Shown: piece by piece, positions 1 to 64,000 of the stretch
How positions within the stretch are numbered: position 1 is the first letter of the stretch
Layout: every line of letters starts with the position of its first letter
Source of the DNA: Apostichopus japonicus
Lineage: Eukaryota; Echinodermata; Holothuroidea; Aspidochirotida; Stichopodidae
Reading direction: 5' to 3'
DNA: 64,000 bases
NCBI RefSeq assembly: GCF_037975245.1
Contig: NC_092576.1
Coordinates: 29,986,611-30,050,610, forward strand
The notes under the pieces: model-generated
Told to the model about the DNA's origin: nothing
What the model saw: only the letters and a program-made list of their open reading frames with translations
The model's database searches: none
Translations under genes and position numbers: made by a program

Positions 1-640
1 TCGGAGGCAAAAACAGGTGTGTTCTAGCCCTGCGTATCAGTGCAGGCTGGCCGTAACTTTCACACAGCACGTGTCAGGAAGTTAATGAACAAAGTTAAAC
101 AATAGTAGCGGAAGCTTCCGGCCCACGAGGCCTTCATGTGCACCCATCGCAGTGACGTTTAACAGCCGTAATCTACGGTAGCTTATTATGCACTACAATA
201 TTATTATGATTAAACAAAAATGTCACCTATTTTCGTAACACTATGTTGGAAAAGGATGATGACGTTTTTTCGCGTCGGTCTCAAATCAGTATGAAACCCA
301 CTAGGCTTTCATCAACGGAGACTGCCTCTTTCCTCATGTAGTTTCGTTGCGATGTCTCCCCAACTTGGTGGATGAGGGAGAATGCTTTTTTTCTGAGTCA
401 GTTAAAATATTGGTGGCATCACATTCCATTGTAGACATGTTGAACATGGCCAACAGTAGTAAGAACCTGTCTCTCCGAAAGACGTGTCAAAAAATAAGGG
501 GTCGATTGAGATGGATTGGAGCTATCCCAGTATGCACTGAGACATGTTTTTTGGACAAGACCCATATTGACAATCATCCCCCAAGATGCCTTCCTTTTTC
601 TCAAGGTCAGTGCCATTCCATTCAGCATATCTTGACTTTC
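1..640. other. No gene recognised
   Basis: Only short open frames occur here and none has recognisable motifs or splice signals. Composition is mixed, and I see no repeat shared with the rest of the window before about 690. Confidence 0.5.
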
Positions 641-689
641 TCCGCAGAGGCGTATTTCTCATAACTTTTTCCTTGGCATACCTGTTAGT

Positions 690-1078
690 TTTTCTTGCGA
701 TCTTTCGCCGTTTATCTGGGGCTGCCTTTTTTGGACGATGGTGTTCTGGGGAGGGGTGTTTCGTTGCCTGCTGGTCGTCCTTTTGTAGATTTTTGAATGT
801 TTCAGTGGGTGGTTGGCCGTTTCTTCTCTGCGTATGTACTGTGGGCGTATGTACTTTTTTGGCTCGCTTGACCTGAGTTTCGTTTGTAAGAATGGAATGG
901 TTCGGTAGGGTCTGTGTACTTTTCACGTAAAGCGCTACATTGTATACATATGTGGGTTAGTGAGAGATTTCTGTTTGTGGGTTTCAGTTGAGGTTTTAGT
1001 GGTTTTTATACAGACTGGGATTATTGTTGGTTCTGTTGACCTTTGGTTTGTGTCCGTTTTCTTTGCACGTAAAAAGCA
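690..1078 (+). mobile_element. LINE-B body with a LINE-A 3' tail (chimeric copy)
   Basis: The first part (about 690-905) matches the LINE-B copies at 1566-2170 and 37456-37823, including the stretch around GGCTCGCTTGACC and GTTTCGTTTGTAAGAATGG. From about 905 it switches to the LINE-A 3' region, with GGGTTAGTGAGAGATTTCTG, then TTGACCTTTGG and the terminal CACGTAAAAAGCA. Normal LINE-B copies end differently (GGCCGTGACGTTTTG, then GCATGGCGGGTCACGTAAAAAGC). The copy is 5' truncated and non-coding. The junction could reflect template switching or recombination between related elements. Confidence 0.7.
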
Positions 1079-1565
1079 AGAATCACCGAAAGCAGTATCA
1101 GCAATGCTGTCTCCAAAGTTATCAGTATCACTTTCGTCGTCCGAATTTATCTTGAAATACACTCCAAAACGTCCGATAATAATTCCGAAACTAGTGAATG
1201 TTTTGCTCTTACGACTGCCTATTCACTGTTGGGAGTAGTATCGCGAATTTGACCATGCTCCGTAATGCAATCTGCTTAAGTTAGGACTTGGCATATAATT
1301 TGCCGATTTCATATGGATTTATGGTCAGGTTCGGCGTTATAATAGCTTCTTATACCATCTACTATTCGCTGACGCGATATCTAGTGCCTAGTGTCAACCA
1401 ATCGCAAGCCACATTGCAATATTTCGGGTGTTTACATGAAAGCCACGATCGTGGCTTTCAGCAGGATAACAGTTTAATATTAAAAGGGGAGGCATGTAAT
1501 GTTTTGATATGGAATCATATTGGGTGATAATTTATATGTGTACACCTTGTATTGACTGGGAACCT
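1079..1565. other. Intergenic, no gene seen
   Basis: No coding signal is visible. The stretch holds a long perfect palindrome, listed separately, and the flank of the next LINE-B copy. Confidence 0.5.
1437..1460. repeat. 24-bp perfect palindrome
   Basis: The sequence is centred on CGATCG and reads the same on both strands over 24 bases, with half-site TGAAAGCCACGA. There is no loop, so it could be a dimer binding site or the relic of a small foldback element. No second copy was noticed in the window. Confidence 0.8.
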
Positions 1566-2170
1566 TTTTACGTGACCCGCCATGCGGGATTCAAAACGTC
1601 ACGGCCAAACGCCACTACCGAATCATCCCATTCTCATAAACGAAAGTAAAGTCGAGCGAGTCCAAAAATTAATATGCCCACCGACCTGCAGAGACAAACC
1701 CCCAACCACCCATTCAAACATTCCAAAAACCACGAAAGGACGACCAGCACGCAGCGAAACGTAACATCCTCTCCCAAGCACACTACCGTCCAAAAAAGGC
1801 AGCCCCAGATAAACGGCGAAAATCGCGTTCAACCTAAGGCGAATGTCACACTTCACCGCCTCCAGGACTGCCTGCCAACTGGCAGATGTTCTCCTAAAAA
1901 CCACATCACATCTATACCTCTAAAGAAGTGTTTTGCACAATAGAACAAACACAATACGGCGCAACACAAGAAAACTGGAGGATCTACCCAATATACAACA
2001 AAACCCTGCCCTATCGACCAGGAACGGTCTCCCGTTAAACGGTCGGTCCCGGTCTGAAACCACTCCCACAAGCTTAAAACAATGGAACAATGCCCAAAAA
2101 ACATGGGCAGTACTCTCTAAGGTGTCAGTCCATGACCCAATCGTCAATGATACTGTTGTCTTTGGTTCGA
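1566..2170 (-). mobile_element. LINE-B retroposon, minus orientation
   Basis: The 3' end lies at the left (TTTTTACGTGACCCGCCATGC is its complement) and the 5' part runs rightward to at least 2060. The minus strand contains an open stretch at 1623-1904 with the motifs SASWQAVLEAVK and AVYLGLPFLDG. The same peptide is encoded in the copy at 37.6 kb. It may be the start of an ORF1-like protein. The open frame soon runs into the 3' region, so this copy encodes no reverse transcriptase and looks internally deleted. The original autonomous element is not present here. Confidence 0.65.
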
Positions 2171-3333
2171 TTTGACCGATTATAAATTTAAAGCCAGGGT
2201 GGTAAGGTTGTCGGTGTGGTGACGCCCATGAGGGACGATGAGGTGACACAAATGACTGAGTGAAACGATTGGTATTGTAGTATGCAGTATATTAATCGCT
2301 CGACTCTAGCGAGCTCTAAATGTGAAAGAAGAAAATAAGAACCACTTCTTAAGGAATAATAAGCAGTACAACTTCATCATTAATCAAAGGCAACACTCCT
2401 TTAATTTTATAGAATAAAATTGGAAAGCTCCTTTAAGTTGGATAAGTGAGCTTAAAATAACCTGGCCACAGAACAAAGACAATTAATCTTAGACATATCT
2501 AAGAGACGTTCTTTGGACAAAAGGATAACTGAAAAATACAGACAATACATGTGCAGTCAACCCTTTGACATGGTATAAAATGGAACACCACTGGGGGTCT
2601 CACTTTCATATCACCTTATCTTTGCTTCCAACTGTAATATCAAACATATGGGGATTTTCCCTTCATATAAATGGCAGTTCAATTGGGATACAAGTCGAGA
2701 TAATCAATCTTAGTAGGAATACAACTGAAATACATATTTACCTCTGAGCTTTTAACGTGCCACGCAAAGGTGAAAATAAACATTTTTCGAAACAATGAGG
2801 TGTCGCACACACGAGTAATAATTGCGAGCACTGAATAGTAGGTGAAAAGTTAAACTTTTGTTAGAGACTGTGAGGGGTGTCCAACCCTCAACCAAAGGAG
2901 CTGTGGGAAGCCAAAGAGGTAAATAATGCGTATTCCCACATAATAATAAATTTATATAATACATACCATATATTAAAGTGCTGTTATCATGAAATAAAAC
3001 ATGCTCAAGAGCACTGTACAAAAGAACTAAAACCTGGAAAGTAAAACATGATATAAGAACATGAAAATATAAATATACATAAATATGTGCACAGTAAAGT
3101 GAATAAAACAATGTATTGTGAATAACATTAATGCCCATACTCAAGCCAAAAAAGACGTTTTCAAATGCTTGTCAAAAAGATATGATATTTCTCAAGTGAT
3201 GATGAAAAGTATTCCAGACCTGCTGCACTGATTGAGAAGGATAATAACACAATAGCTCTTGCAGGGTCCCTCTCTTGCTGCATCTGTTTCAGTAAAACCC
3301 AAGCAGGGTTCGACTCCCGCCAAGGAACGACTG
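2171..3333. other. AT-rich stretch, no gene recognised
   Basis: Short open frames only, none with recognisable motifs. An isolated sequence GGTTCGACTCC at 3307-3317 matches a Pol III B box, but no convincing A box or cloverleaf was found. Confidence 0.45.
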
Positions 3334-4121
3334 TTAGCAAGCAAATTTTATACTGGTCGAAAAGCAAGCCCTGATTTGAATGGCAAGCTGAATAGTATGC
3401 GCAAAGCATGGTACACTAAATGAGTCAAAATTCGACACTGCATTGGCGATGTTTGCTACATTATCATGTACGACTGCGAACACTTCATGGATGTTCCATT
3501 CAGCACTGATCCGCCGCAAATCGTTGGCAATATTTTCGGCCGTGTGGCACTCGGAGGGTACCGCTGTCCCTAAGTTCATATTTACTATTGCCTAGTCTTT
3601 GTTCTTTCCATGGGCAGTAATCCCCAAGCAGGCATCATGTGGTTGACAATGATAGTAGTGCTAGGTTCTGAATTTCATGTGAGATTTTAATGCGCTGGAC
3701 ATCATATAACGCCGCAATGTGTTTCCGCAAAGTGGCAAAACTTTGCACACGAAAATTTGGCTGTACAAAGTTCCAAAACCTCCGAAATGAACTGGTCCAG
3801 AGACAGGGGCCTTATATCCTGATAAATTATTTGTAATAGCTTGTCAAATAGTTTCTGTCTTCGTTCAGCATTACATCGACGATTCTCAGTCTGTTTAAAG
3901 TACCCAGCAACATTGGCTTGCCTAAGTCCTGATGGACTGGCTTTGGATTGTGGTACTCCTCCCGGGTGTTTTACGGTTAAATGTTTTCCAAGTGAAGAGG
4001 TACTGCTGCCAGAATATGGCAGAACACTTGAAGAAAGCGAACATTTTGCACCTTTTCCACCCCCTTCTTGTTCAATAACTTTAAAAAACTTGCATACAAA
4101 ACTTTTCTTGTTTGAAGCCAT
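3334..4121 (-). pseudogene. hAT transposase relic with a BED-type zinc finger
   Basis: The 5' part (3702-4121) encodes a BED-finger-like segment with YSGSSTSSLGKHL followed by VKH, as in ZBED/hAT transposases. The second cysteine of the usual C-x2-C pair is replaced (CSLS). A second piece (3334-3579) encodes HTAENIANDLRRI, VVHDNVANIANAV and CFAHTIQLAI, the hAT catalytic-core pattern with an Asp in the VVxDN motif. The parts lie in different frames, the middle is missing and no hAT C-terminal dimerisation region follows. It is a decayed fragment. I saw no terminal repeats. Confidence 0.8.
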
Positions 4122-6005
4122 TTGTAATGGGATAAAATTAATGAATACTACTGACCAAATAGCCCAGTTCTCTCACTGGTTGATTTTAATTTCTTAAGCA
4201 AATTCTCTCTCATCACTGTTTCATTGGCACCCGTTTTGGCCTAATCTTAAACCGACAACGTTTATTTCTAGCAATAATTATTTAACTTTCTGCATAAAGC
4301 TGATAGCAATCTATTAGTCTCTAGAGTTGATACTTTTTTGGGGGAAATAAACATACCAAAGGTATTTACATTCACTGGGACCAACGTCACCATGCCACAT
4401 CATACACATTCATAAAATATTGTCATCATACAAAACCAGTAAAACTAAAAACGACTGATTATATAAGTTTCGATACCTTCTGTCCCCCTTTGCAACAAAT
4501 TGGAGGTTATAGACTTTACAGCACGATCATCCACGATGACCTATTTTACTGAACTGATCAAGGGTACTACGTCAATGTAATGCATGACACTGTTCCCATT
4601 GTTCAATAAATAAGGCAAATTTATTTCAATTAGCACAACCCCTTTTTGCGAGTTGTACAGTCTGAAACCGTTCATAATCTACAAGCTTTCTCAAGCACGC
4701 AACGGTAAATTTATTTCATTCAGGATAGTCCATTTTACTGTAGGTGATGGAAGATTACAGCCGATGGCTGTGGAGCATCAACAAGGGAGCTTAGCTCAGT
4801 TTGCACATGCATATGCATTTCGTATTATGCTGTATTGTACACACTATTGAGCAGCTGAATTGAATGTTGCATGTGTTGGGGTGTAATTTATTTCCGTACA
4901 CTAGGTTCTAGCATGGAGGTAAAAACAGAAGGAGAGAAAGCACTTCCACTGCACCATAAATAAATCAATAAACATGCCTCGTGCCCTTCTCTCCACTTTA
5001 CCCGAAGCACTGTTGCTATTATATTACAAACCGCCCTTGGCAACTGACCACAACAGGTCTTTGAAGTTCCATCATCGTTTCCGCCTTCTATAGGTGAAAA
5101 AGCGACGGCGGTGCAAAGAAGCAAATGAATATGCATGAAGGCAAAGTTCAAAGTGTATGCGCAGTTCACATAGCGTGGGTATACTTCATCGAAACGGATG
5201 CGCAGTTCACTATCATCGCAAAATATTTATCCTAAAACAACTCCGAAATCAATTGCTATTTTCGTTTCGATATTATAGGCGTATTGGTATACGACTAAAC
5301 TTCATGTTTTCTGAAAATATCGACGTAGAATAATCGAAATTCCTCTATAATCGGAACATCTTCTGTTATCAACATCGCTAGGAAGGGCCTATACGATACA
5401 CCATATCTTAATCATGGCCGGGTATGTACATTTTCGTTATATGCATTTGAACAGCGTTCAATACTCCTTGTTATTGTGGTTTTGGAGTTTCGCGGAACTA
5501 CTTAGCATTTCCTTTGTCACATGTTTCAATGGAGGATAATTTATTGTTACCTCCAACCTCCATGCTCCAACCAATGTTTGACCTATTTGCGTATTTGAGG
5601 AGTTAGTTAATCACCAATTTTTAGTACATTAATGTCACTAAAGGAATGAATATTTCTGGATCTTAAGCCTTAATTAATAAACAAAAAATGATACGATAAT
5701 GTGAGAAAAATTATTCAGAACTGAAGGCCTATATTTGTAAATGCTAATGATACTAGCAGCAGGGACATTATAAGCCATGTTGGTTAATTCTTCAGGATCA
5801 GGTCCATTGGTTTTTTGTGGCCAACATGCCCTTATTATATTGTGGTATTTTGTTTCAGTACCCTTTTCACCAGGCTTATGCTCATTTATGAATGAGGGTA
5901 GGGGTTGGTAAGCCCTTGACCTCTTAACATTTTACTGTAGTAGAAACACTGGCTTAGATTTTAAATTAAATTTTGATATGTTTTTCTCTTTCTTTTTTTC
6001 CCCAG
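4122..6005. other. Intergenic, upstream of the P element-like gene
   Basis: AT-rich sequence with only short open frames. The right end (about 5980-6005) is a pyrimidine-rich tract ending in CCCCAG, which acts as the splice acceptor of the next exon. An upstream first exon carrying the start codon of that gene should exist but was not recognised. Confidence 0.45.
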
Positions 6006-7674
6006 ATCAAAGGTGAATCATTTGGAGGAGTTGAATAAACATTGTCGTCTCTGTGGAGTGAAAATGCTATACTCAGTGACAGAGCACCCAAACATAAGCT
6101 GAAGTGCTCAGAATTGGTTTTGAAAGCCACTGGGATTAATGTTCGTCAGGACAATAGTGACATTTTTCTCGACTTTATTTGTCATTGCTGTTTTTTTAAG
6201 CTTCACCGATGGAAAAACAACTACAATAAAAGGAAGCCATCACCATTGAATATTAGTTATTATCAGTTTGGAGCTCATTCTGATCCATGTGACATTTGTA
6301 AAGAACAGATAAGTCAAAGATCCTTTGTTAACACTGATGAAGTGCATGGCATAATCTTGAACAAATGTAAACAATTTGGATTTGATTCATGGATGTTTGA
6401 GAAAAGTTGCATTTTGGTAACTATCAACAAGCCTGGGACTTGTATACTTAAACGTGTTTGTGTCAATGAAGAAGGTGAGTGGCAGCTTGATGTTAGGGGT
6501 CACAAAATATATGCTGCATCTCGGTTGAATCCTGATATTCCACAAAAACTTGAAACTTCCAAAAAAAAGATGAGCGTGATGTTGATTTACTTTTGACATT
6601 CGTGCAGCAGTTGTCTTTTTGTGAAGGTAATGGAGATATATTTAACAATGATGATTTCAGCAAGCTTCGTGGTGATGACTTTCAAACAGAAAAATTTTTC
6701 ACTGAAGATGGTAACTCATTCAAAACAATTTACCATAAGAACTGCAATAGAGTTTCCCAATCATCCAATCAAAGGTGTGATATCTGTGCACATTATCGGA
6801 GTGATTTATTTGCTGAGCGTAGTAGGTTGAGGAACCCAAGAAGGAACTTAAATCTGGCTTCTCATACTCGAAATGACTTGTTGTCAAGCCCCCTAAAAAA
6901 AAAATAAACTTCAACTACTGAAAAAGAAGCAAAAAACTTTGCGAAGTAAAGTCAATGTTCTTGAACAGCGAATTATAGATGTTTTTCGAGTGGAAGGTGT
7001 CAGTTTACAGAGTGAGAGAAGTGAGCTTATGAAGCATCTGTTTCTTTCTCAAGAAGATCACATCAAAACACTTATGCAACCAGGAAGTCCGCAGTTTTTG
7101 CTATGGGAACAACAAAAAGCAAATCTGATGAAACCTGCAAACCGATGGAGGTGGCGTCCAGAGATTATTAAATGGTGTGTGTCCCTTCATGCGAAATCGC
7201 CTTCAGCATACAATTTGATACGGCAAAGTGGCTTTTTATCCCTCCCCAGTCTAGTGACTATAAACAAATATATACACTTCACACAATCTGGGGTTGGTTT
7301 AAGCCCAGCAGTTCTGCAGCGAGTTGTGAGCGGAATTTCTGCACCACCAGGTGATAAGAAAGCACCAGTTGCTTACTTTGCAACTAAGGATTTGAGTGGA
7401 GACGATTTGTACCCCATCATATGGGAATGTGTGCGCCATTTGGAACTGCTGGACCTACATGTAAGAGCCATTGTAGGTGACGGTGCCTCCCGAAATCGGA
7501 AGTTTTTCAAGCTCCATCAAGCATCGTCAAATGATGGACTTACCTATTTTACTAGTAATCCTTTTAGTGATGGAGATAGGATTTCTTTTTTTTTGTGATG
7601 TGCCACACCTTCTCAAAACCACTCGCAACAATTGGGATAATTCTGGCAGCAACCAAAAGTGTAGACATTTGAGA
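6006..7674 (+). pseudogene. P element-like gene copy 1, exon A (Zn domain, HTH, first half of RNase H core)
   Basis: The exon begins after TTTTTTTCCCCAG and ends at GAGA before GTGAGT. It encodes CRLCG, then FICHCC, W and AHSDPCDIC: a C-x2-C, C-x2-C, H-x3-C-x2-C layout like the N-terminal zinc region of RAG1-related (N-RAG) proteins. It then encodes a P element-type helical domain (IIKWCVSLHAKSPSAYNLIR, then LPSLVTINKY) and the catalytic core (VAYFATKDLSGDDLYPI, AIVGDGASRN, FFCDVPHLLK). Frame changes occur near 6075, at the A-run near 6563, at the A-run near 6895-6904 and at the T-run near 7590. Three of the four fall in homopolymers, so assembly error is possible for those. Confidence 0.8.
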
Positions 7675-8359
7675 GTGAGTCTATATTTAAGTCATTTACA
7701 TGATTGAAATAAATATTAATAATGGTTTATTTGACCCGACAAAAATGACTTGCAGGAATTCGTTACTTACACACGATACAGTTTTAGACACACTTCTGAT
7801 ACTGTACTTGAAACTGTTGTTTTTAGCTTCCCCACGAACGCCCCCCCCCCCAAAGAAAACATTTCTACTAATTCGACCATGTTGAAGTGTCCAGAAAATA
7901 ATAACAACTTTACTGTTTGACATATGGGATTTTACATTAATGATAACTTCCGATATGGTAACAAGAAGCTTAATATTAAACAGTAATTAGCATGATAACT
8001 GGCTGCCATTTTCACTGTCAGGTTTCATGCTGTAAAAATTAGTACATAATGGGTCATTATCATAAATCTGCAGTGGATCATGGAGGTACAGTATGAGCCG
8101 ACTGACCTCCAATCTAGGGGTCCTTTTGTTCTCATCTACTTGCATCATGGAAATTGGGGGTATGCACAAATCTAATGGCTTTGATGGAATTTATGTTTTC
8201 TCAAATTGGTCAAATATTCAACAGATTTTGAAATTGTCCACAAACGTTGCCTCTGAAACTAGATAATAGTTTTTGAACGTGTTCAATTGTTTGAAAACTT
8301 TTGTGTATAATGAACATAAAGTTTACCCTTTAATCTCAATAATTTTTATCTTTTGACAG
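7675..8359 (+). other. Intron between exons A and B of the P element-like gene
   Basis: AT-rich sequence starting with GTGAGT and ending with TTTTGACAG. It includes a C-rich run near 7841. No other gene or repeat was recognised. Confidence 0.55.
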
Positions 8360-8503
8360 TTCAGGGGAAAAGATATACAATGGCATCACCTAATTACTTT
8401 ACAAAACTGGGACCAGCAACTGAATGCACCATAACCTGGGTTGCGGCTTGTGCACAAGCTGACAAATGAGCATATCAATCTCACACCATCTTTGAGAATG
8501 CGT
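8360..8503 (+). pseudogene. P element-like gene copy 1, exon B left part (continues at 10292-10309)
   Basis: Starts after TTTTGACAG and encodes FRGKDIQWHHLITLQNWDQQ, then LRLVHKLTNEHINLTPSLRM, a typical THAP9/P element insertion-domain segment. An in-frame TAA lies at 8432-8434. The frame runs into the LINE-A insertion at about 8504 and resumes on the far side at 10292 as KYLAAQ, ending at 10309 before GTACAG. Exon C then starts in the same phase with VLSSTVANAI. The insertion is therefore inside a coding exon, not an intron. Both flanks keep phase 0 across it. Confidence 0.8.
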
Positions 8504-10291
8504 GTTTTCGGCTGCTCTCCACCTTTCGTTCACCACACCATTGTGTTTTTACGTTGGCCCTTCATTAGTTTACAGTTTGTTTTAGTGTAGTTTGTGTGTT
8601 TTGGGTTTGTTTCGTTTTGGTTTGTGTATAGGTGCGTGGCTTTGCCACACCCCTAGCTGTCATGGCGGCTCGCCGTGACAGCAAAATCGTATTGTTGAGT
8701 TTTTCGGGGGAGGCTAAGGTCGTCCCCGTACAATTTTTTTTCAGTTTTGCGTTCTGTTGGTTTAAAGGTCCCTGGAGAGGTTGACGCGCTTCAGCGTAAA
8801 CCTCTCCGGGGTATGAATTGTTTTGATGTACGGTTTACCTCGGAGGCTGCCCGCGTCCGAGGCGTCCATGTGTTGGAGGGAGTTGAGGGACTGAAGGTCA
8901 CACCGTATGACAGTTCGGTGTGGGTGACAGTCCTCCGTCTCCCTCTGGACATGTCTGAACAGGTTGTTGTGCGGACACTGGGGCGTTTTGGGAAAGTGAC
9001 CGGCTACGAGGAGCCGGAATTCCTTGAATGTAAAGGTGTCAAGACCGGGACTAGACGAGTTAGAATCGAACTCAAGTCCGATATCCCCTCTACCTTGTGG
9101 GCTAATGGGCACAGGGCCCACATTGCATACCCGGGCCAGCCTCGCACTTGTTGGAGGTGTGGGCTGGAAGGGCATGAGGCCAGGTTGTGCCCGAACAAGC
9201 GGTGTAGCCGCTGTTTACAGGTTGGGCATACCCTGGCCGAGTGTAAAGGGGATATCGTTTGCAACTCGTGTGGGAAAACGGGCCATCTCGCCCGTTTATG
9301 CCCAGACCGCTCATACGCCGCGAGAGTGGCTACGGGCGTGGTTGAAGCGGTCCCTGTCCCGGCCTCTGACACCGTACCACATGATGCTCCTGTCACCGCC
9401 CCAGTGTCCGACACTAGCGCCCCGATGGAGGCTTTGTTCCCCCTTTCGTGTCCGACCTCTCCCCTGATCGAACTTGCCGAGACTGCCAGCCTGCCCACTG
9501 AGGCAGAGCATGACAAAACGGCGGAGATGGTACTAGCGGAGTGGCACGCGGCGCAGGATGCCGCTTGTACTGGTTCACCGGTAGCTACGCCCGCTATCGG
9601 TGATACTAGTCGGGCCCCGATTCAACCGGCCCAAGAGACATTAAGTGGCCCAGATTCTGACTCGCCAATGGAGGACTGCACTACAGCCTTATTAGTTGTG
9701 GCTAAGGAGTCCTCCGATTGGTTTGATGAGACAAAACAGGCCACTGATCTCATTGACTCGAGTGGCCCTTCCACCGCAGCCGCTTCCGCTATACCGGACA
9801 CGATGGTCGCTAGTGGACCTCCTGTTCCTGACAGGGAGGTCCACTCGATCAAGGTTGACGAGGAGTTAAGAACTCTGCTCCCTCGTAAGAAAAGGGGGAA
9901 TACTGTTAGGGGCTTGAAAAGACCCGTATTGGGAAAAATTTCGTAGGTAATGCGCAAGCCTGTCGTCTGCTATCGGGACGGCGTACCCCGGATGAATTTT
10001 GGAGTTAGTTAGTTGTTATGTGTGGGGGGGGGGGGGGTTTGTGTGGTCCTTACATAATATGGGTTGGGGGTTTTCTGTTTGTGGTTTGGTGTTGGCTTTT
10101 TGGGGCTGGTTTGTGGAGCTTTATTGTTTTGGTGGTTAGCCTTTGGGTCCGTGTCCTTTTCACGTCACGTTAAACGCTATATTTTATACATTTGAGGGTT
10201 AGTGAGAGATTTCTGTTTGTGGGTTAAACAGACTGGGATTGTTTTTTGTTTTGTTGACCTTTGGTCCGTGTCCGTTTCTCTGCACGTAAAA
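8504..10291 (+). mobile_element. LINE-A retroposon copy 1 (ORF1 only), inserted in a coding exon
   Basis: The copy matches the full-length LINE-A at 48856-50772 from near its 5' region (CGGCTGCTCTCCACC) through ORF1 to the shared 3' terminus (TTTCTCTGCACGTAAAA). It lacks roughly the first 100 bases of the full copy. A 16-base G run lies near 10024 in the 3' region. No clear target duplication was found at this site. The element has no reverse transcriptase or endonuclease and would need an autonomous partner. Confidence 0.85.
8747..9946 (+). CDS. LINE-A ORF1 nucleic-acid-binding protein with three CCHC knuckles (start region frameshifted)
   Basis: The open frame encodes a retrotransposon ORF1 (gag-like) protein that would bind element RNA. 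An RRM-like region lies around residues 55-115 (LPLDMSEQVVVRTLGRFGKV). Three C-x2-C-x4-H-x4-C knuckles follow at residues 135-148, 153-166 and 172-185. The C-terminal half is acidic and low in structure. The natural ATG is probably at about 8669, but a one-base gain in the T-run near 8734 separates it from this frame. A further base gain at 9935 changes the last residues and moves the stop to TAG. A second ATG (9950) overlaps the ancestral stop as TAATG, the remnant start of ORF2. Confidence 0.8.
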   Translation: MRSVGLKVPGEVDALQRKPLRGMNCFDVRFTSEAARVRGVHVLEGVEGLKVTPYDSSVWVTVLRLPLDMSEQVVVRTLGRFGKVTGYEEPEFLECKGVKTGTRRVRIELKSDIPSTLWANGHRAHIAYPGQPRTCWRCGLEGHEARLCPNKRCSRCLQVGHTLAECKGDIVCNSCGKTGHLARLCPDRSYAARVATGVVEAVPVPASDTVPHDAPVTAPVSDTSAPMEALFPLSCPTSPLIELAETASLPTEAEHDKTAEMVLAEWHAAQDAACTGSPVATPAIGDTSRAPIQPAQETLSGPDSDSPMEDCTTALLVVAKESSDWFDETKQATDLIDSSGPSTAAASAIPDTMVASGPPVPDREVHSIKVDEELRTLLPRKKRGNTVRGLKRPVLGKIS

Positions 10292-10696
10292 AAGTACTTG
10301 GCAGCACAGGTACAGAACAACATTATGCAAATACTCAAAAGTATTCTTAATTACCACATTATTACTCAGGTCATAGTTGTTAACAAATTATTTCCCTTGG
10401 AATTACAGTTAACATTTTTTAAGTTATTCCATTTTAATTTTCCTTGAAGCGTTTGCTTATCAGTCTTATTCAGGCTCAGGAAGTGACTTCCATCTCTGAG
10501 AATGTTTCCTCCACTCAGCTCATGAATGACCTTAAAAACAATTGATATGGAGAATTTGATGAGCCTCAAATTTGGACAATGAAATAGTTATTACACCCGA
10601 ATTTTAATGTATTATGTTTCTATTTGCTGACGTAAATTTTACATTTCGAGCAAAATTTTGTTAGCGACCTCACTGTTATCACTATTATCATTGCAG

Positions 10697-10884
10697 GTTT
10701 TAAGCAGCACGGTTGCTAATGCAATTGAATGCATGGGCAATGATGAGATGTCCTCGACAGTCTTTTTCATCAGAAAGATGAACGAATGGTTGGACTGTAT
10801 GAATGTTGCTAACACCACTCAGCATATTCGTAGCAGAACCCCAGACTTGCCCCCTACAGAACAGTTGATGATCAAAGATTTCAG
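10697..10884 (+). pseudogene. P element-like gene copy 1, exon C
   Basis: Bounded by TTGCAG and a GTATAT donor. Encodes VLSSTVANAIECMG and FFIRKMNEWLDCMNVANT, aligning residue for residue with exon C of copy 2 (55466-55654). Near 10850 one base is missing relative to copy 2. The expected PYxxVDDxRF ending appears in another frame. Confidence 0.8.
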
Positions 10885-11363
10885 GTATATCATCTTAATA
10901 GAAATGTTAAATTCGCTACTTATTTTCATCAGTTCCACAGGCATTTTAATCTCTTGTCATTGTGGTATTCTACCAACTATGTGACATTTTTTGAAAGGGC
11001 AGACTGCACAGACTGCAGGTATACACATGGAGATGAACGAACATTACTGAAAATTAATTTAAAAAACAATCAGGTTAATGAATCCATATTTACCTCAATG
11101 TGCACTTAAATAAAGCACAACAATTGTAGGTTCTGTTACTGATAACCAAATGTATTAGTCGACTGAAAGTAGAGAAATCAGGTGTTTGATTTTCTTGATT
11201 GATTTTCTTAAATCATAATAATATATAAGAGCTGTATAAAACACCTGTGCAAGCGCCTTTGATGTCACATGAAATACCTCTTTAGTGTACTAACACACTT
11301 TGACATACCTTATAGAGACAGATTTGGGGTACTTACTTGAAGCATTCTTTTTTTCACTTACAG
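10885..11363 (+). other. Intron between exons C and D
   Basis: AT-rich intron ending in a T-rich tract and TTACAG. Nothing else was recognised. Confidence 0.5.
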
Positions 11364-11497
11364 TGGCTCGAGAGCACCTTCCTTGCATTTCTCAGTGAGT
11401 GGTATCATGAGTCACAAAATGCAGAAGATATTCCAAAGAAGGAACGATACAGGCTTTTTATAAGCAGGGAAACATATACTGGACATCAAATGGAGTT
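11364..11497 (+). pseudogene. P element-like gene copy 1, exon D
   Basis: Follows TTTTTTTCACTTACAG. Encodes WLESTFLAFLSEWYHE, then KERYRLFISRETYTGHQ, matching exon D of copy 2 (WLENDFLGFLDEWYAE). The SRETYTG segment corresponds to the LSxxTxxG motif of THAP9-like proteins. No strong GT donor is seen at the end and the frame runs into TAG near 11499, so the 3' splice border is uncertain. Confidence 0.7.
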
Positions 11498-11501
11498 TTA
11501 G

Positions 11502-12566
11502 ATCTTGACTTCTTTACTCTTTAGATGTTTCTATGGAGAAACTAATCTTAAAGTATAAAAAGATCGACATACCTTTAAATACTATGTCCTTTCACGTTCA
11601 TATCCTGGATTGTTGCTAACGCCGGAATCCTCAGGCTAAGCCAGCTGGTGTTTAAGTTACCAGACTCTGTATAGGGTCGAAAGCTAGATACTATGGGCTA
11701 GATACTACAGGCTAGATGCTAATGATGGCGCTATGACGCTAAATAATATACGGCTTCGCGATCCAGTGGCTTCCAGTAAATAAATGGTATATGCTGTATC
11801 GCGTGAAGGCTTTCGCGACCGAATAGCTTCTAGGTACTAAAATGATATAGGTATGAACACGTAAACACTCTACGAATCGGTGGCGAATATTTTCGCCAGC
11901 CCCTTTTAGAAGTGTTGATGCTCACGCTACATCTATGGCTGTAGATATAAGTAAAAGTAGGTAAGGCGGACCTACGTATAAGTGCTATAGGTAGAATCAA
12001 GGGTAGGCTATATATAATTGGTAACGCTAAAATGTTCCTCGAAGTTAAGTCGACTTTAAGGTTGGATAAAGTGTCCTCGGGTAAAATCCACAGATAAAAA
12101 TAAAAGTTCTGTTAAAAGATCCTTAAATATACTAAAACTCGAGAATCAATCGCTGTAGAAGTCGTTCGCTACAAAATATATACGGTTTGCCAGGTTAATC
12201 GCTCGCGTCGCTCGTCGGTTGTGCCCACGCTTCCTAGAAACTTTCTAACCCCTGAAAATCAGGGGCTTCCGGAAACCCGTCACGGAATGTTCAATTCTAA
12301 AGGAGGGTGGACGAAACTAAATCACTACAACTCCATCATCATAGCAACTGAGAGGTTCAAGCAGCAAATCTTGCAAATCAGTTTGGCATATCACTCAAGC
12401 TGAACATGAGGTGTTATTATTCTCATCACCATGACCGTGTAAGTCAATAGTAAAGTTAGTAAATATCCATCAGAGTAATTAAGCTTATAGAGCCGATACA
12501 AATCAACAAGTACCCCTATTACGTATTATCATGTATAATAGTGATACGTTGTTGTTTTATTTACAG
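11502..12566 (+). other. Intron between exons D and E, holding unclassified repeat-like DNA
   Basis: The central part (about 11600-12340) is richer in GC than its surroundings and has repeated short phrases (GGCTAGATACTA, GCTTTCGCGACC and similar), plus a hairpin-like AACCCCTGAAAATCAGGGG near 12248. It looks like an inserted element, but I could not classify it. The intron ends with GTTTTATTTACAG. Confidence 0.4.
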
Positions 12567-12820
12567 TTAAATCCTTTGTGAGCCTGGCCAAGGAACTCCT
12601 CCAACTTCCAGATGTTGAATACGTTTTGAGTGAAAATTTTTCCCAGGATCCTTTAGAGGAATACTTTTCCAGGCAGAGAGTGTATGGTGGAAGTAATGAT
12701 AATCCCACAGTGGAGCAATTTGGCCATAATGCTTTATCGTTAATGGTTGCTGGTAGCAAAGCTATGAATTCAGTTCGAGGTAACTGTCGAAAAAGACCTA
12801 GAGACGAAGATTACCTGTAG
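12567..12820 (+). pseudogene. P element-like gene copy 1, last exon (E)
   Basis: Encodes LAKELLQLPDVEYVLSENFS, DPLEEYFSRQRVYGG and SNDNPTVEQFGHNALSLMV, then a basic tail and TAG at 12818-12820. This is the conserved C-terminal block of P element and THAP9-like transposases, with the SQDPLEEYFSRQR motif. It is open over its length. Copy 2 has no equivalent exon in this window. Confidence 0.8.
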
Positions 12821-12962
12821 TCGGGTTCCAAATGACTTTTTGATTTGATTTTAGTGCTGATCTCTGGTCACAGGGTCAAATATAAATATTTTCAGAATTG
12901 AATCATACTTCTTGATATTATTATACACATTTATTAGGGGGCGGGGCTTGAGTTGATTTTTT

Positions 12963-13600
12963 AGCTCATACCAGCATGCTGGTGTGAGCTATTGTTACAG
13001 TGCGGCGTCTATCACTCTATCATTCTATCACTCTATCCGTCAACAATTGGTAAAACCGCTCCCACTCGCACAGTGTTTGATGGAATTTCATGAAACTTGG
13101 ACACAAGGACCATTGGATATAGGGCCATCAGAGATGGTCCGAAATTTGGGGTCAAAGGTAACATGTGGGCCGTAATGGGCCATTTTGTGGAAATACGCAA
13201 AATGCTTCTTCTCGTACAGATTCCATGGTACAATGTTGAGGGTTTGTCACGATAGTACTATGGAAGTTTTACCTTCAGGGTGTTCATGAATTTGAGATGA
13301 AAGATCAACTAGGGGTCTTTTGTGGCCCGGGCCGCGGCCCTATATTTTCAAATTGCTTCCGTTCGTACAGTGTATGGCCAGTTATAATGAAACTTGGTCA
13401 CATTGTTCCTCGGGATGAGAGTTACGAGGGGTGTTCGGAAAATTGAGGTCAAATGTCATTTCGGGGGTCATTCTTTGTAATATTTTCAAATATCTCAATC
13501 TCCTCAAGATTTTGATGGATCATATTCAAAGTTGAACTGATGATTGTTGGATTGTGTATGAATTAGGTCATGCCTAATAATTTTTGGTCAAAAGTTAATT
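12963..13600. repeat. Interspersed repeat beginning with a near-perfect palindrome
   Basis: At 12963-12990 a 28-bp inverted repeat (AGCTCATACCAGC with its near-complement) starts a GC-richer block with short tandem TATCACTCTATC units near 13010. It continues with phrases such as ATGAAACTTGG repeated at about 13090 and 13398. It looks like an interspersed repeat. I cannot place the family. Its right border is uncertain. Confidence 0.4.
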
Positions 13601-15952
13601 AATTACAATTAATCCCCATTGTTTAAAAAAATCTGAGCCTTCACCTTTTGCCAAAGCTCCTTTAATTTGTCTTCCAGTCTCTGCAGTGCTTGTTTACATT
13701 TGTGGTTAAGCTCTGCAGAGGCTGTTAGTGGAATTAAAGCAGGACTGGGAGTTGTTATTAACTGTCGAACTGTAAGCATGAGAGCCCTATAGCCAATCAC
13801 CACTTGCCGATTCTTAGAAGTCTTTGAGCCTGAGGTATTGTAGGCAGCCAGCCAAAATTTTGGCAAGGAGTGCTTTTAAAAGGTCTGCTCAGGTAGAGGG
13901 GAGAAAGTTTAATAGGGTAGGTCAGTGGTATTGTTTGAGAGAGTGGGTAATATAGGATTTAAAGGGGGGAAATAGGAATTATAGCCAGTGGTGTGGCCAG
14001 GATTCTGCTAAAGGAGGGGGGGGGGGTATCCCTCACGGGCCCAAAATTGGTGGAATCTGAAAAATGGACAAAAATTTGCTGGGCCGTAAAGTTTTGTGGG
14101 CCCTACATTTTTAAGCTCGAAAAGGTATGAGCTTCTGCACCATTGGTGCTCTAGTTTTGGGAAATGGCTTCGAAACATGGTAAGTTAACATATTTAGTAT
14201 GTAGGTCCACAGTCAGTGAAAGAACCTTGCTGATCAATTTAATGAAGAATGACGAAAGCTTGGGATTATAATCACAATTGGCAAGGAATCACAATAAGCC
14301 CACTGGCTTTCTGGTTTAATATACTGATAAACATGACTCTGTAATTATGTAGAAAATGTACTATATCACACATCCTGTATAAATTAACAAATATTGAAAC
14401 TTTTGTTTATAAATATTAACTGTACCTTCAACTTTCACTTTGCAACTACTTTATGTTATCAAGACACTGTACATGCAAGCATATGCCTCCTAAGTAGGGG
14501 TTGAGGCAGAAATGGGGTCCTTTTTTATGTTTTGTTTGCACTTTTGAGGTATGGGAGGGTAAAATGCAAGCTGTGTCAGCCTATATCTGAGCAGGTAAAC
14601 AGGACTTCATGATAGTTAGTTTAAATATGATTTATGGTCTACCATCTCACCACAATTTACCTATGTTTAGTAAACAAATGAAGAGTCAAACCAAATTAGT
14701 ATGTGCCTCTGCTCTTTATTACTCTCTTGTCATTTGCAATATGTGTAATCTTAATAACTTGTGTATATTCCAATTGCAAACTGTCTGAGTGTCTTCTGGG
14801 GGTCTGAGAATCAAGTCACTAAACTTATGCTAATAGACTTCAACAGTATGTCACCAACCATACCGCAACGCAGGGTTGTATGAATAAACAAATGGTTGTA
14901 TCATACGGTCATACCTGTATGGCAACAGAGTCTGCCGTGGTGTTGCCTTCGCATTTACATGATATTTTACATGATATATTTGAAATTTGGCAGACTATAG
15001 TTACTTTGTAGAAGAAAACAAACAGGCATCACGTCTATGAAGAAAAAAAGTACCTTTCAAAAATGTCAGTTTATTGTACGCTTCTGATTTTCAATAGGTT
15101 CTGCTTTCAAGCCATTTCATTATGAATAAAAAAAATTACAGTATCAAATTACAAATTGTTATTTTTCTCATTGACATAACAAAGTTTTATTTACTGTTTT
15201 TATAAAAAATAAATTCCGTTTGTTCTGTTCCCTTGATGGCATAGTGAATCAGAAATGCCAAAAAAAAAAATCTTCATATGATATTATGTATAAAGTGCAT
15301 AGCAACTTTTACCCTGAAATGTAATATAAAGTAATCCCTAACATATAAATAAAATTGATGGTTAGGCTAGATTTCCATGTTGACTTCATGTGAAGTAAGG
15401 TTACCATGTGTTAGTGAATTTTAGGTTATTTTCAATGGTTAAACAAATGATGGTTAGCTGCCTAAACCCATGCTAAGTCTTTGACTCTTTTACTGTTTTG
15501 CTTTCGTATTTCCATATAAACCTTAACAAATGCATTTATTGACCCAATACTGTATAAATTGCTTTAGCAAGTGCTCCTTCAACTCTGAATTCAAATTTTC
15601 CATAACAAGATTACTCCACTGCTTCTTTTCATTTAACATCATTTTTGACAGCTTGATTTAGACATTTTCATTGCTCAATATAATTAACATTTTCATATTA
15701 AGGTTTTTTTTGGAATGGTATTCAAGTGTTTTGAAAAATACAAAAACAACATCATTTACAACAAAAAGACCTCCTCTGTTTTGCTTCTTGATCCAAGGAA
15801 TGTTGCTCCTTCTCCTGCAACGCACATTCCGTTGATGCAATTGAGAAACTTGCTGGCAATAGTGTTTTTTTATTTCGAATACCTCCTTCTGAGGGCGAAG
15901 GGTATATAGCCTGCAACATACCGCAAAACTTGTTCCTCATGTTTATCCAGAA
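13601..15952. other. No gene recognised; possible small repeat near 13980
   Basis: An 85-codon frame on the minus strand (13609-13866) has charged, helix-like content but no recognisable motif or splice sites. CAGTGGTGTGGCCAGGAT followed by a G run at 13982-14025 resembles the terminus of an animal hAT-type MITE, but no partner end was found. The rest is AT-rich with simple A/T runs. Confidence 0.35.
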
Positions 15953-17790
15953 CTAAAGATCATCATATGTTACAGTGGATTTAGGCACATCATGTTTATC
16001 AAATTCCTCAAACAAAGCTTTTATTACAAATTCAAGCACATGCTGTAACATATGTAGCTGCAGTTTCATGGTATACAAAGAAGAAACATTGATGGATAAT
16101 AAAAGGTCCTGCCATGCTTTTACAACTTTCTTATCACAACGAAAGTTATGGAACCTGTTCCACATCTTTCCTCGCAAGTCACTTGATGTTGGGCCTTTGC
16201 CATTGAAGAATATGACTCCCCATAGATTTCCCACTAGTTCTGTCACATAGTCATTCAACAATGGACCCGGTACTTTCCATCAATTTCTTGGCAAAGCTCT
16301 GTAGTTTCTCATTTTTTTTTTTCGTACAATAGATTGGGTCACTGAAAAATATATTTAGACAATGCATGAAGAAAACAACTGCCATTTCTTTTGCTTTTTC
16401 AACTGTAAATGTCAATGGATGGTCAGTGACATCTGATGAAGAACCTGGAATGAAAAAAAGAAAGAAAATTACTGTGTGATTATGTGTTAGATTGCCAAAT
16501 TATCATTCTTTTATTCATTAATTTTTTACTATTTTCGTAAATTATTATTACTAATTTCATCGTTTTAATTATTAAAAATATTATGTGAAGGTTAAGCTAT
16601 CTAATACGAATCCCATGATACAATTGGTGAAGCAACCATCTCACAAAATACCCCCCAAATATTCTTTACCCTCAATAGAGCTGTGGCATATGATTGTGAC
16701 CCCATCCCCTTCCACTGACAGTAAATTGCTGAACTTCTGTAAATGCAGGCAGTGAATTTGCTACATGTCAAGTCATCTAGATGTTGACACATGACTGATT
16801 GCTGGAACCTACAATTGTTTCTTTTAACAGGCTAAACACACCTCTTTTTCCTTTTGACTGTTTGCCTTCCCTTTAGTTGAAGTCGAGCTTGAAGATGGTG
16901 CACTCTCTGGTGGTTCAGGAGTTCCAGAAACTAGTGTTCCCTGACCTTGAAATAGATGAAACAAAGAAATTAATATAAGCAATATTGTTGTAATTTTATT
17001 TACTATATGTTAGCCATATGCTGTCAACCTCTCAAACTGAAGTTTTCATTCATTTTGGATTATTCTTGTAACACAATATTTTGGGGAGAAAATCCTGGTT
17101 ATTAATAAAAAAAAAAATTCAAGGAAGAAATGATGAAACATGCAAAAGATCTGATTTTTTACTAACAAATTAGCATGACTCAAAATAATACACAGGAACT
17201 GAAATTACAAATATGAAAAGACTAAAAGTAGAATGCGTGATTGAAACTTTTTAGCTACTAGTTTTCATTGAAAATTAAATGATATCTTGTTAAAATACAT
17301 AATGGAAATTTGGAAGGTGTGTTAAACTTTTATTTTAAGATGTAAAACAAGAAGAAAAGTAAAATGATTATTGGAGTTAAAGTAGGCCAGAGACCTATCA
17401 AACTCGTTCACTAACGTACTCTTTGAAGTTTGATCATAATTTCAAGCATCTCTTTCTTATTCCATGTTCCTGTCATAAGGCTGTGAAATATAAAGTAATG
17501 TTGGGGGGAAACTACTCACCAGATTTGTCAAGATTGTAATTGTCGCAAAACCATTTGTCACCAGCTGCAAACTGTTCTTCAAGTCCAACTCCAGTATCAA
17601 GACCAACACACCCTGTGTGAAACCACTCAATTTTACAGTTTTCGCCATAACAATATACAAAATCGTCTGTTTTCGTAGCGTCTTTACATATGCACATGTA
17701 AAATGAAGATATTTCTTCGTCTTCCTCTTCTTGAAACTCGTGATCTAAAATTGTGTTTGCGTCTTCACTATCCAAATAAATTTCGGCCAT
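15953..17790 (-). CDS. Four-exon gene model with a PHD-like finger, function unknown
   Basis: Exons on the minus strand are 17520-17790 (start ATG), 16842-16945, 16670-16736 and 15953-16444. Their GT/AG borders and phases agree throughout. Exon 1 is acidic and has a PHD-like finger: CICKD, YCYGENCKIEWFHTGC and KWFC. The final zinc ligand expected after WFC (C-x2-C) is Tyr. PHD fingers usually bind histone tails, so a nuclear role is possible. Exon 2 is Ser/Thr/Pro-rich. Exon 4 has a conserved-looking helical region (KAKEMAVVFFMHCLN) and reaches TGA after SIVE near 16258. A further 100-residue frame (WNRFHNFRCDKKVVKAW) follows in another frame, suggesting a one-base frameshift or a pseudogene. 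I do not recognise the family. Confidence 0.55.
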
Positions 17791-17820
17791 GCTGTGCTTG
17801 TCACTATAAATCATTAACAC

Positions 17821-18167
17821 TAGGCTGAAGGTTTACATGTATTTTTTAGCACAAAGTCTATAGGCATGTGGATACAATAGCAACAGGTACGGAAATCACT
17901 GCTTATTCTCCGTACCAATTTACTGACCAACTATGTCTTTCGTGATGTTAAAAGTTTCCCATATAAAAGAAAATAATCACCGACAATGACTTAATATAAA
18001 CATACAACACATTTTACACCAATTTCAGTGACATTTTAATTTCTAAACAATCGGCGTAGTATTCTAGTGTAATGCATACAGCTGTGTGCATACATACGTT
18101 ACTGTACTGGGCATGGGAAGGCACGCTATAATTAGCTGCAGTGAGTCGGTCGTATTACGTAATGTCT
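17821..18167. other. Region upstream of the PHD-like gene
   Basis: Lies 5' of the minus-strand start codon at 17790. AT-rich, with no obvious TATA or initiator element and no repeat. Confidence 0.4.
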
Positions 18168-18177
18168 TCGTTCCAGC

Positions 18178-18257
18178 CGTGCTTTTTACGTGCAAAGAAA
18201 AAACGGACACGGACCAAAGGTCAACAAAACCAAAAACAATTCCAAAAACAACCACCA
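18178..18257 (-). mobile_element. LINE-A 3' fragment (80 bp) with a target duplication
   Basis: The complement of the LINE-A terminus (GTGCTTTTTACGTGCAAAG, then GGACACGGACCAAAGGTCAA) is flanked by the direct repeat TCGTTCCAGC at 18168-18177 and 18258-18267. This is a severely 5'-truncated insertion, the expected product of target-primed reverse transcription. Confidence 0.85.
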
Positions 18258-18267
18258 TCGTTCCAGC

Positions 18268-19640
18268 GAAACTTCACGCTCGCGTTTATACCCTCGGGTG
18301 ATTACGGTTGATTAGGTTTGCGGTTACCCGATACTGTCGGGACTGATGATGGTTCAAAGGGCTTTCTCTCCTGTTTTTACCTCCATGGTTCTAGGATTCG
18401 GGTAAGAAATTAGGAACCGGGTAGAATCGCGTCTACTAAGTTTAATGATTCCAGTAATAAATAAGGTACTGGGTATTACCACGTCGGGCGGGTACCCGGG
18501 TAACCCGTGCAAACTGCAAACACCGTGACGTTTTGCCACCGCATGGCGGGTCGCGAATTTTGTTTTTCCAAATCAAGTTTGCAAGTTTGCGTAAATAGTC
18601 GTTCATGATTGGTCGGAAGTTACGTCATCACCATAGAAACCTTCACTTCGAGGTTCTGCATCCATTCGTTGCAACGAATATCTACCCGTTGAAAATTACC
18701 CGTAGCGTTTCGTACATATATTTAGATATATTTGGAATTGGTTTAGACATATTAAGCAAACTAGTATTGTATGATCTACTTTCATCGAAGTTTTCTGTGA
18801 AGGCATTAATCGATAACATCGCACAGTGAAAGTTTCGTACAGGGTGCATCACACATGCGCTGTAGGCCTATGTGTATTATAACTCTGTACACAGTGAAGT
18901 GACGGAAATATAACATACTATACACTGTACTGTTTTGCGTATATTTACTCAAAACTCGCGTCGTGAAGTTGCTTTTAGTGTAGGCCTCCCCATTCCAGGA
19001 AAACAATGTAAAATCTCCCGAGCAATTAAGAGTGATAATCAATAAGAAATCAAGTGAAATAAAACTGCATCTCGTTTCCTAAGTTAACCAATGTAGCTAA
19101 GGAATGTCCCATGTCAGCTGAAATTGCAAATCTAGACCGTTACTGTGCAAGTAAAACACTCATACTAGGCTTTGGAGACTGCCAATATTTGGTTTGATGT
19201 TTTTTGGGTGGTCTTCAGGTAGGACTATATGGGCACTGATTCTCTTGTCTGAGCAGAAAGACAGTTTTCATTAATCTAGGAATGTAACCAAAATCCTTAG
19301 GCACTTTGACTTTTTGAGGCGCCCATTGTTTTGATCTTTTACTATATTAATTGGTAAATTGGTTTGCCATGCGATAAATTGGTTTGCCATGAACAGTTGA
19401 TTCATATGCTCGTTCAATGTGATAGTTGTGATCAATAGCAGCCAGTAGCATTCTAGTCACATATCCATCATAAGAATAAGCACAACGTTTATTGGCATAC
19501 ATTAGCATATGATTGTGAAATGATTCAAGAGAACCAGAATGCTTTAAATTTGTAGAATATGGAAGAGTGTTAAGAAATTGCTTCTTGAGTATGGCACACC
19601 TAAGAGCTTCATGTGACGGTGATCCCTACTTCAGATAAGG
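18268..19640. other. Intergenic, no gene recognised
   Basis: Contains GTGACGTTTTGCCACCGCATGGCGGGTCGC near 18519, in two parts resembling a degenerate LINE-B terminus. The remainder is AT-rich. The stretch 19100-19640 on the minus strand may hold further decayed sequence of the transposase relic that follows, but nothing can be assigned. Confidence 0.35.
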
Positions 19641-19644
19641 CTTA

Positions 19645-20440
19645 CTATGGTCGGCACCAGCAGGTGACACCATAAATTGATAACAACCACTGGTGTTCGT
19701 CTACAATGTGGTGAAGAAGTGACTTAACTTTGATATCATTACCGCCGCACTCTTTACCGGAGTACCATAAATGATTTCGTATAGCAGGGATCCATAAGTG
19801 ATCAGTGCTCTTTTTGTCATTCGGTACGTCAGAGAGTTTCTTGACAAGGTTCTTTGCTCTATGCCAAACATCCACTTGATGAGAAATTCCATCATATTTT
19901 GGAATACTTTTGAGCAGTGCCTTTATCTGAACATGATAATCTGTCACTACTTCACAGATTCAAATTCTTTCATTATAAAGTCCAATACTCTCTCAAATCC
20001 AACTCTTTCCATGTTTGGACTTTTCCCCCTACTTACCTAACATCAACTACCTCTAAATGCAAAATCTTGGAAGAATCTTCATCCATGAAGCTGTAAGTAC
20101 AGTATTGGGAACAATGCCCAGGGGAGTCTGTTCTAGCATCTCCTGCTACACATAAACCTCTTTCTTTAAGTGTGCAAAATTCTGCCTTTTTACCTTGTGC
20201 CAAGAAGAATAATTGTTTCCTGAAATGGTTCCAGCCGACGAATATTGAATGTTACATGTAAAAATACCACCAAATCTGTTTTCCACACACATGGCCATCC
20301 TCACACTTGCAAGACAAAAATTGCAGTACCAATAGCACTCCATTGATAACATAAGATTTCATTACAGTTTGTGCGTGTGCAGTACTCCCCGTGAATTAAC
20401 TTCAGTAGTTGAAACAATTTCTTTAAAGATACTACACATT
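19645..20440 (-). pseudogene. Decayed DDE-type transposase-like gene (GDxRxDSPGH family)
   Basis: On the minus strand, around 20045-20160, one frame reads AGDARTDSPGHCSQYCTYSF then MDEDSSKILHLEVVD. The frame at 19645-19947 reads ISHQVDVWHRAKNLVKKL, IPAIRNHLWYSGKECGG and LHHIVDEHQWLLS. This is a widespread animal family of presumed cut-and-paste transposases. I think it is Kolobok-like, from memory only. Upstream (20146-20440) a CEDGHVCG segment fits the zinc-binding part of the same family. The pieces lie in different frames with stops, so it is a relic. A better-preserved relative lies at 58901-63161. Confidence 0.7.
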
Positions 20441-21929
20441 TCTCTTCCTCAATTATATCAAAATTTTTCCCTGAGGGCCAGTTATCTGTAAGAGACTCTT
20501 CACTGTACTGTTCTCAGGAGTCCATCTCAAAGCTGTTGAGTTTTATTGGGGAGCATTTCTGTGGGGGAAAAAATCCCCAAATTTCAGTCAATAGTGTTAC
20601 GTTATGGTGTGCTCCGGCTCAGTTACTTTGGGCTCCAGACATAGATGTAATTGTAGAATATCAGCTTTATTGCTGGAGTGTATCAGGCTGAACTACACTC
20701 TCTGCAGTCTGGAATGTTAGTCTCTTACATATTAAAAATTACAGTATTTAAGTCATTACAACTTCCTGTGAGGGGGGCGATAACCTCTCTATGACATACA
20801 CTCTTGGTCTTACTTATATTTACTAAGGCACATAGGAGAGTGCTATGACTAACCACATTTGTAATACACATGAGATGCAACAGGTTGTAATCTGTGTTTA
20901 AGCATGAGTATTTCATGGAATTAAGACAGGGGGCTTGTACGAATATGTGGATGTAGGGGTGAATAAGTCATGAACAGGAAGTAAGCAGTTACTCTTAAGA
21001 CAAAGAGGCATGGAAGCAATTGTTTAAGTTATATCATGGGGGTATAACTACATCCCTTTTGGAATTTTGCTGAAGAATTGAACTGAAGTGAAATTGTACA
21101 GCAAGAAAAGAAAAGTAAATTGGAATACAACATTAATGAAGACGAGGCGAGAAAAGAAGAAAATATATACATTAAGAGTAAATGTGTACCAGAAATTTAA
21201 AATGGTAAACATATGAACGTTAGCCCCAAAAAATCTTTAACCTTGTAATGTAAGGTATCACATGAATTATTCATCCATAAAATTATACTTCGCTCGTATA
21301 TTTTTACAATAACCGAGAAAGTTGGCGCGCTTTGGATTTCCGTGAAGACTACCATAAAGGCAAGTACAGAATATTTTACATCTGTAAGAACGTTAACTTC
21401 ACATCCAACCTATATATCTCATGGATAATCCGAAATTAATTTCTTGGAAGATAATATACCATTCTAAAGTGATCAGCTTTGATAACAATTCTTGACTTTT
21501 TATATATTGTAGAACAATTCATCAAAAACAAATATGATACAAACATGAAATTCAAATGTTATATCGAAAGATGAATAATCAAAACAACGTTATATATAAC
21601 TTAATTAAACTTAACTTTACTGTAATTAAGTTTGACATAACATCTCAAAATGATAGGAGCAAGTTCAACATAAGTGAAACAACACAATTTCAACTGAACC
21701 TCTTTAAAGTTGAAATCTGTATGAATTCTTCTTTTTCTCTGAATGAGAAAACTGTTGAGTTCAAGTAAAGTATCTATGATGTCATTATTTCCAGAATATC
21801 GATCAACATTCCACCAAAATGTGTGTGTTCAGTGATCGCTATCAGAAGTACAAAGAGAAAAAAGGCATTGTAAATGTCCTGCTAAATAACGTGCACGAAT
21901 TATTTCAAATTCTTGGAAATTGACATTTT
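20441..21929. other. Intergenic, no gene recognised
   Basis: AT-rich. Short open frames (for example 21556-21768, asparagine- and lysine-rich) look like composition artefacts. A minus-strand pyrimidine tract near 20400 may belong to the neighbouring transposase relic. Confidence 0.45.
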
Positions 21930-23120
21930 TAGAGAACTTATTGTTCCGGTGTATATCTTTTGGATTCAATGGTACAGGACTTGCTATATTTTCCTTAACT
22001 TCTCTACATTGAACATAAGGGGTAAGATCGTAATTATTGGTTTCAGTGGGACGTACAAGTCTGGGGGAGGATCACAAGCAGTGTCTGTTTCAGATCGATG
22101 GACTAGTCTTGGTTCTGGCTGTGAAATGGAAGGAGTGGGGATGGGGCGGACAATGGGACGTGGGGGGAAGGTCACAGGTGTCGTTGAGGACTGAAAAGGG
22201 TCAGAAGACGAGGCTGATGATTGCCTTGCTTGACTTTGTGTGGGGAGATGAGCTGACGATTTTCGTGAACCTCGGGAAGTTGAGTTAACTGGGTCGGTGG
22301 TAGCAGATCTAGAGGCAGTATAAGCGGAAGTAGTTGCACGTGTTTTACGGTTATTTTATGGTGCAAATAATTCGGGAACAGTGATACCCATTGATCTGGC
22401 TTTAGCTCTGGTCATAATCGGATGAAGATTATCTTCATCACTGTTAAGGATAAGTTCTGATTGTTCATGGGGTAATTCAGATATTGAACTGAATGCTTAT
22501 GGAACAACCTGATCAATCAGAATCGTCGTTCTGCGGCGCACGGGTGAGAAAATCAGCCAGAGGGATATCAGATCCTTTCTTATATCGAACAATAACAGCA
22601 TAATCCGATAAACGAAAAAGTAATTTACGTAAACGGGCTGAGGGTGGTGCATGTTTTGATCTCATTAGTTGAACTATTGCTGAATGATCTACAACAGCAT
22701 CAAACTCACAATGTCCTAATAAGTGTTTGAAGTCTTTTACACGCACCGGGGAGTGCCTTTGAGTAATAACCAATAATGTGTTCATGACCTTCACATGTTT
22801 GTGTTAGGTATGAACCTGTAGCAGTCCTTGAGGTGTCACTATACATAGTAAATCTACCTTCCTAGGCATATGTAGAATGAGTGGTCGACTAATTAATTCT
22901 CTGATAGCTTCAAAAGCTTTTTCATGCTCTGTAGTCCATTTAAAGTCTTTACGTTTGCGAATACAAGCTGGGCCTGTGTATCCTTGCTAAAAACTATGAT
23001 GTCATCGTAACGACTAATGCAAAACTGTCAGGCATTGGGTATATCTGCAAGAATTTCATCCATTTTGGCTTGAAAAATTGCAGGCGAAATGTTCAATCCT
23101 TGTGGTTCTGGCTGTGAAAC
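21930..23120 (-). mobile_element. Ty3/gypsy-type pol fragment (RT end, RNase H, linker)
   Basis: On the minus strand from about 23110, GLNISPAIFQAKMDEILADI matches the end of a gypsy reverse transcriptase. A YDDIIVFS-like piece follows, with a deletion through the RT/RNase H connection. The frame 22513-22794 encodes the RNase H core (FKHLLGHCEFDAVVDHSAI, then DIPLADFLTRAP). Downstream (22380-22500) MTRAKARSMGI and a Pro/Ser-rich stretch to about 21990 fit the linker before integrase. No integrase or LTR was found. Stops and a frame change show that it is inactive. Confidence 0.75.
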
Positions 23121-24005
23121 AACCCCCTCCCCTCCCCATCGCTGTATCGTTTATACACTGTGTTGTGGGTATTGACTACAGTTGTATGTACTGACTGAAC
23201 ACTGGTGTCTAATTACCGAAGGTAGCAAGCTGTGTGCATATTTTCTGGGATCAATGGTATTGTCTAACAGTTCAATTGAGACTTCGTCAGATAACCAACT
23301 AAGACTTTCTTTTTGTGTGAGTCTTGACACCCTTTAATACTTTACTTCATAGCACAAACTTCCCCAAATTGGCAAGTACTGGCACAAGGCATCATCCTTG
23401 AGTGCACCTAATCATTGACAGTCACCTATGGTTGTAAACGCAAGTGCTTTAATGGCCAACAATACTGTCCTGTGTGAAGACAAATTTGGATTGACCACTG
23501 AAATAGTACTGTGTGTTTAATCATGAATGTGCAAAGGAGCGTTCAGTATGGCTAGCATTACCATCTCCCTAGTTGTTTTTGCCCCAAAACAGGGTACTCT
23601 TGGTATTATTTTCTATAGGCAGGGAAGATCGTAATGAATGTTTTGTATAGCTTTGGTATAGCATGGAATATAAAGGAATTTTCAATGGCCAAAGTTGTTA
23701 TTTCTGACCTAATAATGCACAATGAGAGTATTTAAACAGTATTAATACCCAAACTTCACTACTGAAATGGAATAGATAATAGATGAAACCGTAGGCCTTA
23801 GCTTACTTTCAGTGATTTTCTCTCACTTCTTTTCTTGACACTTTAAACGAGAATGAAAATAATTCCTCACTTGACAGTATGGCTGGCACCACACTGTACA
23901 GCAGTGTGAACTTACAGATGCTCCTTCCATTTAAATTACACTGATAACTGCATCCAGAAATACTTCCATGGAGTAACTATGTGATAGTCTTTACTATATA
24001 CTCAC
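23121..24005. other. Intergenic or intronic, nothing recognised
   Basis: AT-rich. It lies downstream of the donor at 24005 and so may be an intron of the putative gene 24006-26767. Confidence 0.35.
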
Positions 24006-26767
24006 CCTTCATCAATACACAATAGTTCTTCATCACCATGGGATATGGCTGCAATATCTTGTTCATCACTGTGAAACGACCTTCAAGAAAGTAATAAAAA
24101 CAGGCAGTTGCAAGGGCTTCCAAAGTACAAATTTTACTCACAACACTTTCTACTGAACAGAGCAACATGTTTTTTGTTATCTTATCTCTAACTTCACATA
24201 ACATTGATTGAACATATTTGGAATGGCTGAACTCTTCCCTATTAATCACAGTGGGTACTCTTAAATACCATAGTGATAGGTATTATTGGAAAGGTTTCCT
24301 TTCGTATGAAATTTGCCATTGTTGTCATATGCATTCACCCTAAATATGGCTTCATTTGGAAAACACTTTACTCTATCTTGCTATGCAAAATGCTATGGGA
24401 ATGTGCTTTTCAATGAACACATCTATCATCAAGTCCCTTGGGTGGCAATATAAAGATCTCAAGATATAATTTCATGAAGCCTTTCAAAAGTCTAAAAATC
24501 GGTCATTACTATGTGAGAATATAATAAGTAAATAGAAGAGGGGAAAGGAGATAGAAAAGGGCAAAATAAAAGCTAAAAGAGGGAATACTTTCTCTTCCTC
24601 AGAGTCGCCATGAATAACACCATCTGATGCTGGCCCCAATATTGTTGATAAAGTTGAAAGGAAGTGTTTTGAAGAAGGTTCGCCTGTTTTATCGATGGGC
24701 TTCCAATGGATGGGGTAATACTGCTCCTGCTGTATCAAACCAACAAATGAAATCAAGTTAGGAATGTAATATTTCATACTCAGTACATAGCAGAAGGCTA
24801 AGGGGGAAAGGCTTGACACCACTCCAGAAACTGGAATGCAGAAAAAGGATGAAAGTGAAATATAGAAAGAAAAGTGTTCATGCAGATAGATACTAATGCA
24901 TCACCCCAAAAGTGAGGACATAGTTCCTTCGTAAGTGGTACTCATTTTGCTCATAGAAATGTCACAACTATACCGAAGTCAACACAACCAAACGGTCAAA
25001 TGGTAGGTGATATCTTGCATATGACATTTGGGATGGATTCCAAGTTTTGTAAAATGATGATGATTGGTGGAAAACCAGCAAGTCTGTAATGCATAAAATT
25101 ACCCCAACCCTTTACCCAAGACATTTTAGAGTTCTGTTGCTTATGTCCCTATATATCTTCATTTCCCTAAGCATGACACTAATTTGAAGTTATAAACTAC
25201 ACTACAAGTTCATTGGCTGCATTGCAAAACTAACATATTCTTTACTGAATGGAGTCAGAAGGATAATATGAAATTGCAATGAAATCATCTCTTGTTTGGT
25301 ATGTTTAGCAAATTGTATACATAGCACACACAAAGAAAGAAAAATCATTTTCAGCAGGTGTTGACTAAGCCATTGGTACTGTTTTAGATTGGTTTGTCCG
25401 GTATTTGGCTTTGTGGGACAAGTAGATATCTGTGGTGTTTGGTCTGTCAAAGAGAGTATGAAATTATTATTACATTGGTTAAGTTTACACCAGCATCAAT
25501 GATAGCTCATTGATAAGAATGGTACTACTAATGAACTTATGTGATCTATACATTCACAACAGTTGTCCAATTGAAGTGACCTTTACACCCCCTGATCGGG
25601 AACAACCTTTTTTTTTCCATATCATTTTATGTATGTAGCCTACATATAAATCTAGGTTGCAACTATGGCTGACAGTGCATTTTTTTAATTTTACAAAAAG
25701 GTACTTTCCATAAGATTTGTAATTGAAAAGAAAAAGTTTCCAGGAACATATTTTGGGATTTAGAATCGCTTATTTTTTTTAGCCTTCGTTGAATTTGCCA
25801 GAGTGATTATATGGCAAAACATGTACATTTTTTAGGTAATTCTAAGAAAACCACCATAGAACACGAATCATATTACAACTTACAATATATCACCATCAAA
25901 AAGGTACTGCTCGATACTACTGTGCAAGTTCCACACCTCTAGTCTGGGTTAGATGCATCAACAGGTTGATTTGTTGCGTATTATACTTTTGAACAAGAAA
26001 CCTGTTTTTCTGGCAGCCTGAAATAAATGTGAATGAATACTGAACTAATCTATCAATTTAATCACCTACGCTAGTCTCACTGGATGAGAACAAAACCTGA
26101 ATTACATACCCATTAGGTGACAGCAAAACAATAATTTTGGATAAGATACAAACAGACTTGTATGTGGTAACTATAATCTAGCATACCCCAATCCGACAAG
26201 AGTGTGTGTGAGAGGGGGGTAACCTGAAGTTCGATCTTAACATTTAATTCCTGTTCTTCGTATGTGCGGATACACTGTCCTCAGATACTACTTGCAAGGT
26301 TTAAACTGAGAAACTAAGGCCTGGCACCAATTGAGTTCATAATCAATGCTGGCTTTGTCCATAACTTAACAACAACTCCAAAGAGGGCCCTTGCTAGGCC
26401 TTCACAGAATAAAACCTACATGAAAAGATTTGCCTTTATTAGAGGCTATATAGCAAAATTCGGCCTGGGCCTGTCCTTGCTTCACCTAGATCGAAAGCAA
26501 TTTAGTTTTAGTTGTAGGCCTACATCAATGTATTACTTGTTCACCTGTGGATGGAAGACCTAGGTCTATCAAACATTTGTCAAGTTTATGCATGCTGAAA
26601 GTTACGCACTTACCAGCAAAAACGACATGCAGTGAGATGACAATGAAGGTGTTTGGCAAAGCCGCAATGTGTTGAGGAAATGTAAAGTCATTGTCACTTA
26701 TCCCACGACTTTCTTTAAATTCGCCTCGTTTCGTTTCGAAACCTTCTTTTCTGTCGGACCCACTCAT
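24006..26767 (-). CDS. Putative multi-exon host gene, partial, function unknown
   Basis: Candidate exons on the minus strand: 26614-26767 starts with ATG (MSGSDRKEGFETKRG) and ends at a strong GTAAGT donor. One exon ending at 25443 follows CTCTTTGACAG and continues in the matching phase (DQTPQISTCPTKPNTGQTN). 24589-24729 follows GTTTGATACAG (QEQYYPIHWKPIDKTGEP, then ILGPASDGVIHGDSEEEK). 24006-24259 encodes EEFSHSKYVQSMLCEVRDK and ends at GTGAGT. No domain or transposon motif is recognised, which with the clean splice sites suggests a host gene rather than debris. The low borders of the exons at 25.4 and 24.6 kb are uncertain and not all phases could be confirmed. Further exons may lie below 24 kb. 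Confidence 0.45.
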
Positions 26768-26795
26768 CGAAGGCGTCGGAAAGAACCGGTACTAA

Positions 26796-27003
26796 TTTAG
26801 AATCCGTACCAATCGACCCTACATCCTGACCACTAACCCTATTCTCTACTTCCTTACCCTACTCCCTAACCCTATTTCCTTACCCTAATTAACCCCTAAC
26901 CCTATTCCCTTACCCTAATTCATAACCCCTAACCCTACCTTCTAACCCCTAACCTTATTCTGCCGGAAGTAGGCTTTCCCATTCATATGGTACGGATTCT
27001 AAA
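26796..27003. mobile_element. Small inverted-repeat element with a telomere-like core (foldback 1)
   Basis: Perfect 16-bp terminal inverted repeats TTTAGAATCCGTACCA lie at 26796-26811 and, as the complement, at 26988-27003. The interior is a degenerate array of CCCTAA-like units (AACCCCTAACCCTA and variants), the complement of TTAGGG. It is about 208 bp and non-coding. No clear target duplication was found. It starts 28 bp upstream of the ATG of the putative minus-strand gene, so it would form its proximal promoter or 5' UTR. Confidence 0.75.
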
Positions 27004-27208
27004 GTTAGGCCGAATGTGGACCTCCGTTCGTTTAAGTTCCGCTTTCTAGGATGTTCCATACTTCGTAAAAAAAATTACTTATTGTCAGTAAACGGTCACT
27101 CGGTGCATTGTGTACTGGACTTTCCCTACGTACAACTGTATCAGACTGCACACAGGCAAAGTTGCTGAGGTTCGTCGCGTTGCGGTGATCATTCGTAAAA
27201 GCACTGAA

Positions 27209-27230
27209 TGACGTCACCTTGGTGACGTCA
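27209..27230. promoter_or_regulatory. Inverted pair of CRE-like sites
   Basis: TGACGTCACC and its complement GGTGACGTCA are separated by two bases, so two perfect TGACGTCA (CRE, CREB/ATF) sites lie head to head within 22 bp. It may be a bidirectional promoter element, but no gene start is assigned to either side. Confidence 0.5.
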
Positions 27231-27299
27231 GAGAAATGTACTCTACAGAACTCTGACGTCCAGAAGGAATATTCCAAAAACTACTACGTCACGACCAAG

Positions 27300-27440
27300 C
27301 GTCTTTATAAATAAGAAACCCAAAACACAGAAACTACACAAAACAAACTATTGAAAGGCCAACGTAAAAAAACACAAAGTGTGTGTTCAACGAAAAGTGG
27401 AGAGCAGCCATAAACACGTCCGCACTCCACGAAACCAAGT
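27300..27440 (-). mobile_element. LINE-A 5' end fragment, minus orientation
   Basis: The complement matches the LINE-A 5' region at 48950-49080 (GTGGAGTGCGGACGTGTTT, GGCTGCTCTCCAC, then GTTTTGGGTTT). No ORF1 or 3' end follows, so only the 5' part remains. LINEs are normally 5' truncated, so a 5'-only piece implies a later deletion. Confidence 0.75.
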
Positions 27441-29606
27441 CGTAGGTTGGAGATTGCACAATTTTTTTTTTTAGTAGTAGTAGCCTAGTATAGTAGTAAC
27501 AGAACAGTTACATAACAGTCGTAATGAAGGCCTAGCCTATATTTAGTTGGCGTTACTTCACACAATCATGGACCAACGGCCTAGCGTCATTTATTTCTTC
27601 CAATATTATACGCAACGTGAAATTCGTTAGGCTTAATATGTTGTGACCAAATTTTGTGTCCAGTTTAGTCTTTGCTTCTTGAATTGGTTTATAGGGCCCT
27701 TGTTGTTTTGGAGAGTGAAAGTGACATTTGCTTCGGCCATCTGGTAGGGCTGTTGCTGGTTTTCAGATGGTTGAATTTAGAAGTTTTTAGCTGGGTAAAT
27801 ATTTTCCTTTCTTTATTTCATTGTCTGTAGACAGCTTCTTGGGATATGGGTTTTCCTGTGAAGTTGCTAGGTTTCGTTTTGGTACAAGTGACTTTGCTCT
27901 TTCTTTGCTAGATAGTAACGGCAGTTTATTCCTTTTGTGTATAAAGTAAATGCATGTGTCTTTGTTGTAGTCCAAGTGTAACGTTAGGACTTCTTTAACA
28001 TAGTTCCTTATTACTTGGTTGCAGTGCAGTTTTATGTTTTTGTTAGATGTGTCAATGGTTTTCATTAGAGATTGACATCTATGTTGCAGTGTTTTTACTC
28101 ATAATTGTATTTTGTTTTTCCACTTTACGGTTGTGAACCACAGTCAGAGGCTAATGTAGCCTTGTCGTTTCGGTTCTTACGTGGAGGTGTGGAAATTGTT
28201 TCGTTGAGATGGTATTTCGCAATCGTTTTCTTGCAGGGGTTTCCGTACATTGATTGGGCTTGTTTAGGGATTCTCGTTTAGCTTCCCGGGGGCAAGCCTT
28301 GGTGAATGTGTTTTCAGTACTGTTGTATTCAGTGGAGGAGGAGTGTTGGAGGAGGCTTATCAGGTTTGTAGTTTTGACTTGGCCAGCGTTTATGTCAAAG
28401 GTGATATATTTCACAATGCATTTTATTCAGGGGTGTTGTTACATGGTTTGTTATGTCAGGTCTATGCAGTTGCTTGGGAGTTTGGAAGTCATCTAGAATT
28501 AAAGGGGTAGTGAATTGAGAGAATCAGTAGCGATTTGTGTTCTAGGTCTTTTGGTTTCATTTTTACTCTCTTTGAATTTTATTTACTTACTATTTTATAT
28601 ATTATTTTTCTTCAGTTAATTGCTTTAAAGTTCATGCGCATTAAAGAACAATAGATCTCCAATAATGCCTCCAGAGTCTTTTCTTGAGCTAAGGACCCAA
28701 CACAATCATTATATCTATCTGGAGAAATGGTCAGTAACCAGACTGAAGTCAAAAGCAACTTAGGAAATGAGTATGAAATGTGCTGTGTATAGGATTGCAG
28801 ACAGATACCTGGTTAGTACTGAACCCTTGTCTTGAGTTATGATAAGGGAAACGCAAAGAAAATTGCATTTGCCAAGTAAAATGGAAAGGGAGAGGTTCGT
28901 ACAGCGACAAGATCATCACTATAAGTGGTAAGTACCTTCATATTCATACACTGTACGCCTGGCTTTTTCTAACGTTAGTGAGAATTTTGCTTCTCAATTT
29001 TTTAGCCTAGCCTATAACTTAGTTTAACATGCGTGGTTGCACTTGAAGTCTATACATGAATCTTTCAAGGAGTAAATATGTTATATTGGTATTTTAAGCT
29101 TACTCTTATTTTTTCAAAGGCTGATGCAATTCTGATGAGTGAATATGGCTAGTCCTACTGATTTTTTTTCACCAAAGTTGACATGTAGCCTTTGCAAGTT
29201 GTTCAATATTAGGCTTGTCATACTCGGGACTTTAAGGATCAGGAGATGCACGTGGACCAGTCAAATGAATGCCAGCAACGCAGATAAATCAATTTTAAAT
29301 CAGTGTACAATGTACAGTGCCCGTGAACAGGAACACACATTAGCTACATGTACCTCGTCTCCTGCAATAGCTTCATAACGGCTAAGCGCATCGACTAGAT
29401 TTTCCATTTCAGTATTGGATGTCTAAATTGAATGGGGCAACCCAACGCTGTTGTGTCGCACCTAGGCAAGCTGTCTGTAAGTGTGCAAGGAGACTTTTGT
29501 CAGTCAACACCGTGCATTTTGACCCAATCAGATACTCACGAAACTGATCTGCTTTTACAAACTTGAGTCCAAGCACCTCTAATCTTGAGGCTGGGGAAAT
29601 TGGAAT
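27441..29606. other. No gene assigned; two minus-strand open frames noted
   Basis: Minus-strand frames at 28151-28414 and 27787-28065 are lysine- and asparagine-rich, lie in different frames and have no recognisable motif. They could be remnants of one protein. The sequence 28190-28500 is somewhat GC-richer than its flanks. The stretch 28500-29600 is AT-rich without signals. Confidence 0.35.
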
Positions 29607-29772
29607 AGTGCTTTTTACGTGACCCGCCCTGCGGCATCCAAAACGTCACGACCAAACGGCACTACTGAACCATCCCCTTCTACAACAAGCCACTAAAACA
29701 TTAAAAAAAAGGACGACCAGCACGCAGCGAAACGAAACACCCCTCCCCAGTGCACGAGCGTCCGAAAAAGGC
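29607..29772 (-). mobile_element. LINE-B 3' fragment, minus orientation
   Basis: Begins with GTGCTTTTTACGTGACCCGC, the complement of the LINE-B terminus, and continues through CAAAACGTCACGACCAAACG and the block with GGACGACCAGCACGCAGCG. It ends near CGTCCGAAAAAGG, where the gypsy fragment begins. Confidence 0.75.
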
Positions 29773-29779
29773 AAATTTC

Positions 29780-30600
29780 CCTCCAAACTCCGGGTAGGCT
29801 AGAACTGGTGCATTTGATAGAACTTTTAGTTTTGAGAATGATTCGTCAGCATCTGAGGACCACTCAAAAGTAGGCTATTACAGAATCCTTCAGGCATGCG
29901 ATTGAATTCGAATAAACCCCATGGAACTCTGAATGGGTGCACGGCTGCTTGGAAATAACCATTTGATACATCAAGAGAAGAAAATAGCTTGGTTCCTCCC
30001 AAGGCTGGGAAAGTCTCGTCTATCCTGGGCAAGTGAAATTAATCCTTCACAGTAACAGTGTTTAACTGTCGGTAGTCAATGCATATTCTAAGGGCACCTG
30101 ACTTCTTTGGGACTGACACAACAGGGCTGGCATAACGGCTACTGGATCGTCTGATGATATCATTAAATCACTCAGCAGTGTCTTTACTTCACCAATCTTC
30201 AGAGGGGGTATCCTTCGATATGGAAGTCTGATCGGTGTCTCGCTACTCGTATTTCATGAGGTACCAGGTTACAGAAGCCGAGGTCATATTCCCCCGAGGA
30301 AAGGCTTGAGCGTTCTTCAAGAGCATTGCAATTCGACACTCCTTATCATAGCTACTCCGCTCGTTAATTTAGGAATGTCTAACTGTAAACTCCCTACAGC
30401 CATGACTAAACCCTCTTTGCTCCTATTAGCATTCCTGAGTCCTGCAAAGACCTTCAACGCATTACAACCTAGCAAGATTAGGTCATCTTTCTTCCTTCCA
30501 GAGAGTGGACGCCAACTGCCAACGACTAAAAAAACTACCTCGGCTGATCCATCACATACCATTCGGTCGGAACTTCTGTCTTAGCTTCCCGACTACCATT
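29780..30600 (-). mobile_element. Ty3/gypsy-type pol fragment (protease-like region and RT N-terminal part)
   Basis: On the minus strand, 30317-30562 encodes LGCNALKVFAGL, resembling the end of a retroelement aspartic protease. About 30070-30170 encodes [20 protein letters not shown] then RQLNTV. The frame at 29826-30032 gives PRIDETFPALGGTKLFSSLD, GYFQAAV and LFEFNRMPEGF, the gypsy RT fingers and palm. The YxDD region, RNase H and integrase are absent. Several frame changes are present. It is a different copy from the one at 22-23 kb. Confidence 0.75.
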
Positions 30601-30714
30601 TTTGGGGCAACCTCTACAGAGGACCAGTAACCTCTTCAAGTGACCCATGAAACGTAGTGGATGGGATCAGCCATGCCTCTCTCTATGTAATACACAGCAG
30701 ACGTTTCGTCAATG

Positions 30715-30843
30715 GATTTCTGTTTTGTATCAAGAAAGTTTCAGTTCTGTGATTGTAAATGGGTTGTTCAGAGGTTTTTAACGTAGAGAGGGGTGCGCCA
30801 GGGGTGCCCTCTGTCTCCATTACTTTATGTTTTGTTTAGTTTG
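30715..30843 (+). mobile_element. LINE reverse transcriptase fragment (L1/Tx1-like RT motif)
   Basis: The plus strand reads SVIVNGLF, then RGVRQGCPLSPLLYVLFSLK, the conserved RT block before the YxDD motif in APE-type LINEs. Only about 130 bases survive. It abuts the truncated end of the minus-strand USP-like frame, so its insertion, or a deletion, probably removed the gene's 3' end. Confidence 0.7.
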
Positions 30844-31430
30844 AAAAGGGACCCAAGACATGTTCCATTCGTTGTGCCAGAGGGTGCCAAATTGCCGGAC
30901 TCGCATGACTTATCTATCTTTGAGAGAACTAGTTGTATTGGTCCCTTCAGGAAAAATTCACTTGCATCACACTGCGTACTTCTTTCAAAATCGTACAATG
31001 CGCACATATGTTTTAGAGTATGGATCATTTCGCTATCACTTACCACCCTGCCGTGAAATAAGCTTCTCGATATATCTAGCAAAGTGTTAAGTCGCGAGTC
31101 ACTCACGGATAAGGTATTTTCCCGGAAACATCTGTCTATGCTGCCAATACGAATAAACTGCAAAACGGAACTGAACCCGCAGTTATTTTCTATATTTTCA
31201 AGCTGAGTGAACATAGGGGCGTTGTCATATACGTTGTGACATTCGCTTCCTTCACCTGTATATTCATTAATATTAATATAAGAAAGAACATTTCGTTCGT
31301 CATGAACGTTCTTATGGGGTGACTTTTGATATACTGAACTCTGTGAATGTAATGTTTTTCGCGACCATTTTTCACGTATTAAGTTGTTGTAGCGTTTATC
31401 AGCTGACTTATAGAAGTGTTTTACTACCAC
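30844..31430 (-). pseudogene. USP-like (C19) deubiquitinase N-terminal half
   Basis: The frame encodes LENIENNCGFSSVLQFI at residues 78-94, matching the USP Cys box (GxNxGNTCYxNSxLQ), with the candidate nucleophile at Cys84. QCDASEFF at residues 153-160 corresponds to the QQDAxEF motif of USPs. USPs remove ubiquitin by cysteine proteolysis. The His box and the C-terminal half are missing because the sequence ends at the LINE RT fragment. Upstream residues 1-50 are basic and continue from the preceding frame (GNENSSHRRTCRGINKR) across a frame change. Confidence 0.6.
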
Positions 31431-31858
31431 GAGTCTTTTGTTAATTCCTCGACAAGTTCGTCTATGCGATGAATTTTCGTTTCCCTAACTGTAGTTGCTT
31501 GAAAACCCCCATACGTTGCTCTGAATGAGCTATAGACCGTGGAAACAAAATGCTGCTTGGTTGTCCATTAGCAACCTGCCATTTATGGAGAGAACTTTGT
31601 AGCATATCTGGTGCAGATGGAAGCAGGATTCTTTGTATCTCTTTTAAGAAAGTTACACAAAAGACGCGACCTTTCTTTATAACTCTAATAAAATGTTCAG
31701 TGAAAGGGGAATTCATACGGGAAAGGAATGCATCGTCTGACAAATCAGTGTGTGTTCATCACCTTTTGTGGAAAAAAAGTTATTCTTTGGTGTAATCTCT
31801 TTAAGCAAGACGATACAAGGGGTGACGCGCATTGGAACGAAAGAACAACAGAAATATC

Positions 31859-32290
31859 CTAAACAATACCTTCTCCGTGTCTTATTTTGAGATTCAAACT
31901 ACTCCATGCACGGTTTAGGAACTGTTTGTAAATTTCGTTGTTGAAAACATGCATGGCAGCCAATAAAAATACCCATGCCCTATCACTGTTGATTTGTACT
32001 GGGGTTGATATGCTTCCATGTCCAAATAATAAGTTTTTCTTTAACCAATTCATAACAACATATACACTTTGATCTTCGGATAATAGCATGGACACCAGCA
32101 AGGTTGACTTACCCCTTTGTTAAATTTGTAACAGACAACTCGTAATAAAAAATTTGCTATTTACCACGGCCTCTGTCCAACACTCCACCGGTCGCGTCCC
32201 AGAATACTACGTCTGTTCTATACATATCGTGCCGTACCCTTAGTCCTCCTTCCGTGAAACGGACTAACAGATATTTGTTGGATGAAGCCG
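31859..32290 (-). pseudogene. Catalytic-core-like part of the transposase-like gene
   Basis: The minus strand reads RTDVVFWDATGGVLD near 32180-32215, then SEDQSVYVVMNWLKKNL and STPVQINSDRAWVFLLAAMH at 31859-32101. The two aspartates (WDATG and SDRAW) are spaced as in DDE/RNase H-fold transposases. The exon appears to end at GAGAAG before GTATTG, and the next begins after TTTTTCCACAAAAG near 31763. A third acidic residue is not assigned. Confidence 0.5.
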
Positions 32291-32436
32291 GGAACCCTAC
32301 CACGATGGTTATATTTAAAACAGTACTTCTGCTGCTTATTTAAAAGACTTTTGATTTCGCCTTCATCACGTTCCATACCTACTCTCACTTGAAATTTTCT
32401 GCATGACAGATAGCGTCAGTCGACATTCGTTTCTGT

Positions 32437-32674
32437 GATTTTTACGTGATCCGCCATGCGGTATACAAAACGTCACGGCCAAACGAAACTACCGAACCAT
32501 CCCATTCTGACAAACGAAACTCAGGTCAAGCGAGCCAAAAAAAAAAAACATACGCCCGCCGACCTGCAGAGACAAAAAACGCCCAACCCCCCCCAAACAT
32601 TCAAAGCACAACGAAAGGACGACCCGCACGCAGCGTAACGAAAAACCCCTCCCCAGCACACCACCGTCCAAAAA
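32437..32674 (-). mobile_element. LINE-B insertion (238 bp) with a 14-bp target duplication
   Basis: Flanked by ACATTCGTTTCTGT at 32423-32436 and 32675-32688. The left end is the complement of the LINE-B 3' terminus (TTTTTACGTGATCCGCCATGC in the plus strand). It interrupts the transposase-like gene. It is 5' truncated and non-coding. Confidence 0.85.
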
Positions 32675-32762
32675 ACATTCGTTTCTGTTATCCGATGCTA
32701 TTACTTCTGAAGATTTAGAATAGAGATTCCGCAAAAGAACTATCATTGGCTTCACACCCATG

Positions 32763-32990
32763 GAGAGGGTCTATCTAAGACCCTTATAGGCCGAGCATGG
32801 ATGTCGTACATGCTGTGCTTCATGTTTTCTTTGAAGTTCACCGTGCATAAATAGTTTCTATCAATGGAAATGCGTACGTTTACGGAACAATCTTCAAATT
32901 TGCAATACCCCTTGGCTCGGAATATAGTTTCACTAGTGTTATTGTCTATGTAACACCGGTGGAAAGGATGCTCGGTGGTGACATTCCTGG
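32763..32990 (-). pseudogene. Cysteine-containing segment of the transposase-like gene
   Basis: One minus-strand frame reads HPFHRCYIDNNTSETIFRAK, GYCKFEDCSVNVRISIDRN and a continuing KHSMYDIHARPIR. The GYCxFxxC pattern is shared by members of the same animal transposase-like family. It is open for about 75 codons, then stops near 32762. Confidence 0.5.
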
Positions 32991-33379
32991 GGGGTGGGGT
33001 GATGGGAGCTCCGGGGTCTCTGCTGATAACGAAAAGAATGACACGTTAGTTTTAGTACTAGTCCATGTATTATACCTGCTAGTACAAGTAACGTAGTGTC
33101 TTAGAAAAATGGATTTTCAGGCTAACCCACGCCCTGAAGGGTCTCCCAATCTGAACGGAAGGGTTTGACCAGTTCCGGTATTCAAATTCTAAGGCAGGCT
33201 GGCTATAATAATAAGAATGAAGGTTTATAATGCGCTAATTATAAACAACATTGTTGTCAAAAGCGCCATACATATAAATATGAATAAAAAGAAAAGCATA
33301 TACAATAATGCAACAATGAAATATAATTACAAATCAAATTGAAACATGTCTAGCATAGAGATATATATATTATAAATAC

Positions 33380-33760
33380 AATTGTGGATTAAAATAAGGA
33401 CCTTGAAATGTATACGCGTTTCAATTGGGAGCCAGTGTAATGCTTTAAGAAGAGGAGTAACATGTGTAAACTAAGTTTGCTTGAAGATAAGTTTGGCAGC
33501 CCAGTTTTGACACTTTGAGATTTTTTGAAAATAGAATTACAGAAATGGAGGCGGGATGTAACAAAAGCATGGATTAATTGCTCACTTTCTTTGGAGAGAT
33601 ATGGTCCGACTGATTTCATATTCCTTAAGTGAATGAATACAACAAGATTTAATGACATTAGAAATGTTAATGTGTTGTTTTCAAGAGAGAAGTTTGAATG
33701 AAGTGTTACCCCTAAGTTGCGAGCCTGATGACATGGATTTACAATCACTCCGCAGAGATT
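33380..33760 (-). mobile_element. LINE reverse transcriptase C-terminal fragment
   Basis: Minus-strand frame with ARNLGVTLHSNFSLE, LRNMKSVGPYLSKESEQLIH and AFVTSRLHFCNSIF, the conserved block following the RT palm in CR1/L2-type LINEs. The last part is frameshifted (LLLFLKHYTGSQLKRVYISR corresponds to the LKxLHWLPVxxRI block). It lies between the N-terminal and middle parts of the transposase-like gene. Confidence 0.75.
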
Positions 33761-33865
33761 TCAAGTTATGTTTGGTAAGGGTTTCCGTGTAGATTTTGGG
33801 GCCAAAAGAGCATGGCTCTACATCTATAAGATAATGGTATTTAAACATGATAACACTACAAGGGT

Positions 33866-34303
33866 TTATTTTAGACATACTTCTATGAAATACTTTTGCC
33901 ATTCCCTTGTAGGAAGACACCTACCACGTATTTTACTTAATACTGTATTATAAGTGTCTGCATTGATTGAAAATGTTCCCTTGTTGGGAAACTGCTTAAA
34001 AATGTAGTCATCCTTATTTGCTTGTGATCCAGACAACACACTTAACGTCTCATTTGATACACGGCTGACAACTTCTGTACTTTCATTCTTACATGAATCG
34101 GTGTTTGTATCATTACATTCATGGCTTGATTGGGCGGTAGGAGGTTCCGGGTGTTCTATTTCACTCGAGTTCAAGATTTCTTTCAACTTCATGCCATCTT
34201 TATCATGGTGTAGCTTAAATACATGCTTTCCGTTGTTACACTTGCCAATACCGCAATAAAATGTTACATTGAAACCAGACTTGACCGTTGAAGGAATACT
34301 CAT
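33866..34303 (-). pseudogene. N-terminal segment of the transposase-like gene, unrecognised
   Basis: A 145-codon frame starting at ATG 34303 (MSIPSTVKSGFNVTFYCGIG). It has a CGIGKCNNGKH motif that may bind metal, an acidic Ser/Thr/Asn-rich middle, then FSINADTYNTVLSKIRGR and REWQKYFIEVCLK. I do not recognise a domain. It has the same strand as the catalytic-like segment 1.6 kb downstream and is assigned to the same gene by order only. Confidence 0.4.
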
Positions 34304-35357
34304 ACGTTTGACATGTGCAATACTTTCTTATCATATTAATGTCGACCCAGTTACTTGAAAATCTTACTGGCTTACGTTTACTTTTTATTCCTTGGTTTTG
34401 TTCTTGTTGCTACTTTTCCCAATTCTACTAGGAACCGTTTGTTTCCTCTGTTATTAAACCGGACCTTCACTGACCTCTTGCGATTTTTTTGTGGACCAGC
34501 CCAGCTTCATAACTACACTCTCCCAGAAAGCTTTTGATGATGATGAGGTAACCGTCACCTTTTTTCTCACTGACGATATTGCGGCAGAGATCTTGGCATA
34601 GTCGGTACACGCAGGTCGTCCTCGCATGTGAGCACCGCCCTTTAGCAGAGAGAAATCCCTTGTCAGTGTTCGTTCCAGGAAATGTTCGTGTGACTCTTTC
34701 TATAAAAGGGTAAATTGTATTGCAGGTTATATATCATTTCGTTCTTTTTTCTTTCAATATTTCACTTATGGTCATGAATGAATTATGCTTACTATATATA
34801 TATACAAATTTATATATATATATGCTGTCATGATACTCACGTAAGCACTACGTAGTCAATCAGTCATCCAAACGAAAAGTTGCAATTGCGTGATGCACGC
34901 CGAATACCGTTGTACCACATTCGCATGACTACACAGCAGTTTGACTTCAATGAAAATCAGGTAAATACTGCTTTCAGGTCGAGAGTAAACGGTCATTCTC
35001 CCTTCCAGGGCCAAGACGTAATAGAAAGAACATTTCAGTGGGATTAGAAAGCAGCTTCTAATTGTAACGCAGCCTTCGTCCTCGGATGTTTTGCTGAAAC
35101 ATGTAGTGAATTCACCTTTGCTTCGAAGAAATTTAAAGGGGGGGGGGCATATATTCCTCTGGGCCGAAAACATGCAGGATTAGGGTATGGGTTGAAGCTG
35201 GAACACTTAATACCAGAACCGGTTCTCTGTGTTTGCATCTGTTTATGTACTAGTACGTGGTGACATAGACTTTTGACGGAAGGTGACCGTATTTGAATAA
35301 TCTGGCTAATTTTGGCCCAATACAGTATACCTTTTAGCAGGAGAATGAGAAATTTAC
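34304..35357. other. No gene recognised; AT microsatellite
   Basis: A (TA)n-rich tract lies at about 34792-34824. Minus-strand frames at 34856-35173 and 35044-35382 show no family motif. The expected DDE-containing exons of the Harbinger gene immediately to the right were looked for and not found here. Confidence 0.4.
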
Positions 35358-35473
35358 CTTCAAGTGGTGCTCCTTCAGACACTGGTATATTGCATCACAG
35401 ACTTGTCGAATAAATCCAGAAATGCTATTGTGTGGCACACCAAACGCAAACTGCAGATCTCTAAATGCATCAC

Positions 35474-36098
35474 CTGTGAATGTGAATATATATAATATGC
35501 TATGTTATTCATTGAAGTGCCTTGTTATTGGATCATTGCATATAAAATCATCAAATTTTGTACTTCGAAATCTTTGAAAAATTTCTCTTGTGGAGAAAAA
35601 TTGGCATCAAAACTTTACAGATGCACAACTTGCAAATATATAATAGGAAAGCATTGTAATCCTTCTTTGTTTGTACTAGGCATAATAACCTCTGAAAGAA
35701 TCAAGTACCATGAAGCAATGATTTAGGAGCTATTCATCACTAAAAATAGCACATTTTTTAGTGAAAAGTAAAAAATTCGAATATTTTCACACTTCTAAGT
35801 TGATCTCACTCCACCAGACAATATTTTTGTAGCATAATTTTATTTCCTGTTCTATGGGATAGACTCTACAGGCATCTGTAATAGAAAGGTAGTGGAATGT
35901 TTAATTGCTGACAAATTATTTTATGCTGGTCCAATCATACAAAAAATTTCGGCATTTTTGGAGAGGTTGCAGCAAGAGTCATCCGTGATTTTGACAAGAA
36001 ATGACCCTATTAATAATACGTCAATTGTTTAACAATTCTATCCTGTCATTTCTTTTGTAACGTTATAAACATAGCAAACCGTTTTCTTTTTTTGCAAA
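35474..36098 (-). other. Intron of the Harbinger-like gene, left part
   Basis: AT-rich with short open frames and no recognisable sequence, ending at the first subterminal repeat of foldback 2. Confidence 0.5.
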
Positions 36099-36793
36099 CC
36101 AGCCTGGTCATTTCGCCCAACCAGCCTGGTCATTTCGCCCAACCTTGATTAAATATGATACTTCAAAAGGAAACGTTCGGGAATTGTTAACGTTACAGGA
36201 TACAAACCGAATATTAAGGAAACTGGAGGATCGATCAGTGTGTTAGGTGTTAAGGAAACTTGAAGTCGTGGTTAAATTGATTAGGCCTACTTATGTGATT
36301 ACATGTGTGGTTACATTGATAAAGTGGTTACATTGATTAAATATAGTACTTCAATATTACGGACGGGTTTTATATTTATTTTTTTCAATTTAATAAGGAA
36401 ACGTTCGGGAATTGTCAGTCAGTAGGATGGATCAGTGTTTTAGGGGTTAGGTTTGATAGGTTTTTATGAACACCGATTCCCCTGTGTTTGTATAATAATA
36501 TAACTTCCATTGTATGAGTAAACGCCTAAAGTAGTGTAATCCTCCCATTATACCCGAAATAACTGCTCGGACTCCGATCGATATCGAGCGGACCTCACTT
36601 TTTTATTTACCTATAACGAATTAACCTAACCCAAAATAAATCAAATTGAACTAGTGGAAAAGAAAAAGTAATATTATTCTGACTGAATATTAGTAAAAAT
36701 ATGGTTGGGCGAAATGACCATGATGGTTGGGCGAAATGACCATGCTGGTTGGGCGAAATGACCATGCTGGTTGGGCGAAATGACCAGGCTGGT
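36099..36793. mobile_element. Foldback element with inverted arrays of a 22-23 bp unit (foldback 2)
   Basis: Two direct units of CCAGCCTGGTCATTTCGCCC(AA) lie at 36099-36142. At least four units in inverted orientation (TTGGGCGAAATGACCA) lie at 36703-36793, followed by a degenerate copy to about 36815. The 560-bp interior is non-coding and contains scattered TTAGG-like phrases (AGGGGTTAGG, TTAACCTAACCC). The arms would pair into a long hairpin. It sits in the intron of the Harbinger-like gene. No clear target duplication was seen. Confidence 0.75.
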
Positions 36794-37372
36794 GACCAGG
36801 CGAAGTGACTAGTGACACCATCTCAAGAGTATGTAATCCACTGTTAAGACGATACATTTAATTGCAAACAATTTCCATAGCTTAAAGTAAAACTGCATAC
36901 CTGTGGCTAGAAATCTTGTCGTTATTGCCAACTTGACGTCTGCTGGGCAGTGCCTCCCGAAGAGCGTATTCTTCTCTTCAATCATTGGTGACACCAGTCG
37001 AAGTATGTTAATGAAATGATCATGGTTCATACGCATAAACCTACGATAACTGGGGGCATATTTATCCCTCAATTCCGGTAAAATATTTGAAAATTCGCTA
37101 AATTTAGCCCTTTCTTATATCCCCGATCGCTGCCAGCATGATCCTCTTGCTTCTGCCCTTGTCTTTGCGAGCTTTGAAAAGACTAGCGACAACGACTGCG
37201 ACCGCAAACCTCCGTTTTTCTTCGCCCGAGAAGTGACGTCGACTACTAATTTTAGCTGCCATTTCGAAATTGTTTTCATAATCGATTCTGTAGTTGTCTG
37301 GACACTCGCGCGTATGTCACCACAAAGTGTGCCTCTAGTTGCGAGTTGAATCTCGTGTTGAATCGCGCAGAT

Positions 37373-37440
37373 GTGACCCGACCCGACCTTGGACAGGCTG
37401 GCTGGCCGTGACGTTTTGTATCCCGCATGGCGGATCACGT
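37373..37440 (+). mobile_element. LINE-B 3' terminus fragment
   Basis: GGCCGTGACGTTTTGTATCC, then CGCATGGCGGATCACGT, matches the LINE-B 3' end. It is followed immediately by a second LINE-B copy, and the bases AAAAAGCACAAACTG occur at both ends of that copy. Confidence 0.7.
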
Positions 37441-37455
37441 AAAAAGCACAAACTG

Positions 37456-37823
37456 GTCGGTAGGACAGGACTTTGTTTTCTATGGGTTAGATCCTCCAGT
37501 TTGTTCTGTTGCTGTGTTGCAGCGTATTATTTTTGTTTGTTCTGTTTAAAAAATATATATATATGGAGGAATAGATGTGGTTTTTAGGGGGAAATTTGCC
37601 AGTTGGCAGGCAGTCCTGGAGGCGGTCAAGTCTGACATGCGCTTTCCGGTTGAAGGCGATTTTGCCGTTTATCAGGGGCTGCCTTTTTTGGACGGTGGTG
37701 TGCTGGGGAAGGGTGTATATGTACTTTTTTGGCTCGCTTGACCCGAGTTTCGTTTGTAAGAATGGGATGGTTTGGTAGTGCCGTTTGGCCGAAACGTTTT
37801 GTATCCCGTATGGCGGGTCACAT
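37456..37823 (+). mobile_element. LINE-B copy inserted in the tail of another LINE-B
   Basis: Flanked by the 15-bp direct repeat AAAAAGCACAAACTG (37441-37455 and 37824-37838). It contains the 5' phrase with AGATCCTCCAGTTTGTTCTG and a coding remnant parallel to that at 1.6-1.9 kb (FASWQAVLEAVKSDMRF, then AVYQGLPFLDGGVLGKG). It then passes directly into the 3' region with GGCTCGCTTGACCC and the terminal GGCGGGTCACAT. It encodes no RT. Either a nested insertion or an unequal duplication would give this structure. Confidence 0.7.
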
Positions 37824-37838
37824 AAAAAGCACAAACTG

Positions 37839-38099
37839 ACGCACACACGAACACAAGCGATCACACCCGTCTGGCGGGTGTAAAGCACTGTACAGTGATA
37901 GTAACGGCTGTATTCAAAAGCTGTAATAGATGGGGAGCGAGACCATCGGGTTTAATAAATCTGGAGGATTCATGGCGCGCGTACCGTGCATGGAAGCTCA
38001 TGTAATGTGTTCCAGGATATTTCTCTGTGGCAAATATTGTAACGTTAGACATGCTGGCAAAGCACAAGTACAGATATATTGCACTTGCAGCGGGAAATG
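37839..38099. other. Flank of the nested locus, no gene recognised
   Basis: Unique-looking sequence that would have lain directly upstream of the U2-like sequence before the insertions listed below. No snRNA promoter element could be identified by eye. Confidence 0.4.
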
Positions 38100-38343
38100 T
38101 CGATGTCTGGATGTGCTTTTTACGTGCAAAGAAACGGACACGGACCAAAGGTCAACAAAACCAAAAACAATCCCAGCAGGCCCGTAGCCAGGGAGTTCAG
38201 CCTGGGGGGGCTGGGAGTTGTCCAAGGGGGGCAAACAATCGGTACACTATCTAAGCGGAGCGCCACCATCGGTTGGCGCGGAGCGTACCAGAAAATTTTT
38301 GATGCCTACAACACCCCAGATCACTGGAAATAGCACTTCTCGG

Positions 38344-40158
38344 TAGTGTTGCGCCGATATTACCAATATCGGTTTTGGCCGATATCCGATATTATCATCC
38401 CAATATCGGTCCGATACCGATACCGATACCGATATTTTTTAACAGACAAAATAAAGGCAAAATCGTACTTTTAGTCATGCATACATTCACAAATAAATCT
38501 TCAAGTAAACAACAAAATATGGTGTTTTGTTTTCCTTTTGTCCTAAGTTGAAAAGAATGACTTTTTTCCTGATTTTGAAAAAGAGAATTATAATTGAAAT
38601 CCAACCAGAATCTTTTTCACTGCAGCGCTGCACGCGATAATAAAATGGATGCAGTAAATGTGAGCCTTAACATCGTAAAGACTTACAAGTAGCTATAGTG
38701 TTAACGTATGCTTGCAAAATTGCATCTTAATTAGGTTACGAACTGTCGATCACAATGTAAAAATGATAATTTATTGAGTTTATACTCAATGTACAACTTA
38801 TTCACTTGACCGTATAGAGAAGAAAAAAACTGAAAATCAGTAGAGAAATGACCAATTGTGTACGGAAAGTAAGGTGGTACACCTTTCAAATATTACGAAA
38901 GATCGAACAAAACACTTTCGAAAAATTCACGCAAAACTGGCATATCGTACTAAATGCAACTAATGTCATGTAAACAAGGCTCTAGTGCATCCATTTATGA
39001 ATATACCGTAAGACCACATCTGTTTTTAAGCGGGGGAAAAAAGAAAGTATTTTCTAGAATTTCCAAAAATACGGAAAAAATAATATCCTACCATAGTTAA
39101 TTGTATAGCAAATAGCCTAACCACCTCGGCGGTTACGGATCTCACGTAACTGAAAAGTTCCCTGGCAACTTGCCAAAAAATGTTAACAAACAGGTGTTAC
39201 ACAGGGGATGAGCTTACAGTGTGTTTGGGAAGGTACCTGGGAAAATTCGCAGCACATGAACGGCGGTAGTTGGGTATAGGGTTAAACACCGCAGTTGTAA
39301 AAATGTACGCATTGTACACGCTATTCATTGTTAGGCAGTCTAGAGACAGGGCTTTGCTGAACGTTGTTTGTTTCATAATATCGGAAGTTTTGTAAGTTGC
39401 ACTTTTTAAAGATTGAAAGACAGATTAAATCTCTTTTCATTTTATAACATAATATAGCTACTCTAACTTGTCATTTTAAAATTTTCATCTGTTTCGTGAC
39501 AATTTAAATAAGAAAATTATTTTGCATACTCAACTGCGATTTTTTTTTTTTATCGCCAGACACGCAAAAAAAAAGCCAATTTTTCGGGGCTTTATCCCCC
39601 AGGATCCCCACAAGGGGTTCTACCCCATGACCCCACCAAGGCCCTAAGGCGGGCCCCTGGACACTACGCTTTTATGCTCGCGTGCTCGGCGTGTTCGCTG
39701 GGCGAACACCGGCGGGAAATCGGCAGTGTGTTCGCGGAAAATTAAAAGTGCAGTTATGCATCATGTTCAAGGTTTTCACGGAGGCCTTTGAGAAAATGAA
39801 TGGTTAGTACAGTACAGTGTATACATGCTGCACTAATGCTATGTGTAGGCCAAGGTTCACGAAGGTCATTGGTTATATTCGCGCGCCGTAGACGTCTTTT
39901 AGAGGTTACGGAGGGTCAGGTTTCCATGGATATTAATCGAAAATGAATAAGAGTTTAACTGACGCTAAAGAAATGGATCGTCTTGGGCAGATTAACAAAT
40001 CATTGCAAGTATAAATAAGTAGCTCTGCTGTGAAAAAAAGTTCAATATCGGCTTGCTGTTATCGGCAATTAGGCAAAATTTTACCGATACCGATATGCTG
40101 CCGATATTGCAAATATCGGCCGATACCGATATTGAAAACGATTATCGGCGCAACACTA
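38344..40158. mobile_element. hAT-type MITE, 1,815 bp, nested in the hAT transposon
   Basis: Ends are TAGTGTTGCGCCGATA at the left and its near-complement (TATCGGCGCAACACTA type) at the right. The flanks are the perfect 8-bp duplication CTTCTCGG (38336-38343 and 40159-40166). Subterminal regions are rich in GATACC/ATATCGG repeats. No transposase frame is present, so it is non-autonomous. The host hAT at 38177 has different terminal repeats, so a different source is likely. Confidence 0.9.
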
Positions 40159-40889
40159 CTTCTCGGACTCAATTGTGACATCTGAACATCAAATTTGAAA
40201 GGGTTTTCATGTATTGAAATCATGTGTCAAATCAAATCATTTATAATAAAATGATTTTAGCCCAGATGGGTAGGGATTCATGTTGAGAGTAACACCAGTT
40301 CTTTGTGTATTTATAGTCAGCAGTCACAAAAAACATAGAAAGACACGAATAGGTATTCTATTAATCCCCTGTGTTTCCTATTTTTGAGAACAATGTCTCG
40401 CTGTGCCCAGTGCCCCACAAATTGGGGCACAGTGAGACACATCCAGAAATTTTTGAAATGCTCTAAAATCCCTGTTGCCACATGCATACAAACTTCTAGA
40501 ATTGAATGTGCGAATGTGCCCTTACATATACCAAACATGAGCTTCTTTTGATAGTTCAATGGCTAAGTTATGGAATTGGCCAAACGGATTTTTCTGTCTC
40601 ACAGTGACCCACCCACGGTTCTAGGGTGAAATCTACAGCATGAAACAGCTAATTGAAATATCTTTCACACGACTTAGTGCGACCATGCAGGGAGATGCTA
40701 CTGACAGATTGTTACTGGGCATTGATATCAATAATGGTTGATATTTGTACAAGTCCACATCCACATTGAAATTTATGTTACACTTTAAGTAAACGAATAC
40801 GATAATCTTGAACCACATGAATTCAGTCCCATACATCAATTTGTGGTGTTATACGTGAAAATGATAACACATGTACTCTGTACTGCTGT

Positions 40890-41128
40890 CGTGTCCGGAC
40901 AACTCCCACCCGGACAATTCCCACCCGGACAGTTCCCACCCAACTGAAGCTTTATTTTCGTCAGAATTAGGGTTAGTTTTAGGGGTTATGGTTAGTGTCA
41001 ATGAGTTAGGTTTAGGGTCAGAGTTAGCGTTAGGGTTAGTGGGTTAGGGTTAGGGTCTAAAGTTAGGGTTCGCTATGGGTGGTAATTGTCCGGGTGGGAA
41101 TTGTCCGGGTGGGAGTTGACCTAGCACC
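40890..41128. mobile_element. Foldback element with a TTAGGG-like core (foldback 3)
   Basis: Three left units of AACTCCCACCCGGACAATT type face right units of the inverted form (AATTGTCCGGGTGGGAGTTG). The interior (about 40970-41075) is a degenerate TTAGGG array. Flanking direct repeats GTACTGCTGT lie at 40880-40889 and 41129-41138. The element is 239 bp, has no ORF and is inserted just beyond the 3' end of the hAT transposase ORF. Confidence 0.8.
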
Positions 41129-41144
41129 GTACTGCTGTAGTCAT

Positions 41145-43382
41145 TCAGAACAATTGCAAGTGTCTTTGCTTCTGTGCAAATATGCTCAAAAATTCATCCA
41201 GGTTCAAGGCCTCTGTTCTCTTTTTCTCGAATGCAAGCATGACCAAGTTACTTTTCCGGCTTGTGAGCATTGAGCGACGTGTAGGTTTATCAATCCTGCC
41301 CTCTGTAGAGAAAGTACTCTCACAGAGAGCACTGCTACTTCCAAACGTTGAGATGTCTGCCAACATGTTGTAGGTATCTGGGAAAGCAGTTCTCTGCTCA
41401 TACACTTTCTTGAGTACAGCATTAGAGTCGCTCGAGTCTGCAACAGGAAGGCTGCGATCAAGGAATTTCTTGCACACGGAAAGTTCGGCTTCAGATGGTA
41501 CTGTAACACCGAGCGCTGCCAACGGGGCTAACTTTTCGTGATGAAAGAAATCTTCGGACTTTCGGCTCGCAGCGGAAGTTGCTTGATAGAGCCATGCATT
41601 GTCACTGAAGCGCCGTCTGAATTCCGACAGTGTTATGTCAACTGCTTCATACATGGTGGCTTTTAATTTGGACATTTGTTGAGAAGATGCGCTAGCACTC
41701 CTGTTACCGATAGCTTCCGTGATTACGTAATCATCCAGACGACCATTGGGTAATCTAGCACGCTTTGGGCGGGATGTCTCGGGTCCAGTAATCTCATCAC
41801 TTTCCGCCTCCATTAGCTTATGAGCACTTGCCACAAATGTTGTGAAATGCTCATCTGACCGTAGATCGCCCAGCTCTCCAGTCGTAGCACTCACCAGGTT
41901 CAATGCCTCGATCAGGTCTGTTTCACGTGCCTGCAGCATTCTGTTGATCGGCGACATTACTTCCAGTAGTTCTTTTAGGAACACCATAAGAAACCGGAAC
42001 TTGAAATCCGAGATCGTCTGTCGAAGGCCTGTAGCAGTGGCAATGGTCTCCCCATCAAACATTGATGTATTTAGCTTGATGGCAGTAAGTGCTTCCATTA
42101 TCTTGGTGAAGTTATCAGCGATGGCCTTGGTTGCTTGGAGGTGCCCGGACCAACGTGTCTCGAGAACACGCTTGATGTGTGTGCCACTGTACAAGGCTGC
42201 TACTTTCGGCTTTCTGAAGAAATTATACAGCATCTCTACTTGGTCAAAATATATGCCAATGTCTTGTATGAATGACACCAGGCTGATGACTATCAAGTGG
42301 ATTCTGTGATCGTAGCAGTGCACGTATGGCACTTGTCTGCCAATTTTTTCCTGTATGCGCCTCTGAACCCCACTTTTGTCTCCACTCATAACACTCGCCC
42401 CATCGTAGCACTGGGTAATCACATTATCCAATGGGATACCTGCATATTCCAAAGTGCTGCAAATCACTTCCGTCAATGCTTCTGCATCTAGCTCTGTGGT
42501 ATGGGGCATTCTTACCAAAGATTCCATGCATTTTCCTTCCTTAACAAAGCGTACGCCTACCGAGATGTTTTCAACATTGTTCTTATCACGCGCACCATCC
42601 GCTAGAAGTGTATATCGTTTCGTGGATGTGCTATTCACATCTTTAGCAACATCTTTCATGACCATATCTGCTAGTGTGTCTATTATTTCATTTTGGATTT
42701 CCGGTGATCGATAGGTTGCATTACTCGGCATGACTTTTGCAATATCAGCAAGTTTCTGGTCCTTTCTTAAGGTAAACTGGAAAAGTTTCTCAAACAAGCC
42801 CCTTTCATTATGGGTAGTGATATCATAGTCTCCTCTGAGTGGAAGTTCATTCACAGCAATGAACTGTATGATTTCCGCAATTGACCGGACATAGTACCGA
42901 CGTTTCTCAAGAACATCTGCGTTCACCAATGTGGAAATAGAGCAGCCTTTCTCAACCCGCAGTTCCTTCTCTCTCCAGGACACCATAGCTGTGATGTGAG
43001 GAGCTGATAAGTTGTGCTTTTCCAGCCCCTTCCGTTTGTCACCCAATGCAGTCTTCCATGCTTTGTAACCAATCACACTCCATTCTTTGCTCACTCCTGG
43101 GGGCGAGAAGACTCTACAGCAATAACAAAATGCAGCATTTTTCTCTACAGAATACTCCAGCCAATCATATTTGTCGTACCACTCGGGGTGGAATCTACGG
43201 TTGTTTGCATCACTTGGAAATGGAACGTTTGTGGGACGCCTGATAGTCTCCATGGTAGAACTGCCTGGTTGATCCTGGGCCTGGACTGCTGCCCTTGGCT
43301 CACTTGGTTCGGTTTCCAGTCCGGGTGTGCGTTGTTTTCTTACAAACCACTTGTCCAAGTTGGCGGGCCGACTGTTGGCCAT
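41145..43382 (-). CDS. hAT-superfamily transposase (ZMYM1/TTF-type), intact
   Basis: The 745-residue protein would cut and paste its transposon. I chose the ATG at 43382 (MANSRPANLDKWFVRKQ) because a splice acceptor (TTTCCTTGCACAG) lies 15 bases upstream. The open frame continues 86 codons further, probably as intron or 5' UTR. A TTF-type zinc region spans about residues 64-130 (FHPEWYDKYDWLEY, FCYCC, KAWK). DDE-core aspartates are likely D262 (LLADGARDKN) and D327 (CYDGASVMSG). The hAT C-terminal dimerisation motif ALCESTFS is at 685-692, followed by NLVMLAFEK. There is no internal stop. Related sequences include ZMYM1-like and 52 kDa repressor-like animal proteins. It occupies the minus strand of a complete transposon and is most likely still a transposon gene. 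Confidence 0.9.
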   Translation of the reverse strand: MANSRPANLDKWFVRKQRTPGLETEPSEPRAAVQAQDQPGSSTMETIRRPTNVPFPSDANNRRFHPEWYDKYDWLEYSVEKNAAFCYCCRVFSPPGVSKEWSVIGYKAWKTALGDKRKGLEKHNLSAPHITAMVSWREKELRVEKGCSISTLVNADVLEKRRYYVRSIAEIIQFIAVNELPLRGDYDITTHNERGLFEKLFQFTLRKDQKLADIAKVMPSNATYRSPEIQNEIIDTLADMVMKDVAKDVNSTSTKRYTLLADGARDKNNVENISVGVRFVKEGKCMESLVRMPHTTELDAEALTEVICSTLEYAGIPLDNVITQCYDGASVMSGDKSGVQRRIQEKIGRQVPYVHCYDHRIHLIVISLVSFIQDIGIYFDQVEMLYNFFRKPKVAALYSGTHIKRVLETRWSGHLQATKAIADNFTKIMEALTAIKLNTSMFDGETIATATGLRQTISDFKFRFLMVFLKELLEVMSPINRMLQARETDLIEALNLVSATTGELGDLRSDEHFTTFVASAHKLMEAESDEITGPETSRPKRARLPNGRLDDYVITEAIGNRSASASSQQMSKLKATMYEAVDITLSEFRRRFSDNAWLYQATSAASRKSEDFFHHEKLAPLAALGVTVPSEAELSVCKKFLDRSLPVADSSDSNAVLKKVYEQRTAFPDTYNMLADISTFGSSSALCESTFSTEGRIDKPTRRSMLTSRKSNLVMLAFEKKRTEALNLDEFLSIFAQKQRHLQLF

Positions 43383-43397
43383 TGTGCAGTATGTTGT

Positions 43398-44696
43398 CTG
43401 TGCAAGGAAATTGAGGGAACATGAATAAAGACCATAGATCTGTGATAATTTAAGCGTTTCGTCCCAAAATTCAAAATGGCCGCCAATTTGACCTCGGATG
43501 ACCTCAAAATTAGTGCCATCTTTTTCTGCATCTAATGTTACCTCCATATACCAATTTTCATTCAAATCGGACAAAAATTGGCGCAAATTATGCAAATTAG
43601 CTGCCCCCAGGGGTGCGACCATGTGCAAATTCGAACTCATCCGAGATTTTACTTAGGCGAACACATCTGCAAAGTTTGAAGTCGATCGGTTAATGTCTCG
43701 GAGCGTGAGAGCGCTAAGGCGAAAAGCGTCCGGCGGCGGCGGATCCGGCGGAGACGAAGGCAAAACCATTATATCCCGATGTGGGGATACAAGGGACTGA
43801 ATGTGCATGTTCCTCTCACAAAGCTACAGTGCACAGTACTATAGTGAAATAATGTCGTGGAACTGGACCCTGCACAAATCCAATACGTAATATGTCATGT
43901 GTGGGAAAACCACGACTTCAACTCGTCTGTAAAATTGCCCCCCGTAAGTTAGACGCATGTGGATCGGTGGTTTCACGATCAGAAAGGAACAATTGTTACA
44001 ATTCTGATAACTATTTTCGGACTGTGTGACACGGCCCTAGTACACAAGAGTACAAAAACTCGCAAAGAATTAACGTAAGGCCCCCATGGGCCCAGGCAGG
44101 CTAGCCTAACAGTTAGGCTAGTGAAAAACGATTGACCGACCTGTAAACATAAAAATAGCCGCACTAACAACATGTTTGTACAAGCACAAGAATAGATGTG
44201 AAACTTGTTGTCATAATAAACATGATTGTGCCGTGTACTCACATTCTGGTTGGAAGGGGGAGCACCGGAGCAGTCAACAGTGTGGGCCTGAATTTTCTGG
44301 TTGGAGTGTGTCGAAAGGGTGCGCAAGATTACGAGTACGAGTAATACCGTACCGTACCAGTACATACAAGGGAACGAGGGTGCATGAAACTAATTGCAGT
44401 GCAGCGTCAAAATTATTTCAAGGCAAGGTGACATGGAATAGCCGACTTTGCCGACGTTGGTATGTAACAAGTTAGTTTATATCACATGATATGGGGTATG
44501 TATGGAAGCTTATGGCCTGTTACTGGTATTGGATTGTTTTCAGATAAACAGAATATATATGTAATTATGCAAGGCTGGTACATTTCACAAATAGAGTATG
44601 ACATTTTATTTTTATGGCTTGAAATTGTCTTGGGGGGGCCAAAATATGTCGAGGGGGGGCGGCGCCCCCTTTCGCCCCCCCTTGACTACGGGCCTG
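43398..44696 (-). other. 5' region of the hAT transposon (intron, leader, subterminal DNA)
   Basis: Contains the presumed intron upstream of the acceptor at 43398-43399 and a GC-rich patch near 43730 (GGCGGCGGCGGATCCGGCGG). A short hairpin lies near 44098 (GCTAGCCTAAC / GTTAGGCTAG). Subterminal G/C runs lie at 44630-44690. The first exon and the promoter were not located. Confidence 0.45.
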
Positions 44697-44972
44697 AATC
44701 CCAGTCTGTTTAACAACCACCAAATACCCAACTGAAAACCCACAAACAGAAATCTCTCACTTACCCACAAATGTATAAAATATAGCGTCTAACGTGACGC
44801 GAAAAGGACACGGACCCAAAGGCCAACAGAACCAAAACAATAAAAGCTCCACAAACCAGCCCCAAAAGCCAACACCAAACCACAAACAGAAAACCCCCAA
44901 CCCACATCATGTAAGGACCACACAAACCCCCCACCCCACACACCTCGATGTCTGGATTATATTTCAAGACCG

Positions 44973-45633
44973 ATTGCTTCTCGGCCTTTTGGCTAAGATG
45001 ATCTTCGATGAACTTCAAGAGGAACTTCAGTTTTCTGAAAGAGGACATCGTAGTTAGGCTTTATAAGAAGTTGGTAAGGCCTCATCTGGAGTATGCTGTG
45101 CAGGCTTGGAACCCTTATTTTGCTAAGGATAAGGAAGTACTTGAAAAGGTCCAGAGGAGGGCTACTAGGATGATTAGTTCCTTAAAGAGGGTTCCTTATA
45201 ATAGGCGGTTACAACTGTTCAATCTCACCACACTGGAGCTTAGGAGGTTACGTGGGGACTTGATCCAGGTTTTCAAGATTGTGTATGGTTTCGACAATTT
45301 ATCCTTTACCGACTTTTTCATGCTAACAGTAGTTGTACCAGAGGTCATTGTCTTAAACTCCCAAAGTCGCATAGTAGGATTAATATTCGGCATAAGTTTT
45401 TTTTCTAATAGGGTTGTGAATGAGTGGAATGGTTTGCCTGAGAAAGTTGTACTTGCAAGTAGTGTCAATGGGTTTAAGAATGCTTTGGACAAGCACTTTA
45501 AGCATTGTAATCGGGTCTGAGTGTTTGTGTCTTCATTTTTTTTCTCTCTCTATAGGGTCCTTGATGGGGACTTGTGTCCCTCCTGATCCTTTTTTCTACT
45601 AAACTAAACTAAGATCATGTGTAGTATCTGTTC
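44973..45633 (+). ncRNA. U2 snRNA-like 5' sequence, interrupted by a LINE fragment
   Basis: 44973-44999 reads ATTGCTTCTCGGCCTTTTGG then CTAAGAT, matching U2 snRNA nucleotides 1-27 with one difference. 45611-45633 reads AAGATCATGTGTAGTATCTG then TTC, matching U2 nucleotides 23-45 with one difference. CTAAGAT is repeated on both sides of the insert. After U2 nucleotide 45 the sequence departs from U2 (CCCTTTCGAGGGG), so this is a U2-derived pseudogene or a U2-headed retroposon rather than a full gene. The branch-point recognition sequence (GUAGUA) is present on the right side. Confidence 0.75.
45000..45608 (+). mobile_element. LINE RT C-terminal fragment inserted in U2-like sequence
   Basis: The frame 45008-45520 encodes VVRLYKKLVRPHLEYAVQAW, LEKVQRRATRMISSLKRVPY and TTLELRRLRGDLIQVFKIVY, then FFSNRVVNEWNGLPEKVV and a TGA: the region after the RT palm typical of CR1/L2/Rex-like LINEs, with the original stop. 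A short 3' UTR ends in ACTAAACTAAACTAAG, a tail-like repeat. It is 5' truncated. Flanking CTAAGAT repeats suggest target-primed insertion. Confidence 0.8.
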
Positions 45634-45679
45634 CCTTTCGAGGGGAATGGTGATGCACACCTGACGATGATCACAGTCC

Positions 45680-46411
45680 GGCGCAGGATGCCGCTTGTAC
45701 TGGTTCACCGGTAACTACGCCCGCTATCGGTGATACTAGTCGGGCCCCGAGTCAACCGGCCCAAGAGACATTAAGTGGCCAGATTCTGACTCGCCAATGA
45801 AGGACTGCACTACAGCCTTATTAGTTGTGGCCAAGGAGTCCTCCGATTGGTTTGATGAGACGAAACAGGCCACTGATCTCATTGACTCGAGTGGCCCTTC
45901 CACCCTACCCGCAGCCGCTTCCGCTACACCGGACATGATGGTCGCTAGTGGACCTCCTGTTCCTGACAGGGAGGTCCACTCGATCAAGGTTCACGAGGAG
46001 CTAAGAACTCTGCTCGCTCGTAGGAAAATGGGAACACTGCTAGGGGCCTGAAAAGACCCGTATTGGGAAAACTTCGCAGGTAATGCGCAAGCCTGTCGTC
46101 TACTATCGGGACGGCGTACCCCGGATTGTGTGGTCGTTACATAATATGGGTTGGGGGGGGGGGGACTCGTTTGTGGTTTGGAGTTGCTTTTTGGGGCTGG
46201 TTTGTAGGGCTTTATTGTTTTGGTTCTGTTAGCCTTTGGGTCCGTGTCCTTTTCACGTCACGTTAAACGCTACATTTTATACATTTGTGGGTTAGTGAGA
46301 GATTTCTGTTTGTGGGTTTTCAGTTGGGTTTTTGGTGGTTGTTAGAATACTGGGATTGTTTTTGGTTTTGTTGACCTTTGGTCCGTGTCCGTTTCTTTGA
46401 ACGTAAAAAGC
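45680..46411 (+). mobile_element. LINE-A copy, 5' truncated
   Basis: Starts inside ORF1 (GCGCAGGATGCCGCTTG) and keeps the C-terminal ORF1 part (45797-46051 in frame, with a frame change after the RRKMG segment). It keeps the TAATG stop/start junction at 46081-46085 and the 3' region to ACGTAAAAAGCA. The right end cuts into a minus-strand LINE with an SGNH ORF1. It differs from the other copies in having a shorter ORF2 remnant after GTACCCCGGAT. Confidence 0.85.
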
Positions 46412-47240
46412 AACCTCAGCACTATCAATTTCCTCCCTTAACCAAGATTCGGTGATACCAAACACAGGGTGCAGATCCTCAAGAAGCACAGTAAATTCAG
46501 CAAAATTTTCACCTTATTCCGGAAACAATGTACCTTAGCATGCCTCCTAAAGTTACATCTATGACTCTCACTTTCCTTGCTTTCAAAACGCCTATAATCG
46601 CCTCCACTAAGAACATAATCCTTATCCAAATTTATTCCTGCCCCCATCGCCCCCAATTTAGTTTAAACAAAGCTGTTCAACAGAGTAATTCACCTCCCTA
46701 CCAAACAACGAGGCCCCAGTATTAGCTAGGTGCAACCCATCCCTGGCGAACAAATCCCTTCTACCCTGGAAAGATGACCACATGTCAACAAATGTGAAGC
46801 CGACTACGCAATAAACCATTCAAAGTTACAATCTTATCTGATGTGATCTTCTTGTCGAATTTAGTTGTCGAATCATGTTGTCGAATTTTGGAAATAAACT
46901 ACATATGACAGCTTTAGCCCGAGTTGATGCTAGTCGACACTTCAATTCGTGATACCTAGAGTGAATAATGTTTTGTGGTGCCTACCTTGACCACAACCAC
47001 CTCATCTGACAGGATTTTGTTAACCCTTTTACTGACATCCTGGATTTTAGCACCTGGCAAACATACCCTAACCCTTTTTGCTTTATCCGCCCTGCAGAAC
47101 TCTCGGTCTACATACCGTACTAGTGAATCCCCACACAATACCATTCTTCCTTTCGACCTCTCCCGTCCACACTGACCGCTGTTTAGAACCACACTTCCTT
47201 CGTCTATCACATCATAAGTTTCACGCACCTCGTCCACTAC
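46412..47240 (-). pseudogene. LINE fragment: SGNH-hydrolase-type ORF1 and start of the ORF2 endonuclease
   Basis: The minus-strand frame 46956-47237 has MVLCGDSLVRYVDREFC (GDS nucleophile motif), VRVCLPGAKIQDV and VVVKVGT, an SGNH-hydrolase pattern found in ORF1 of some LINEs (CR1-like). The C-terminal block WSSFQGRRDLFARDGLHLAN with the DGLH Asp/His pair lies near 46740-46790, followed by a stop near 46658. Further on (46420-46500) VLLEDLHPVFGITESWLREE fits the beginning of an AP-endonuclease ORF2. Frame changes and the LINE-A insertion at 46411 break it. The rest of ORF2 is not next to it. Confidence 0.7.
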
Positions 47241-48111
47241 TAGCTACTCACTATTTACCTCATGGGAGACTTCTTTCCCATCACCGACATCACGCAACTC
47301 CTCCACAGGTAACACGTCGAATCCATTACAAGTTGTAACATCCTCGCAAAAATCCCTTTCAACCATTGAACTCATGCGTGAAAGTCTTGCTTAAAATCAA
47401 CAACATTAAAATATCTCAAATATCTCAGTATCTTTGGAATAATGGCACCAGGGGTCTAGAGTACAGCAGTCGGAAGGTGTTGTATTTAGGGGATAAATAC
47501 TTGGGGAACCGGTCTTAAATTTTATTTCTGATCGATGAAGACGTCATCGAGAAGGCTGAGCGGACCGAGGCGACCTTATGCCTCCCTTGATCTTTTTCCT
47601 GAATGACGTAATAGTGACCTCTTGTAAAACAGCATTTTCTTCCGACGAACATTACGAATGAAGCAGTGTCGTTTGGTCTTAAATTTTTGTACTTTAATCA
47701 ATTCAAACACTAAAAATGGAGGGAAAAGTGAATTAAATAAGAACAGATGAAGAAATTTGTAAAGATAACATTTAAAACAATTTTTTTTTACCTACCAGGT
47801 CAAATTGCGCAATAAACAGATGCTAAGTTTACACGTGTTTTGGAAAGTCCGTAAACGCTACAACAGTTAGGCTAGCAACAGGGCATCCCTGGTCGGTAGA
47901 TGAACCCTTCAAATAAACGTTTACTGGGCCCCATTGTTCCATTGTTCGACAGGTGTGTACTTGTAGTAACCGCAGTGTTATTGCGAGTCTCAAAGATCGC
48001 TAGGCCTAGTCTCTGGTCAGTCATGTCGTTACTGTTAGTACTAGTAGTAGTGCTAACGTTATTGTTAGGCTTAGCGACAATGTTTCTTCTGTTAGTGTCA
48101 ACATTAGACGC
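47241..48111. other. Intergenic, no gene recognised
   Basis: Mixed composition and no coding motif. Short TAGTAGTAG-like repeats lie near 48040. Confidence 0.45.
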
Positions 48112-48430
48112 TTAGCGCTTCGGTTCTTCGTTGAAGCACCTCGATAACATTGCTGAAATTGACCTTTTTTGTGCTGTTGAGGAGTCTGTGCAGTAACAGC
48201 GGAAACTTGTTTCGCAGCGGTGGCCACTCAAAGTTGATATGGTTCTTGAATGAAACCCTCTGTTGCTAAGCTCAGTTATCACAGTAGCACGTATGCAGTG
48301 GTTGGTGTATACTTTGCTGAAGTCTGCTGCTTTTGAAATGTCTTTCATCATGTTCCCAAGCGTATTTTTTCCTACTGGAACATTATTGTACCAACATTGT
48401 TGTCCTTTGCTTTTTGTAAAAGACGACTTT
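48112..48430 (-). pseudogene. Tyrosine recombinase C-terminal fragment (Crypton/DUF3504-like)
   Basis: The minus-strand frame reads WYNNVPVGKNTLGNMMKDIS, YTNHCIRATVITELSNRGFH and TISTLSGHRCETSFRCYC before a stop. The HxxR (HCIR) and GHR motifs and a downstream Tyr are the catalytic signature of tyrosine recombinases, and the NHxxRAT form is typical of Crypton-related animal proteins. The N-terminal part is not visible upstream, apart from a possible frameshifted piece at 48430-48470. It may be a domesticated or a dead element. Confidence 0.7.
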
Positions 48431-48855
48431 GGTCGCTAAAACAACACTTAGAATTGAACTTTCTCAAATAAAGCTTCAACATTTTTACGCGGCAATTATC
48501 CATCCCCTGTTGCATACATTCTCTTCTCTGTTTCGTTGTCCTTCCTTTAAGTCCCTAGGGTGGTTTTTTGTGGCTTCATTAAAAGCTAGGGTATAAAGTT
48601 TTGCATTCGTAACCAGTCTCGAATCGTATTCGAGACTGGTCCCTTTTAAATTTTTAATTTAGTTTTTCTTGCTTCAGAAGGCTTAAAGAATTAGAGTAAG
48701 ACTATCCTCATCTAGTGACTGTAGCTCAACATTTAAGCTACAAATTAATCCCTAAATCATTCCTGTTACTCGAAGTATTTAGCTGGATGATTTAAGAAAT
48801 ACGCACAGTGTGTATTGAGACTGTGTGTGAAATCATGTACAGTACTACTGCTGTA
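48431..48855. other. Flank of the full-length LINE-A copy
   Basis: No gene. Contains a hairpin at 48612-48640 and the left target duplication ACTACTGCTGTA at 48844-48855. Confidence 0.5.
48612..48640. repeat. Perfect hairpin, partner of the one at 50987
   Basis: ACCAGTCTCGAAT, three bases, then its exact complement ATTCGAGACTGGT. A closely similar hairpin occurs at 50987-51017. Without the LINE-A between them they would be about 345 bp apart. Confidence 0.75.
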
Positions 48856-50772
48856 TTGAGATAGAGCGTACCCAAGCAAGTCTCACAGACGCACACACAC
48901 CAAGTTGTACGCATAGGTTCCTTTCAGTTCACTTCAGTTCTCGTGGAGTGCGGACGTGTTTCCGGCTGCTCTCCACCTTTCGTTGACCACACATTTATTG
49001 TGTTTTTACGTTGGCCCTTCATTAGTTTACAGTTTGTTTTAGTGTAGTTTGTGTGTTTGGGTTTGTTTCGTTTTGGTTTGTGTATAGGTGCGTGGCTTTG
49101 CCACACCCCTAGCTGTCATGGCGGTTCGCCGTGACAGCAAAATCGTATTGTTGAGTTTTTCGGGGGAGGCTAAGGTCGTCCCCGTACAAGTTTTTTCAGT
49201 TTTGCGTTCTGTTGGTTTAAAGGTCCCTGGAGAGGTTGACGGCTTCAGCGTAAACCTCTCCGGGGTATGAATTGTTTTGATGTACGGTTTACCTCGGAGG
49301 CTGCCCGCGTCCGAGGCGTCCATGTGTTGGAGGGAGTTGAGGGACTGAAGGTCACACCGTATGACAGTTCGGTGTGGGTGACAGTCCTCCATCTCCCTCT
49401 GGACATGTCTGAACAGGTTGTTGTGCGGACACTGGGGCGTTTTGGGAAAGTGACCGGCTACGAGGAGCCGGAATTCCTTGAATGTAAAGGTGTCAAGACC
49501 GGGACTAGACGAGTTAGAATCGAACTCAAGTCCGATATCCCCTCTACCTTGTGGGCTAATGGGCACAGGGCCCACATTGCATACCCGGGCCAGCCTCGCA
49601 CTTGTTGGAGGTGTGGGCTGGAAGGGCATGAGGCTAGGTTGTGCCCGAACAAGCGGTGTAGCCGCTGTTTACAGGTTGGGCATACCCTGGCCGAGTGTAA
49701 AGGGGATATCGTTTGCAACTCGTGGGGAAAAACGGGCCATCTCGCCCGTTTATGCCCAGACCGCTCATACGCCGCGAGAGTGGCTACGGGCGTGGTTGCA
49801 GCGGTCCCTGTCCCGGCCTCTGACACCGTACCACATGATGATCCTGTCATCGCCCCAGTGTCCGACACTAGCGCCCCGATGGAGGCTTTGTTCCCCCTTT
49901 CGTGTCCGACCTCTCCCCTGATCGAACTTGCCGAGACTGCCAGCCTGCCCACTGAGGCAGAGCAGGACAAAACGGCGGAGATGGTACTAGCGGAGTGGCA
50001 CGCGGCGCAGGATGCAGCTTGTACTGGTTCACCGGTAGCTGCGCCCGCTATCGGTGATATTAGTCGGGCCCCGAGTCAACCGGCCCAAGAGACATTAAGT
50101 GGCCCAGATTCTGACTCGCCAATGGAGGACTGCACTACAGCCTTATTAGTTGTGGCTAAGGAGTCCTCCGATTGGTTTGATGAGACAAAACAGGCCACTG
50201 ATCTCATTGACTCGAGTGGCCCTTCCACCCTACCCGCAGCCGCTTCCGCTATACCGGACACGATGGTCGCTAGTGGACCTCCTGTTCCTGACAGGAAGGT
50301 CCACTCGATCAAGGTTGACGAGGAGTTAAGAACTCTGCTCCCTCGTAAGAAAAGGGGGAATACTGTTAGGGGCTTGAAAAGACCCGTATTGGGAAAATTT
50401 CGCAGGTAATGCGCAAGCCTGTCGTCTGCTATCGGGACGGCGTACCCCGGATGAATTTTGGAGTTAGTTGTGTGGGGTGGGGGGTTTGTGTGGTCCTTAC
50501 ATAATATGTGTTGGGGGTTTTCTGTTTGTGGTTTGGTGTTGGCTTTTTGGGGCTGGTTTGTGGAGCTTTATTGTTTTGGTTCTGTTGCCCTTCTGGTCCG
50601 TGTCCTTTTCGCGTCACGTTGAACGCTATATTTTATACATTTGTGGGTTAGTGAGAGATTTCTGTTTGTGGGTTTTCAGTTGGGTTTTTGGTGGTTGTTA
50701 AACAGACTGGGATTGTTTTTGGTTTTGTTGACCTTTGGTCCGTGTCCGTTTCTTTGCACGTAAAAAGCACAC
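48856..50772 (+). mobile_element. LINE-A full-length copy (1,917 bp), ORF1-only retroposon
   Basis: Bounded by the 12-bp direct repeat ACTACTGCTGTA at 48844-48855 and 50773-50784. It contains about 260 bp of 5' leader, ORF1 and the TAATG junction at 50407-50411. A short ORF2 remnant (MRKPVVCYRDGVPRMNFG) follows, then the shared 3' region ending CACGTAAAAAGC. There is no endonuclease or reverse transcriptase. This is the reference copy for the family in the window. Confidence 0.9.
49267..50409 (+). CDS. LINE-A ORF1 protein, full-length copy (frameshifted near the start)
   Basis: The 380-residue frame has the same RRM-like region and CCHC cluster as copy 1. Knuckles lie at residues 113-126, 131-144 and 150-163, but the third has Trp in place of its second Cys (CNSWGKTGH), which should weaken zinc binding. 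The natural start is probably the ATG at 49118 (MAVRRDSKIVLLSF). That frame ends at 49270 because one base is missing near 49239 (GACGGCTT against GACGCGCTT in copy 1). The stop overlaps the ORF2 start as TAATG, an arrangement used for translational coupling in some LINEs such as SART1. The role is binding of element RNA. Confidence 0.8.
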   Translation: MNCFDVRFTSEAARVRGVHVLEGVEGLKVTPYDSSVWVTVLHLPLDMSEQVVVRTLGRFGKVTGYEEPEFLECKGVKTGTRRVRIELKSDIPSTLWANGHRAHIAYPGQPRTCWRCGLEGHEARLCPNKRCSRCLQVGHTLAECKGDIVCNSWGKTGHLARLCPDRSYAARVATGVVAAVPVPASDTVPHDDPVIAPVSDTSAPMEALFPLSCPTSPLIELAETASLPTEAEQDKTAEMVLAEWHAAQDAACTGSPVAAPAIGDISRAPSQPAQETLSGPDSDSPMEDCTTALLVVAKESSDWFDETKQATDLIDSSGPSTLPAAASAIPDTMVASGPPVPDRKVHSIKVDEELRTLLPRKKRGNTVRGLKRPVLGKFRR

Positions 50773-50986
50773 ACTACTGCTGTAATAAATTGCAAGTAGG
50801 CTACATATACTGTAGAGTATTCTTTTGCAATTTGGAACATTTCATTGCCCATAAAGATATTTGCATATACTCATGGCAACGTTCAACATGTCTTCATTTC
50901 TTTTAATTATGACTTCATGATTGCCACGGCAACAAACCAGTGTTTGTCTAACATTTCGATCCTGAAGCAATTCTCTCTATACACTC

Positions 50987-51017
50987 GACCAGTCTTGAAT
51001 CGCATTTGAGACTGGTC
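50987..51017. repeat. Hairpin related to the one at 48612
   Basis: GACCAGTCTTGAAT, three bases, then ATTTGAGACTGGTC, which is complementary except at two positions. Confidence 0.7.
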
Positions 51018-53560
51018 CAGTATACACAAAGTTGGTTTAGGCATGTATGAATTAACAAGTGACCTTGACGAAGTCTAAATTGAAATGGAATATGAGACAA
51101 TTTTTTGTTATGCACCTTCAATTTATTCATGCAATGAATACAGTATGGACAAATTACGACCTTTTAGGCAAATATAATTAATTTAAAGTTACTAAATAAC
51201 TAAATTAGTTTATGTAAAGTCCAAAGAAAAATATTATTAAATACGTACCAAAGCTATAAAGGTCTACATATATATGTAAGCGAGACAAGCAATTCATTGG
51301 CCTTTGAAAATTACCACATTCTTCAGTTCATGGCGCACTTCCTTTCCTTCAATATTTTTTGTGCGTGATTTGCCCAAGTAGATTGCCCTAGTTCTTAGGT
51401 AAGTGCCAGCTACTGTTTTTGTGAGCTGATGAAAATGATTGACCTGACCAAAACCAGAGTCACATTGATGATCATGCAGCTAGGGGAAAAGTTGCAAATG
51501 TTGTTCGTAAATATTATGTTGCACTTGGGAGAGCATTACACACTTACAATACATAAGATGGATTTATAAGACCACCATCATTTTTAGTTGTGATCATCAA
51601 ATATTCTGAAGATGGCTTTTCGTAACTGTGTTCTGTAGGGGTTGTAACCAGTGCATTCTGGCAAAGCTTACACGTTAATATGGTTGGAAATTTCACGAAT
51701 TGCAAAACCAGCTGCATAGGCTACTACATTACACGCATACTCAGATAGCTGTTCCAAGTTTTTCAAGGAACTTCATATGAAGGAAGATACATGAATGGTT
51801 TGCTTATTGGCATATGATGACCCTCTAATTGTCATCCTGGGTTGTGGCATTTCCAGTTGCATGTGATTTTATGTGTGTTACTAATATCTGTCTGTATGCT
51901 CTTCTGAATTGTTCAACGGATGGATTGTTCTTGTTTCCATCGTGACTGCGAATTGCAGAGAAGAAAGGTTCCAAGTAATCTTAGCTTAATTTATATGTTA
52001 AGAATATCTCATGAAAGGATTGGGACAATTAATGTAGGTGTCAAAAATTCCTTCCACACTGTCCATGTGCATAAGCATTCCTAAAAATCCTGTTATTCCT
52101 TTTGTCCTCTAAAATATTGTCGAGTCTGTTGGAACATGGAGCTATAAACGAGAAGGAGAAAAAGCTGCTCTAGAACGCTCGTAAAATTTAATTATCCCGC
52201 CGCGAATCCTTTACCCAATCTCTGTAGGTTTTATGGTCCCCCCCCCCCCCCCCCCGCTGTGAGCAGCTTCTTTGATCTTGCCTTATCATTTCCGCGATGT
52301 GTGGCAAATTTGATATAAACGACTTGTTCAGCAAGAATATCGTCTATATTTTCTTCCTAAAAAACCCATTTTCATTGCTTTTTTCCTGTAAAAGTTAGAG
52401 CAATATTAGTCCTTTCCTGACGTGTGAAATTCATCAAAATGTTTGCAGAATATTTTGCCTTTTGACATTTTTCCTGATCGCTCCTGACACCATCTTTCGA
52501 TGTAATTAACGAAGACGGTCCTATTCTTCAGCGTGGGATAGTTCACAACACTGTCCAGATTTGAACAATTTTACAAAATAACGCTAAAGTTGATAGGTTC
52601 AATCGCTGGTTGCAAAGTTTTATTGGCAACGAAAGTCCATTCACGGGTATGTTGCCATGGATATTTCATACACTTTGAAATGAAATGCAATTATTTAGTT
52701 GTCTTTCTGAGGAAAATTAATTAAACTTCAGTTAAAAAAGCCTTTTGTGGTGGGCCCTAACGTTAGACATAGAGCCTAGGCCCCTGCCATACAATTGTAA
52801 TGGGCCTGCAGCATGGCCATCGTTAAGTGCTGAAAATTTATCTGATATATTTGCTAATGATATTTAGAATGAATGTTGTTGTTGTTGTTGAAATTTTTTA
52901 TTTGCTTTTGTATGAGGGTTGCTCTGGGGGTTCTCTGTCCATGAAAATTTTTCAATTTTTAGGCCTAGGCCTTAGACCTTATTGTTTTACTCTGGTTGTC
53001 CCAACCTACGAAAATTGCACCTCTTTTTTTGGTTGCCAACCCATGAAATGGCTGGCGATTAAATTGTTTGAACACAAAAAGTTATTCACCAATGCTGAAA
53101 AGATATGTTTTAGGCCTAGGCCTATACTGTAGTTGTTTATTTCTACGGCAATAGTTTAAAACTTCAATCGCCATATGTGACATTAAGTATTAATTCGCTG
53201 GTGACCAAAATCAATCAGTTTTATATTTTACATTGCCAACCACGGAGACCGCAGTTGTCCAGGGTCGCCCAAACTGCATAGTTTGTTTCTCGCAGGGAAG
53301 ATCTTCTGTTACATTTTAATACACGCACATTTAAATTGGAGTAATATTGGCACTAGGCCTCTACTTTTGGCAATTGAGGGTCTTTAGTAGTCCACTCAAT
53401 TGTTAAAAGCTTTTTGTGGAATCTTCAAGGTACAGAAGAAACATTTTTTGTGTCGGCCTACTGTATATTTCCATGTTAGCTCCATGATTACATGTAGGGA
53501 TTTATAATTAAAGACAAAAAGTCACCTTTAATCAATATTTTGTCCTATATTTCTTTTCAG
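51018..53560. other. No gene recognised; poly-C tract
   Basis: AT-rich sequence with a run of about 18 C near 52233-52251 and a GTTGTTGTTGTTG repeat near 52877. Open frames have no motifs. The right end is the pyrimidine tract and TTCTTTTCAG acceptor of the next gene. Confidence 0.45.
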
Positions 53561-56044
53561 ATATGGCGAGCATTCACAAGCAAGCTTTCAAAAAATTGTG
53601 CAGATTATGTGGTAGTGCCAAGGCAATTCCTGGGGACAGGCCACCAAAAAGCAAATTGGATTTTCATATATGGACCTTAAAAGCGCTCAGTATTGACTTT
53701 AAAGATCACATTGAAGAGTACATCCTGAGTTTATTTGTAGCTGTTGCATCATGAAAGTGCCAAGATGGAAGAAAAAGGACAACAAAAAACAGAAATGTGC
53801 ATTAAATATTTCTGTTACCACTTATGAACCCCACAGCAAATTGTGTTCTCTATGTCCACCAGATGATTGTAGTACTGCCGCGAAAGAAACTGAACTTCAG
53901 AATTTGATTTTGGAGAATTGCAAGGATTATAGACTTGTGTCTTGGATGAATGGAGATTCTTATTTTCTCGCTCAAATAAACACTAATGGCACTGCCATTA
54001 TGAAACGAATTGGTGTTGGAAGAGACGGCAGGTGGACATTTCATGTAAAGGAGAAGGTAATAGTGAGGCAAGATATTCTTGATTTAGGTTTCATGATTCC
54101 TGACCTATTATCAACTGAGGAAGATGTCCATAGTTTGTTGAAATGTACCAAGGATATCGATATATGTTTTGGAAATAGTGACATCTTCGGTTCCACAGAA
54201 TATTCTGAAGATGACACCAACAGTACACCTCTGGCAACACATGTTTTGGTTGTTATGGTGCGGACATTTTTTTCAAATACCAAAGCCCCAGTTGCATACT
54301 TTGCTACAGGGGATCTGAAAGGTAATGATTTATATCCAATTGTGTGGGACTGCATAAGGCACTTGGAGTTCTTTGGTATTCATGTTCGGGCAATTGTAGC
54401 GGACGGTGCATGACAGAAATTCTTGAAGCTTCATGAAAAGCACACAACGGATGCCTTGACTTATTTCACCAAAAATTCTTACAGCAGTGGGGAACGGATA
54501 TATTTCTTCTGTGATGTGCCCCATCTCTTGAAATCAACTAGGAGTAATTGGGAGAACTCCGGCTATAATTCACGATCAAGAAATCTTAGGGTATGTACTA
54601 ATGGAGCTTATAAACGAGAGTTCCGTGATCTACTGATTATTTTGAGTTATTTTTTATTTCTTTCATATTTTTCTGTTCTAAAAACTGATTCTTCAAGACA
54701 TTCAATGTTAATTGCAATATATTCATTATTGTTTATTTACTGTTGATGTGATGTGCAAATTTGCTGACAATGCGGGAATATCCAAATTTCTTGTGTTTCT
54801 TTCCATTGCTTCATAAGCTTGCACTGTTTTTTGGTGTCATTACTCAAACCGGTTTCACGAAACCAACGTTTCAGTTGGATTCATAATTGACTAAATACTG
54901 AAAAACCGCAAGTACCAAAAATAATCAAATGTTCACTATGTTAGCCTATGTTGCACTTTATGAATGATTTATATATTGCTTTTTCCTTCTTTACATTTTG
55001 CAGTTCAAGGGAAAAGAAATCCGTTGGACACATTTGCTGATATCACCTTTAGTATTTAATTTTTTTTTTTAATTCAACATCAGCAGTATTTAATGTTTTT
55101 TCTTATATAGCTCTATGTTAATCTAGTACAGTCTGCTGTTATTGACAATAAATGATATTTGATTTATTGACTCTGATCAAATAATACAGGGGGATAAAAC
55201 TGCTGCAAATCTACAGTTTAAAAACTGCGACATGACCAAAATGATATGTAAGTTTATTCAACACAAATGTATACTACTTTTACTGTTCAATAAAGATTTG
55301 TTAAGATGTTTAGGGCAGGGTTTTAATTTTGACCAGGACTACACAATTTTGTGCCTGCATTTGACACTTTCTTGAGTAACCAGCAATGATGGGAAGTCTT
55401 TCACCAATCTAGGGAAAGTACAGCTTAAATAAAGTTTGGTTATGTCCTTTTCTTGCTTCTTGCAGGTTCTCAGTAAAACTGTGGCTAATGCACTTGAGTC
55501 CATGGGGAAACCTGAACTTTCATCAACCATACTGTTCATACGTACAATCAATGACTGGTTTGACTGCCTCAACGTTGCCAACACCAAACAACATTTTCCA
55601 GGAAGGAATGCTAATCTTGAACCATACAAATCGGTCGATGATGAGAGGTTCAAGGTATGTTTGGAATTGTCTTCATCAGTAATTTGGAGTAAAAAGTAAC
55701 AAGTGTTGCTAATTTACCTGTCATATAGCAGTGAGTGCAATACAGACATTGCATGTTGGATAATAAAAGTGCAGATCTACCTACCCACTGGGCTAATATT
55801 GCACAACCTAATTTTCTATTTGCTCGAGAAGTATGGGCTGACTTGCTTAAAGCTTATCTAATCTTCAAATGGAAGGATTTGGGTGGAGTGCTCATAGTGA
55901 CAATGGAAGTTATCTTCATTTTGATTTTTCTTCTTTTTTTACTAGTGGTTGGAGAATGATTTTTTAGGATTTCTGGATGAATGGTACGCTGAATAACAGA
56001 GTGCAGATGTGCCGAAGAAACTTACTCTGGAATGCATATAACAG
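53561..56044 (+). pseudogene. P element/THAP9-like transposase gene, copy 2 (deleted and broken)
   Basis: Exons with the same borders as copy 1: A 53561-54591, B 55004-about 55060 (truncated), C 55466-55654, D 55946-56044. Exon A encodes CRLCG, then FICSCC in another frame (frameshift near 53718) and EPHSKLCSLC. It then lacks the P element HTH region present in copy 1: the sequence jumps from VRTFFSN to KAPVAYFATGDLKGNDLYPI. An in-frame TGA at 54411-54413 follows VADGA, and the frame resumes through FFCDVPHLLKSTRSNW. Exon D has TAA at 55994-55996. Exon E is absent. Shared intron positions show that the copies arose by DNA-level duplication or transposition, not by retroposition. Confidence 0.8.
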
Positions 56045-56129
56045 GTAACATATTGTATTGTCGCTATGGGAAGTAATATTACCATAGCAAAATTATCTGG
56101 CAAAAAAGTCATTTTGAAAATGAGCATAA

Positions 56130-56560
56130 TAACTAGAGGTATATTTGTATGTTTGCAACTAGGTGGCATTGTTTGTCTAGGGTTGCTTCAGATGATGCCT
56201 GTGCCTCTCTAGGTGGATCATCATCTGTAAGGTCATCTGGGGTGTCATGATTTGGTGGGCTGTCTTGATTAGGTGGAGTTGTCACTGCCTCAGAGCATGA
56301 TTTGGGCATAGATACCTGGTTCAGTCTCAGAGGTGAAGGATTGGCCAAACGCCTCTTGTGGCAGTGCAGCCTTGCTTATTGGATATATCCCAGTCGCTTT
56401 GAAGCCTTGCACCGCATTCTCCCTGCATGCCTTCCTCGCCCATACGCAGGACAGCAAATCACAGAAGTCGTACCGTGTAATGATGCGTCCTGGATTCATG
56501 TGCATAAATCTTACACTCTTCATCATAAGCCATCTTCATCGGCACAAACAGCACGGTCCA
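56130..56560 (-). pseudogene. Pogo/Tigger-like DDE transposase C-terminal fragment
   Basis: The minus-strand frame 56290-56526 encodes MNPGRIITRYDFCDLLSCVW and CRENAVQGFKATGIYPISKA, then LPQEAF. The NAVxGFxATGIYP motif is diagnostic of the tail of pogo/Tigger/Jerky-like DDE proteins. The catalytic core is missing. It follows the hAT fragment on the same strand, so two unrelated relics are joined. Confidence 0.75.
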
Positions 56561-56689
56561 AGAGTTGCAGCCAGTTGGTGGTATGGGGTGGCAGACACTG
56601 CAACTGAATTCGCTCTGCTTTGGCCAGGAAATTTCACTCTTAATTTGAAGTCGTAAATCCAAATATATTTACCGAAATGAGGCTGTGCT

Positions 56690-57665
56690 GAGGGAGACTT
56701 TCAGCTTGTTGATGGGCAGCTAAGCGACTTCTCCTTTTAAACTCTTTCCAATTGCAGCAACGATACCCTTCGCAACGCCAATTGCTCTAGAAATCCTTTC
56801 GTCTCCTTTCATGGAATTTCAAGTTGCAAGTTGTAGGTTATGTCCCGGCATGCCTTCACGATATTTGCGCCATTGATCCGTGGTAATGGCCACTAGATTA
56901 GATTTAGACCGGTCCCGACAGGCTACAGTATTTTTGCAGGCTCTCTGCAATATTCTGTCCGGTGTGACTTTCCGGGAGGTAGAGCGTTTGCAGGCAGTAA
57001 CTCTCCATTTCCCAGTTACTGTTGATAAAAATGTACAGTCGCCCCAATGAATGGTTTGCTCGACCACATATCGGCTTTCAGCGAAAAGTACGTACTTTCC
57101 GAGAGAGAATCTTTCACTTTTGTCTTTACTCCATTATACAGTGTTGGAAGTGCAGTCTTGGAGAAATACTTCCTGTGTGGGAAATCGTATCGATTGTTAA
57201 ATGCTTTGAGCATTGATCTGTCCTTCCTATTCGACAAATGAATCGGTATGACATCTTTGGCAATTGCAAATGTAACCGATTTGGTCAACTGAATCCATTT
57301 CGTACCGCTACGATCGTACGGCTGAAAGTCCGTTAACCTTCTTTGCTTGGAGACTATTTATGGGCCTGCCCCCTCCGAAGAACCGGCCTTGGTAGCTTTC
57401 GCTTGCATCCCTTTAGCCAAATCATATTCCTGTGGATGCGACATCATCATGTGACAGAAAAGGTTGGACGTATTTCCACCCTTGGCCTTGAGTTGCTACC
57501 GACGGCATGATACGAAGCGGCACACGGCGACGTCCACATCCACTGCCTCACCATCTGGACCGTTATCGAAACCGAAGTATCTGAAGACTGCGGATTTTGT
57601 GCTACTGGTTTGGGTGAGAGTTCCTCGTTGTTGTACATCGTTGGTTGAGGATTCCCATGAGCCAT
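56690..57665 (-). pseudogene. ZBED-type hAT transposase relic
   Basis: Reading down from 57665: a BED-finger remnant (VCRFVSC, stop, then LKAKGGNTSNLFCHM and SHPQEY). Then comes a well-kept block at 57016-57288 with AIAKDVIPIHL, HRKYFSKTALPTLYNGVKTK, and FSLKADMWSS in the position of the first catalytic Asp. A degraded piece follows with INGANIVKACRDI (second Asp region, DNGAN motif with the Asp lost). Frame changes and an in-frame stop within the finger show decay. No terminal repeats were found. Confidence 0.8.
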
Positions 57666-57669
57666 TTTA

Positions 57670-58900
57670 CAAACATATATATTCTTTTATTTATGAAATA
57701 TCAAAACTACTTTATTAGCTTGAAGTATATATGTTTGGATGGAGAACGTCATAAAGGACTTAGGCGATCTAAATATTCAAGTGAAGTGTTTGAATTTGAC
57801 ACGAACGACAAGTGTGCTTCTTAGATGACAATTCTAAGAAATGTTTAAAGAACCGGATGTCTACATGCCCAAGACAAAGAGACAACACATCCATAATTTC
57901 CAGCCACACATGCAACCCTTTTACTCCTTTATTATTCTTCGGCTCAAACCTGATGCAGGATCTTGTGAATAATGGACTGTGATTGGTCTAATGTTACTTG
58001 TTGCATGTTCGCTCTTGAGATGTTCTGGGCCATCTACGTGCGCGGCTGTACATGTCGCATGGTATTGTGGATTGCGCAAGTTTTATTGATCATTTATAAC
58101 ACGAACCGAACTCACTGTGTTTGAAAAGAGGTTCTCCATATCCTCTACTGTGCAATGGAAGTAATATAATTAAAACAACACAAAGATGACAAACAGGTTG
58201 GATAACAATCACCTAACTGATGTTTGTATATAAGGGCTACATAGCCTAATTTTAGGTCTAGCTATCCACACTCAAGCACTGGTATATTTCTCTTGTTCCA
58301 ATTTACTTTCATATTGCAAAAAGGACAGTAAATAGTCCACACCAAATTATGGATGCAAGCTTCTACTAAGTCAAGTCATGAGTAATTTATCATTGAATAC
58401 TCTCTGTCAATCATGCAAATATTTTCTATAAAAAAATCACCACAGCGAATCCAGATTACCGGCATAAGACGTTTCTTTTTGCGCGAGTCTCCACACCCTT
58501 TAAATTTGCCTTAAAAGTCGTGGATTTTCAAAATTTATAACAAAAATCGAGTCTCTAATTTCTATCTAAATATGCAAAAGAGGGCAGGGTGTTTAAAAAG
58601 CACATAATTTGTATGGAAAAGGCATGGTAAGCCATGGAGGGTAGAAAGGATAATAATAATAATAACCCTTCCTGAGGGTGTCTCTTATCTTATTCAGCAG
58701 TCAGTGAAATTTCACTCGTTGCATCTATCAATTCATCAAGATGTATCATCATCATCCTGTGTGTTTTCAATAGGGATTTCAGTCTCCTAAAAAACTGGAA
58801 TAATTTTCATGAGAGACAGTGGATACTGTAACAGGCACTTCAAACATCTTTCACCATGGCTAAGAGAGGCAGCTTGTAGGATTGAAGTTAAATGATGTAC
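57670..58900. other. Intergenic, nothing recognised
   Basis: AT-rich with an AATAATAATAAT tract near 58650. No coding or repeat signal. Confidence 0.45.
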
Positions 58901-61900
58901 CTTTACATTATAAGTATTAAATATTTGTAACATTTCTGACTTAAGCATATTCATTTCATCAGTACTATGTTCAATCCTGAGGAAGGCATTCACCATGAGG
59001 CGATTGGCATAATGAGAGATGGTATCAACACATGGATGGTCATCTGGAAACAAGCATTCCCAAAGTGATGACTTGACATCGAAAGCCTGCTTAGTTGTGA
59101 TGTTATTTGGCAGGCTGCAAGAAGATAGTTGAGGACACCTTCACCTCAATGCATAACCTTTTTGCAATTTTTTGTCCATCTGATATCGGTTCAAAAACAG
59201 ATTACAACAACATTTATATATTTATGTTACTTTGGTAACTAGACATGGGGCAACCTGTGATTCTCAGAGAAATACCTGGCCCTTCAATTACTGAAAGATA
59301 CAAAAAATTGGGCAAAATTACACATCTTAATACATGACAATGCCCATATTGCTTCATTAGGTTAACTAGAAATGTTTCAACTGAAGAACAGACAGAGAAT
59401 GTTCCATGATTAAGCTAAATGTATATGCTAACAAAGTGCATTACTTAAAATTGAATCTTGTGATGTACATGGCAGTTGGTCATCATATAATTGGAAATGT
59501 AAGCAGTATGTTCCTGCTTTCCTTTATCAACAGCGTTTTTGTGTAATTACCAACAGAACTTACAAAACCAGCCTTTTAAGCAGGACAAAATAGTTTATGA
59601 AAGTGACAAATTATTTCGCAAGCCAATACCAGCGTATTTACTTTTCATCAAAGGAGGAACCATCCACTGCCATAATATGAATATGGTTCAACTCTAAGAG
59701 ACGTTTTCTGTCTTCTTGTCTTCTGTAGAGTTACAAATGAAGCATGATCTCTCTCCCCCAACGAGCTCCTGTTTCCATCTGGGTTAGTTGTTCATTGAAG
59801 CTTATTGAAATGGGGGAAAATAACACATTTCCTGAAGAAATGATATGCTCCAAGCTAAATCTCATATTTTGTATCTAATTTTGCATATATTTCTTCTTCT
59901 TTTTTGGGTATGCCAAGGTATGTTAGAATGGAAGCTGGTTAGCCATTTACTTAATAAAATAGTTAATGAATCAACTCCACGGAAAACGAAAATTACATCG
60001 CAAGCTTTCTGAAAAGAAGCTGCATGTCATGGACTTTTGTTCCATCTGAATTTGCGCGCTCATAACTGACAATGAAAATGCGATTGAAATAGTCTTAGAA
60101 AGCTTCCAATGATGAAAGTCTGCACAGAATCATGACATTCTCATTTAGGCAATCATTGAATGTGTATTGCATTTACACTGAAGCAATTTGTGTTTGCATT
60201 TGAAACCATATGACCTGTTCCCACAAGAATAGAACAAAAATACACTATGATCAACTGGTTGAACATAACTCATCTGCTTATAGTAGCATTGTCTAACAAT
60301 TTCAATTAAGAATGAGGTAGGATACTATCAACTTAGAAAGACACCTGTGTTGAATAAAAACAGTAGCTGCAATGCAAGATGACAATGGTATATATCCTGC
60401 TTAATATACTCAAGCTGGCTTTATCAATAAGAATGTGCATGACAACTATGTAAATGTTACCAAAACTTATGGAGAAATGAAATTGGAAATGGAAAGTTTA
60501 CTGGGCGGTATTTTAAAGAAAAACTGTTCAAAATGTATGTGGGATATAGTGGCTACATTTCTATTATTTTTTTGTGGAGGGAAATACAATATATGCACAA
60601 CACAATATTTTTACACCAAAGATATGCCAGGTTTCCATGTAAATACTACTTACTGCTGTAATGTATCCAATATCACAACAACGTTGCTGGTAATGGTGTC
60701 CGAAAAACAATCAGATGATACAAATCATTTTCCACTCTTTAACACACAAGTTATTGTATGTCAAGACAAATCACAAACATAGAATCCTCCTAGTCACTAT
60801 GTACATATGCACTTGATCCGCTCAATTTGACAAAATTTTGATTGTTCAATTTCTCAAAATGTATGGAAAGAAAAATTTAAGCAACAAGTTTAAATATTTC
60901 AGATTTGTAATTTATGTCGTGTAGTGCACGAGAGTATCGGACTTCCCCCTACAAAAGTCAGCATCTTTTTTAACTGATTATTGCAGCCAATAAAATCACA
61001 AGAAGAAATTGCAATACATTTCAAGATCACTTACTAGCTGGACATCAACAATTTTGTTTGTTTTCAGCTCCATCACAGTGTAGCTGCCAAATTTGGCTGT
61101 ATTACCAGCGCTATCAGTCCTTTCATCACCTCAAAGGGGCTTTGCTGCAGCTTTCAAGTTGGCAACAGTGACTTTCTGGCACTTCTTCCACACTTGTACA
61201 ATTACAGGCTGAAGGAAGAACTGTTGGTGGCGAAAAAATGTTCTTTCAGAGATGCTCTGAACACTGATATGCTGCATGACCCTCAGGAACCTTTGCATTG
61301 GAGACAGACTGCAAAGAGGGCAAGTAAGCAGGACCTGAATACCAAAAAATTTTGCTGCGTCAAAATCGTACTTTCTTCGGCACCACTAGAAAAAGTTAAT
61401 TAAAGTCAGGAAAAAAAAGTAGCAGGCAATAAAAAGAAATTGCTGCCAAATATGTAGCAAAACTGTCATTCTTTTTGCAGCTTCTTAGCTAATGATTACT
61501 TGAAAATTTCTTCCATGGCCAGATTGGCATAATTTATAAGGCTTTATATTATTGGTTTACTTTACTTTGAAAGTAAAGTATCATTTAAAACCAAGTTGCA
61601 TATAAGGCTTGCTGGAACATCATGTTTCCTTTGAAACAACTTTTTCACCACTTTTTCTCATTTTTTCCTCTTTCCACATACACACATGACTCCACCTGAC
61701 AACTAAACATATCTTTTAACAACAAAGTATGTGCTGTTTCCCCCAAAACAATCTTTGTGGTAAGCATTCATACAGAAATTTACAAAGATTTATAAACTGA
61801 ATGACCGAATATTGATATTTACCTTGTTGACGCACCCTCACTAGAATGACGAGAGTCATCAGATGGATGGTACTCCTCAATTTCACTGTTCTCCCCAATA

Positions 61901-63161
61901 TTCTCCCCAATGAGGATGAGGATGTATGTGCCTCTTTATACATAGCACACTGTACCTTCGCATCCACCATCTCCTTAAAAGTTTAAGTAACTGAGTTGAT
62001 TGTTTGCGTTTCTATGAAGAAAGGAAAAACCCTCTTTATTGAGTTATACAGTACCAGCAATAAACTGACCAAAAAGGTTGAATTGCAGTAACAATTCGTG
62101 CTGTGACCATTAAGCATATATATTCAGAATGTTATAAGCGTTTACATGCATGGCATGGTGCATAACATGAATAAAACATGAACAAGACAATATTTTGGGC
62201 TTGACGTTGCCTATCGCTCGCCCTAAACAGGACGCCAGTCCATCACAGGTCAACTCCCAGACATTGCTGGTCGTCATTTACAGCTGAGTGGAGTAGAGCA
62301 ATCGGAGGTTTTATATCTTGCTGAAGTATTTTAAATGTTAAATAATAATAATATGCTATGATCAAGGATTCGAGAGCTTTTTTAAAAAAAAAAAAACATC
62401 CAAGTAGGGTTCAACGGTTAACCGACTGAACGGCCGGCTAAACTTTCGCCGTACATCGTAAAGTGTAACCGTTTTTCGTAATGCCAATTACCCAGTCTCT
62501 GCGGCGCATCTTTAGATCAAATTGTTTCCGAAATACACCTAAATATCCCAGAATGTGAGTAATAATGTTGTATGAAGTTGCAAATGAAAATCTACCAAGA
62601 GAATTATAATTGGTAAGCGTATGTAATACAGCACATTTTACTAGGGCAGCACGGCACAGAAGAATATGAAATGTACCTTTTCAAACTCAAAGGCTGTCTC
62701 ATCTAGTGCTTGACTGCTTTTCCCAGTGGATTTCACAGAAGATTCAGCCCGACGCTGCATTGCCGCTATGTCATACTCTGCTTCAATCTCTTCTTCCTGA
62801 AATAAGAACATAGCTCAGAAACTGTATCATACAAAGGAGATAGAAAAAGTTAATAGTGAAGGCTCAGAAAAACTGTTATATTTTTCTGAGCCTTCACTAT
62901 TACTATTTATGTCTGATTGAATCCGAAACTGTAAATTGTATACGATAGCTTAGGCAGGCCAGAAAATAGAATAGACATACCCTTTCCTCGCTCTGATGCT
63001 AACCCTTGTTTCTTCTTCGGGGGTGCTGCAGAAGGCATAACAGTGACGTATTTCGACTCCATTGCAGTAGGGCAAGATATCGTTACATTATGTCTACGCT
63101 CCGAACTAATATCAACACTTCTTGTGGCTGTCGAAGTTGAGGATAGGCCTTCATGTTCCAT
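58901..63161 (-). pseudogene. Multi-exon DDE transposase-like gene (GDxRxDSxGxxAKxxSYT family), nearly intact exons
   Basis: Candidate exons on the minus strand: 62981-63161 (start ATG, Ser/Thr-rich), 62677-62796 (EEEIEAEYDIAAMQRRAESS; exactly 40 codons, phase 0), 61823-61973, 61035-61385 and 58901-59089, all with GT/AG borders. The 61035-61385 exon reads TCPLC, QSISERTFFRHQQFFLQPVI, VQVWKKCQ, then GDERTDSAGNTAKFGSYTVM and ELKTNKIVDVQL. The Asp-rich GDERTD motif is the first catalytic block of the family. One in-frame TGA (61131-61133) sits just before GDERTD. The 58901-59089 exon (SLWECLFPDDHPCVDTISHY) is open but unassigned, and the 61823-61973 phase does not fit the next exon. Good splice sites suggest domestication or recent decay. 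Introns hold no other gene that I recognise. Confidence 0.55.
62852..62901. repeat. Perfect 21-bp inverted repeat with an 8-base loop
   Basis: The arms 62852-62872 and 62881-62901 (AATAGTGAAGGCTCAGAAAA plus one A, and the exact complement) are separated by CTGTTATA. It lies in the first intron of the minus-strand gene. The transcript would form a strong stem; the size is short for a pre-miRNA. Confidence 0.8.
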
Positions 63162-64000
63162 ACCGGTTTTTTTCCCTTTTTATTGTTGGGTATTTACCCG
63201 GAAGACTGCTGCGGAATCCCTTGCCTGAGATGCCCTAAAGCCAAACTGCTGTCGAAGGTTTGTAGCGATTGAGAAGCAATCCTCGTCGAAGTGATCGCTG
63301 CATATCGCTGAGTAGGCCTTTTAAAATTCGATCGGGTATTGTATTTTGTCGGTGCTAATTCCTTTTCCAGAAACATTATTACACCCGTCTACAACACATC
63401 GGCGCGGCATTTTGGTAAAATGGATGAAGTAGCGTTCCTTGATTCACACTCGAAATTTAGGATTGATTTAGAGCAGGTTGTACACAAACAGAATGAATGA
63501 GCTTTGTGCGTAGCGTGGGTCATGTGACAATATCGCCTCATGTTGCGTCACTTGGTCAGGTGAACTTTACGCAGCTATTTTTCGGAGAGGGGACTTAAGT
63601 TGTGTTACGTGACCGTTCTCAGACTTAATGTGGAGAACAGATGACGTGACAAAAAGGAGAACACGATGATGAAAGTCAGTTTGAAGCATTTAATAAGCTA
63701 TTTACATGGCAGAACAAAGTATAAATATGAACATAATACATAACTATAGATTCTTAATTCAATTAACGTCTTTTTGGACTTGGAGAACCGGGGGGAGAGT
63801 TTCTGCTTATTTCTTGAGTTACCTTATAGTGCTAGGCGGATAGTGTCCAGGTTTGCTTTAGCAGTAGTTCGGCTGGATGTAGATAAAGTTCAGATAGAGC
63901 GACGCGAATCCATTAGCGTGAGTAGGTCGGAGTTCCGACAAAAGTATAGAGTTAAATATATACTGTGTTTAAAATGGGCACAGTAATCAAGCCAAGGAAC
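63162..64000. other. Upstream region of the minus-strand gene; nothing else recognised
   Basis: Contains the presumed promoter side of the gene starting at 63161. No clear TATA box, repeat or second gene was identified. Open frames at 63194-63376 (minus) and 63774-63986 (plus) lack motifs. Confidence 0.4.

Follow-up and report, generated by a model that had tools for sequence, protein, structure and literature searches.

Relatives of a decayed transposon copy in Apostichopus japonicus encode a PHD finger, a probable DDE transposase and predicted deubiquitinase and deSUMOylase domains in a single protein

The window analysed here is the whole 64,000-nucleotide stretch of the Apostichopus japonicus contig NC_092576.1 from position 29,986,611 to 30,050,610, and positions given below are counted from its first letter. 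It contains, on its minus strand, a decayed and truncated copy of a transposon of the family termed A, which matches positions 10426-13952 (approximately) of a 22.5 kb family-A copy on contig C14 and lacks both element ends. The features of this copy, delimited largely by comparison with the C14 element and the protein P0007 (1446 aa), are as follows:

30930..35258, minus strand: decayed, truncated family-A transposon copy (blastn of the C14 element, nine pieces, 87-93 % identity; tblastn of P0007)
34302..34503, minus strand: protein N-terminus, residues 5-73 of P0007, split over two frames (tblastn)
33822..34315, minus strand: remaining PHD region, linker and core start, residues 91-255 of P0007 (tblastn)
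32950..33822, minus strand: 873-base insert within the gene (gap between tblastn and blastn pieces)
32675..32949, minus strand: core, residues 254-350 of P0007 (tblastn)
32438..32674, no strand assigned: 237-base insert, a short interspersed repeat (self-comparison of the window, which holds other copies)
31778..32437, minus strand: core, residues 346-625 of P0007, frame-shifted, interrupted by stops and lacking an internal stretch; includes WDATG and SDRAW (tblastn)
31430..31755, minus strand: core, residues 655-783 of P0007; includes the last of the three conserved acidic residues (tblastn)
30927..31427, minus strand: residues 793-963 of P0007, covering the core end and the N-terminal USP portion (tblastn, 85 % identity)

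Residues 5-963 of P0007 are collinear with window positions 34503-30927 in thirteen tblastn pieces, eleven of which show 72-94 % identity, with the remaining two at 57 % (the piece spanning the internal deletion) and 60 %. Given this collinear alignment, with E values from 0.0 to 5e-37, the motifs in the window are not due to chance. The preliminary description had reported transposase-like WDATG and SDRAW motifs followed by NNCGFSSVLQ and QCDASEFF on a single strand, and all four do occur in this order on the minus strand. The first and second conserved Asp lie in WDATG (approximately 32201-32187) and SDRAW (approximately 31987-31973), while the third acidic residue is the Glu of SEQRM (approximately 31521-31519), all three being invariant in alignments A1 and A5. 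The Cys box ENNCGFSSVLQ (NNCGFSSVLQ at approximately 31187-31158) is followed by QCDASEFF in the same frame. Since the frames differ between pieces, and stops, an internal deletion and the 873-base and 237-base inserts are present, the window copy can be considered dead. The copy ends at 30927-30930, within the USP domain, and therefore has neither the USP His box nor ULP1. Its USP piece alone scores 14.9 bits (E 0.021), below the Pfam cut-off of 23.9, and its predicted USP identity is based on its relatives. Residues 74-90 of P0007, within the PHD finger, are unmatched by tblastn, and upstream homology extends to 35258, past the end of the interval first noted (30844-34303). Rfam comparison gave no matches in the window. 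By eye, a minus-strand frame in the 873-base insert (33760-33389) resembles the C-terminal end of a LINE reverse transcriptase.

Five relatives of family A, located on other chromosomes, share 97-99 % mutual identity. The core (with DATG and SDR), USP (C19) and ULP1 (C48) domains are encoded in a single open frame in all five, and in four of them this frame holds the PHD finger as well. In the best-kept relatives a single long protein comprises a PHD finger, a core of approximately 620 residues, the C19 domain and a C-terminal C48 domain. When a wider set of sixteen loci in six lineages (L001-L015 and L033) was picked by USP match, core and ULP1 matches were present at every locus, and at twelve a single open frame spans all three domains, with the PHD finger included at ten of these; at the remaining four the three domains do not share a frame. 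The earlier proposal of one ancestral protein with its own deubiquitinase is thus borne out by the better-kept relatives, where the core and PF00443 share one open frame. Of the proposed domain list, the transposase-like segment and USP both stood; it was incomplete in that the PHD finger and ULP1, mostly or wholly lost from the window copy, had been overlooked.

The arrangement varies among copies. The USP domain is upstream of the core in three of the six lineages, and the PHD finger is found in a neighbouring frame in lineage E, family A on C22 and family B on C20. None of fourteen copies of families A-D has a stop within the best-matching stretch of any domain. One family-A element (on C11) has a ULP1 match and no USP match among the matches listed. 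Furthermore, the recognised protease pair does not occur in every core relative, since those of group G have no detectable PF00443 or PF02902 domain. The 5' stretches of one A and one B copy, inspected for a second gene, gave only frames of 101-120 codons, and none of thirty-eight pattern matches among viral contigs was confirmed as a relative. The further USP matches inspected in the genome are short pieces, as in ordinary exon-split host genes. They are distinct genes, and a host USP gene was rejected as the source of the window segment; the USP was not seen as a separate host gene or as part of another insertion.

In representatives of each of the families A-D, one frame holds PHD, USP and ULP1 domains that all score above their Pfam cut-offs. 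In P0007 the PHD finger occupies residues 68-111, the core residues 199-816 and the USP domain residues 871-1143 (E 1.8e-20). The profile search suggested earlier returned PF00443 with E values of 1.8e-20 to 2.1e-30 in families A-C, with the Cys and His boxes present, and across lineages the catalytic boxes are retained at USP identities of just 18-23 %, the Cys box of lineage F being in a neighbouring frame. PF02902 was matched in families A-C (E 7.4e-26 to 1.1e-12), and the family-A ULP1 aligns with SENP1 (E 1.8e-31) with HW, YYDS and DCG in register. PF00628 scores above the cut-off in families A-D and in L085, and falls just under it in F (22.7 versus 24 bits). The nearest solved structures are BPTF and PHF2/PHF8 (A and B) and Drosophila partner of snf, TAF3 and DIDO1 (C) for the PHD finger, USP8 (A), USP21 (B) and FAF-X and USP15 (C) for the USP domain, and SENP1 (A and B) and SENP5 (C) for ULP1.

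Residues D234, D310 and E555 (core numbering) are invariant in seven cores, six of which are 22-41 % identical to that of family A. Searches of Pfam, PDB sequences and NCBIfam with the core gave nothing over the cut-off, with just two Pfam rows at chance level (best E 0.087), and the Pfam MULE model is not matched. Six hhalign comparisons with MULE proteins of the same genome gave a weak best match (E 0.009, probability 4 %), equalled by none of sixty column shuffles, and E values of 0.018-0.33 for the others. The first Asp of the core is in register with the MULE proteins in these alignments, as is the second in the A5-A2 comparison. Against two small MULE profiles the E values were 0.28-0.71, and in the hhalign comparison of the group-G profile with Mutator-like proteins the reversed control outscored the real profile. 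The invariant D, D and E, the element structure and the weak profile match together indicate that the core is probably a DDE transposase, and we infer that it may be of the Mutator/Rehavkus-like type.

Each of the five USP-bearing family-A copies belongs to an element of 20-35 kb whose inverted ends are related and which has an exact 9 bp target duplication; the USP domain thus moves with the element. The earlier call to look for terminal repeats was rewarded in both A and B, whose elements range from 19 to 35 kb. Among thirteen family-A copies the target duplication is exactly 9 bp in ten, 8 bp in two and 6 bp in one; two of three family-B copies have exact 9 bp duplications and the third has one of 8 bp. 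The two ends agree at 20/23 bases in A and 20/25 in B. The sequence TGAAGCTGGC is common to the left end of A and the right end of B, while the remaining two ends (A right, B left) are one base off GAAGCTGGC. The terminus pattern gave 22 forward and 19 reverse matches, against none for the reversed-pattern control. Satellite arrays occur on both sides of the gene in the two A copies read far enough: inverted arrays of 213 bp units on C14 (approximately 7.0 kb on the left and 4.7 kb on the right), and arrays at both sides, as far as read, on C4. Two family-B copies have 172 bp units over 3.9-5.9 kb at the left, with just a 70 % inverted match at the right. Ends were looked for in families C, D, E and F and not found.

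Rehavkus elements, found in Arthropoda and Annelida, combine a PHD finger in the transposase with 9 bp target duplications and minisatellites, and have terminal inverted repeats of 26-400 bp (PMC6446971, available text), while Rehavkus-1_TC of Tribolium measures 9.5 kb and carries tandem arrays of 164 bp units within inverted termini (PMC10218199, available text). The PHD finger, 9 bp duplications and inverted satellite arrays (213 bp units here) match Rehavkus (Repbase; Rehavkus-1_TC, and Rehavkus-1_HR of Helobdella), and the elements can be likened to this Mutator-like group by these features. They differ in their echinoderm host, whose COX1 is read best with a code of the echinoderm type, in their size and in their short inverted ends, and ubiquitin, Ulp1 and peptidase do not occur in the main text of PMC6446971. 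Ginger1 transposases similarly have a C-terminal Ulp1 or OTU protease domain, and one family has a PHD finger; they carry a Gypsy-type integrase and, in the available text, no USP is given for them (PMC2836005). A Ginger1 origin was rejected, there being no integrase-type Pfam match in the scanned frames. Mutator elements with a Ulp1 domain in plants, hydra and lancelet (cited in PMC2836005) share this domain with the present elements, but no USP is stated for them there, and the core here has no MULE Pfam match. A printed precedent for USP with transposase is XP_001314237.1 of Trichomonas vaginalis, in which a peptidase C19 domain accompanies an IS5-like transposase_11, with no PHD or Ulp1 stated (PMC2836005, available text). 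An IS5-like origin was likewise rejected, as the scanned frames contain no transposase_11 match. The VANC proteins of Arabidopsis VANDAL elements are sequence-specific anti-silencing proteins encoded by a transposon, but no protease or transposase fusion is mentioned in the available text (PMC10398659). No protein uniting PHD, transposase, USP and ULP1 was described in the literature searched, with Repbase and most subscription papers outside its scope. Other transposases with Ulp1 or OTU domains, and the single C19 example from Trichomonas, are already known, and the four-domain combination appears to be new as far as this literature goes.

These features would be explained by a large DNA transposon with a DDE core, a PHD tether and proteases which deconjugate ubiquitin and SUMO against host silencing, a reading drawn from sequence comparison to which we assign roughly even chances. 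Host silencing in animals uses SUMO, and SUMO and ubiquitin help animal cells build silent chromatin. The core would bind and cut the element ends, and the PHD finger would tether the protein to H3K4-methylated, open chromatin. There USP and ULP1 may remove ubiquitin and SUMO in place, their substrates being histones, the transposase itself or proteins of the silencing machinery, so that the element would be expressed and mobile despite silencing by the host. Countering of host silencing had also been suggested in the preliminary description.

A rather unlikely alternative, already raised in the preliminary description, is that the proteases clear ubiquitin and SUMO off the transposase, sparing a large protein from the proteasome, with chromatin not being the substrate. 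Their fusion to the very protein they would shield fits this, but self-protection needs no PHD finger, and no SUMO protease in addition to a ubiquitin-specific one. Substrates in chromatin or the silencing machinery are favoured because both proteases share a protein with a histone reader and were apparently acquired more than once. Less probable still, the proteases could target repair factors regulated by ubiquitin and SUMO at the breaks left by excision or insertion, a role which has been proposed for the Ulp1 and OTU domains found in Ginger1 (PMC2836005, available text). To our knowledge, most transposons do without such proteases.

Mutator-like elements capture gene pieces, and host USP and SENP exons might be carried without selection. 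The variable USP position, the varying nearest ULP1 relatives and the C11 element are in line with such capture, which is nevertheless improbable in view of the joint occurrence of core, USP and ULP1 at 16/16 loci (though picked by USP), the stop-free domain stretches and the catalytic boxes kept at low USP identity (lineage F with its shifted Cys box included). The long frame with two protease domains recalls viral polyproteins, and cleavage into transposase and accessory parts could be envisaged, but the cleavage site of C19 and C48 enzymes follows the glycines at the C-terminus of ubiquitin or SUMO, and the Pfam scans revealed no ubiquitin-like domain, making this very improbable. Chance juxtaposition of two unrelated fossils, as the fragmented window copy with its other repeats might suggest, has a negligible probability and is ruled out by collinear single frames on five other contigs.

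One protein would thus join a histone-tail reader, a probable transposase, a predicted deubiquitinase and a predicted deSUMOylase, which allows one to ask if transposons evade control by removing ubiquitin and SUMO. That Ulp1 and OTU domains contribute to transposition has been proposed before, with no functional test in the available text (PMC2836005). As near-identical copies with open frames exist here, each domain could be inactivated separately and the effect on silencing and transposition measured. Element and host USPs were compared by pairwise scores, the recovered host USP exons being fragmentary, and the family-A ULP1 scores far higher against SENP1 than against sister elements. Together with the shifting USP position, these scores suggest repeated acquisition or replacement of proteases. 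It is conceivable, though doubtful, that a PHD-bearing Rehavkus-like lineage recruited or exchanged a deubiquitinase and a deSUMOylase several times, in differing positions, since stripping both modifiers at chromatin would be a general silencing escape for animal transposons; such repeated recruitment, if true, would be an adaptive theme. Pooled within-family pN/pS values, from small counts and non-independent pairs, are 0.30 for the core, 0.27 for USP and 0.64 for ULP1 (0.52 in A, 0.75 in D), with 0.79 for the family-A USP alone (4 synonymous and 12 nonsynonymous).

The three segments that the preliminary description had placed in order on one strand, carrying the WDATG and SDRAW motifs followed by a ubiquitin-specific protease (USP; C19, PF00443) Cys box and QCDASEFF, were all recovered in that order on the minus strand of the window, which lies on contig C16 of the 671.6-Mb host genome. 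Translation of the COX1 from this genome works best when AAA is read as Asn and ATA as Ile, which suggests an echinoderm host. No single frame joining the WDATG, SDRAW and USP motifs exists in the window, where frame changes, stops and two inserted repeats intervene. The copy belongs to the lineage of related elements termed family A (87-93 % identity across the matched pieces in 35258-30930), but is a fossil: the element ends and the middle of the PHD finger are gone, the putative DDE transposase region (the core, ~620 residues) carries an internal deletion, and the USP ends abruptly before its His box, with three acidic core residues and the USP Cys still legible. The case thus rests on the relatives.

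Counts from the match lists for the host genome (G000) are minima. A PF00443 search gave at least 91 matches, many of them within open reading frames 1000-2000 codons long that recur on several contigs. When the USP piece of the window was used as query, five copies were recovered at 86-87 % identity, within frames of 1340-1509 codons, and the SDRAW piece recovered the same five copies (81-83 % identity) in the same frames. A transposase-like core and a C19 domain thus share one ORF in these relatives, as had been envisaged; the five are 97-99 % identical to one another in the stretches compared. Six families (A-F) could be distinguished, in which the USP follows the core (A, B and F) or precedes it (C, D and E), and a SUMO protease domain (ULP1; C48, PF02902) is also encoded:

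Domain order in the element families (residue positions)
Family A (C14 copy, read from ATG), 1446 aa: PHD 68-111, core 199-816, USP 871-1143, ULP1 1274-1439
Family B, 2017 aa: PHD 185-228, core 504-1125, USP 1241-1520, ULP1 1825-2003
Family C, 1444 aa: PHD 69-117, USP 123-407, core 503-1131, ULP1 1278-1421
Family D: PHD 247-295, USP 302-586, then core, ULP1 1432-1591
Family E: USP, core and ULP1 in one frame, PHD in another
Family F: domains split over frames

Sixteen loci (L001-L015 and L033) were drawn from the PF00443 list as lying in long frames or beside a core, with degraded USP matches beside cores (e.g. on C7, C8, C10 and C17) left out of the tally. All sixteen also contain core and PF02902 matches; core, USP and ULP1 occupy one open frame at twelve, ten of which include the PHD finger in that frame:

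Frame arrangement at the sixteen loci, by contig
All four domains in one frame: A on C14, C8, C4 and C3; B on C8 and C12; C on C16 and C3; D on C1 and C20
PHD in another frame: A on C22, and E
PHD and ULP1 in other frames: B on C20
ULP1 in another frame: D on C2
Core split and ULP1 in another frame: D on C16
Break between core and USP: F

Since these loci were chosen by their USP match, the co-occurrence is no proof that every core carries a USP. Cores with neither PF00443 nor PF02902 among the matches listed nearby occur at C19:863076, C17:9347542 and C16:5229511 (group G, a set of more distant core relatives), and likewise for a 199-residue family-A core fragment on C10. The 13.8-kb family-A element at C11:22412682-22426459 has a ULP1 match and no listed PF00443 match, so that internal USP loss seems to occur. 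Short matches to core residues ~500-613, at C12:31487369 and at least 17 similar places, also have no listed PF00443 or PF02902 match nearby; their identity is 35-40 % and most are interrupted by a single stop, a hint of another related family with more members.

No stops were found in the best-matching stretch of each domain in the 14 copies compared from families A-D, and breaks do occur outside those stretches. Pooled within-family pN/pS values over all pairs, which are non-independent and few, were 0.30 for the core, 0.27 for the USP and 0.64 for ULP1, with the USP of family A alone at 0.79. The USP Cys box reads NSCRFAA at locus L013 and NSCWFAA at L011, a change adjoining the catalytic Cys.

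Core identity to family A is 30-41 % across families A-E and 22-26 % in two group-G proteins, and D234, D310 and E555 (core numbering) are invariant in the alignment of all of these. A conserved His at 359 lies, in A, B and G, within a C-x2-H motif. Eukaryotic cut-and-paste transposases typically have a motif of this kind between catalytic residues two and three. The core gave no match over the cut-off against Pfam, PDB sequences or NCBIfam. When compared with the host genome's own Mutator-like transposases (L034-L039), a profile from five cores gave E 0.19, and a seven-core profile compared with three MULE sets gave E 0.03, 0.28 and 0.0093, with none of 60 column shuffles reaching the scores behind E 0.03 and 0.0093; a profile from group G alone did no better than the reversed control. 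Profile comparison thus weakly suggests a relationship with Mutator-like transposases.

Terminal repeats, which the preliminary description had recommended looking for, were found as inverted ends establishing the bounds of families A and B. Near-identical family-A copies diverge on the left at ACCGGGCTGAAGCTGGCCAACAG, and a genome scan for this terminus (up to 3 mismatches) gave at least 22 forward and at least 19 reverse matches, against 0 for the reversed pattern; right ends, on the opposite strand, are mostly ACCGGACTGAACCTGGCCGACAG. Ends were paired by position and thirteen pairs read for target duplications, with C9 and a few others left out. Exact 9 bp duplications flank all five USP-bearing copies (C14, C3, C4, C8 and C22) and a further five elements (C3b, C4b, C11, C8b and C17, the last after a duplicated end motif; b denotes a second element on a contig), with 8 bp at a C10 element bearing a second left end and at the short C22 element listed below, and 6 bp at C20. 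The five gene-bearing elements measure 20.3, 22.5, 22.9, 27.6 and 34.9 kb. Family B (~19.3-21.5 kb) has ends ACTCAGTAGAAGCTAGCGGACAATA and ATCGAGTTGAAGCTGGCGGACAATA and duplications CTGAGTTAC and CGATCGCGA (9 bp each) and CGTTTATT (8 bp).

L069 78-2352 (C22:16568477-16570751): element of 2,275 bp bounded by family-A ends, with a duplication of 8 bp; derived, probably as a short non-autonomous form, from family A

The family-A gene is flanked by oppositely oriented arrays of a 213-bp unit in the two copies followed far enough outwards (C14, ~7.0 kb on the left side and 4.7 kb on the other; C4, both sides as far as read). In two family-B copies a 172-bp unit spans 3.9-5.9 kb on the left, and the right side shows no more than an inverted match at 70 %.

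The USP of family A reaches 57-59 bits in comparison with B and F, 40 bits with the best solved USP (USP8) and only 28-43 bits with C, D and E; PHD and core scores likewise rank A nearer B and F than C-E. Family-A ULP1 scores 111.6 bits against SENP1, versus 20 and 44 bits against ULP1 of families B and C. From these pairwise scores, the USP of A, B and F may have a common origin and that of C-E may be separate or have moved, and family-A ULP1 looks separately acquired or replaced, although fast evolution could mimic this pattern. The PHD fingers are nearest to those of BPTF, PHF2, PHF8, Spp1, DIDO1, TAF3, ING4 and partner of snf, several of which are H3K4me3 readers.

Cores are present in two group-G relatives, with a PHD finger in L085:

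L085 2366-4900 and 6608-6952, plus strand: group-G relative
L086 4789-2014 and 1020-826, minus strand: group-G relative

By eye, a Cys-box-like NTCPxDNLx lies downstream of the group-G core, and a His-box-like HF..W..YDGL in a separate frame further 3'. Group G may encode a very divergent, intron-split protease invisible to Pfam.

The domain anatomy is read from sequence, and the working of the fused protein is a proposal. The core would bind the element ends and the PHD finger would hold the protein to open chromatin, where USP and ULP1 would strip ubiquitin and SUMO nearby, by first preference from silencing factors or histones. Protection of the transposase itself ranks second, and a role of the proteases in repair, as suggested for Ginger1 in the available part of PMC2836005, third. 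Earlier instances described in the same part of that source are an Ulp1 domain in Mutator as well as Ginger1, an OTU domain in Ginger1 and, in Trichomonas, a C19 domain accompanying an IS5-like transposase. The marks of Rehavkus given in the available parts of PMC6446971 and PMC10218199, namely a PHD finger, a 9-bp duplication and satellite arrays in inverted termini, all recur here, a likeness in these three marks. PHD, ubiquitin, Ulp1 and peptidase do not occur in the available part of PMC13359780.

Other repeats were observed in the window, one short interspersed copy (32438-32674) lying inside the dead transposon:

728-908, 1565-1796, 29612-29768, 32438-32674, 37403-37445 and 37685-37828: copies or pieces of a short interspersed repeat of ~240 bases
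33760-33389, minus strand: LINE reverse-transcriptase C-terminal-like frame nested in the transposon, by eye
29826-30038, minus strand: Gypsy-type reverse-transcriptase-like frame (FSSLDVSNGYFQ) near the transposon's truncated end, by eye
30787-30850, plus strand: LINE reverse-transcriptase-like frame (RGVRQGCPLSPLLYVL) near the same end, by eye
36061-36822, both strands: frames repeating FAQPAWSFRPT-like units, possibly a short tandem or interspersed repeat
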